Shown: positions 1 to 33,141 of the stretch, piece after piece | Layout of the letters: the number at the start of each line of letters is the position of its first letter | Position numbering within the stretch: the first letter of the stretch is position 1 | Source: Minisyncoccota bacterium | Lineage (GTDB): Bacteria; Patescibacteriota; Minisyncoccia; Phycocordibacterales; UBA9973 | Assembly: GCA_017992255.1 (NCBI GenBank) | Contig: JAGOPB010000004.1 | Location: 1 to 33,141, forward strand | Reading direction: 5' to 3' | DNA length: 33,141 nucleotides | The notes under the pieces: generated by a model | Databases searched by the model: none | What the model was told of the DNA's origin: nothing | The model's input: the letters and a program-made list of their open reading frames with translations, nothing else | Made by a program: the position numbers and the translations under genes

Positions 1-39
1 TATCAGAAAATAATATCACTTGCACCAGAAGTGATTTAA
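1..39 (+). CDS. rplN: 50S ribosomal protein L14, C-terminal end (partial)
   Basis: The first 39 bases read in frame as YQKIISLAPEVI and then TAA. This matches the usual C-terminus of ribosomal protein L14, which ends in a KI(V/I)SLAPEV(L/I) motif. The gene is cut by the left edge of the window. Its position directly before rplX is the standard spc-operon order. Only 12 residues are visible, so the call rests on the motif plus context. Confidence 0.8.
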   Translation, partial: YQKIISLAPEVI

Positions 40-44
40 ACTAT

Positions 45-356
45 ATGGCAAAGATAAAAAAAGGAGACAACGTCATCGTGATTAGTGGTGCGTCAAAAGG
101 CAAGAAGGGTACCGTGCTCAAAGTTATGCCAGAAACCGGACGTGCATTGGTAGAAGGTATCAATCTGAAGAAAAAGCACGAGAAGAAACGTTCAGAAGGT
201 GGTCAAGGACAAGTGGTAGAAGTATCCCGATCGGTAAACATGTCAAACCTTGCACATCTTGATCCAAAAGGAGGAAAACAAACAAGAGTAGGATCAAAAA
301 TAGTCGGCAACAAGAAAATCCGTGTTGCAACAAAAAGCGGACAGGAAATAAAATAA
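45..356 (+). CDS. rplX: 50S ribosomal protein L24
   Basis: This 103-residue protein is ribosomal protein L24, an assembly initiator that binds 23S rRNA. The N-terminal KOW motif is visible at about residues 5-35 (KGDNVIVISGASKGKKGTVLK), followed by the basic EGINLKKKH segment and the NMSNL(A)H..D..G tract seen in the family. It starts 5 nt after the rplN stop and ends 5 nt before rplE, so the three genes are co-transcribed. No Shine-Dalgarno sequence precedes the ATG; the upstream bases are AAACTAT. Confidence 0.97.
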   Translation: MAKIKKGDNVIVISGASKGKKGTVLKVMPETGRALVEGINLKKKHEKKRSEGGQGQVVEVSRSVNMSNLAHLDPKGGKQTRVGSKIVGNKKIRVATKSGQEIK

Positions 357-361
357 ATTTT

Positions 362-901
362 ATGCAAACGATTAAAGAAAAAGAAAAAAAAGCATACGAG
401 GTCATGAAAGAGAGTTTTGGCTATAAAAATACTATGGCTGCTCCTCACCTGACAAAAATCATAGTTGCCGTAGGAACAGGTCGTTTGGTAAAAAATGACA
501 AAAATAAAAATGATTTTGTATCTGACCGTATAGCAAAGATCACCGGACAAAAACCATCGGTTCGTGGTGCAAAGAAATCCATCGCAGGTTTCAAGATTCG
601 TACAGGAGACTTAGTGGGAATGATGACGACACTTCGTGGAAAAACCATGTACGACTTTGCAGACAAACTCGTCAATATTGCCATTCCTCGTACAAAGGAC
701 TTTCGCGGTATAGAAAGGAAAGTTGTTGACGATATTGGCAATATGACTATCGGTATCAAGGAGCATACAATATTTCCTGAAACTGGAGACGAGGAAATCC
801 GTGATGTCTTTGGTCTAGCCGTGACTTTTGTCACCACAGCAAAAACAAAAAAAGAAGGTACTCAATATTTTGAACTTATAGGAATTCCGTTCAAAGCATA
901 A
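362..901 (+). CDS. rplE: 50S ribosomal protein L5
   Basis: A 179-residue protein of usual L5 length. L5 binds 5S rRNA in the central protuberance of the large subunit. Typical segments are visible: the PHLTKIIVAVGTG stretch near residue 28, ITGQKPSVRGAKKSIAGFKIR near 60-80, the G.MTTLRG..MYDFADKLVNIAIPRTKDFRG tract, and the C-terminal half with F.E....R.VFGLAVTFVTTAK. The start lies 5 nt after the rplX stop with only AAATTTT before it. An intrinsic terminator follows at once (914-934), so transcription of the left part of the spc cluster ends here instead of continuing to rpsZ. Confidence 0.97.
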   Translation: MQTIKEKEKKAYEVMKESFGYKNTMAAPHLTKIIVAVGTGRLVKNDKNKNDFVSDRIAKITGQKPSVRGAKKSIAGFKIRTGDLVGMMTTLRGKTMYDFADKLVNIAIPRTKDFRGIERKVVDDIGNMTIGIKEHTIFPETGDEEIRDVFGLAVTFVTTAKTKKEGTQYFELIGIPFKA

Positions 902-913
902 CAGTGAGCAAAG

Positions 914-934
914 TCCCCGGAAGGGGATTTTTTT
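914..934 (+). terminator. Intrinsic terminator after rplE
   Basis: TCCCC (914-918), a GGAA loop and GGGGA (923-927) form a GC-rich hairpin directly followed by seven T. It lies 13 nt after the rplE stop and splits the ribosomal-protein cluster. Confidence 0.85.
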
Positions 935-1033
935 GTATAGTATAATGTGATTTAAAATAGTAATCATTCTACGTTTTTTGTATATAGTACATGTATATAT
1001 ATCACATTGAAAATAAGGATTATGTAGTATGTG

Positions 1034-1062
1034 TTGACAAAAAAAACTATAGTGTATATAAC
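1034..1062 (+). promoter_or_regulatory. Promoter of the TraR/DksA-like gene
   Basis: TTGACA (1034-1039), a 17-bp spacer and TATAAC (1057-1062) make a near-consensus sigma-70-type promoter. It predicts a start near 1069 and a leader of about 28 nt, unlike the leaderless geometry of many other genes here. Confidence 0.75.
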
Positions 1063-1096
1063 AGAAAGTAATTAGTTCAAACAAAAATTATTTAAA

Positions 1097-1531
1097 ATGA
1101 AAAAACAAGTACAACAAGTAAGTACAAAAGTACTACCGCAGAGTCCACCTGCCACAACAAACCAAGGAAAACCACAAACCAAAACTTGCTATTCTGATAG
1201 CGAGTTGGAAGAGTTTAGACAAATTATTTTACTTAAAATTAAAATAATTGATAAAGATCAAAAAAATTTAAAACAACAAATAAAAGAATCCACAAATCTC
1301 GAAAGTCGAGATTCAACCGGAATCTTTAATAATGGTGCTAGAGCACATGAAATAGATATCTGTACTAAAATGGTGTCTATAAAAGCAGATCTGTTGGGTA
1401 AACTGCACTCGGCACTAGGCCGGATTGGAAACAAGACCTATGGCATTTGCCGGGAAACAGGCAAATTAATTTCCACGGAACGGCTCATAGCTGTACCTCA
1501 TGCAACTCTATGCATAGAGGCCAAAAAATAG
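1097..1531 (+). CDS. TraR/DksA-family protein with a half zinc finger
   Basis: This 144-residue protein has the TraR/DksA layout. A low-complexity N-terminus (1-30) is followed by a helical coiled-coil region with YSDSELEEFRQIILLKI, then a C-terminal finger region reading YGICRETGKLI...ERL.AVPHATLC. DksA-type proteins bind the RNA polymerase secondary channel and modulate initiation, often with ppGpp. Only C118 and C139 remain; the partner cysteines of the two CxxC pairs are T121 and A142, so Zn binding is probably lost or weakened. From memory, this half-finger form with the VPHATL motif is common in Bacteroidota. The gene sits between rplE and rpsZ with its own strong promoter and terminator, as a self-contained insertion in the spc cluster. 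A promoter- or ribosome-linked regulatory role is inference. Confidence 0.8.
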   Translation: MKKQVQQVSTKVLPQSPPATTNQGKPQTKTCYSDSELEEFRQIILLKIKIIDKDQKNLKQQIKESTNLESRDSTGIFNNGARAHEIDICTKMVSIKADLLGKLHSALGRIGNKTYGICRETGKLISTERLIAVPHATLCIEAKK

Positions 1532-1546
1532 AATAAAAAAATTAAC

Positions 1547-1581
1547 GCTATAAAACTAATACTATGTATTAGTTTTATAGC
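1547..1581. repeat. Perfect 16-bp inverted repeat
   Basis: Bases 1547-1562 are exactly complementary to 1566-1581 around a TAT loop. No U-tract follows, so it is not a standard terminator by itself. It lies 16 nt after the TraR/DksA-like stop codon and may stabilise the 3' end or back up the next hairpin. Confidence 0.85.
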
Positions 1582-1588
1582 TAAAAAT

Positions 1589-1626
1589 AAAAGTTCTAGC
1601 AATATATATTGTTAGAACTTTTTTTA
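1589..1626 (+). terminator. Intrinsic terminator after the TraR/DksA-like gene
   Basis: Bases 1589-1603 pair with 1608-1622 (one G-T wobble) and run into seven T. This closes the inserted transcription unit just before the rpsZ promoter. Confidence 0.85.
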
Positions 1627-1627
1627 T

Positions 1628-1656
1628 TTGACACCGTCAACTATATTTGCTATTGT
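1628..1656 (+). promoter_or_regulatory. Promoter for rpsZ and the downstream ribosomal-protein operon
   Basis: TTGACA (1628-1633), a 17-bp spacer and TATTGT (1651-1656). A start near 1663 would leave a leader of about 108 nt before rpsZ. The preceding terminator isolates it from upstream transcription. Confidence 0.7.
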
Positions 1657-1682
1657 ATGACCAGTTTCTTTTGAGTCCGGTC

Positions 1683-1740
1683 CGTGTTTCTCCTTTGCTT
1701 TTCTCTACATCTGTAGCATGAAATACAAAGAAAAAACACG
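1683..1740 (+). promoter_or_regulatory. Structured leader upstream of rpsZ
   Basis: Bases 1683-1697 pair with 1726-1740 at 13 of 15 positions. A small inner hairpin (CTAC 1705-1708 with GTAG 1713-1716) lies in the loop. It sits in the predicted rpsZ leader. Ribosomal-protein leaders often carry autoregulatory structures; in E. coli, S8 represses the spc operon by binding mRNA. A similar role here is inference. Confidence 0.45.
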
Positions 1741-1770
1741 AGAAACCCCTCACAGAAACAAATTTTACCT

Positions 1771-1956
1771 ATGGCAAAAACATCTACACGAGTTCGCGCT
1801 CTCAAAAAGCCAAAATTTTCATCTCGACAAAAAAATCGATGTTTTCGTTGTGGTCGAGGAAGAGGTTTTATGAGAGATTTCGGACTATGTCGTATTTGTT
1901 TCCGAGAATATGCAAACGAAGGAATGATTCCGGGTGTTCGTAAGTCTTCATGGTAA
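1771..1956 (+). CDS. rpsZ: 30S ribosomal protein S14, zinc-binding short form
   Basis: A 61-residue S14 of the short, Zn-containing type. It has two CxxC pairs, CFRCGR at residues 24-29 and CRICFRE at 40-46, then the conserved [12 protein letters not shown]-terminus. S14 sits in the head of the small subunit and is needed late in assembly. It is the first gene of the transcript made from the 1628-1656 promoter. The ATG is preceded by TTTTACCT with no Shine-Dalgarno sequence. Confidence 0.97.
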
Positions 1957-2003
1957 TCATGCGTATTATTTTCGATTTTAAATCAACAATCTAAACACAT
2001 TAT

Positions 2004-2387
2004 ATGGATCCAATAGCAGACATGATGAATACGCTCAAAAACGCAACTGTGGTACACAAAGAGGTTGTTGTCGTATCGCATTCAAATATAAAAGAAGCAA
2101 TTGCGCGATGTCTAGTCAAAGAAGGATACCTTGCACGGGTTGATAAAAAGGTTCGTGCTGGATTTCCCATATTATCGCTTGCTCTTATTGAGTCAGAGAA
2201 GCCGCCTTTTACAGAAGTGAAACGAATTTCAAAACCGTCACGTCGCATGTACGCTGGAGTCAATGAATTTGGAGGATTTTTCCGTGGACGTGGAATTTTA
2301 GTGCTATCGACGCCAAAAGGTATCATGTCACACAGACAAGCAAAGAAAGAATTGGTCGGCGGAGAAGTACTGTTTAGTCTTTCATAA
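2004..2387 (+). CDS. rpsH: 30S ribosomal protein S8
   Basis: A 127-residue S8, which binds helix 21 of 16S rRNA. Family landmarks are the N-terminal DPIADMMNTLKNA motif and the C-terminal segment GRGILVLSTPKGIMSHRQAKK, matching the usual G.GI.ilSTskGvmt...A. signature. Length is normal. It lies 47 nt after rpsZ and 9 nt before rplF. The bases before the ATG (ACACATTAT) hold no Shine-Dalgarno sequence. Confidence 0.97.
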   Translation: MDPIADMMNTLKNATVVHKEVVVVSHSNIKEAIARCLVKEGYLARVDKKVRAGFPILSLALIESEKPPFTEVKRISKPSRRMYAGVNEFGGFFRGRGILVLSTPKGIMSHRQAKKELVGGEVLFSLS

Positions 2388-2396
2388 TATACATAT

Positions 2397-2933
2397 ATGT
2401 CACGAGTAGGAAAACAAATTTTAGAAATACCAGAAAAAACAACCGTTGATATAAAAAACGGCGTGGTTACTGTTTCGGGACCACTCGGTACGCTTACGCG
2501 AGAATACAGAGCTGATTTGGCAGGTATCACCATTACAGACGGAAAAGTATCATTTGATAAAGTGCACGACAACAAACTAGGACGCGCATTGTACGGAACC
2601 TATGCATCACATGTTAAAAACATGTTGGCAGGAGTCAATACTCTTTTTGTAAAAAAACTAATACTCGAAGGAGTGGGATTCAAAAGTGAGGTAAAGGGAA
2701 CAGACCTTCATTTGGCGCTTGGTTTTTCTCATCCTGTTATAGAAAAAATACCAACTGGACTCACGGTCACTGCAGAAAAAAACCTAATTACTGTTTCCGG
2801 TATAGACAAGGAACTTGTCGGTAGCTTTACTGCGTATATACGATCTCTCAAAAAACCAGAACCATACAAAGGAAAAGGTTTTAGATATCAGGATGAAGTT
2901 ATTCGTCGAAAACAAGGAAAGAAATCAGCATAA
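2397..2933 (+). CDS. rplF: 50S ribosomal protein L6
   Basis: A 178-residue L6 with two tandem alpha/beta domains. The N-terminus MSRVGKQILEIPEK and the C-terminal KKPEPYKGKGFRYQDEVIRRKQGKKSA segment are diagnostic. L6 binds 23S rRNA near the sarcin-ricin loop and the factor-binding site. It starts 9 nt after rpsH and is followed by rplR. Confidence 0.97.
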   Translation: MSRVGKQILEIPEKTTVDIKNGVVTVSGPLGTLTREYRADLAGITITDGKVSFDKVHDNKLGRALYGTYASHVKNMLAGVNTLFVKKLILEGVGFKSEVKGTDLHLALGFSHPVIEKIPTGLTVTAEKNLITVSGIDKELVGSFTAYIRSLKKPEPYKGKGFRYQDEVIRRKQGKKSA

Positions 2934-2971
2934 ACATGCTCGCGTAAATAGTGTCAGCACCAACCAATTAT

Positions 2972-3322
2972 ATGGAAACAAAAAATATAAAAATTCAAAA
3001 ACGTCTTCGATTGAAGAAAAGAATTCGATCTCAAATCAGTGGCGTCGCTTCTCGACCTCGACTTTCTGTTTTCAAGTCAAATGCTTTTATCTATGCACAG
3101 CTCATCGACGATACAAACGGTTCGACTATCGTAGCCACATCTGACATGAAAGAAAAAAAAGGCACCAAAGTAGAGCGAGCTGAAAAGGTGGGAAAAGATA
3201 TCGCAGGACTTGCAATCGCAAAAGGTATAAAAACCGTTGTTTTTGATAGATCGGGTTTTAAATATACTGGACGTGTAAAGGCATTAGCAGATGGAGCGCG
3301 TGCAGGGGGGTTAGAATTTTAA
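2972..3322 (+). CDS. rplR: 50S ribosomal protein L18
   Basis: L18 binds 5S rRNA with L5. I place the start at the ATG at 2972, giving 116 residues beginning METKNIKIQKRLRLKKR. An in-frame GTG at 2951 would add seven residues (MSAPTNY) that do not resemble L18. The 2972 ATG also follows the TAT-ATG pattern of its neighbours. The body shows RPRLSVFKSNAFIYAQLIDD, the central VERAEKVGKDIAGLAIAKGIK and the C-terminal VVFDRSGFKYTGRVKALADGAR..GLEF motif, all typical. Confidence 0.95.
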   Translation: METKNIKIQKRLRLKKRIRSQISGVASRPRLSVFKSNAFIYAQLIDDTNGSTIVATSDMKEKKGTKVERAEKVGKDIAGLAIAKGIKTVVFDRSGFKYTGRVKALADGARAGGLEF

Positions 3323-3334
3323 ATAGAAACATTT

Positions 3335-3988
3335 ATGGAAGACACAAACAACGCACAATTGAAAACAGGAATAGTAAAGCCTTCTCACGTTGGAGCTGGT
3401 TCACCACGCTCAGGTTCACGTCCCCCTCGAGCTGGTGGAGGAGCGAGACGAGGCGGTCGTTCGGGTTCATTTGAGCGAGTAAAACCTGAATTTGATCAAA
3501 AAATATTGTCTATTCGTCGTGTGACACGTGTTGTTGCAGGAGGAAGACGCTTTAGTTTTTCAGTAGCACTTGTTGCAGGAGACAAAAAAGGAACAGTGGG
3601 AATAGGAACAGGAAAAGCAGGGGACACATCTCTTGCTATTGCAAAAGCGCTTGCTTCTGCAAAGAAAAATATGATCACTATTAAAATGACCAAAACAAAT
3701 TCTATTCCAGGTGAGCTCAAAGCAAAATATGCTAGTGCGACTCTCGCTATGATGCCAAACAACGGACGAGGTATTGTATCTGGTTCAGCAGTGCGTGATA
3801 TCATCATCCTTGCTGGACTCAAAGATATTACTTCAAAAATACGCACTCGAAGTAAAAATAAGCTAAACATTGGGCGTGCAACAATAAAAGCTCTTTCTGC
3901 TATCAGCGAAAAGAAAAAACACAATGAGCCAGCAAAACCACCGATAGATACGACAACACTAGCTGGGGTAGAAGAAGCTACAAAATAA
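3335..3988 (+). CDS. rpsE: 30S ribosomal protein S5
   Basis: S5 helps fidelity and mRNA unwinding at the small-subunit entry tunnel. At 217 residues it is longer than many S5 proteins. A Gly/Arg/Ser/Pro-rich N-terminal extension covers about residues 1-48, and an acidic/polar tail covers about 190-217. The core is standard: dsRNA-binding-like domain with RRVTRVVAGGRRFSFSVALV and GTVGIGTGKAG, then the C-terminal domain with GRGIVSG.AVR.I..LAG..DI.SK..G-type signature (SKNKLN here). It is followed directly by rplO; the rpmD (L30) gene normally between them is absent, a CPR trait. Confidence 0.96.
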   Translation: MEDTNNAQLKTGIVKPSHVGAGSPRSGSRPPRAGGGARRGGRSGSFERVKPEFDQKILSIRRVTRVVAGGRRFSFSVALVAGDKKGTVGIGTGKAGDTSLAIAKALASAKKNMITIKMTKTNSIPGELKAKYASATLAMMPNNGRGIVSGSAVRDIIILAGLKDITSKIRTRSKNKLNIGRATIKALSAISEKKKHNEPAKPPIDTTTLAGVEEATK

Positions 3989-4031
3989 TATATTCTAAAT
4001 AACACAACACTATATCCATAACAATTTATAT

Positions 4032-4469
4032 ATGATTACACGAGTACATAAAAATAAAAAAGCAAAGACCATAGGACGCGGAGGAAAACGCGGTAAAACA
4101 AGTGGTCGTGGTGGAAAAGGACAGACAGCTCGAGCTGGAAACAAGCGTAGACCTGAAATGCGAGACACTATCAAAAAGCTTCCTAAAAGACGTGGATATG
4201 GTAAAAACAGAGCTCGAACGGTAAACTCAGGAGTTGTCAAACCACTCGCGGTAAATCTCGATAGAATCCAAAGTTTATACAAAGCGGGAGAGACTGTTAG
4301 TGGTATCACACTTATCGAGAAAGGTGTTTTTGGTAAAAAAGGAGGTATGACACCAAAAGTAAAAATACTGTCTGTTGGTGAGCTTTCTATAGCACTCACG
4401 TTCAGTAAAGTGACCATTTCTAAAACGGCTCTTGCAAAAATAGAAAAAGCTGGAGGAAAAGTGCAATAA
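4032..4469 (+). CDS. rplO: 50S ribosomal protein L15
   Basis: A 145-residue L15. The N-terminal glycine/arginine-rich segment (GRGGKRGKTSGRGGKGQTAR at about 17-36) is the part that threads into 23S rRNA. The globular domain shows VKPLAVNLDRIQSLYKAGETV and a C-terminal LTFSKVTISKTALAKIEKAGGKV stretch, matching the family end. Length is as expected. It precedes secY by 29 nt, the usual order. Confidence 0.96.
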   Translation: MITRVHKNKKAKTIGRGGKRGKTSGRGGKGQTARAGNKRRPEMRDTIKKLPKRRGYGKNRARTVNSGVVKPLAVNLDRIQSLYKAGETVSGITLIEKGVFGKKGGMTPKVKILSVGELSIALTFSKVTISKTALAKIEKAGGKVQ

Positions 4470-4498
4470 CAGATAACAAAACAAAACAAAACAAAACT

Positions 4499-5770
4499 AT
4501 GGGAAATTTTTTCAAAAAACTACAGCACATAGGTACAGACAAATCGCTTCGCAACCGGGTACTTTTTGTTATTGGAGCACTTTTTATTACTCGATTACTT
4601 GCAGCGGTACCAATACCAGGTGTTGACTCTATTGCACTCGAGAGATTCTTATCATCAAACCAATTTTTTGGTATTTTGAATCTTTTTTCTGGAGGAGGGC
4701 TTTCCAACTTATCTATTGTGATGCTCGGCGTAGGACCGTACATTACAGCATCTATTATTTTACAACTTCTTACTATTATGGTTCCTCGTTTGAAACAACT
4801 GTATCAAGAAGAAGGTGAAGCGGGTAAAAAAAAGTTTTCTCAATATTCCCGATTCCTTACCGTTCCACTTGCTGCTTTGCAGGGATTTAGTTTGCTTATT
4901 CTATTGACACGTCAAGGGGTTATAACCGGTCTATCAGCGTTTTCTATGGTAGAAAACGTGATAATAGTTGTGGCGGGATCTCTACTCCTTATGTGGATAG
5001 GAGAACTTATTTCTGAGTTTGGTATAGGTAACGGAGTTTCTATCATCATTTTTGCTGGAATCTTGGCTGGCCTACCTCAAGCGGTTGCTCAAAATATATT
5101 TAGTTATACAGCAGGTCAGTTGCCTCTTTACATTGGTTTTGCAGCCGTAGCTTTACTTATCATTGCAGGAATAGTCTTTGTGACCGAAGCTGAACGACCT
5201 ATTCCCGTTACCTATGCTCGACAAGTTCGTGGTGGTAAAACATATGGTGGTGTCCAAACATATATTCCATTACGCATGAACCAAGCAGGAGTGATGCCTA
5301 TCATCTTTGCATTATCATTGTTGCTCTTTCCTCAACTTATCGGTACTATGCTTCAAAAATCCGTGCACCCAGGTCTCGCTGATTTTGCAACAAAGCTTGC
5401 TGGTTGGGGACAGACTCACTGGCTCTACATTGTACTGTACTTCCTTTTGGTATTTTTCTTTACCTATTTCTACACTGCAGTAACATTCGACCCAGAATCA
5501 ATGGCAAAGAATTTACAAAAAGGGGGAGCATTTATCCCCGGCATTCGTCCTGGTGAAGCTACAGAAACATATGTGTCTCGAGTTCTCTCACGAATAACTA
5601 TGATAGGTGGAATATTCCTCGGTGTTGTAGCTATATTACCTATTATCATGCAAAATATTTCTGGGGTTACTACGTTGGCGCTTGGAGGAACAGCGGTACT
5701 CATCGTTGTAAACGTCATTATTGATCTCATAAAGAAAGTTGAGGCTCAAATGACAATGCGAGAATACTAA
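4499..5770 (+). CDS. secY: Preprotein translocase subunit SecY
   Basis: SecY forms the protein-conducting channel with SecE and SecG. The 423-residue length and about ten hydrophobic segments fit. Recognisable motifs include IPGVDS in the N-terminal region, LNLFSGGGLSNLSIVMLGVGPYITASIILQLL (plug and TM2), LLMWIGELISEFGIGNG, PIPVTYARQVRGG in the cytosolic loop, LRMNQAGVMPIIFA, and FTYFYTAVTFDPESMAKNLQKGGAFIPGIRPG in the C-terminal half. It ends the ribosomal-protein operon. The leader (AAAACAAAACAAAACT) has no Shine-Dalgarno sequence. Confidence 0.97.
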   Translation: MGNFFKKLQHIGTDKSLRNRVLFVIGALFITRLLAAVPIPGVDSIALERFLSSNQFFGILNLFSGGGLSNLSIVMLGVGPYITASIILQLLTIMVPRLKQLYQEEGEAGKKKFSQYSRFLTVPLAALQGFSLLILLTRQGVITGLSAFSMVENVIIVVAGSLLLMWIGELISEFGIGNGVSIIIFAGILAGLPQAVAQNIFSYTAGQLPLYIGFAAVALLIIAGIVFVTEAERPIPVTYARQVRGGKTYGGVQTYIPLRMNQAGVMPIIFALSLLLFPQLIGTMLQKSVHPGLADFATKLAGWGQTHWLYIVLYFLLVFFFTYFYTAVTFDPESMAKNLQKGGAFIPGIRPGEATETYVSRVLSRITMIGGIFLGVVAILPIIMQNISGVTTLALGGTAVLIVVNVIIDLIKKVEAQMTMREY

Positions 5771-5820
5771 ATCTAATCTTGAAAAATAACAGCCAAGTAA
5801 TAGTAATAGAGCATACTTAT

Positions 5821-5860
5821 ATACAGAACGGCTTCGGCCGTTTTTTATTTTGTTCTGTAT
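5821..5860 (+). terminator. UUCG-tetraloop terminator inside a wider inverted repeat
   Basis: AACGGC (5827-5832), a TTCG tetraloop and GCCGTT (5837-5842) run into a T-rich tract and end the spc-secY transcript. The flanks ATACAGAAC (5821-5829) and GTTCTGTAT (5852-5860) are exactly complementary, so a second, alternative stem encloses the terminator and reaches the promoter of the next gene. Confidence 0.85.
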
Positions 5861-5861
5861 T

Positions 5862-5870
5862 TGGTATGAT
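5862..5870 (+). promoter_or_regulatory. Extended -10 element, leaderless type
   Basis: TGgTATGAT is an extended -10. Only six bases (5871-5876) separate it from the ATG at 5877, so transcription would start at or next to the A of the start codon. Confidence 0.65.
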
Positions 5871-5876
5871 GGGTAC

Positions 5877-6458
5877 ATGAAAAAACAAAAATTAGGATTT
5901 CATATAGTACTGTTAGGACAAATAGCCTCAGGTAAAGACACTCAAGCAGATTTGCTCAAGAAAGACTATGTAGTGCAGTTGGTAGAATCTGGTAAATATT
6001 GGCGAGCACTCGCAAAAAAAAATACATCTGACGGAGACTGGGTACGGCGAACAACAGCAAAAGGAAAACCCGCGCCTGTATCTCTCATGAAAAAATTTTT
6101 AGTTGAACAAATAGAAAAAAAAAATAAAACAAAAAAGTTGCTTTTTGTTGGTAACCCTCGATTGAAACCAGAAGGTATGTTGCTCAACAAGCTATTAAAA
6201 GCAAAGCACGAGGATTATATGGTGCTATACATTACGCTTCCTGATAAAGAAATAAAAAAGCGTTCGTATGCACGTGTACGGAATGAAGATGATAGGAAAT
6301 ATGTAGATATTCGTATCGCATGGCACAAAGATCAAGTCAGTAAAACGGTAGCATACTTCAATTCGCTTGGTAGGCTGGTAAAAATAAATGGAAACCAAAC
6401 CATCGAAAAAGTAAACAAAGACATCCAAAAGGCATTACAAAAGCATTTGGAGAAATAG
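5877..6458 (+). CDS. Adenylate kinase-like P-loop nucleotide kinase (copy 1)
   Basis: A 193-residue protein at the secY-adk-map position, so an adenylate kinase role (AMP + ATP to 2 ADP) is likely. The P-loop reads GQIASGKDTQA (about 13-23), where typical Adk has GxxGxGKGTQ; the Gly after Lys is Asp. The usual DGFPR motif appears as VGNPRLK, and R-rich segments (KRSYARVRNEDDRKY) stand where the catalytic arginines lie. No Zn-type LID is seen. I chose ATG 5877 because a -10 element ends six bases upstream; the in-frame TTG at 5850 lies inside the terminator. A second, more canonical kinase follows, so this copy may have another NMP substrate. Confidence 0.75.
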   Translation: MKKQKLGFHIVLLGQIASGKDTQADLLKKDYVVQLVESGKYWRALAKKNTSDGDWVRRTTAKGKPAPVSLMKKFLVEQIEKKNKTKKLLFVGNPRLKPEGMLLNKLLKAKHEDYMVLYITLPDKEIKKRSYARVRNEDDRKYVDIRIAWHKDQVSKTVAYFNSLGRLVKINGNQTIEKVNKDIQKALQKHLEK

Positions 6459-6483
6459 GGATTTTTTAGTATTGTATAGAGAT

Positions 6484-7080
6484 ATGGGTAAACAAACTTT
6501 TATTTTTTGTGGTCGTTCTGGCTGTGGCAAGGGAACACAGGCCAAACTTCTAGCGACATATCTCACTGAACATGATTCTGCGAGGAAAATCTTCTCATAC
6601 GCAACAGGAGATGGTTTTCGAAAGCTCTTCGAACAGGATACATACACCGCCAACCTATCAAAAGAAATAACTCGCAATGGACTTTTACAACCACTTTTTT
6701 TGACGATAGCCATGTGGGGAAATGCATTTATGAAAAATCTTGGTCCAGATGATCACCTGTTTATCGATGGGTATCCTCGTGTAGAAGCCGAAGCTATCGC
6801 TGTCGTATCTGCACTATCCTTCTACCAACGAACCAAACCTATCATTATCGATTTTCAAGTATCTCGCGAAAGCTCTCGTACTCGCATGGAGAAACGAGCT
6901 CGATCAGATGATACTTCAGAAAACATAGAGACCCGACTCGATTGGTATGACCAGGATGTCGTTCCAGCAGTAGCGCACCTCAAACAACAACCAGAATATT
7001 TGTACTGGTCTATCGATGGTGAGCAAACAATAGATGAAATACATCAGGAAATTATTTCTCGCATTCATAAACTCTCATAA
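6484..7080 (+). CDS. Adenylate kinase-like nucleotide kinase (copy 2)
   Basis: A 198-residue P-loop kinase with GRSGCGKGTQAKLL at about 9-22, the YATGDGFRKLF segment in place of Adk's STGDLLR, and FIDGYPRVEAEA in place of LDGFPRT. The arginine-rich stretch SRESSRTRMEKRARSDDTSENIETRLDWY matches the LID-proximal region of adenylate kinases without a long LID. It probably makes ADP from AMP. The start at 6484 is preceded by TATTGT (6470-6475) eight bases upstream. It lies 25 nt after copy 1 and 2 nt before pyrH, forming a nucleotide-kinase operon. Which copy is the true Adk cannot be told from sequence alone. Confidence 0.8.
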   Translation: MGKQTFIFCGRSGCGKGTQAKLLATYLTEHDSARKIFSYATGDGFRKLFEQDTYTANLSKEITRNGLLQPLFLTIAMWGNAFMKNLGPDDHLFIDGYPRVEAEAIAVVSALSFYQRTKPIIIDFQVSRESSRTRMEKRARSDDTSENIETRLDWYDQDVVPAVAHLKQQPEYLYWSIDGEQTIDEIHQEIISRIHKLS

Positions 7081-7082
7081 GT

Positions 7083-7775
7083 ATGGAACACGAGAAAACA
7101 TTTGTCATATCACTTGGAGGATCTATGGTTATGCCAGGTGAAGTGAACAGTATTTTCTTGAAAGATTTTGTTACTCTCATTGACCATTTTGTTCAAAAAG
7201 GTTTCAGATTTTTCATAGTGATTGGTGGAGGAAAAATAGCACGCACATACGTCGATGCAGCCAGAGACCTTGGAGTCTCTGATTCCAATGATTTAGATTG
7301 GATTGGTATTCAAGCTACTCGGTTGAACGCAGACCTTGTTCGTTCTCTATTACGAGCCCATGCTCCTGATAAAATCATTTATGGAAAAGAAGATGCAAAG
7401 AATTATACACAACATGCAGTGATTGTCGGTGGAGGGTGGTATCCAGGTGGATCGAGCGATATGGCAACCACACTTCTCGCAAAAGAAAACGGAGTGAAAA
7501 ACATAATAAATCTTTCTAATATTAGCTTTGTGTACACAGCTGATCCAAAAAAAGATCCCAGTGCTATGAAATTGACAAACATACAGTGGAATGAGTATAG
7601 AAAAATAATTCCAGCGGATTGGACTCCAGGTTCGAATACACCGTTTGATCCCACTGCATCAAAAATTGCAGAAGAGGAGAAAATGGAGGTTGCAGTCATG
7701 AATGGTAATAATTTGGAAAACTTAGAGAAATTTTTAAATGGAGAAGAATTTGAAGGAACTTTGATACATCCATAA
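7083..7775 (+). CDS. pyrH: UMP kinase, archaeal-type
   Basis: A 230-residue amino acid kinase family protein that probably phosphorylates UMP to UDP. Motifs in order: VISLGGSMVMP (ATP site, about 8-18), VIGGGKIARTYVDAARDLG (about 46-64), DWIGIQATRLNADLVRSLL, GGGWYPGGSSDMATTLLA (about 118-135), a VYTADPKKDPSA loop and W.PGSNTPFDPTASKIAEE near the C-terminus. These are closer to the archaeal/CPR UMP kinase subfamily than to E. coli PyrH. It starts 2 nt after the upstream kinase stop, so the two are probably translated in a coupled way. Confidence 0.88.
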   Translation: MEHEKTFVISLGGSMVMPGEVNSIFLKDFVTLIDHFVQKGFRFFIVIGGGKIARTYVDAARDLGVSDSNDLDWIGIQATRLNADLVRSLLRAHAPDKIIYGKEDAKNYTQHAVIVGGGWYPGGSSDMATTLLAKENGVKNIINLSNISFVYTADPKKDPSAMKLTNIQWNEYRKIIPADWTPGSNTPFDPTASKIAEEEKMEVAVMNGNNLENLEKFLNGEEFEGTLIHP

Positions 7776-8058
7776 AGAAATATGTTAAAACGATCGTATA
7801 TGAGCTATTCTAATTAAAATAGAAAATTTCAGAATCACAAAAAGGATTTAGTATTAGAACCTTATGATTTTTCTTTTTATGAGAAGATGGAGGCGACACT
7901 TCTCTTGTATATTTCTGCCTCTAGACACTAAAAGCGTTTACATTTTCTTAATAAAGCTTTGCGACTATGTTTTTTAGTATTCATACATCCCAGCAACACT
8001 ATAGATAGCATATTGCGAAAGCTGTTATCAGAAATAGGTCTTGTAATCTAACTTTTTT
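7776..8058. other. Non-coding gap between pyrH and map with a possible pseudoknot
   Basis: No convincing ORF is present. GAGAAG (7881-7886) pairs with CTTCTC (7899-7904), and GAGGC in that loop (7890-7894) can pair with GCCTC (7917-7921), giving an H-type pseudoknot. I see no known riboswitch motif. The last bases hold the map promoter. Confidence 0.5.
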
Positions 8059-8067
8059 TGCTATATT
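8059..8067 (+). promoter_or_regulatory. Extended -10 of map, leaderless type
   Basis: TGcTATATT ends eight bases before the ATG at 8076, which predicts a transcript starting at or next to the start codon. Confidence 0.65.
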
Positions 8068-8075
8068 CTGTACCT

Positions 8076-8843
8076 ATGGCTGTAATTATAAAAACAAAAG
8101 AAGAGATAGAAATACTACGAGAAGGAGGGAAACGTTTGGGTACCATACTTGCGAAAGTGGCAAAAAAAGTCGCTCCTGGTGTCTCTGCAGTTGAATTAGA
8201 CCGCTATGCAGAAGAGCTCATACGAGACCAAGGAGACGAGCCTGCGTTTCTGCACTACACACCAGAAGGTATCTCATATCCCTTTCCAGCTTCGTTATGT
8301 GTCTCGATAAACAACGAGATAGTTCATGGTATTCCTGACGAGCAGGTATTGAAAAATGGTGATATTGTTTCTATTGACTTAGGATTGAAACATCGAGGAC
8401 TCTATACAGACCACGCTATCACTGTTGCTGTGGGAAATGTGCCAAAGTCTTCTCTAGAATTAATGTATCGTACACGCGAGGCATTGTATGTAGGTATATC
8501 TGCTGCACGAGGAGGAGCTACAACAGGAGATGTAGGCTATGCTATAGAGCAGTATATAAAAGACTTTGGTTACGGTATCGTTCGCGGACTCTCTGGCCAC
8601 GGCGTGGGCAGGGCAATACATGAAGACCCATTTATCCCCAATTATGGAAAACGCGGAAAAGGCGAATTGCTCCGTCCTGGTATGGTAGTGGCTTTAGAGC
8701 CGATGATAACGCTTGGTACATGGGAAGCAGTACCTGACGCAAATGAATATTTATATAAAACAGCAGACGGATCACGATCAGCGCATTTTGAGCACACTAT
8801 TTTGATTACTGAAGGAGAAGCAGAAATACTTACTGAAATATAA
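8076..8843 (+). CDS. map: Methionine aminopeptidase, type I
   Basis: A 255-residue enzyme that removes the initiator methionine from nascent proteins. All five metal ligands are visible in context: two Asp in SIDLGLKHRGLYTDHAITV, His in LSGHGVGRAIHEDP, Glu in VALEPMITLG and Glu in AHFEHTILITE. Substrate-binding His is present in NNEIVHGIPDE. The start is ATG 8076 (MAVIIKTKEEIEILREGG); an upstream in-frame TTG at 8058 would fall inside the -10 element. Order secY-adk-map is conserved with other bacteria, though two extra kinases intervene. Confidence 0.96.
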   Translation: MAVIIKTKEEIEILREGGKRLGTILAKVAKKVAPGVSAVELDRYAEELIRDQGDEPAFLHYTPEGISYPFPASLCVSINNEIVHGIPDEQVLKNGDIVSIDLGLKHRGLYTDHAITVAVGNVPKSSLELMYRTREALYVGISAARGGATTGDVGYAIEQYIKDFGYGIVRGLSGHGVGRAIHEDPFIPNYGKRGKGELLRPGMVVALEPMITLGTWEAVPDANEYLYKTADGSRSAHFEHTILITEGEAEILTEI

Positions 8844-8870
8844 AATCTCACTAGATATGGAATGTATATT

Positions 8871-9482
8871 TTATGCAGCTTCTTGAAAAAGTTTTTCAGG
8901 AGATATTTTGACTTTATGAGGTTGCGTGTTCTCTATTTCAGTAATAACCTCTTCTGGTGTAGATTCTTTTTGCATTGGTTCTGATTCGGTTTTTGCAAAT
9001 AAAATAGCTTGCTCACGTGTAGTAATTTGCGGAACATATGAAGTCGCAAACTCTTTTTCAAATGTTACTCTTCTTTTTTCATACATATCTTGGAGTAAGA
9101 CAGTGTCACCATCATATCCACCCAAAAGAGCAGCTTCGTATGTTGCTAGTACATGTAATGTTTTTTGTCGTAGTGCTGTCAATTCTTGTTCAATGCCTGA
9201 ATCAGGAAATTCGGTTATTAAATATTGTAAAGCTTCTGGTTTAGAATCAATTTGAGAATTAAATGGTTTTCCTGTTCTTTCTATGTATTCTTCCTTCAGT
9301 TTTTCAGGAATACGATGCGCTAAAGGATGTGTATTTTTTCCTGCGAGTACCTCCATGGCATTGTTCATAGTCAACTCTCTTTCCATTCTCTCCAAATCAC
9401 CACCAATATGAGCTTCGGTGGTTTTTTCTATATACTCAGGCTTCTCTGATATCGTTTTTGGTTTTTTGAAAAATAATTCCAT
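8871..9482 (-). CDS. Hypothetical protein, helical, charged
   Basis: This 203-residue protein matches no family I recognise. It is rich in Glu, Lys and Thr, has no signal peptide or membrane segment, and looks mostly helical (PEKLKEEYIERTG, ITEFPDSGIEQELTALRQKTLHVLATYEAALLGG). The C-terminus is Glu/Lys/Pro-rich and may be flexible. The ORF is probably real: it has an extended -10 (TGaTATAAT, minus strand, 9489-9497) ending six bases before the ATG, and it fills the space between map and the ATPase. It is divergent from the ATPase gene, with less than 100 nt between the starts. Confidence 0.7.
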   Translation of the reverse strand: MELFFKKPKTISEKPEYIEKTTEAHIGGDLERMERELTMNNAMEVLAGKNTHPLAHRIPEKLKEEYIERTGKPFNSQIDSKPEALQYLITEFPDSGIEQELTALRQKTLHVLATYEAALLGGYDGDTVLLQDMYEKRRVTFEKEFATSYVPQITTREQAILFAKTESEPMQKESTPEEVITEIENTQPHKVKISPEKLFQEAA

Positions 9483-9488
9483 GTGTCT

Positions 9489-9497
9489 ATTATATCA
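9489..9497 (-). promoter_or_regulatory. Extended -10, leaderless type, for the 8871-9482 gene
   Basis: On the minus strand this reads TGaTATAAT, with six bases to the ATG at 9482. Confidence 0.65.
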
Positions 9498-9554
9498 TAT
9501 TTCAGTCTAAATGTCAAAAATGGTATGATGCGTAGTTCTTCAAACTGCAAAAAG

Positions 9555-9563
9555 TGTTATACT
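9555..9563 (+). promoter_or_regulatory. Extended -10 of the VirD4-like ATPase gene
   Basis: TGtTATACT lies eleven bases before the ATG at 9575, so the leader would be at most a few nucleotides. Confidence 0.6.
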
Positions 9564-9574
9564 ATCTATTGTAC

Positions 9575-12319
9575 ATGGATACTACTTTTAATCAAACTCC
9601 AAAATTTAAATCACCAGAGGAAGAACTAGCTTTTCTACGAGAGCATATTCGAGTGCGAGAAAATGAAATACTTTCACAAAGTAAAGAAGTAAACAAAGAA
9701 ACAGTGACCAAAAATATAATAGAAGAGTATGCTGATGTTCCGAAAAATCAAGTTCTGCATAACAGTCATGCAATGAAAGAAAAAGAAGCCGAGGGTATCG
9801 CGCTCCGGTTGCAACCAGAAGAACATGATGCACAAATGGAAGAACTGTTAGGGATACTTATAGAAAAGGGTATTCGCAATGCTTTGTCCGTAGTAGAAAA
9901 AATGAGCAACCCGCACATTGATGATGATTTTCACCGTTTTCTTGTTGAGTATATCCATAGTGAGCATATGGTGCCCAATTTGAAAGAAAAGACCCCCCTC
10001 TACAAGTCTCTTCATGTGCGTCTGTTTGAAATAACGTTGCCTCCTGAAAAAGAAGGCGAAGGAAAAAAGGGATTCAAAGAATTTATAGGTGCTATGGAAC
10101 AGTTTTATTCTGGTATGCTATCGATTCGGAGTGACCGTGATAATCGTGAGCACAATTATTACACGCTTGAAATAGCACTATCCCACGCCAGTGATTCGGT
10201 CGTGATATATGCTGGTATACCCCAAGAACGAATAGATCTTTTTGAAAAACAAGTACTCGCGTTTTATGAACACGCAAAAGTGCGCGAAGTGGTAGATGAC
10301 TACAATGTATTTAACGAAAAAGGGTTTTCTGTAGGTGCATACCTCAATCAGTGGAAAAAACCCGTGTATCCTATCACACTTGCCGAAAAAATAGACCATG
10401 ATCCAATGAATACTATTTTGAATGCTTTTTCTAAACTTAAAAAAACAGGAGAAGGTGCATCTATACAGTTTCTCATTGCTCCGGTTGGTGAACATCACAT
10501 GAGAAATTTTAATCGTATACTTCATGATGTAAAGGATGGGGAAAAGATACATATGGGAAATCGAACACTCCGAGAGTTTGACAAAGATTTCAAAAAAGCA
10601 GCAGCAGGGCTATTTTTCGGAAATGAAAAGCAGGAAAAAGAAAAAGAAGAACGGAAAAAAGATATTGACGATAGAGTTGTAGAACGAATCAGTGAAAAAA
10701 TAAAGTCGACAATTATAGGTGTCACAGGAAGAATCGTTGCATCCGCTGAAACAAAAGATAGAGCAGAAAGTATACTGGTCGAACTTGAAAGTGCTTTCAA
10801 TCAGTTCAATGACGTAGAATCAAACCGTATTGTTTTTAACAAAGTATTTGATAGAAAAAAACAAGATTTTTTTCATGATTATACGTATCGAAATTTCAAC
10901 AGTGATAATGAAATGTTGCTCAACTTAAAAGAAATGGCAACACTCTTTCATTTTCCTGTTGGAGTATCATCGTCCCCACAACTCAAAGAGGCAAAAGCTG
11001 GGGTTGCACCTGCTCCAATCGAAATGGGAGATTCTGGGATTTTGTTGGGTCTCAATGATTATCGTGGACGAGAAACGGGAATATTTTTCTCACCAGAGGA
11101 TAGAATGAGACATTTTTATATGATAGGACAGACAGGAGTTGGAAAAACGGTATTATTTTTGAACATGATAATACAAGATATAAAAAATGGTGATGGTGTG
11201 TGCTATATCGATCCGCATGGTACGGATATAAACACAATTTTGGCAAACATACCACCTGAACGAATAAATGATGTCATATATTTTGACCCAGCACACATAG
11301 CTCGTCCTATGGGTCTCAACATGCTCGAATACGATCCAAACTATCCCGAACAAAAAACTTTTGTTGTGAACGAATTGATGGGTATTTTCAACAAATTGTT
11401 TGATATGAAAACAGGTGGAGGAGCTATGTTTGAGCAATATTTCAGAAACTCAGCATTTTTAGTAATGGAGGATCCAGAAAGCGGTTCTACGTTGCTGGAA
11501 ATTACTCGTGTGTTGGCAGACGCTGAGTTTAGAAAGAAAAAACTGGCAAAATGTAAAAATCCTATTATCAAACAATTTTGGGTATCAGCAGAACAGACAA
11601 CAGGTGACCAGTCACTGGCAAACTTTGTGCCATATATTAGTTCCAAATTTGACAATTTTATATCAAATGACATTATGAGACCAGTTGTGTTGCAACAAAA
11701 CTCTGTTTTCAATTTCCGGAAAATTATGGATGAAAAAAAGATACTCCTAGTAAATCTTTCCAAAGGACGACTAGGTGAAATCAATTCAAATCTCATTGGT
11801 CTTGTTCTTGTTGGAAAGCTACAGATGGCGGCTCTCTCTCGCGTCGATATGTTCGGAAAAGATTTTCCTCCTTTTTATATGTATATTGATGAATTTCAAA
11901 ATGTTACCACAGATTCTATTTCGTCTATTCTTTCTGAAGCTCGTAAATACAAACTCTCACTCAATATTACTCACCAGTATCTTGCACAATTGGAGGATAG
12001 TATAAAAAATGCAGTTTTTGGTAACGTGGGTTCTATGGCTGCTTTTCGTATATCAAGCGAAGATGCAAAGTTTATCGAGCCACGATTTGCTCCCACATTT
12101 TCTTCAGATGATATCATGAAAATAGACAACTGGAATGCCTACGTCAGCATGTTGGTCAAAGGTCAACCGACAAAACCTTTCAATATGAAAACACTTCCTC
12201 CACCACAAGGTAATCCAGACAATGTGGAAAAAATGAAAGAACTTTCATATCTCACCTATGGCCGTCCACGAGACGAAGTGGAAAAAGAGATAATGGAACG
12301 CTTTGAAAGTTCAATGTAA
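9575..12319 (+). CDS. VirD4/TraG-like type IV secretion ATPase domain protein
   Basis: A 914-residue protein with a C-terminal RecA-like motor. Walker A is GQTGVGKT (about residue 517) and Walker B is YMYIDEFQN (about 770); CYIDPHGTDINTIL, LVNLSKGRLGEINSNLIG and KYKLSLNITHQYLAQL are also typical of type IV secretion coupling ATPases and HerA-like relatives. The N-terminal 500 residues are soluble, highly charged and carry a long coiled-coil-like part (KQEKEKEERKKDIDDRVVERI). There is no N-terminal membrane anchor. No relaxase, VirB4 or pilin gene lies nearby, so this is a stand-alone form of the type common in CPR genomes. It may pump DNA or serve a pilus/competence system. I chose ATG 9575 over the in-frame TTG at 9554, which overlaps the -10. 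Confidence 0.8.
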   Translation: MDTTFNQTPKFKSPEEELAFLREHIRVRENEILSQSKEVNKETVTKNIIEEYADVPKNQVLHNSHAMKEKEAEGIALRLQPEEHDAQMEELLGILIEKGIRNALSVVEKMSNPHIDDDFHRFLVEYIHSEHMVPNLKEKTPLYKSLHVRLFEITLPPEKEGEGKKGFKEFIGAMEQFYSGMLSIRSDRDNREHNYYTLEIALSHASDSVVIYAGIPQERIDLFEKQVLAFYEHAKVREVVDDYNVFNEKGFSVGAYLNQWKKPVYPITLAEKIDHDPMNTILNAFSKLKKTGEGASIQFLIAPVGEHHMRNFNRILHDVKDGEKIHMGNRTLREFDKDFKKAAAGLFFGNEKQEKEKEERKKDIDDRVVERISEKIKSTIIGVTGRIVASAETKDRAESILVELESAFNQFNDVESNRIVFNKVFDRKKQDFFHDYTYRNFNSDNEMLLNLKEMATLFHFPVGVSSSPQLKEAKAGVAPAPIEMGDSGILLGLNDYRGRETGIFFSPEDRMRHFYMIGQTGVGKTVLFLNMIIQDIKNGDGVCYIDPHGTDINTILANIPPERINDVIYFDPAHIARPMGLNMLEYDPNYPEQKTFVVNELMGIFNKLFDMKTGGGAMFEQYFRNSAFLVMEDPESGSTLLEITRVLADAEFRKKKLAKCKNPIIKQFWVSAEQTTGDQSLANFVPYISSKFDNFISNDIMRPVVLQQNSVFNFRKIMDEKKILLVNLSKGRLGEINSNLIGLVLVGKLQMAALSRVDMFGKDFPPFYMYIDEFQNVTTDSISSILSEARKYKLSLNITHQYLAQLEDSIKNAVFGNVGSMAAFRISSEDAKFIEPRFAPTFSSDDIMKIDNWNAYVSMLVKGQPTKPFNMKTLPPPQGNPDNVEKMKELSYLTYGRPRDEVEKEIMERFESSM

Positions 12320-12326
12320 GTAGATT

Positions 12327-12354
12327 TTGATTTTATTTTTACTTGTGCTAAAAT
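12327..12354 (+). promoter_or_regulatory. Promoter of ndk
   Basis: TTGATT (12327-12332), 16-bp spacer, TAAAAT (12349-12354) with an extended TG at 12346. A start near 12361 leaves a leader of about 31 nt. Confidence 0.6.
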
Positions 12355-12391
12355 CACGCTATTATTTACATAAGAAACAATTTTATAATAC

Positions 12392-12910
12392 ATGTCAAAA
12401 ATTGAAAGAACTCTTATCATTTTCAAACCAGATGCAATACAACGAGGAATCGTTGGGGACATTCTTACGCGTTTTGAAAGAGCTGGCTTGAAAATCGTAG
12501 CTACCAAAATGATTCAGCCAACCAAAGAACACTATCATAACCATTATGAAGATATTGGAAAACTGATTTCAAGACGGGGACAAAAAGCATATGATGTTAC
12601 TTTGAATATGATGATGACTGGCCCTGTTATGCCTATGGTTTTAGAGGGTATAGAGGCCATTGCACTCGTACGTAAAATGATTGGAGCTACTGAACCAAAA
12701 TCTGCCCTACCGGGAACCATTAGAGGAGATTATTCTCACATGAGTTTCAATTATGCTGACGAAAACGATATTGGTATCCCAAATTTAATTCATGCCTCGA
12801 GCGATCCTGAAGACGCAGCGCAAGAAATTGCCCATTGGTTTTCTGATGGAGAAATATGTGTTGAATATGAAACCACTCACGGAAAATTTACTCAGACTAA
12901 AAAAAAGTAA
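12392..12910 (+). CDS. ndk: Nucleoside diphosphate kinase
   Basis: NDK transfers the gamma phosphate of ATP to NDPs via a phospho-histidine. The N-terminal ERTLIIFKPDAIQRG and the active-site segment NLIHASSDPEDAAQEI, with the catalytic His, are diagnostic. RGDYS matches the family RGDF/Y motif. At 172 residues it is longer than the usual 130-150: an insertion between RGDYSHMSFNYADENDIGIP and NLIHAS, plus a Lys-rich tail, accounts for this. With two Adk-like kinases and UMP kinase in the window, this organism keeps nucleotide interconversion although no de novo synthesis gene is seen here. Confidence 0.95.
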   Translation: MSKIERTLIIFKPDAIQRGIVGDILTRFERAGLKIVATKMIQPTKEHYHNHYEDIGKLISRRGQKAYDVTLNMMMTGPVMPMVLEGIEAIALVRKMIGATEPKSALPGTIRGDYSHMSFNYADENDIGIPNLIHASSDPEDAAQEIAHWFSDGEICVEYETTHGKFTQTKKK

Positions 12911-12949
12911 CAATGTAAAAAGACACACAATGTGTGTCTTTTTACATTG
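12911..12949. terminator. Perfect 19-bp palindromic terminator after ndk
   Basis: Bases 12911-12929 are exactly complementary to 12931-12949 around a single central base. The stem contains A5 and T5 tracts, so the GACACACA part followed by T5 can act as an intrinsic terminator in either direction. Confidence 0.8.
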
Positions 12950-13033
12950 TATTCGAACAAAATATTATTATTTGAACAGTACTTCTTTTACTATATTTTA
13001 TTTTTTTGTCTATATTGCACAGATGTGTCAACT

Positions 13034-13042
13034 TGCTATACT
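13034..13042 (+). promoter_or_regulatory. Extended -10 of the 6S-like RNA gene
   Basis: TGcTATACT (13034-13042) predicts a start at 13049-13050, exactly where the closing stem of the RNA begins. A weak TTGCAC lies at 13015-13020, 16 bp upstream of the hexamer. Confidence 0.6.
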
Positions 13043-13049
13043 AAATACA

Positions 13050-13173
13050 GGATTATTGAGAACGATTACCTAGAACATGTATTTTATGAGAGCGTGGCAT
13101 GAGGTTCTCCTTTGGGAGATTCTCTCCTGCACTCACTTAGCTGTAAGGCTAGGGTAATCACTTCCAATAGTCC
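13050..13173 (+). ncRNA. Candidate 6S-like regulatory RNA
   Basis: This gene-free unit has its own promoter and terminator, and its two ends pair. GGATTATTG (13050-13058) pairs with CAATAGTCC (13165-13173). A 5x5 internal loop follows, then GATTACC (13064-13070) pairs with GGTAATC (13153-13159), and TAG (13071-13073) pairs with CTA (13149-13151). Inside is a large asymmetric bubble, then an imperfect rod from GAGAGCGTGG (13088 onward) to CCTGCACTC, capped by TCTCC/GGAGA. A small hairpin can form on the 3' side of the bubble (TAGC/GCTA). A closing stem, central bubble and terminal rod is the 6S RNA plan; 6S RNA binds RNA polymerase holoenzyme as a promoter mimic. At about 124 nt it is shorter than most 6S RNAs. 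An ncRNA seems likely; 6S identity is inference from shape only. Confidence 0.5.
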
Positions 13174-13184
13174 TAAAAAAGAAT

Positions 13185-13214
13185 CATTAGCTTATATGCT
13201 AATGGTTTTTTTTT
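13185..13214 (+). terminator. Intrinsic terminator of the 6S-like RNA
   Basis: CATTAGC (13185-13191), six-base loop, GCTAATG (13198-13204), then nine T from 13206. Confidence 0.85.
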
Positions 13215-13236
13215 ATAAAAAATGTACAATAAATAT

Positions 13237-13632
13237 ATGAAGTTAAAAAAAATTAGTATTCTCACTGTTATTGTTGGCGCTTTATTGTACGGACTCAATC
13301 ATCTTGCAACACTGAAAAGTTGGTATTGGGTTATATGGTGGTTTGACATGCCTGTACATTTTATTGGGGGCTTTTTTTCCGCAACAATTATATTTTTGTT
13401 TGGATATCGGTATCTTCGTAGAATAGAAAGAGAAAATCCACGTAAGGCTTTTGTGTATATAGTTGTGGGAGTTTTATGTGCTGGAGTAATATGGGAACTA
13501 TACGAACTCATCGTACAGCAAGCCTTACCACAAATTCGTTTGGTGAGCTGGATAGACTCTTTTTCAGATTTATTTTTTGATAGTGCAGGAGGTTTGTTTG
13601 CGTACTTTCTAATTTGGAAGAAGAAACACTAA
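13237..13632 (+). CDS. Small integral membrane protein, DUF2238/YjdF-like
   Basis: A 131-residue protein with about four membrane segments: ISILTVIVGALLYGL, FIGGFFSATIIFLFGY, FVYIVVGVLCAGVIWELYELI and LFFDSAGGLFAYFLIW. Polar residues in membrane context (FDMPVHFIGG, WELYELI, DSFSDLFFDSAGG) resemble the D..vHf..G / E..E / D...D..n..G pattern of the DUF2238 (YjdF-like) membrane family. Its function is unknown. The ATG at 13237 (MKLKKIS) is taken; an in-frame ATG at 13222 would add five residues. It lies directly after the 6S-like terminator, so it needs its own promoter; the A/T-rich bases between hold no clear one. Confidence 0.6.
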   Translation: MKLKKISILTVIVGALLYGLNHLATLKSWYWVIWWFDMPVHFIGGFFSATIIFLFGYRYLRRIERENPRKAFVYIVVGVLCAGVIWELYELIVQQALPQIRLVSWIDSFSDLFFDSAGGLFAYFLIWKKKH

Positions 13633-13697
13633 TATATTTTTGACGTATGTTGCACTATATCTACATACACATGTTTGTATATCTAGACGGTGTACTG

Positions 13698-13706
13698 TGA
13701 TATACT
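13698..13706 (+). promoter_or_regulatory. Extended -10, leaderless type, for the beta-CASP gene
   Basis: TGaTATACT ends seven bases before the ATG at 13714. Confidence 0.65.
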
Positions 13707-13713
13707 ATATAGC

Positions 13714-15108
13714 ATGACTGAAAAAAAATTAAAGCTTACGTTTGGAGGTGGTACAAACACGGTCACTGGAGCAAATTTTTTACTTGAAAATGTTTCTGGG
13801 GGAGAAGGCGAAACACAAAAATTTCTAGTTGATTGTGGGTTGATTCAGTCCACTAAACTTGCAGATGAAGATAACTGGAAAGACTTTCAGTATGAAGCAA
13901 AAGATATTGATATACTTTTTATTACACATGCACACATAGACCACATAGGTCGCATACCAAAAATAATTCACGATGGATTCAAAGGACGTATTATTTCAAC
14001 ACCACCAACAAAAGATATTGCACATATCATGCTCGAAGACACTGTTGCTATCTTGTCGCGTTCGCATGAACACGACTTGAACAAGATATATACTTCCGAA
14101 TCGATTTCAAAAGCAATGGCTCTATGGGAAACGTTGCCATATCATCAGGTGTTGGATATGGAAGGAGGTTTTCAATTTTCTTTCAAAGATTCAGGTCACA
14201 TACTAGGGTCAGGTATGTTAGAGATTGTGTATCGTGGAGAAAAAATAGTCTTTACTGGAGATCTTGGAAATTCTCCTTCGCCACTTTTACCAGATACAGA
14301 GTCAATAACTGACGCGGATTATCTGATAATGGAAAGTGTATATGGAGACCGCAATCACGAAGACCGAGCAATGAGAAAGAAAAAACTTGAGTCTATCATA
14401 GAAGATAACTATAAACGAAAAGGAACGCTTATCATACCTACTTTTTCTCTTGAACGAACACAGGAACTACTCTATGAAATAAATGATTTTGTTGAAAACG
14501 AACGCATACCCAAAATGCCTATATTTGTAGACTCGCCGTTGGCTATTCGTCTCACTGTCATATATGAAAAGTACAAAAGCTATTTCAATGTAGAAGCTCA
14601 AAAAAGACTTACCACTGACAGTGATATTTTTCGTTTTCATGGATTACGCGAAACAGTAAAAACTGATGAATCAAAAGATATTCTGCATGTACCAAACCCA
14701 AAAATAATCATTGCAGGTTCTGGGATGTCAAATGGAGGACGTATTATACATCACGAACGAAACTATCTACCTGACAGCAACAACACACTGCTTTTGATAG
14801 GATATCAGTCTGTGGGAACGCTTGGCAGACATATAGAAGACGGAGCAAAAACTGTTTCTATCATGCGAGATGAGGTGCCTGTACGTGCTCACATAGAAAA
14901 GATAAGTGGATATTCTGGTCACAAAGACTCTGATCACCTTATACAGTTTGTCGAAGCAACAGCTGATAGAGTAAAAAAGGTATTTGTGGTAATGGGGGAG
15001 ATGAAATCAGAATTATTTTTGGTACAACGTCTACGAGATTATTTGGGAGTCAATGCTGTAGCACCAGAAGAAGGAGAAAGCGTCGTCCTGACGTTTAAAA
15101 ATAAATAA
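13714..15108 (+). CDS. MBL-fold beta-CASP RNA-metabolising hydrolase
   Basis: A 464-residue metallo-beta-lactamase fold protein with a beta-CASP insertion, the group that includes CPSF73-like endoribonucleases. Visible motifs: GGTNTVTGANFLLE at the N-terminus, the zinc motif HAHIDHIGR (about 70-78), DSGHILGSGMLEI (motif 3 His), FTGDLGN (motif 4 Asp), ESVYGDR, the beta-CASP parts IIPTFSLERTQELLYEI and IFVDSPLAI, IIAGSGMSNGGRI, and the C-terminal ARAHIEKISGYSGHKDSDHL type His motif (VRAHIEKISGYSGH). It is likely an RNA-processing or -degrading nuclease. It lacks the C-terminal domain of RNase J. The start follows the -10 by seven bases. Confidence 0.88.
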   Translation: MTEKKLKLTFGGGTNTVTGANFLLENVSGGEGETQKFLVDCGLIQSTKLADEDNWKDFQYEAKDIDILFITHAHIDHIGRIPKIIHDGFKGRIISTPPTKDIAHIMLEDTVAILSRSHEHDLNKIYTSESISKAMALWETLPYHQVLDMEGGFQFSFKDSGHILGSGMLEIVYRGEKIVFTGDLGNSPSPLLPDTESITDADYLIMESVYGDRNHEDRAMRKKKLESIIEDNYKRKGTLIIPTFSLERTQELLYEINDFVENERIPKMPIFVDSPLAIRLTVIYEKYKSYFNVEAQKRLTTDSDIFRFHGLRETVKTDESKDILHVPNPKIIIAGSGMSNGGRIIHHERNYLPDSNNTLLLIGYQSVGTLGRHIEDGAKTVSIMRDEVPVRAHIEKISGYSGHKDSDHLIQFVEATADRVKKVFVVMGEMKSELFLVQRLRDYLGVNAVAPEEGESVVLTFKNK

Positions 15109-15153
15109 TGTAGATACTTTATCAATAAAGAGGAATCCAAATACTATACCGCA

Positions 15154-15738
15154 ATGGAAAATAAACATGGTCACAAAAAAATAAAAATAGGCGTTGCTGG
15201 TGCAGCAGAGACAGGTCATTGTGATAGAAATGTCCTCGACATAGCAAAAGAAATCGGAAGAGCGATTGCACTGTCTGGTAGTGTACTTATCTCAGGCGCA
15301 ACTACAGGATTTCCGTTGTGGACTGCAATAGGAGCAAAAGAGAAGGGTGGTATGACTATTGGCTTTTCTCCCGCAGCGACTGAAAAAGAACACGTAGAAG
15401 TGTATCGTTTACCTATCGATTTTATGGACGTGACGGTATATACAGGTTTTGGCTACATTGGACGTGATGTTTTGTTTACTCGCTCCTCGGACGCTCTTAT
15501 CGTGGGTTGTGGACGTATCTGCACTATACATGCTTTTACTGTTGCATATCAAGATAGAAAACCTATTGGTGTTATCGAGGGTGTAGGTGAAACAGAAGAT
15601 ATAATCAAGCAAATGATGGGCAAAGGGTATGAACCATATGAGGGTATTATCTTTGACAGAGATCCCGAAAGACTTGTTGAACGATTGATTGAAATCGTGC
15701 AAAAAACAAAAAAAGAAGAAGAGAACCTAATAGTATAA
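15154..15738 (+). CDS. SLOG/TIGR00725-like Rossmann nucleotide-binding protein
   Basis: A 194-residue protein resembling the LOG/DprA-like (SLOG) Rossmann family, as in proteins annotated TIGR00725. It shows an N-terminal strand KIKIGVAGAAETG, the segment SGSVLISGATTGFPLWTAIGAKEKGGMTIGFSP, which replaces the usual GGGxxGLMxxxxxGA motif, and the later FTRSSDALIVGCGRICTIHAFTVAYQDRKPIGVI stretch. The PGGxGTxxE motif of active cytokinin-riboside phosphohydrolases is not seen; GCGRICTIHAF stands in its place. Catalysis is therefore uncertain and nucleotide or ligand sensing is possible. TACTAT at 15142-15147 ends six bases before the ATG. Confidence 0.7.
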   Translation: MENKHGHKKIKIGVAGAAETGHCDRNVLDIAKEIGRAIALSGSVLISGATTGFPLWTAIGAKEKGGMTIGFSPAATEKEHVEVYRLPIDFMDVTVYTGFGYIGRDVLFTRSSDALIVGCGRICTIHAFTVAYQDRKPIGVIEGVGETEDIIKQMMGKGYEPYEGIIFDRDPERLVERLIEIVQKTKKEEENLIV

Positions 15739-15742
15739 CTAT

Positions 15743-15779
15743 TATAATAAAAATCCCGCCATGCGGGATTTTTATTATA
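15743..15779. terminator. Bidirectional terminator between convergent genes
   Basis: Bases 15743-15759 and 15763-15779 are a perfect 17-bp inverted repeat with a CAT loop, ATCCCGC/GCGGGAT core and A/T tracts on both sides. It serves the plus-strand SLOG gene and the minus-strand infC operon. The rplT stop codon (15775-15777) is inside it. Confidence 0.9.
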
Positions 15780-16116
15780 AACTCTCTACAATTTTTTTGA
15801 ATGCATCTGGTCGGTGTTCGGCGAGAGAAGCAAGTATTTTTCGATCGAGTAAAATGTTTTTCTTCTTCAATGCACCTATAAACTTACTGTATGACATGCC
15901 GAGTTCTCGGGTACTAGCATTTATTTTTACATTAAAAAGTCTACGAAAATCACTTTTCTTATCTTTACGGTGAACAAATGCATATGCATATGCATGGAGC
16001 AATGCATCGTGCGCAGCACGTTCTTTCGTGCTACGAGCATTACGAAATCCTTTTGTTGCTGTGAGTATTTTTTTTCGACGCTTCAGAGCGTGAGTTCCTT
16101 TTTTTACGCGAGTCAT
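15775..16116 (-). CDS. rplT: 50S ribosomal protein L20
   Basis: A 113-residue L20, an early assembly protein of the large subunit. Landmarks: N-terminal MTRVKKGTHALKRRKKILTATKGFRNARS, the FRRLFNVKINASTRELGMSYSKFIGALKK core, and ILLDRKILASLAEHRPDAFKKIV at the C-terminus. It is the last gene of infC-rpmI-rplT; its stop codon lies within the shared terminator stem. Confidence 0.97.
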   Translation of the reverse strand: MTRVKKGTHALKRRKKILTATKGFRNARSTKERAAHDALLHAYAYAFVHRKDKKSDFRRLFNVKINASTRELGMSYSKFIGALKKKNILLDRKILASLAEHRPDAFKKIVESL

Positions 16117-16168
16117 ATATGGGTTGGTGGATAGTTGTTAAACTTCTAAGGGTTGATAAGAGTCAGTA

Positions 16169-16357
16169 TTAGTGAAAAGGGAGGAGACGACTACGGTCAG
16201 TGTTTGACATAGTAAACTCACGACCTTTGCGACCAGAAAGTTGCTTTGAACGAGAGGTTCGTGCGTTGAAATGATTTTGTCCAGCTTTACCAGCAATCAT
16301 TTTTCCATTTTTGGTTATTTTCAAGCGTTTCGTTATGGACTTGTTTGTTTTAGTCAT
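16169..16357 (-). CDS. rpmI: 50S ribosomal protein L35
   Basis: A 62-residue basic protein with the L35 pattern: KTNKSITKRLKITKNGKMIAGKAGQNH, then ARTSRSKQLSGRKG. The RFR.T..GK.....G..H motif of other L35 proteins is recognisable with changes. Its place between infC and rplT is the standard order and supports the call. Confidence 0.93.
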   Translation of the reverse strand: MTKTNKSITKRLKITKNGKMIAGKAGQNHFNARTSRSKQLSGRKGREFTMSNTDRSRLLPFH

Positions 16358-16395
16358 ACAGATATGTGTGTTTTTATAATATTTCGACGATGTGA

Positions 16396-16929
16396 TTATT
16401 TTGCTTTTTCGAGCGTGGTCATAAATCCTTTTGGTGAACGTTTTACCGGATCAGCAATCTTGTATTCGGTGGTAATGAGGTTCAAAATTCTCGTCAGTCT
16501 TTCCTTCAAGAATTTTTCTTCCATGTATTTGGTGCGTCCAGCGAGAAAGAGTTCTACTTTTACTCGATGTCCTTCACTTAGCCATTCAGATACTTTTTTT
16601 GCTTTCAAATCCAGATCATGATCACCAGTAGCAACTTTTATCTGTATCGATTTTGTTTCCGTCGGTCTTGCACCAGCTTTCATTTTTTTCTGTTTTTTGT
16701 TTTGTTCGTATTGGAATTTACCAAAATCAGCAATTTTCGCAACCGGTGGCGCAGCGTTTGGCGAAATCTCGATAAGGTCGAGACCTGCTTTGTCTGCCAT
16801 TGCTTGAGCTTCGGATAGGGAAACTACTCCGATGTTCTCACCGTCTCCATCTAACAGACGGAGTTCTTTGGCGCGTATTTGATGATTTATTCTAAAAAAG
16901 CTGCTCAAGATTGTATATCTCGCCACCAT
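16396..16929 (-). CDS. infC: Translation initiation factor IF-3
   Basis: IF-3 binds the 30S subunit and controls start-codon choice. The 177-residue protein has the N-terminal domain (INHQIRAKELRLLDGDGENIGVVSLSEAQAMADKAGLDLIEISPNA.PPVAKIADFGKFQYEQNKK), the Lys-rich linker and the C-terminal domain (ETKSIQIKVATGDHDLDLKAKKVSEWLSEGHRVKVELFLAGR). I take ATG at 16929, which adds 13 residues (MVARYTILSSFFR) before the IN motif. E. coli infC uses the rare start AUU; an AUC (Ile7) lies in frame here, so a non-ATG start is possible but not needed. Confidence 0.95.
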   Translation of the reverse strand: MVARYTILSSFFRINHQIRAKELRLLDGDGENIGVVSLSEAQAMADKAGLDLIEISPNAAPPVAKIADFGKFQYEQNKKQKKMKAGARPTETKSIQIKVATGDHDLDLKAKKVSEWLSEGHRVKVELFLAGRTKYMEEKFLKERLTRILNLITTEYKIADPVKRSPKGFMTTLEKAK

Positions 16930-16953
16930 AAAGAGTGAGTACGAAACATGGCT

Positions 16954-16982
16954 ATTCTAAAGGATTTTTAAAGAAAAGTCAA
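16954..16982 (-). promoter_or_regulatory. Promoter of infC-rpmI-rplT
   Basis: On the minus strand, TTGACT (16977-16982), a 17-bp spacer and TAGAAT (16954-16959). The predicted leader to the infC ATG is about 20 nt, so this operon is not leaderless. Confidence 0.7.
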
Positions 16983-17072
16983 CACGAAGACGGTGACAAT
17001 AAATGCTGAGACAATTACTTTCACAATGAGGATAAAGTTCACTACAAAGTCAACATGTGCTACTGTATGTGT

Positions 17073-17516
17073 ATGTCTTTGTTAGAAAACAAAAAAGCAG
17101 GACTTGAATACGAGCTGGGCGAGAAATACGAAGCGGGTATTGAACTCGTGGGTTTTGAAGTAAAATCAATCCGTGAAAAACACGGTTCTCTTTTAGGTTC
17201 ATATGTGCTGGTCAAAGACCACCGCGCGTATCTCTTGGGTGCATTCATACCACCATACCAAGAAAAAAACAGCCCAGTTACGTATGATCCAAAACGAACA
17301 CGCAACTTACTTCTCTCTAAAAAAGAACTTCGCCAGCTCACCATAGAGGTAAAAGAGAAAGGTTTGACTCTAGTACCACTTTCGTTGTATAATAAAGGCA
17401 CGAAGATAAAGCTTTCTTTTGCGTTAGGACGAGGAAAGAAAAAATACGACAAACGTGAATCGCTCAAGAAAAAAACTGTTGATCGAGAAACTCGTCGTGA
17501 GCACAAACTTCGGTAG
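17073..17516 (+). CDS. smpB: SsrA-binding protein SmpB
   Basis: SmpB brings tmRNA to stalled ribosomes. The 147-residue protein shows NKKAGLEYELGEKYEAGIELVGFEVKSIREKHGSLLGSYVLVKD, then LLGAFIPPYQ, PKRTRNLLLSKKEL, KGLTLVPLSLYNKG..KLSFALGRGKKKYDKRESLKKK and an Arg/Lys-rich tail (ETRREHKLR), all family hallmarks. I chose ATG 17073 (MSLLENKK) because TGcTACTGT (17058-17066) ends six bases before it, matching the leaderless geometry elsewhere; ATGs at 17055 and 17067 overlap the promoter. The tmRNA gene begins 5 nt after the stop, so the two partners are almost certainly one transcript. Confidence 0.95.
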   Translation: MSLLENKKAGLEYELGEKYEAGIELVGFEVKSIREKHGSLLGSYVLVKDHRAYLLGAFIPPYQEKNSPVTYDPKRTRNLLLSKKELRQLTIEVKEKGLTLVPLSLYNKGTKIKLSFALGRGKKKYDKRESLKKKTVDRETRREHKLR

Positions 17517-17521
17517 AATTT

Positions 17522-17895
17522 GGGGATGCCAGGCATCGACAAATACACACTCTTTCTCAGTGCATGCCAAGGTCGCATACCAACTTGTAAAAAATATGCA
17601 CAAACTAAATGCAAAAGCATTTTCTGTAAAATCACCATACTTTAGTGTGAGTGATCTAGCATTCGCTCGAGCATAGCTCGCGACACATACCAGTACGACA
17701 TCCGATAGTACTGGTATGTGGAATACATTCGGGTTACGGATTTATACTGTCCGATATGGATCTCGACAATATAGGAATCGACATACGGTTATCTTGTCTC
17801 TTTCTTACCCGTGTGTTTAAAATTCGAAAAAGACTACGCATGTAGAAACGGTTTAGGAATGTATTTGCACGGCGGTTCAACTCCGCCCATCTCCA
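17522..17895 (+). ncRNA. ssrA: tmRNA (transfer-messenger RNA)
   Basis: Both tRNA-like ends are clear. GGGGATG (17522-17528) pairs with CATCTCC (17888-17894), with A17895 as discriminator; CCA is not encoded. The T-arm is GGCGGTTCAACTCCGCC. The GTGCATGCC segment near 17561 matches the conserved tmRNA region before pseudoknot 1. PK1 can form from CAAG/CTTG plus GCATA/TATGC. The likely resume codon is GCA at 17611, giving a 21-residue tag that starts AKAFS and ends DLAFARA, with stop TAG at 17674-17676. A 13-bp hairpin (CACATACCAGTAC with its complement) and an ATCCG/CGGAT pairing follow as PK2. The tag is longer than the roughly 10 residues of E. coli. It tags proteins from stalled ribosomes for proteolysis. 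Confidence 0.95.
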
Positions 17896-18300
17896 CTATG
17901 GTTTTAACAGATTACATAAAAAAATGAAAAGATAACCTGTACAGTGGATACGGATTTTCTCGCGACACCCATGACTCTTTTAGAGGGGTAGATTATGTAT
18001 TCATAGTCAAACAGAATATGGAGAATTTATTGTATCTGTAGATTTTTCATTTATACAAAAAAGAAAATAAAGCACAATGATCTTGACATTGATACATACC
18101 ATCATAAAACATAAACATATGTATCAATGTGAAAAATCAGTTACAGATATACAATTAATATGAACTGTACAATGTGCGTTTGCAGAAAGGGTAAGAGTTC
18201 ATAATCTGGTTGTAAGATTGGACGTAAATATTTGTTTATTTAAATAGCTACCTCCCTCCGTACTTTGTCGGGGTTTTTTATTTCCTATTTTCATCATTTT
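17896..18300. other. Structured non-coding gap between ssrA and ftsH
   Basis: No ORF is convincing. A perfect 13-bp inverted repeat (18086-18098 with 18118-18130) is enclosed by three further complementary blocks: GATTTTTCA (18041-18049) with 18130-18138, TCTGTA (18035-18040) with 18142-18147, and ATTGTA (18029-18034) with 18150-18155. A separate TATGAAC/GTTCATA pair lies at 18159-18165 and 18197-18203. TTGACA occurs at 18083-18088. The first clear terminator after smpB-ssrA is at 18256-18279. This could be a long 3' trailer of tmRNA or a separate RNA. Confidence 0.5.
18256..18279 (+). terminator. Intrinsic terminator upstream of ftsH
   Basis: CTCCG (18256-18260), eight-base loop, CGGGG (18269-18273; one T-G wobble), then six T. 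Confidence 0.75.
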
Positions 18301-18304
18301 CCGT

Positions 18305-18310
18305 TATACT
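18305..18310 (+). promoter_or_regulatory. -10 element of ftsH, leaderless type
   Basis: TATACT ends seven bases before the ATG at 18318. Confidence 0.6.
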
Positions 18311-18317
18311 CATAGAT

Positions 18318-20252
18318 ATGCAATTTCCCGGACAAACACCAAACAAAATAAATCAAAAAAACAGAAAATCTCCTAAAAAACCACGTGGTATAGGAGGACA
18401 ATTTAGTGGAGCAGTTTTTATGCTCATGCTGTTGGTGGCGTTTTATCTTATTATCGGCCAAAACAGTAACGAAAAAGTGGTGATACCTGTATCCGAGCTC
18501 GCTCAAAATGTGATAGCAGGCGAAGTTTCGTCTATTGTAGTAGATGGTGAAAAATTGACCGTCATGTACACCGATGAGACAAAAAAAGAATCTAAGAAAG
18601 AACTAGAGTCGTCGCTCACAGATACACTTGCAAATTATGGTGTGTCTCCAGAACAATTTGCTTCAACCTCTGTGACGGTTAAAGAACAGTCTGGTTTTAC
18701 ATACTTTCTCATAAATGTCCTACCAATAGCTTTACCAATAGTATTTGTTATTTTGATTATCTGGTTTTTGACACGACAAGTAAAAGGCGCCGGTATGCAA
18801 GCTTTCAATTTTGGTCAGTCTAAAGCAAGAATAACAGATCCAAATGACAAAAATAACAAAGTCACTTTCAAAGATGTGGCAGGTTGTAAAGAAGCAAAAA
18901 TAGAATTAGAAGAAATTGTTGATTTTTTGAAAAATCCAAAGAAATTCATAGAGATTGGCGCACGTATTCCCAAAGGAGTTTTGCTCACCGGACATCCGGG
19001 TACAGGAAAAACATTGCTTGCCCGTGCTGTCGCAGGAGAAGCAGGAGTACCATTTTTTCATCTGTCCGGTAGTGAGTTTGTTGAAATGTTTGTAGGTGTT
19101 GGTGCATCGCGAGTACGAGATTTGTTTTTGATGGCAAAAAAAGCATCGCCAGCTATAGTCTTTATAGACGAGATAGACGCTGTTGGTCGAGTACGAGGCA
19201 CAGGAGTAGGAGGAGGAAACGATGAACGTGAACAAACTCTCAATCAAATATTAGTGGAAATGGATGGTTTCGAACCAAATGAAAAAGTCATAGTGATGGC
19301 AGCAACAAACCGTTCTGATGTACTCGATCCAGCACTACTTCGTCCTGGTCGTTTCGATCGTCGTGTCATACTCGATCTACCTGATCGAAAAGATCGCGAA
19401 GAGATATTGACATTGCATTCAGCAAAAAAACCATTTGCAGAAGACGTGAATTTGAAGGTAGTTGCAGAACGTACGAGTGGCTTTTCAGGTGCAGATCTTT
19501 TTTCACTTATGAATGAGGCAGCTATACTTACTGCTCGAGAAAATCGAAAGACAATAGGACAATTCGACCTTATTCGTTCGATAGAAAAAGTGATGATGGG
19601 TCCTGAAAGAAAAAGTCACTTGATGACAAAAAAAGAAAAGAAAATAGTTGCGTATCATGAAGGTGGACATGCGCTTGTTGCATCCGTTTTGCCTCATGCA
19701 GATCCTGTTCACAAGGTGTCCATCGTTTCTCGAGGACGGGCAGGGGGATATACACTCAAGATTCCTTTAGAAGAGAGAAAATTGCAATCCAAAAAAGAAT
19801 TTCTCGATGATATTGCGATGTCTCTCGGAGGATACACTGCAGAAGAAATGGTGTTTGGGGATGTCACCACCGGTCCTTCAAACGATTTACAGGTTGCGAC
19901 CTCACTTGCTCGTGCTATGGTGACACGATGGGGGATGAGCGATGCAGTTGGTGCTATGGCGCTCGAGAGTGATGGTGGAAGAGCTTTGTTTGGAAGTGGA
20001 ATAGAAGATGATGAACTTGCAAAGGGAAGTGCGCAAAAAATCGGTATAGAAGTGAAGAAAATTATGGATGAAGCAAAAGCCCGTGCTATAGATGTGCTGA
20101 CAAAACACCGAAAAGCCCTCGATGCAATAGCTACTCGATTGATCGAAGTAGAAACCCTCGAACAACCAGCATACGAAGAGATAATCAAAGCTCATGGTAT
20201 CAAATTGAAAAAACTCGAAGACGGTGAGACAGCTGTTGATATAGCAGGGTAG
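18318..20252 (+). CDS. ftsH: ATP-dependent zinc metalloprotease FtsH
   Basis: A membrane-bound AAA+ protease that degrades misfolded membrane proteins and selected cytosolic targets. Order along 644 residues: TM1 about 29-47, periplasmic domain, TM2 about 130-151, Walker A GHPGTGKT (225-232), Walker B VFIDEID (281-287), second region of homology with RPGRFDR (342-348), zinc motif HEGGH (447-451) and the third-ligand region [10 protein letters not shown] (Asp523). Two small departures: His for the usual Pro in the Walker A (GPPGTGKT) and Gly for Ala in HEAGH. Catalytic His447, Glu448 and His451 are kept, so the protease should be active. FtsH also removes tmRNA-tagged proteins in many bacteria, which fits the adjacent smpB-ssrA. 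Confidence 0.96.
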
Positions 20253-20281
20253 TGCATATAATCAGATTCTTTCAATGACAA

Positions 20282-20319
20282 TTTAAAAAAACATTCATCA
20301 GTAAGAGTGTTTTTTTAAA
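20282..20319. terminator. Bidirectional terminator between ftsH and the convergent gene
   Basis: Bases 20282-20296 pair with 20305-20319 (one T-G wobble), with A7 and T7 tracts on the two arms. Confidence 0.75.
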
Positions 20320-20362
20320 AAGTAATTCACGTGCGTATTGTGTCTAAGTTGTCTATGTATTG

Positions 20363-20827
20363 TTACTTGTCTGCGCCAGTTTGTCCAAGCTCTCTTGCGA
20401 TATGCTCAAGCAATTCAAAATGAAAAGAGGCACCATCTTCTGCCAACTCTCTGAGAGCTTCATCACTGCTGTCGGCCACGGTACCTTTTATCAACGTCCA
20501 ACAACCAAAAGCCGCCCCTTCTAGAAACGAAAGCCACTCAAACAACTGCTCTGCAGTATTTTTATGAGCACCAAGAGAGAGGTCTCGCATTGCTGATAGT
20601 TTTTTTGATACTTTTTCTTGACTTTCGATGAGGATGTTTTGTCCTTTTTGTTCGTTCACATAATGAGTGATATTTTTTATATGTATATCGTTCATTTCAA
20701 CAATATGAGCAACCAGTTCCGCCCCCATTGTTTGTATAAAGATTTCTTCATTTGTTTCGATTGTTTCGTTACCAACCGTAGCAAAAGCAAGTGCTTCACC
20801 TAGTTTTTTTATTATGTATGTGTTCAT
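20363..20827 (-). CDS. Hypothetical helical protein
   Basis: A 154-residue protein with no family I can name. It appears fully alpha-helical, without signal peptide or clear membrane segment. It has amphipathic stretches such as MGAELVAHIVEMNDIHIKNITHYVNEQ, QEKVSKKLSAMRDLSLGAHKNTAEQLFEWLSFLEG and FHFELLEHIARELGQ. Scattered Glu and His (AELVAHIVE, FHFELLEH) could suggest a four-helix bundle, but no ferritin-type EXXH pair is convincing. On the minus strand TATAAT (20837-20842) ends nine bases before the ATG, which supports a real gene. It converges with ftsH at a shared terminator. Confidence 0.65.
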   Translation of the reverse strand: MNTYIIKKLGEALAFATVGNETIETNEEIFIQTMGAELVAHIVEMNDIHIKNITHYVNEQKGQNILIESQEKVSKKLSAMRDLSLGAHKNTAEQLFEWLSFLEGAAFGCWTLIKGTVADSSDEALRELAEDGASFHFELLEHIARELGQTGADK

Positions 20828-20836
20828 GTGCTTACT

Positions 20837-20842
20837 ATTATA
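20837..20842 (-). promoter_or_regulatory. -10 element, leaderless type, for the 20363-20827 gene
   Basis: Minus-strand TATAAT with nine bases to the ATG at 20827. Confidence 0.55.
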
Positions 20843-20922
20843 TCGAAAACATTGTTCTGGTCAAGAATATGGAGTTTTATTTTCTGTTAATCAACTTGAC
20901 ATACGCATTAAAAGATAATTAA

Positions 20923-21885
20923 ATGCATATGAATAGTTTTCTTTCACAATTAAAGCTTAAGCTCATGAAAATATACTTAATTAGTTGGCTATATAATTGC
21001 ACTAAACTACTGATTTGCAATTGGAATTATGGAAATAATTATATTTCGATTTCTTGGCACTATAAACTCATGACAGCCTTTTCTGTTGTTTTTATATTCC
21101 CAGCAGAGCGTATTTCTTCTCAAAAGAAATATTATAAAGTAATATTTCGTTTCTTGATTATTATGCGTATCGGTGATGAGATTTTTGACCAAAATATTAG
21201 AACGCATCAACGATACAAGATGAAGAATGCAGTTGAAAAGTTGCTCCAAGCTTCTTATGGTGAGAGTTTTGTCGAAGAAATTGTTCGAGTATTTTCTACA
21301 ATTGGAATACCTCATCAATTAAAACATGTACGTTTTAACTTGAATCCTGTACTATGTATATTATGGCTCCTCTACTTTGAAGAATTTACAAATGATAAAA
21401 ATGAAGAGTTTAATAACTGGATACATGAAGCGGTAATTGTTTTTTTGAAGTGTCAACTTCTTGAATTTACTGACGGTCTGGATAAAAAAGAAGAGTATCA
21501 AAAAATATTTTATTTTGGGACTGTGAATCTTGGAAAATCATTTTTATCAATAGATAAAACTGTTAACATTTCAAGAGAAAAAGAGTTAATCGGCCTCTGT
21601 TCTTTAATGAAATTACTTGATGATCTAACCGATTTACGATGCGACCACTGTAAACAGCCGAACTACTTCCACGCTAGAGAAGATTTGTCTAAAATTGCAA
21701 ATTATCCAGCTATTATACAATTGATGATAATTAAAAAGAGACAGTCAAGTACATTCAATGAATGGTTTGTTGAGTATAAAAAATTTTGTAAAACAGTGAA
21801 ATCTTGTGAATATCTATTTCCAAATTTTTTTCTTGGACTCCTAAAGTTCAAATATTTCTCAAATCTACTAAACTTAAGAAAATGA
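20923..21885 (+). CDS. Divergent squalene/phytoene synthase-like protein
   Basis: A 320-residue, all-helical, AT-rich ORF. Two Asp-rich motifs stand about 148 residues apart: RIGDEIFDQ (82-90) and LLDDLTDLRCD (231-241). Head-to-head prenyl synthases (squalene/phytoene synthase family) have RxxDDxxD and a second (L)RDxxED motif followed by a RxYLPxxxL segment; here QPNYFHAREDL (245-255) fits that position. Upstream, HYKLMTAFSVVFIFPAER....KVIFRFLIIMRIGDE parallels the family's FYLASRLLP...R.AVYALYAFCR.ADD. The family condenses two prenyl diphosphates. This is recognition of a pattern, not a search result, and catalytic residues are partly changed (DE for DD). The start is uncertain: ATGs at 20923, 20929 and 20965 are in frame, and TTGACA is at 20896. 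Its stop overlaps the next start (ATGA). Confidence 0.45.
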   Translation: MHMNSFLSQLKLKLMKIYLISWLYNCTKLLICNWNYGNNYISISWHYKLMTAFSVVFIFPAERISSQKKYYKVIFRFLIIMRIGDEIFDQNIRTHQRYKMKNAVEKLLQASYGESFVEEIVRVFSTIGIPHQLKHVRFNLNPVLCILWLLYFEEFTNDKNEEFNNWIHEAVIVFLKCQLLEFTDGLDKKEEYQKIFYFGTVNLGKSFLSIDKTVNISREKELIGLCSLMKLLDDLTDLRCDHCKQPNYFHAREDLSKIANYPAIIQLMIIKKRQSSTFNEWFVEYKKFCKTVKSCEYLFPNFFLGLLKFKYFSNLLNLRK

Positions 21886-23525
21886 AAAGAATAATTATGT
21901 GTGGTGGAGTGACATTGGGTCATGTCATGCCACTATTAGCCGTTGCAGAAAATCTTTCTTTAGAAAACTGGAGAATTGATTTTATGAGCACAAATATTGG
22001 TTTTGAAAAAAAACTAATTTTAAAAAATGGCTATAAGTATATATCTGTTGTAGGTAGTAGAAGTTCTGAAAGATTTTCATTCATAAATCTGCAAACTTCT
22101 TTTTTCTTATTAATGGCTATTTTCAGTACAATCTGTAAATTTGCGTCAAATCGTCCAATATTAGTAATTGGTACAGGTAGTTTTGCCAGTGTTCCAGCTT
22201 ATGTTTCAGCTGTAATTTTTAGGATTCCACTGTACATTATAGAGCCAAATGCAAAGCCAGGACTAGTAAATATTTTTTTTATTCCTTTTTGTCACACATC
22301 ATACAGATTTATTATATCGAGTAAACCACATATCTCTAACAAGAATCTAGGTTTACCTCTAAGGAAAGAGTTTTTAGTACACTGCCCAACGAATGTGCTT
22401 CAAAAAAACTACTTGTTAAAGAATCTTTTGTTTGTTGGAGGTAGTTTAGGCTCATGTGAAATTAACTCCATGGTAGTACACTTAATGAAAGAAGGTTTTT
22501 TGTCAGACTACGAAATAACTTTGATTTGCGGAAAAGAAGATTATCCTTCACTTATTAGTTTAAGGACTAAAAATATAATAGTTTTTCCTTACGTCGATGA
22601 CATAGGGTTGTTATATCAGAAGGCAGATATAATTATTTCTTCGTCTGGTGCCAACACTATCGCTGAAGTTGTGAGCATGAGAAAGCCATTGATACTGGTT
22701 CCGTCAAGTAAATCTACTGGAGGGCATCAAATTCTTAATTCTGAGTTCCTTCTTGATAACTATGGAATTCCCGTTGTTAATCTTATGGAAAAAGATTGGA
22801 TAAAAAAATTTATGGGATACATAAATCAGGCAAAAGATTTTTCAATAGATAGAACAACTCTTTTGAGTCAGAATCTAGCATGTTCTGCAGGAGCAATTTC
22901 TGCCGACATTGTGGAACCCTGGTGTTGCGCTGTACTAAATACACAACTAGCAGTATATAAAAAGATATCCCGACTGTTTGATATAATTACCGCTCTAATT
23001 CTCCTAATTCCGCTTACTTTTTTTTGTATTTTTGTTTGTATCGCAATGAAAATATGTAAGCCAAGATGGCCATTAATTTTTAGGCAAATTAGAACCGGGC
23101 GGTACAGTAAACGTTTCTGGATATACAAATTCACAACACTGCCTCCTGATTTTCCTGAAGTTCCAACAAGAGATATAGTGAATTTTACAATCGATAACAC
23201 GTCGTGGATCCATAAGTTTATTCGCCAAAAGAGGATAAATGAAATACCTCAGCTGATAAATATTATTTTAGGAGATATGTCTTTTGTAGGCCCTCGTCCT
23301 GTAATCGATGCAGACCGTGAAATTATTAAACTTAGACAAGGAACACAACTTGTTCTAATCAGACCCGGAGTTACTTTCATAGATAGAATAAAAAATGGAG
23401 AGGAACTAAGTATATCAGAAAGAGTAAAGCTTGAGTTAAGCTACTTAACCGAAAAAGATTTCCTCCCTTGCTTTTTTCAAGATATGAAAATCATCCTGCA
23501 TTCTTTTTTGTTTATGTTAAAATAA
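21882..23525 (+). CDS. MurG-like glycosyltransferase fused to a PglC/WcaJ-type sugar phosphate transferase
   Basis: A 547-residue fusion. Residues 1-345 resemble MurG/GT28: GGVTLGHVMPLLAVAENL (8-25), GTGSFASVPAYVSAVIFRIPLYIIEPNAKPGLVN (97-130), LLFVGGSLGS (182-191), and SSSGANTIAEVVSMRKPLILVPSSKSTGGHQILNSEFL (253-290), the UDP-sugar site. Residues 358-547 match bacterial sugar transferases (monotopic phosphoglycosyltransferases): KKISRLFDIITALILLIPLTFF (membrane re-entrant helix), RQIRTGRYSKRFWIYKF (401-417), NEIPQLINIILGDMSFVGPRP (453-472) and RPGVT. Such enzymes load a sugar phosphate on undecaprenyl phosphate; MurG-type enzymes add the next sugar. The catalytic Asp of the DE-LPQ motif is Asn453, and the Arg of KFRT is Thr418, so the PGT half may be inactive or altered. 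It overlaps the upstream stop by four bases and precedes a vanZ-like gene by 7 nt. Confidence 0.85.
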   Translation: MKRIIMCGGVTLGHVMPLLAVAENLSLENWRIDFMSTNIGFEKKLILKNGYKYISVVGSRSSERFSFINLQTSFFLLMAIFSTICKFASNRPILVIGTGSFASVPAYVSAVIFRIPLYIIEPNAKPGLVNIFFIPFCHTSYRFIISSKPHISNKNLGLPLRKEFLVHCPTNVLQKNYLLKNLLFVGGSLGSCEINSMVVHLMKEGFLSDYEITLICGKEDYPSLISLRTKNIIVFPYVDDIGLLYQKADIIISSSGANTIAEVVSMRKPLILVPSSKSTGGHQILNSEFLLDNYGIPVVNLMEKDWIKKFMGYINQAKDFSIDRTTLLSQNLACSAGAISADIVEPWCCAVLNTQLAVYKKISRLFDIITALILLIPLTFFCIFVCIAMKICKPRWPLIFRQIRTGRYSKRFWIYKFTTLPPDFPEVPTRDIVNFTIDNTSWIHKFIRQKRINEIPQLINIILGDMSFVGPRPVIDADREIIKLRQGTQLVLIRPGVTFIDRIKNGEELSISERVKLELSYLTEKDFLPCFFQDMKIILHSFLFMLK

Positions 23526-23532
23526 TTATATT

Positions 23533-24000
23533 ATGAACTTAGATAACTTCAAAAAAAAATTCATCCAGTTGTGGCCTTTGTTACTTGTAATTTCGACAGT
23601 ATGTGTATTATTTTTGTTGTCTAGTCAAACAGGTGGTGTGTCAAATGGTTATTCAACCAGAGTGGTGATATACATAAACAATCTGTTTGGTATTTCAGGA
23701 GATGGTGGTATGTGGTGGACCACTTTTCTCGTCAGAAAGACAGCACACGTTTCAATTTTCTTTTGTCTAACTCTTATTCTTTTTGTAACAATAAATCATT
23801 ACCATAAAAAGAGGCGATTTAGGTCAAAGTTGATTGTTTCAGGCGCGCTATCTTTTGCAATGGCAATATTTGATGAAATTCACCAAATATATGTTCCTGG
23901 AAGAAGTGCGCAGATTTTGGATATAGGTATAGATCTTATCGGAATAAGTTGTGCCGTGTTGTTGATTTCGTGCTGTTGGCACAAAATTGATAAAGAATAA
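23533..24000 (+). CDS. VanZ-like membrane protein
   Basis: A 155-residue VanZ-family protein. It has an N-terminal TM (WPLLLVISTVCVLFLLSSQTGG), the conserved FLVRKTAHVSIFFCLTLILF segment, and the family signature FDEIHQIYVPGRSAQILDIGIDLIG followed by a last TM. VanZ was named from a teicoplanin-resistance cluster; family members are widespread in Firmicutes and some act on cell-envelope glycolipids or polymers, but no reaction is established. It is the third gene of the AT-rich island, 7 nt after the GT-PGT fusion, and ends at a strong terminator. The context suggests envelope glycan or lipid work. Confidence 0.85.
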   Translation: MNLDNFKKKFIQLWPLLLVISTVCVLFLLSSQTGGVSNGYSTRVVIYINNLFGISGDGGMWWTTFLVRKTAHVSIFFCLTLILFVTINHYHKKRRFRSKLIVSGALSFAMAIFDEIHQIYVPGRSAQILDIGIDLIGISCAVLLISCCWHKIDKE

Positions 24001-24002
24001 TT

Positions 24003-24038
24003 AAAACCCAAACTACAAGTATGTAGTTTGGGTTTTTT
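24003..24038 (+). terminator. Strong terminator closing the AT-rich island operon
   Basis: A 15-bp perfect stem (24003-24017 with 24022-24036) with loop AGTA and a six-T tract at 24033-24038. Confidence 0.9.
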
Positions 24039-24154
24039 ATAATTATGTGTTGCTAACAGGATTATATTGTAGCCCTATAAGTAAGAATATATTTTTTTAT
24101 AAATATCCAATAATTCAATTTGTAGACCATTTAATATAGCATTATATTCAGGGA

Positions 24155-24183
24155 TTGTTTTTGTATACAAAATACAGTATTAT
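24155..24183 (+). promoter_or_regulatory. Promoter of the tRNA cluster
   Basis: TTGTTT (24155-24160), 17-bp spacer, TATTAT (24178-24183). The start would fall near 24190, six bases before the first tRNA half, so the split tRNA and the inner tRNA share one transcript. Confidence 0.65.
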
Positions 24184-24195
24184 AGGAACACTTAT

Positions 24196-24232
24196 TCGCC
24201 TTTAGCTCAGTTGGTTAGAGCACAGAGCTTAT
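24196..24232 (+). pseudogene. 5' half of a tRNA (outer tRNA, split in the anticodon loop)
   Basis: From T24202 to A24232 this repeats the 5' half of the complete downstream tRNA-Ile (24290-24322 region): D-arm GCTCAGTTGGTTAGAGC, anticodon stem CAGAG and loop start CTTATA. The acceptor strand differs (TCGCCTT). After TTATA the sequence leaves tRNA homology. It has a promoter just upstream. Confidence 0.85.
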
Positions 24233-24240
24233 AAAAACAA

Positions 24241-24387
24241 GAGAGCGGGATATGTGTATGTGCTAACAATTTGATTTTAGAGTCCACCCTTAGCTCAGTT
24301 GGTTAGAGCACAGAGCTTATACCTCTGGGGTCCTTGGTTCGAATCCAAGAGGGTGGACCCTGAAATGAAACACATACATATACTCTC
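24241..24387. repeat. Inverted repeat enclosing the complete tRNA
   Basis: GAGAG (24241-24245) pairs with CTCTC (24383-24387), and 24251-24262 pairs with 24371-24382 over 12 bp with one G-T wobble; five bases bulge on the left. The stem encloses the whole tRNA-Ile and lies inside the split outer tRNA. Confidence 0.8.
24284..24357 (+). tRNA. tRNA-Ile with UAU anticodon
   Basis: A complete 74-nt cloverleaf. Acceptor CCACCCT (24284-24290) pairs with AGGGTGG (24350-24356); D-arm GCTC/GAGC; anticodon stem CAGAG/CTCTG around loop CTTATAC; variable loop GGGTC; T-arm CTTGG TTCGAAT CCAAG; discriminator A24357. CCA is not encoded (CCC follows). The anticodon is TAT at 24318-24320, which reads AUA (Ile) directly. 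Most bacteria read AUA with a CAU tRNA modified to lysidine by TilS, so this form is unusual. It sits between the two halves of another tRNA. Confidence 0.9.
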
Positions 24388-24411
24388 CGAACGCCGTTTT
24401 TATATCGTAAA

Positions 24412-24451
24412 TATACCTCTGGTTTCCTTGGTTCGAATCCAAGAGAGAGGA
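24412..24451 (+). pseudogene. 3' half of a tRNA (outer tRNA)
   Basis: TATACCTCTGG followed by the variable loop, T-arm CTTGGTTCGAATCCAAG and acceptor strand AGAGAGG plus A repeats the 3' half of the complete tRNA at 24318-24357, with changes in the variable loop (TT for GG) and acceptor. It begins at the same TATA where the 5' half stops. The two outer acceptor strands pair poorly (TCGCCTT against AGAGAGG), so the outer tRNA is probably decayed or non-standard. Confidence 0.8.
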
Positions 24452-24460
24452 CAGAATAGC

Positions 24461-24490
24461 AATAAATCACCATGTATATTGTGATTTATT
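24461..24490. terminator. Terminator between the tRNA cluster and recG
   Basis: AATAAATCAC (24461-24470) pairs exactly with GTGATTTATT (24481-24490). A/T tracts on both sides fit bidirectional use; the recG stop codon is at its edge. Confidence 0.6.
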
Positions 24491-26676
24491 TATTCAAAAT
24501 GCATTTTATTTTTTCGTGCTACTATGATTGTTTCTAGTAGAGGATATGTTGCAAGAAGGTTTTTATCTACAAGCCGTGTTGCTTCTGTTCGTGCGGCTTC
24601 TACCATTTTTATATTTTTAATTGCTTCCATACCAATGTCAGTGACGCCCCACTGCTTACCACCACCCAGCTCTCCTGCTCCACGAAGCTGAAGATCGAGT
24701 TCTGCAAGTTCGAAACCATTTTTGGCAGTTTTTAGTGCGTGAAGACGATCTGCTGTTTTGTTTGTCTTTGCATCGGCAAAGAGAAAGCAGTATGGTTGTT
24801 CACTACTTCGCATGACTCGTCCGCGTAGTTGGTGAAGTTGTGCAAGACCAAATCTTTCTGCGCCTTCGATAATTATAAGGGTTGCGTTTGGTACGTTCAC
24901 ACCAACTTCTACTACAGAGGTTGCGACAAGAATGTTTATAGTTCCAGAAGCAAAATCCTCCATAACTGATTCTTTTTTTTGTTTTGTCATTTTAGAATGA
25001 AGCACACCTATTTTTTTATCTTTGAATACATCTGCGCTGAGACGCTTTGCTTCTGCGGTGACAGATTTGCTCTGTAGTGCCATTTGTTTTTCTGGATCGG
25101 GCTCATCGATACGAGGACAGATGACATAGAGCTGACGACCTTGTGCCATCTCTTTTCTGATGAGCGTATATGCTTCGTCACGTTTTGTATCGGGTACGAT
25201 GTCGGTTATGATATGTTTTCGACCTGCAGGCATTTCATCTAAAACGGTCAGGTCGAGATCTCCGTATATAGTCAGAGCAAGTGTGCGAGGTATAGGTGTC
25301 GCAGTCATGCTGAGCAAGTGCGGAGCAAATCCTTCTTTGCGTGCAAGTTTGGCACGTTGTCCAGTTCCAAAACGATGCTGTTCGTCTATAATAACTAGAG
25401 CAAGGTCTTTGAATTGTACCGACTTTTGGATCAATGCGTGTGTGCCGATAAGAATAGGAATTTCTCCGTTAGCCACCCATTTGAGTAGTTGAGCACGAGA
25501 GATGGTAGTCCAATCATTTTTTGCTGATGCGACTTTTGTTGGAAATTTTCTACATCCACTTCCTGTAATGAGTCCTATTTGTATACCGGTGTGCGCAAAA
25601 TACTCTATAAAATTTTCAAACAATTGTGTCGCTAGTATCTCTGTTGGCGCCATGTATGCCACTTGCAGTGAGCCAAATGCTTGCGTTTTCCCTGTCTTTT
25701 TATCAAGGGGACGGGTTTTTATAACCGCATAACTCGCGCTTGCAGCTATGGCAGTTTTTCCACTACCGACATCACCTTCGAGAAGACGCGACATGGGATG
25801 CTCCTTGTCGATATCCGCGAGAATGCTGTCTATAGCATGTTCTTGTCCACCGGTCAGAGTGTAGGGAAAGCGAGTAATAAACCGCTCTACGTCATCTATA
25901 TCTGCGTCTATACTATAGGCACCAAGGTCACGAAAAGCTTTTTTATCAAGTTGTTTTGCAAGTTGAATAAAAAATACTTCTTCAAAAGCAAATCGTTTTC
26001 GCGCTGCCAATGCATCCTGTTCACTTTTTGGTGTATGGATCCACACAAGTGCAGTTTTCAGTGTGGGAAGGTGATAGGTTTCCAATATATCTTTTGGTAT
26101 GTACTCACTAATGGTGTCAAACACATCGCTCGTCATTATTTTGTGCAATGCATGATAGAGCCATTTGCTCGTAAGTCCACGCGTTTCTGGATATATAGGA
26201 TAGCGTATCTGTGTTTGTTTTTCTCCATCGTCCATAAACAGTGAATCATGTCGGTCTATAGGAAGCGTGGGTATCTTTTCGATTTCCGGATTGGTGAGTG
26301 AAAGTCCGTTTTTTCCTTCAGTGACTTTTCCAGATACTTTCACAGCGTCACCGACTTTGAACATACGCGCTAGATATGCCTGGTTGAACCAGACAATTTT
26401 TATACTACCAGTGGTATCTTCGACAACAGCCTCACCCATGGGAATATGAGTACGAAAAGATTTTTTTGTTTTTGCACTAGTGACACGACCTAAAACGGTA
26501 GCAGTTTCTCCAGCAATAAGTTCGTTGATATAATGTAGTTCTGAAATGTCTGAATAACGAGCAGGGAAGTAGAAAAGTAGATCGTTTATTGTAGCTAACC
26601 CTTGTCTCCTGAGAGCCTTTTTCTGGTTTGTATCGAGTTTTTTGAAATGTGTTTCTATAAGGTCTGTCAGTTGCAT
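24490..26676 (-). CDS. recG: ATP-dependent DNA helicase RecG
   Basis: RecG reverses stalled replication forks and migrates branched DNA. The 728-residue protein starts at ATG 26676 (MQLTDLIETHFKKLDTNQKKALRRQGL). It shows the N-terminal wedge/OB domain (ETATVLGRVTSAKTKKSF...VVEDTTGSIKIVWFNQAYLARMF), Walker A GDVGSGKTAIA, MAPTEILATQ, the DEQHRFG box, SMTATPIPRTLALTIYGDLDLTVLDEMP, VGVNVPNATLIIIEGAERFGLAQLHQLRGRVMRS and the C-terminal GAGELGGGKQWG motif. On the minus strand TATACT (26683-26688) ends six bases before this ATG, which decides against the in-frame start at 26694. Confidence 0.96.
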   Translation of the reverse strand: MQLTDLIETHFKKLDTNQKKALRRQGLATINDLLFYFPARYSDISELHYINELIAGETATVLGRVTSAKTKKSFRTHIPMGEAVVEDTTGSIKIVWFNQAYLARMFKVGDAVKVSGKVTEGKNGLSLTNPEIEKIPTLPIDRHDSLFMDDGEKQTQIRYPIYPETRGLTSKWLYHALHKIMTSDVFDTISEYIPKDILETYHLPTLKTALVWIHTPKSEQDALAARKRFAFEEVFFIQLAKQLDKKAFRDLGAYSIDADIDDVERFITRFPYTLTGGQEHAIDSILADIDKEHPMSRLLEGDVGSGKTAIAASASYAVIKTRPLDKKTGKTQAFGSLQVAYMAPTEILATQLFENFIEYFAHTGIQIGLITGSGCRKFPTKVASAKNDWTTISRAQLLKWVANGEIPILIGTHALIQKSVQFKDLALVIIDEQHRFGTGQRAKLARKEGFAPHLLSMTATPIPRTLALTIYGDLDLTVLDEMPAGRKHIITDIVPDTKRDEAYTLIRKEMAQGRQLYVICPRIDEPDPEKQMALQSKSVTAEAKRLSADVFKDKKIGVLHSKMTKQKKESVMEDFASGTINILVATSVVEVGVNVPNATLIIIEGAERFGLAQLHQLRGRVMRSSEQPYCFLFADAKTNKTADRLHALKTAKNGFELAELDLQLRGAGELGGGKQWGVTDIGMEAIKNIKMVEAARTEATRLVDKNLLATYPLLETIIVARKNKMHFE

Positions 26677-26731
26677 CCCTATAGTATAGCCCAAAAGTAA
26701 AAATATGCTTACAAAATACAGTGAAATAAAT

Positions 26732-26760
26732 TTGACATGTTGTCAATAATATGTTAATGT
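26732..26760 (+). promoter_or_regulatory. Promoter with palindromic -35 region for the lipoprotein gene
   Basis: TTGACA (26732-26737), 17-bp spacer, TAATGT (26755-26760) with an extended TG at 26752. The -35 box is half of a palindrome, TTGACA-TGT-TGTCAA (26732-26746), a plausible repressor site. A start near 26767 leaves a leader of about 75 nt. Confidence 0.65.
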
Positions 26761-26841
26761 TCTTTCGAACACTCGTTCAGGGTATTAGCGTGCGTCCACT
26801 CGGACTCTACACGTTGTTACTCAATTCACTCACAAAAAAAT

Positions 26842-27948
26842 ATGAAGAAAAATTTCTTCTTGGTAATTGCAATACTAGGTATTGCATGCGCCGCGCTCGT
26901 TTCCTGCGACAGTGGAAACACAACATCTACTGAAGTTATCTATGAAGGTCTAGACACTTCAAATGTTATGGCACCGTTTATGGTGACCTCTGAGGATCCA
27001 AATTTCATCTTAGTAAAACAAGGTGACAATCTGTGGAACCTCTCCTTGGCAAAATGGGGCGAGCCACAATGGAGGCGTTTTTTCGAAAACAATTCGTTTT
27101 TGTCCGAACCTGGCCGTGTCAGAAATAAAAATGGAGAAACCATTGTTTTTATTTATCCAGGAGAAAAACTGGATTTCAGTGGAATCAATGAAATACCCGT
27201 ATCAACACGTTTAAAAGAAACGGTTGTTACGATCATGGAAAAAGACAAGGCTGAAATCCTTGGTTTACCCTGGTGGGGTTGGGTGATTCCTGTTATTGTT
27301 TTGTGGGCGATTATTAAAGGGTTACTTGATGACGAAAGAGCATGCAGAAACAAAAACAAAAACAAAAATACTGCTGACCCTGCAACACAGGGTCCCCCGG
27401 TTTACCAAAATGGTTTGAACGATACAAACGTTCGTAATCATTATGAAAACCGTGCAGCACAGGAAGGGATAAATCTTAGTGTAAGGAATATCCGTAAGGG
27501 TAAGCTTTACAGCGAAGAAGCAATTCTTACTGAGTACAGAGATCATGACCGCCCAGCTATTTACAATGGTCAGGTTGGTTATGAAGCAGAAGTGGTATTG
27601 CCGAACGGAGAAGTGGAATTGCGTCGTACATTGCAGGATTGCGGAAACGATCTTCGCAGAGGTGCCAATATTCCAAATGTTCGCTTTATAGCTGATGCAA
27701 ATCAGCCCGAAGTACTGAATCGTCAGTCACTGGATCCAAATCTAAAAAAAAAAATTCAGACGGAAACAAAAAATCCGGACAAAACTGAGAAAGTTGCAGA
27801 AGAAAAAGCATCAGCTGGCGAGCTTATGCTTCAGATAATAGATAAGTTGCAAGAAAGTGGCGCAGATGGTGTTGAAATACACATCGGAAGCACTAACTTC
27901 AAAGCAACGAAGTTGAATAAAAATAGTGAAAGCGCAAACGGACACTAA
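26842..27948 (+). CDS. LysM-type lipoprotein with an internal membrane segment
   Basis: A 368-residue envelope protein. The N-terminus MKKNFFLVIAILGIACAALVSC is a lipoprotein signal with the lipobox LVSC, Cys22 being the lipidation site. Residues about 54-110 (FILVKQGDNLWNLSLAKWGEPQWRRFFENN...FIYPGEKLDF) resemble a LysM peptidoglycan-binding domain. A second hydrophobic segment WWGWVIPVIVLWAIIKGLL (about 144-162) is probably a TM. Beyond it lies a basic N/K-rich linker, an unknown domain (YRDHDRPAIYNGQVGYEAEVVLPNGEVELRRTL), and a Lys/Glu-rich tail. Lipid anchor plus internal TM in one chain is unusual. It has its own promoter and terminator. Function is unknown; wall attachment is inference. 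Confidence 0.7.
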   Translation: MKKNFFLVIAILGIACAALVSCDSGNTTSTEVIYEGLDTSNVMAPFMVTSEDPNFILVKQGDNLWNLSLAKWGEPQWRRFFENNSFLSEPGRVRNKNGETIVFIYPGEKLDFSGINEIPVSTRLKETVVTIMEKDKAEILGLPWWGWVIPVIVLWAIIKGLLDDERACRNKNKNKNTADPATQGPPVYQNGLNDTNVRNHYENRAAQEGINLSVRNIRKGKLYSEEAILTEYRDHDRPAIYNGQVGYEAEVVLPNGEVELRRTLQDCGNDLRRGANIPNVRFIADANQPEVLNRQSLDPNLKKKIQTETKNPDKTEKVAEEKASAGELMLQIIDKLQESGADGVEIHIGSTNFKATKLNKNSESANGH

Positions 27949-27966
27949 CCTTATGTAAGTTATATA

Positions 27967-27997
27967 CCTCGCTTGTTATGCAAGCGGGGTTTTTTTA
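27967..27997 (+). terminator. Terminator after the lipoprotein gene
   Basis: CCTCGCTTG (27967-27975), TTATG loop, CAAGCGGGG (27981-27989; one T-G), then eight T. Confidence 0.9.
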
Positions 27998-28123
27998 TTG
28001 TAAATATTCTACATTCTAGTCTGTGAACTTTTGAAGACTTGTTACATATATAAAATTTGATAAATCAAAATAAAATGTAAACTGTTTTAGGAGTAGAGAG
28101 TAGGAAGAAATATAGTGAATTTG

Positions 28124-28492
28124 TTAGCCTAGAATAGACTTTATCTTTGTGACGAGTTCGTCCAGAGTGAAGTTTGATTTGATCATAAAATCTGTTGCAC
28201 CGAGCTCTTTTGCATGGTTGATATCTTTGTCCTCCCCGAGATTTGAGAAAATAATAACAGGTGTTGCTTTGACTGCTTCTGTCGTGCGTACTTTTTCTAG
28301 AATAGCAAATCCGTCGACGTTTGGTACAGTGAGATCCAATAGCAAGAGATCGGGAGCTTCTTGTACTATTTTTTCATTTGCACCAGCTCCGTCGGTTATA
28401 GATATAATAGCAAAACCTTCTTTAGAAAGTTTTCCCGCAACGAGTCCTTGGAGAAAAGTGTCGTCTTCTACTATGATAATTTTTTTTGACAT
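28124..28492 (-). CDS. Single-domain response regulator (CheY-like)
   Basis: A 122-residue receiver domain with no output domain. The acidic pocket is VEDD (8-11), the phospho-acceptor Asp is in LLLLDLTVPNVDGF (about 53), the switch Ser in VIIFSN (about 81-83) and the conserved Lys in FMIKSNF (about 104). It follows the histidine kinase by 52 nt on the same strand and is probably its partner. With no DNA-binding domain it would act by protein contact or phospho-relay. TAATAT lies nine bases before the ATG, so it may also have its own start. Confidence 0.92.
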   Translation of the reverse strand: MSKKIIIVEDDTFLQGLVAGKLSKEGFAIISITDGAGANEKIVQEAPDLLLLDLTVPNVDGFAILEKVRTTEAVKATPVIIFSNLGEDKDINHAKELGATDFMIKSNFTLDELVTKIKSILG

Positions 28493-28544
28493 GTATGTTG
28501 GATATTAGATTGATATAGATACGAACGTATATTACCTTTAGGTA

Positions 28545-29309
28545 TTATACCATAGAAAATTCTTTTGACGCTAGTCCTGTCTTTTTCACAGTAGGTAGAG
28601 TAAAGAAAAAAGTACTCCCCACACCTTCGGTACTTTCAAATCTCATCGTTCCACCGTGTTGTTCTACTATCTGTTTTGCAGCGTAGAGTCCTAGACCTGT
28701 TCCAACCTCTTCCTTTTTGTGTGCATTTTCTGCACGGAAATATTTTTCAAATATACGTGGTTGTTCTGATGGAGAGATGCCTATACCAGTATCTTTTACT
28801 GAGATTTCTATTTCTGTTGGAGTGAGTCGTGCAATAGATATCACCACACGGTCACCTTTGTCAGAGTATTTTATAGAATTCTCAACGATACTCTGTATCA
28901 CAAAACGCATTTTTGAAAATTCAAAAGGAAAACGAGGAAGCTCTTCTTTTGGTCGCAAGAATATCAATTCGACACCGCGTTTGAAGGATTCACTCGTAAA
29001 ATCAAACAAGGCGTCATCTATGAGCTCAACTATATCTCCATCTTTGAGTACGATATTGTACTCAGTATCTTGTATCTTTGAAAGAGAAAGCATCTCTGAG
29101 ACGAGAGCGATCATTCTCTCGTTTGCTATACCCGCCTTGTCGATAAAGGCTCGTTGTTCGCCAGTGAGTTCGCCTACATCTCCATCTTGAAACATTTTCA
29201 AAATCCATTTGTTTGCCGCAAGCGATGTTCTGAGCTGATGAGCTAAAACAGACACGAGTTCGTGTTGAAATAAAGGAGTGTGATTTTCTTTTTCTGAAGA
29301 AGTAGACAT
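28545..29309 (-). CDS. Soluble sensor histidine kinase
   Basis: A 254-residue kinase with no membrane segment and only about 15 residues before the HisKA helix. H-box SVLAHQLRTSLAANKWIL holds the phospho-His; the HATPase domain shows FVIQSIVENSIKYSDKGD (N-box), IEISVKDTGIGISPSEQPRIFEKYFRAE (G1/F), GTGLGLYAAKQIVEQHGG (G2) and a FFFTLP end. There is no recognisable sensor domain, so input must come from another protein. Its ATG overlaps the stop of mscL (TAATG), implying translational coupling, and the receiver gene follows. An mscL-HK-RR operon suggests an osmotic or membrane-tension response (inference). Confidence 0.92.
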   Translation of the reverse strand: MSTSSEKENHTPLFQHELVSVLAHQLRTSLAANKWILKMFQDGDVGELTGEQRAFIDKAGIANERMIALVSEMLSLSKIQDTEYNIVLKDGDIVELIDDALFDFTSESFKRGVELIFLRPKEELPRFPFEFSKMRFVIQSIVENSIKYSDKGDRVVISIARLTPTEIEISVKDTGIGISPSEQPRIFEKYFRAENAHKKEEVGTGLGLYAAKQIVEQHGGTMRFESTEGVGSTFFFTLPTVKKTGLASKEFSMV

Positions 29310-29638
29310 TAGGATTTTGGTTTGTCTAGTTTTTCTAATCCGAGGCTTTTTACGCCGAAATACACAACTCCCGCTATTATGACAAAATCTATAAGTGTAG
29401 AAATAAATGCTCCATATTTTAGCGTTGCATCGCCTATAACGATTGCCTTATCTGCTAGATCAACTTTCCCTAGCGCGAGACCGACCAGCGGGTTTATAAT
29501 ATTTTCTACTAACCCTGAAACCAACTTTGAAACTGCTCCACCAAGTATGAAACCAACAGCCAAACCTACTACACCTTGGGTTCGTATGAACTCTATAAAG
29601 CCTTTTAATGGATTTTGTTTTTCTGTATTTGTTTCCAT
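29309..29638 (-). CDS. mscL: Large-conductance mechanosensitive channel MscL
   Basis: A 109-residue MscL, shorter than the roughly 136 residues of E. coli. The N-terminal helix and TM1 read KGFIEFIRTQGVVGLAVGFILGGAVSKLVSGLVENIINPLVGLALG, close to family consensus; a short periplasmic loop (KVDLADKAIVIGDATLKYG) and TM2 (FISTLIDFVIIAGVVYFGVKSL) follow. The C-terminal helical bundle is very short. MscL opens under high membrane tension to release solutes. ATG 29638 is chosen because TGcTATACT (minus strand, 29647-29655) ends eight bases upstream; the longer frame from 29668 covers the promoter. Coupled to the histidine kinase downstream. Confidence 0.93.
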   Translation of the reverse strand: METNTEKQNPLKGFIEFIRTQGVVGLAVGFILGGAVSKLVSGLVENIINPLVGLALGKVDLADKAIVIGDATLKYGAFISTLIDFVIIAGVVYFGVKSLGLEKLDKPKS

Positions 29639-29646
29639 GCATGAAT

Positions 29647-29655
29647 AGTATAGCA
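29647..29655 (-). promoter_or_regulatory. Extended -10, leaderless type, for mscL-HK-RR
   Basis: Minus-strand TGcTATACT with eight bases to the ATG at 29638. Confidence 0.65.
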
Positions 29656-29668
29656 AATATTGTATCAA

Positions 29669-30190
29669 AAAACGATTTGTCTTTCTAGGAAACTTGTGTA
29701 GACAAGTACCTTGCTAGTCGATATCTATTTAGAAGAGCTATGATGGTCTAGGATTTTTTTTGATTTATTGTAGCTAGGACTTCATTTATAAAGTTTACAG
29801 TCTTCTGCATGATAGTCTATAAAGTTATAGTAAAAGCCATATTTAATTCTACTAACTTGTTCCAAAAGTGGTTAACCAGTGGAATTGAATATTTTTTTGT
29901 ATAAGATTTACGTTCATTCAAAATTCATTTAATTTTCCACTGGTATTATTTCTATATAGATTAACAAATTAATACTTGTAAGATGGTAAGTATTTTTTGC
30001 TCTGGAAGTATAGCAAATTCTTTGAACAAATTTATTCTTTTTGGAGTTGCCGAGTGAAACGAGGAGGTGGAGCTGCTTTCGTGGATCGTACGATTCAGTT
30101 TCAAGCCACCACGCGCTCCGCGCGGGCGAGTAGTCGGGATTACTTTCAAAATAAGTTCGAATTTTGTACAATAAACACCACAAAGATTGA
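29669..30190. other. Gene-free, patchy intergenic region
   Basis: No ORF has a recognisable product. ACCAGTGGAA (29875-29884) is exactly complementary to TTCCACTGGT (29935-29944) with a 50-nt A/T-rich loop. A GC-rich block at about 30041-30140 contrasts with its AT-rich surroundings and holds a palindrome ATCGTACGAT (30085-30094) and a CGCGC/GCGCG hairpin (30112-30124). The patchiness suggests remains of foreign DNA. Confidence 0.5.
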
Positions 30191-30304
30191 AAATCGGAAT
30201 CGGAAGCAAAAATTGAGGATGGTGTTGTTGTAAAACCAAGCGTTCAAACAATTCAAAAAATCGCCAAGTCATTAGATGTTCCGATGGAAGATCTGTTTAA
30301 ATAG
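30191..30304 (+). pseudogene. C-terminal fragment of an XRE-type HTH regulator
   Basis: The frame open from 30191 to the TAG at 30302 reads ...SEAKIEDGVVVKPSVQTI followed by QKIAKSLDVPMEDLFK. This matches the C-terminal half of Cro/C1-type HTH domains (SKIErG...PSv.TL.KIAkALdVp.deLf). The N-terminal half, including helix 2, is missing; a TGA lies just upstream at 30188. It is a broken gene. Confidence 0.7.
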
Positions 30305-30408
30305 TATTAACAATTAATACAATTAATTTTATAGAACAAGAAATTCAACCGCATCCACAACAGTCAATAAATCAAATTCCTTCGTCAGTAAAAAAACTTA
30401 GCGCTAAA

Positions 30409-31164
30409 GTGATTGCTGTTGTTTGTTACTTTGTTTTTAGAAACGGTAAAGCAGGCGTTTCGCTTATTACGAATAACGAAATAATTTCTACGGAACAAAC
30501 CACTTCTTATTTGTTACAAGCAAATACAGCGTATGAAAATGGAGATAGCGAATTGGCAAGGCAGTTATATCTTAAAGCGGCCCAAAACGGTAATGCAGAT
30601 GCGCATTTTGCGCTTGCATATAAATATGTTTTGCCTGATGACGAAAACACCTTTCATTATATAGAAGCCGCGAAGAAAGGACACGAGGAAGCTCTTGGGT
30701 ATGCACTAGATGATTTATTTTTTAGAGCTGCTAGTTTAAGTAAGGCTAATCCGTCGCTTGCAATTGAGATATACCAGCAAGCGAAGAAGGCAAATCCGTC
30801 CTTACAAATCTATGATGAGGATACCAAGTTAAAGACAATTCAGATGTGTGTCGAACCTGGGAGTTTTGATGTTGAAGCATTTATAAAAAAATATAACATC
30901 ATTATCAAAGAAAATGATTTCTATGGCGTATGGAGCTTGGCTGAAGAAGCTTCCATAGGTGGAATATTCGGAAAGCCAGATCCTAAATTAGTATTCAATC
31001 TAGTTTGTCGAGGTGGTTTTGTTCCCGCTGAATTGGAGTACGCCGTAGAAGACACATACCGCAATTGGAAAAATGGCATTGAAAAAAAGTTCAACATTTG
31101 TGATTTTGTAACTAGCGGAATTGGAGCAGGTTTTTGTGCCTCAAGACAGAAAGATGCAGGCTAG
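30409..31164 (+). CDS. Sel1-like repeat protein, start uncertain
   Basis: A 251-residue protein with Sel1/TPR-like repeats: YLLQANTAYENGDSELARQLYLKAAQNGNADAHFALAYKYV, then TFHYIEAAKKGHEEALGYAL and SLAIEIYQQAKKANPSL. Such repeats mediate protein contacts. A short hydrophobic stretch at the N-terminus (VIAVVCYFVF) may be a membrane anchor. The only usual start is GTG at 30409, but the frame is open back to 30301 with no ATG, reading EQEIQPHPQQSINQIPSSV, so the real N-terminus may be longer or lost. The C-terminus runs to within six bases of a duplicated 99-bp segment, so the gene may be truncated there. The XRE fragment lies just upstream in another frame. Confidence 0.55.
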   Translation: MIAVVCYFVFRNGKAGVSLITNNEIISTEQTTSYLLQANTAYENGDSELARQLYLKAAQNGNADAHFALAYKYVLPDDENTFHYIEAAKKGHEEALGYALDDLFFRAASLSKANPSLAIEIYQQAKKANPSLQIYDEDTKLKTIQMCVEPGSFDVEAFIKKYNIIIKENDFYGVWSLAEEASIGGIFGKPDPKLVFNLVCRGGFVPAELEYAVEDTYRNWKNGIEKKFNICDFVTSGIGAGFCASRQKDAG

Positions 31165-31257
31165 AAAGCTTGGAAAATTGTTTTTCAAAAACAGGATTTC
31201 TTTTTTCCAGAGTAATAACAAGCTCTTGTATGTGCTGAGTAATACTCAAGTCTTCTG
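31159..31257. repeat. 99-bp duplication, copy 1
   Basis: This segment is identical to 32293-32391 except for one base (98 of 99), in direct orientation. Copy 2 lies inside the 353-aa gene; copy 1 is an isolated fragment that abuts the Sel1-like gene end and the transposase remnant. Confidence 0.92.
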
Positions 31258-31525
31258 TTCTATATCCATGACAGTGGCTATATATATGAATCTATTCTTG
31301 TACCAAAGATATGTAAAGTCTGTGACCCAGATTTGATTGATGTGTGTCAGGGGTGTTGTTCTTAAAAGATTTGGATATGCATCATATATGCTTCTCTTGC
31401 AATGTTTCCAAGGATTCCTGTGTTTTCTCTGTATGGTTTGATACCGTAGAGCTTCATGACTCGTCTCCGAAATATCCTATTTTGTTGTTTGTTGGGAATT
31501 AGTATAAGTAGTGTATATATGGATT
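31258..31525 (-). pseudogene. IS3-family transposase (OrfB) remnant
   Basis: Minus-strand reading gives two frames. Upstream: NRIFRRRVMKLYGIKPYRENTG (positions 31481 to about 31413). Downstream, after a frameshift near 31380-31390: PNLLRTTPLTHINQ, then IWVTDFTYLWYKNR, then FIYIATVMDIE. These match the IS3-group integrase core start (NQ.WVTDITYI......YL..VMD), with the first catalytic Asp in WVTDFTY. The rest of the DDE domain is missing, cut by the 99-bp duplicate at 31257. No terminal inverted repeats are seen. Confidence 0.8.
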
Positions 31526-31582
31526 ATAACCATAGTCGCCAACACGAAAACAGTACCACAATCCTTAGTAAGGAATTTTTTA

Positions 31583-32644
31583 CTAAAAGAGGTGTGAGTT
31601 ATAAATCACAGGAATATTCATTTCTCGGTCCATTTTCTTAACTGCCTCTTCTTTGATGGGGTCTAGCACAAGAAGTGCTCGTATCTGTGATTGCTTAATA
31701 TCAACCCAAACCTCAACGTTCTTTTTACCTTTATCAAGCGCTTCCTTTAAGGTTTGACATTCATACTGTTTCATACGTTCTTCATAAACTCTTTTTCCTG
31801 AACGGTAGTGAGAGCCTACATCTTGGTAGAAAATCCTTTTAGCTTCATTAGTCGTATAGATAAAACCCATTTCGGCGGGCCGTGTTTTTGATCGAAATAT
31901 ATCATTATACTCACCTAACGTACCGACGGTTGCACAGACCTGCGCAGATTTATTCTGTGAATCAAACATTTCATTCATATTTTGAAACTGTGTCGTATGG
32001 ATAAGAACATTTCCGTCAGAATCACTGATCTTGTTGAGTGGGTTGGAGTTAGACATTAAAATCTCTATTTTATCTAGTGTGTTAAAAAACTCTTGCTTTT
32101 TTTGTCGTATTTTTTTATCAGATAATTTAACTCCGATCATAAAACGTCGATAGTTTTTAATGAGGTCCTGGATTATGTAATAAGCATCTAAAGGGAAAAA
32201 ATCCTTGTTCATTTTTTTAAGCTCAGATAATACGTATTGTGCCACAACACTTGTTCTGTCGACGCTTTCATGAACAAGAGATTCTTTTTCGTGGCTAGAA
32301 AGCTTGGAAAATTGTTTTTCAAAAACAGGATTTCTTTTTTCCAGAATAATAACAAGCTCTTGTATGTGCTGAGTAATACTCAAGTCTTCTGGTGCATGTG
32401 CACGAACAAGCGTGCTATATTCTTTTAGAATCTTACGAAGTTCTAAAAAAGCATCTGTATTTAACGGGCATTCTTTTTTTTCAAAAAAGTTGTGGAGTTT
32501 TGTAAGTCTCTTACTTGCTACTTCTAGTGCTAGAGATTGCATTTCGTTATAGTCTTTCTCACTCTCAAAATCCTTGGAATTAAAATTGCTAAATTCTCTA
32601 AGTTCTTCAGGTTGATATTGTTCAAAATTATTTTTCATCAACAT
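31583..32644 (-). CDS. Hypothetical protein, possible ADP-ribosyltransferase-like C-terminus
   Basis: A 353-residue protein I cannot assign. Residues 1-200 are helical and charged (KDYNEMQSLALEVASKRLTKLHNFFEKK, HIQELVIILEKRNPVFEKQFSKLS). The C-terminal part has a mixed pattern: VLIHTTQF (about 225), GFIYTTNEAKRIFYQDVGSHYRSGKR (about 272-297), NVEVWVDIKQSQIRALLVLDP (about 316-336). An H-T/S, Y/F..t..A and late E-containing strand order recalls ADP-ribosyltransferase folds, but this is weak. Its first codons overlap the end of a small upstream ORF (32628-32795). Part of it (32293-32391) was copied to 31159-31257. ATG at 32644 or 32638. Confidence 0.5.
   Translation of the reverse strand: MLMKNNFEQYQPEELREFSNFNSKDFESEKDYNEMQSLALEVASKRLTKLHNFFEKKECPLNTDAFLELRKILKEYSTLVRAHAPEDLSITQHIQELVIILEKRNPVFEKQFSKLSSHEKESLVHESVDRTSVVAQYVLSELKKMNKDFFPLDAYYIIQDLIKNYRRFMIGVKLSDKKIRQKKQEFFNTLDKIEILMSNSNPLNKISDSDGNVLIHTTQFQNMNEMFDSQNKSAQVCATVGTLGEYNDIFRSKTRPAEMGFIYTTNEAKRIFYQDVGSHYRSGKRVYEERMKQYECQTLKEALDKGKKNVEVWVDIKQSQIRALLVLDPIKEEAVKKMDREMNIPVIYNSHLF
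32293..32391. repeat. 99-bp duplication, copy 2 (inside the 353-aa gene)
   Basis: Direct repeat of 31159-31257 with one mismatch. Here it is part of a continuous coding frame, so this is probably the source copy. Confidence 0.92.
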
Positions 32645-32795
32645 TGTTTAATTTTTGTAATGTCTTTAAAATTTCCTCGAAACGTGATTCTAAAGTTTTG
32701 AGAATAATGAGTTTTTTAAGTTCTTCTTTTTGTTTTACTATATTTAAAAGTATATCATTTCCAAAACCACTATTCCACACACCAGTAAGTACCAA
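32628..32795 (-). CDS. Possible small coiled-coil protein overlapping the 353-aa gene
   Basis: A minus-strand frame from a TTG at 32795 to TAA at 32628 would give 55 residues. It begins with VLTGVWNSGFGNDILLNIV and continues KQKEELKKLIILKTLESRFEEIL and KTLQKLNNVDEK, an obvious heptad-like helix. It overlaps the first 17 bases of the 353-aa gene, a geometry common for translationally coupled pairs. There is no ATG and the opposite strand also has an ORF, so it may be a fragment of a longer gene. Confidence 0.35.
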   Translation of the reverse strand: MVLTGVWNSGFGNDILLNIVKQKEELKKLIILKTLESRFEEILKTLQKLNNVDEK

Positions 32796-32894
32796 ACCAA
32801 CAACACAATCAATGAAGAGAGCAGTTCATTTTTTATACGAAGAAAAAAGATTATAGTACGAAGTGCAGTATACCCTGCGAAGATCTTTTTAGGA

Positions 32895-33089
32895 GTGATT
32901 TCTAAGTATCAAGAGAGTAGATCTGAGTTTCAATGTATCAAACACAACATAAATGAAGATGATGTGAACTCAAGGGAATATGCCAAGTATGTGCTGAGAG
33001 AAGGAACACCACTAGAGAAGCGTGAACTAATGGGACATTTGAGGAGTAGACTTATCTTGAAGGAAAAAAAGATTACTCTAGTAGACTGA
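32895..33089 (+). pseudogene. C-terminal fragment of a serine recombinase-like protein
   Basis: The frame ends with REYAKYVLREGTPLEKRELM and then GHLRSRLILKEKKITLVD. This resembles the extreme C-terminus of large serine recombinases (resolvase family) common in CPR genomes, where a (L).nGT.eEKRELL..L.S.L.LKdK.. pattern follows the Zn-ribbon/coiled coil. No catalytic domain is present upstream. The frame is open back to about 32748 but that part is not recognisable. A GTG at 32895 is the only start signal and is probably not used. Confidence 0.5.
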
Positions 33090-33104
33090 CATTTTGAAAC
33101 TTGC

Positions 33105-33131
33105 TATTATACCCCCTAGGGGGTATAATAG
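33105..33131. promoter_or_regulatory. CsoR-type palindromic operator overlapping a leaderless promoter
   Basis: CTATTATACCCC (33105-33116) and GGGGTATAATAG (33120-33131) are perfect 12-bp arms around CTA. TACCCC-n3-GGGGTA is the operator form of CsoR/RcnR/FrmR (DUF156) metal- or formaldehyde-sensing repressors. TATAAT (33124-33129) is part of the right arm and ends six bases before an ATG at 33136, so the next gene, cut by the window edge, is predicted to be repressed from here. Confidence 0.6.
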
Positions 33132-33135
33132 TCTC

Positions 33136-33141
33136 ATGCAT
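33136..33141 (+). CDS. Start of the next gene (cut by window edge)
   Basis: ATGCAT at the last six bases follows a TATAAT box by six nt, matching the leaderless geometry of other genes here. Only two codons are visible. The upstream operator suggests a metal-response gene such as a DUF156 repressor or a metal-transport ATPase. Confidence 0.35.

Follow-up and report, generated by a model that had tools for sequence, protein, structure and literature searches.

In a streamlined genome, a palindromic mobile repeat has probably inserted into the anticodon loop of what is likely the only tRNA gene for reading AUA, and an intact copy of that tRNA, held in the hairpin loop of the repeat, has probably replaced the broken gene. 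The locus lies in the 33,141-nucleotide stretch of DNA analysed here (contig C9; hereafter the window), which comes from a genome of approximately 700 kb in 49 contigs (89% complete). Between ftsH and recG, the window carries one intact tRNA-Ile(UAU) with half-copies on either side. There are about 32 tRNAs in the genome, and only tRNA-Ile(UAU) has half-copies on both sides. The insertion of a palindromic repeat at the TATA of the anticodon loop is well supported; from it and the comparisons below, we infer the mobility of the repeat, the processing of the locus, and the order of events.

Structure of the nested locus

The sequence-only reading had described a tRNA-Ile(UAU) lying within the anticodon loop of a split tRNA, with halves that are near-copies of the inner tRNA and break at the same point, and these observations were confirmed. 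A covariance-model search (Rfam RF00005) found the inner tRNA at 24284-24357 with 69 bits, and ARAGORN called it as tRNA-Ile(TAT) at 24283-24360. All 21 of its 21 stem pairs are formed. The halves are linked to it by two direct repeats, 24199-24233/24287-24321 at 97% identity and 24318-24358/24412-24452 at 90%. The outer tRNA is interrupted at TTATA (24229-24233) and continues at TATA (24412-24415), and its acceptor strands, TCGCCTT and AGAGAGG, pair at five of seven positions, with two mismatches and two G-T pairs. The features of the locus are collected in Table 1.

Table 1. Coordinates of the nested tRNA-Ile(UAU) locus and its neighbours in the window.
Feature	Position	Strand	Description	Basis
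ftsH	18318-20252		lies 5' of the nested locus	
5' half, outer tRNA-Ile(UAU)	24196-24233	+	anticodon-loop end at TTATA	97% identity to inner 5' half
Left arm of palindrome E	24230-24262	+	stem 1 TATAAAAAC, GA-rich internal-loop strand, stem 2	covariance model R1, fold
5' flank of inner tRNA	24270-24290	+	extends acceptor stem	inverted repeat with 24350-24370, 86% complementary
Inner intact tRNA-Ile(UAU)	24284-24357	+	apical loop of E hairpin 1	Rfam RF00005, ARAGORN
3' flank of inner tRNA	24350-24370	+	extends acceptor stem	inverted repeat
Right arm of palindrome E	24371-24403	+	stem 2, GA-rich strand CCGAACGCC, stem 1 GTTTTTATA	covariance model R1, fold
E hairpin 2, TATAT-CGTAA-ATATA	24401-24415	+	ends in right-hand TATA copy	sequence, same in relatives
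3' half, outer tRNA-Ile(UAU)	24416-24452	+	anticodon 3' stem, T-arm, acceptor AGAGAGG	90% identity to inner
A+T-rich hairpin	24461-24490	+	possible weak terminator	inverted repeat; terminator scan negative
recG	24490-26694	-	lies 3' of the nested locus	

The bulged stem reported earlier for the insert (24241-24262/24371-24387) is present and is longer than claimed, being closed by TATAAAAAC/GTTTTTATA (24230-24238/24395-24403) and continued by the extension of the inner acceptor. The locus as a whole forms one long hairpin composed of the outer halves, the closing pair of strands, the insert stem, and the extended inner acceptor, with the inner tRNA at its tip. The nested region has a fold energy of -98 kcal/mol (z -6.1), which none of 100 shuffles equalled, and when folded as DNA it gives a z of -5.7. 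The extended acceptor stem was considered as a hallmark of nesting and dropped as unspecific, as other tRNAs score too. That one promoter and one terminator enclose the locus, as had also been claimed, is plausible at most, as neither passed its scan: by eye, TTGTTT-17-TATTAT at 24155 has 8 of 12 matches, no candidate at the nested locus passed a sigma-70-like scan, and the A+T-rich hairpin at 24461-24490 was not called as a terminator. The insert carries no gene other than the tRNA, and no recombinase gene was found inside it.

Elsewhere in the window, the open reading frame at 21882-23525 encodes a MurG-like glycosyltransferase (GT28 N and C domains) fused to a bacterial sugar transferase domain, and those at 26842-27948, 31583-32644, and 20923-21885 (320-368 aa) have no Pfam match.

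Nested loci in relatives

The window arrangement is not a local accident, for relatives repeat it. The relatives recovered by sequence bear the names Parcubacteria, Nomurabacteria, Yonathbacteria, and Wolfebacteria, and nested tRNA-Ile(UAU) genes were seen in at least 20 loci from distant families of one order of Patescibacteria (Nomura-, Yonath-, Wolfe-, and other Parcubacteria). These loci share a plan in which a 5' half ending in GCTTATA leads into a palindromic arm, after which come the intact tRNA-Ile(UAU), a second arm, and TATA with the 3' half. The 73 loci read had been enriched for nesting; by a mechanical criterion, 16 of them have both halves broken at the anticodon loop, as do at least five others in which one side is degraded. 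About 6-7 nested loci were recognized by eye among 100 relatives searched. When the interrupted-half pattern was compared with 84,980 bacterial and archaeal species, 10 contigs matched, nine of them from Patescibacteria, and the tenth (L124) has no tRNA. An exact search of viral contigs found no interrupted halves. No earlier description of the arrangement was found in the open-access literature searched.

In other relatives, a single intact tRNA stands beside ftsH and represents the empty site, so that the same-locus comparison suggested in the sequence-only reading showed an uninterrupted tRNA in some relatives, not three in tandem. Nesting also occurs at several levels: L120, L131, and L078 have at least two outer 3' halves, of which the outermost is the most decayed. 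Similarity among the flanks of inner tRNAs exceeds that of shuffles, but non-nested loci show it too, and it was set aside.

Specificity for tRNA-Ile was ruled out, because a nested tRNA-Ala(UGC) was seen along with tRNA-Ile(GAU) in two genomes rich in the repeat described below. The tRNA-Ile(GAU) in G105 (L224 1270-1640) and the tRNA-Ile(GAU) and tRNA-Ala(UGC) in G169 (L256 and L262) are nested in the anticodon loop of decayed copies of themselves with palindromic arms, and these arms do not score with the model of that repeat. As a separate observation in G105 and G169, many tRNA genes (L225, L226, L227, L233, L234, L243, L259, L266, and L267) have their own 3' end repeated behind them, first in inverted and then in direct orientation. 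These copies start at the T loop, surround a conserved stretch of approximately 85 nt or more, and appear to make up a second family of palindromes linked to tRNAs.

The insert belongs to a dispersed repeat family

The window insert belongs to a family of dispersed palindromic repeats, here named E; scans of the insert against the known structured RNAs of Rfam found no E-like family. Without cargo, E is approximately 70-90 bp long and consists of two hairpins, in the order TATA, stem 1, internal loop, stem 2 with its loop, stem 1', and a small hairpin TATAT-N-ATATA, the last of which recurs in relatives. Stem 1 is complementary but free in sequence. The internal loop is conserved as RARYGAR / YGARYGMYG (double GA), and its sequence could allow two pairs of sheared G-A, separated by two pairs that covary.

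A covariance model of E was built on alignment A1 of 12 sequences from copies without a tRNA inside. Of 397 genomes from the order, 156 contain matches to it, frequently numerous ones and mostly off tRNAs; G105 and G237 have at least 12 scored copies each. The copies found within a genome are nearly identical but sit in unrelated flanks, as expected if the repeat has spread. E thus shows what characterizes dispersed palindromes, namely many copies at unrelated sites per genome and a defined target site. Model R1, from whose training the window was left out, matches 24230-24415 across the nested tRNA with an E-value of 8e-5. In 36 aligned copies, 96.4% of cells are paired and both sides change in 10 of 13 pairs; the covariation score is 0.499, compared with 0.160 when shuffled (0/500) and at most 0.10 with partners slid, in an alignment that was fitted to the structure and therefore leans towards it. 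One candidate copy outside tRNAs (L086 in G046) was discarded, as it extends over the end of a gene and possibly represents a different feature. No E was found in viral contigs by exact search.

TATA forms the first four bases in 32 of 37 dispersed E copies and is preceded by T in 26 of the 37 (p = 2e-7), a preference that matches the tRNA site CTTATA. With these TATA ends and the preceding T, a tiny element at the anticodon loop with TATA duplicated is the best fit among the three options offered by the sequence-only reading.

We also searched for a mover of E. None of 15 Y1 transposase loci from E-rich genomes has E at its ends, and Y1 is absent from 3 of 10 E-rich genomes; Y1 (IS200/IS605, RAYT) transposase was accordingly rejected as the mover, being unlinked to E in the genomes tested. 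No transposase or integrase tied to E was found.

E copies were observed in or beside other RNA genes as well. One in G169 (L181 1492-1610 and 2383) lies in the apparent P1 loop of an ORF-bearing group I intron of the 23S rRNA gene, at site L1923 (I-CeuI), where the exon continues at ACGGTCCTAAGG. A different insertion in that 23S rRNA gene (L181 221-292) contains a complete tRNA, probably tRNA-Ala(GGC). At L169 1501-1642 and L179 1501-1694, E copies adjoin tRNA-Trp(CCA) and a 24-nt copy of the tRNA-Gly(TCC) 5' end; the first E arm is the adjoining tRNA's own 5' end (TATAGGCCC, TATACCCGC), which indicates that E stem 1 can contain target sequence.

Outer copies decay while inner copies stay intact

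The sequence-only reading had favoured decay of the outer copy, and stem pairing across loci supports this. Both halves could be read in 12 loci. Across these, 7 of 252 stem positions are unpaired in the outer copies versus 0 of 252 in the inner ones (Fisher p = 0.015; the L062 acceptor, re-aligned by hand, contributes one mismatch), and unpaired positions occur in 5 of 12 outer versus 0 of 12 inner copies (p = 0.04), counts that depend on curated joins and few loci. Outside this count, the D or T loop of the outer copies holds additional hairpins in L061, L065, L078, L085, L119, and L128. The D-loop hairpins (L061, L078, L119, L128, and L085), such as CCTGCCTGCCGGTAGGCAGG, leave the D stem intact. 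The outer tRNA is still perfectly paired in some loci (L064, L120, L123, and L130). Taken together, the sequences suggest that outer copies behave like relics and the inner tRNA like the gene.

Probable dependence on the nested tRNA for AUA decoding

The window genome has two tRNA-Met(CAU) genes, which we take to be the number expected for an initiator and an elongator. TilS was above the cut-off in none of 100 genomes, 40 of which gave sub-threshold TilS-like matches, and it had no match at all in the window genome (at 89% completeness). From the two tRNA-Met(CAU) genes and the lack of TilS above the cut-off, tRNA-Ile(UAU) is probably the sole AUA reader, so its breakage without replacement should be lethal. 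Such lethality would explain why inner and outer tRNAs are always the same isoacceptor, including at the tRNA-Ile(GAU) and tRNA-Ala(UGC) loci. Because no other AUA-reading tRNA was detected in the window genome, the cell would depend on the tRNA inside the element, which would make that tRNA essential.

Proposed mechanism and alternatives

In the proposed mechanism, E would enter the anticodon loop (CTTATAC) of an ancestral tRNA-Ile(UAU) and split the gene, leaving TATA on both sides, and the role of the broken gene would pass to an intact tRNA-Ile(UAU) held in the palindrome's loop. One transcript probably spans the locus; the inner tRNA would be cut out of its long stem by RNase P and a nuclease acting at the 3' end, and the outer halves would be scars. 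The inner tRNA could become the next target in a repeated cycle, producing dolls within dolls and swapping the tRNA allele each time.

Two routes by which the intact tRNA came to lie in the palindrome were considered: it may have arrived inside E, or it may have been copied in after E insertion. At the syntenic site beside ftsH in one genus, the acceptor type GCGCGTG lies inside CCGCCCC in two species and the reverse is seen in a third; moreover, 7 of 12 loci have an inner acceptor that does not match the outer one. These inside-out alleles and differing acceptors would fit serial replacement by outside tRNA alleles, at least in part. A bolder reading is that E and its tRNA are a homing, addictive unit, which imports its own allele, destroys the resident tRNA for a codon with no other reader, thereby becomes indispensable, and has driven serial replacement of tRNA-Ile(UAU) and, with other palindromes, of tRNA-Ile(GAU) and tRNA-Ala(UGC) across Patescibacteria; we put this forward tentatively, as possible but doubtful. 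A freely moving E-tRNA cassette is disfavoured, because it should land elsewhere too, yet no tRNA was seen in any of the 38 dispersed E copies.

The second route corresponds to an origin in place, in which E hit one of two alleles or tandem copies of tRNA-Ile(UAU) and the intact allele was copied into the E loop by break repair or by template switching at the hairpin tip. E with tRNA cargo occurs only at matching tRNA loci, the cargo lies in either hairpin 1 or hairpin 2 of the insert, inner and outer tRNAs are often near-identical (L064, L122, L123, and L127), and at L085 an intact tRNA is followed by a tandem copy interrupted by E, all of which speak for copying in place. The differing acceptors and inside-out alleles instead suggest import from other lineages, and we regard a purely local origin as rather unlikely.

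An intron-like or split tRNA, in which the insert folds and the outer halves meet and are spliced to yield two tRNA-Ile(UAU) per transcript, is one of the earlier options and is very unlikely. The outer stems decay where the inner stems do not, further hairpins often sit in the outer D and T loops, and E is found mostly outside tRNAs. In addition, the tRNA-splicing endonuclease (PF01974) was found in 0 of 60 relatives while four archaeal controls were positive, and no group I core (RF00028, gathering score) was found in the window, where the arms of the insert total approximately 100 nt, while the same search was positive in the 23S gene of a relative. In its favour are the very stable fold that brings the halves together, the conserved GA internal loop and covarying hairpin, and the outer halves that differ from the inner ones yet are fully complementary, such as CCGCCCC/GGGGCGG in L130. 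The remaining option, that a tandem array of tRNAs simply decayed or that the assembly collapsed, would agree with the decay of the outer halves and with the mostly fragmented metagenome assemblies by which CPR genomes are sampled, but is refuted as a collapsed array and highly improbable in any form, given the identical break point, the conserved insert, recurrent nesting in independent assemblies of different projects with several copies on contigs longer than 400 kb (L126, L127), and the one intact tRNA, not three, at the syntenic empty site in relatives.

Comparison with known systems

The proposed insertion by E has a functional parallel in islands with tyrosine recombinases, which use a tRNA gene as the insertion site and restore what the insertion destroys. 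Tycheposons likewise adjoin tRNAs and encode a tyrosine recombinase (PMC10872708). As in these systems, a tRNA gene is the site and the E insert supplies what was destroyed. However, the islands and tycheposons are kilobase-sized, encode a recombinase, and have the tRNA at one end of the element, whereas the window insert is shorter than 200 bp, has no gene but the tRNA, and holds the whole tRNA inside.

In being short, dispersed, and palindromic, E resembles the Rickettsia and Wolbachia palindromic elements (RPE, WPE) and REP/MITE-like repeats. RPE copies occupy spacers of reduced genomes, one of which is the rpmE-tRNA-fMet spacer (PMC1950309). E differs from all of these in its two hairpins, TATA ends, and conserved GA loop, and in recurring in tRNA anticodon loops while holding a full copy of the tRNA that is broken.

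Split, permuted, and intron-containing tRNAs share with the window locus an interruption in the anticodon loop and complementary strands that unite the halves (PMC4033280). Split tRNAs are archaeal and require a bulge-helix-bulge and a splicing endonuclease, and the known bacterial tRNA introns are only of group I (PMC4033280). In contrast, no splicing endonuclease was found in the 60 relatives and no group I core in the window, and the outer halves of the nested loci decay.

None of the known systems compared combines a palindrome of less than 200 bp, a site in the anticodon loop, and a full tRNA copy inside. E is a structured repeat family outside Rfam that enters loops of RNA genes, both tRNA anticodon loops and the apparent P1 loop of a 23S group I intron, and intron-allowing tRNA finders may report false spliced tRNAs at nested loci. 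The nested arrangement makes the turnover and allele swaps of single-copy tRNA genes in streamlined genomes testable. If the proposed mechanism is true, a repeat would secure its place in a genome by very small means, breaking an indispensable tRNA and holding its sole working copy.
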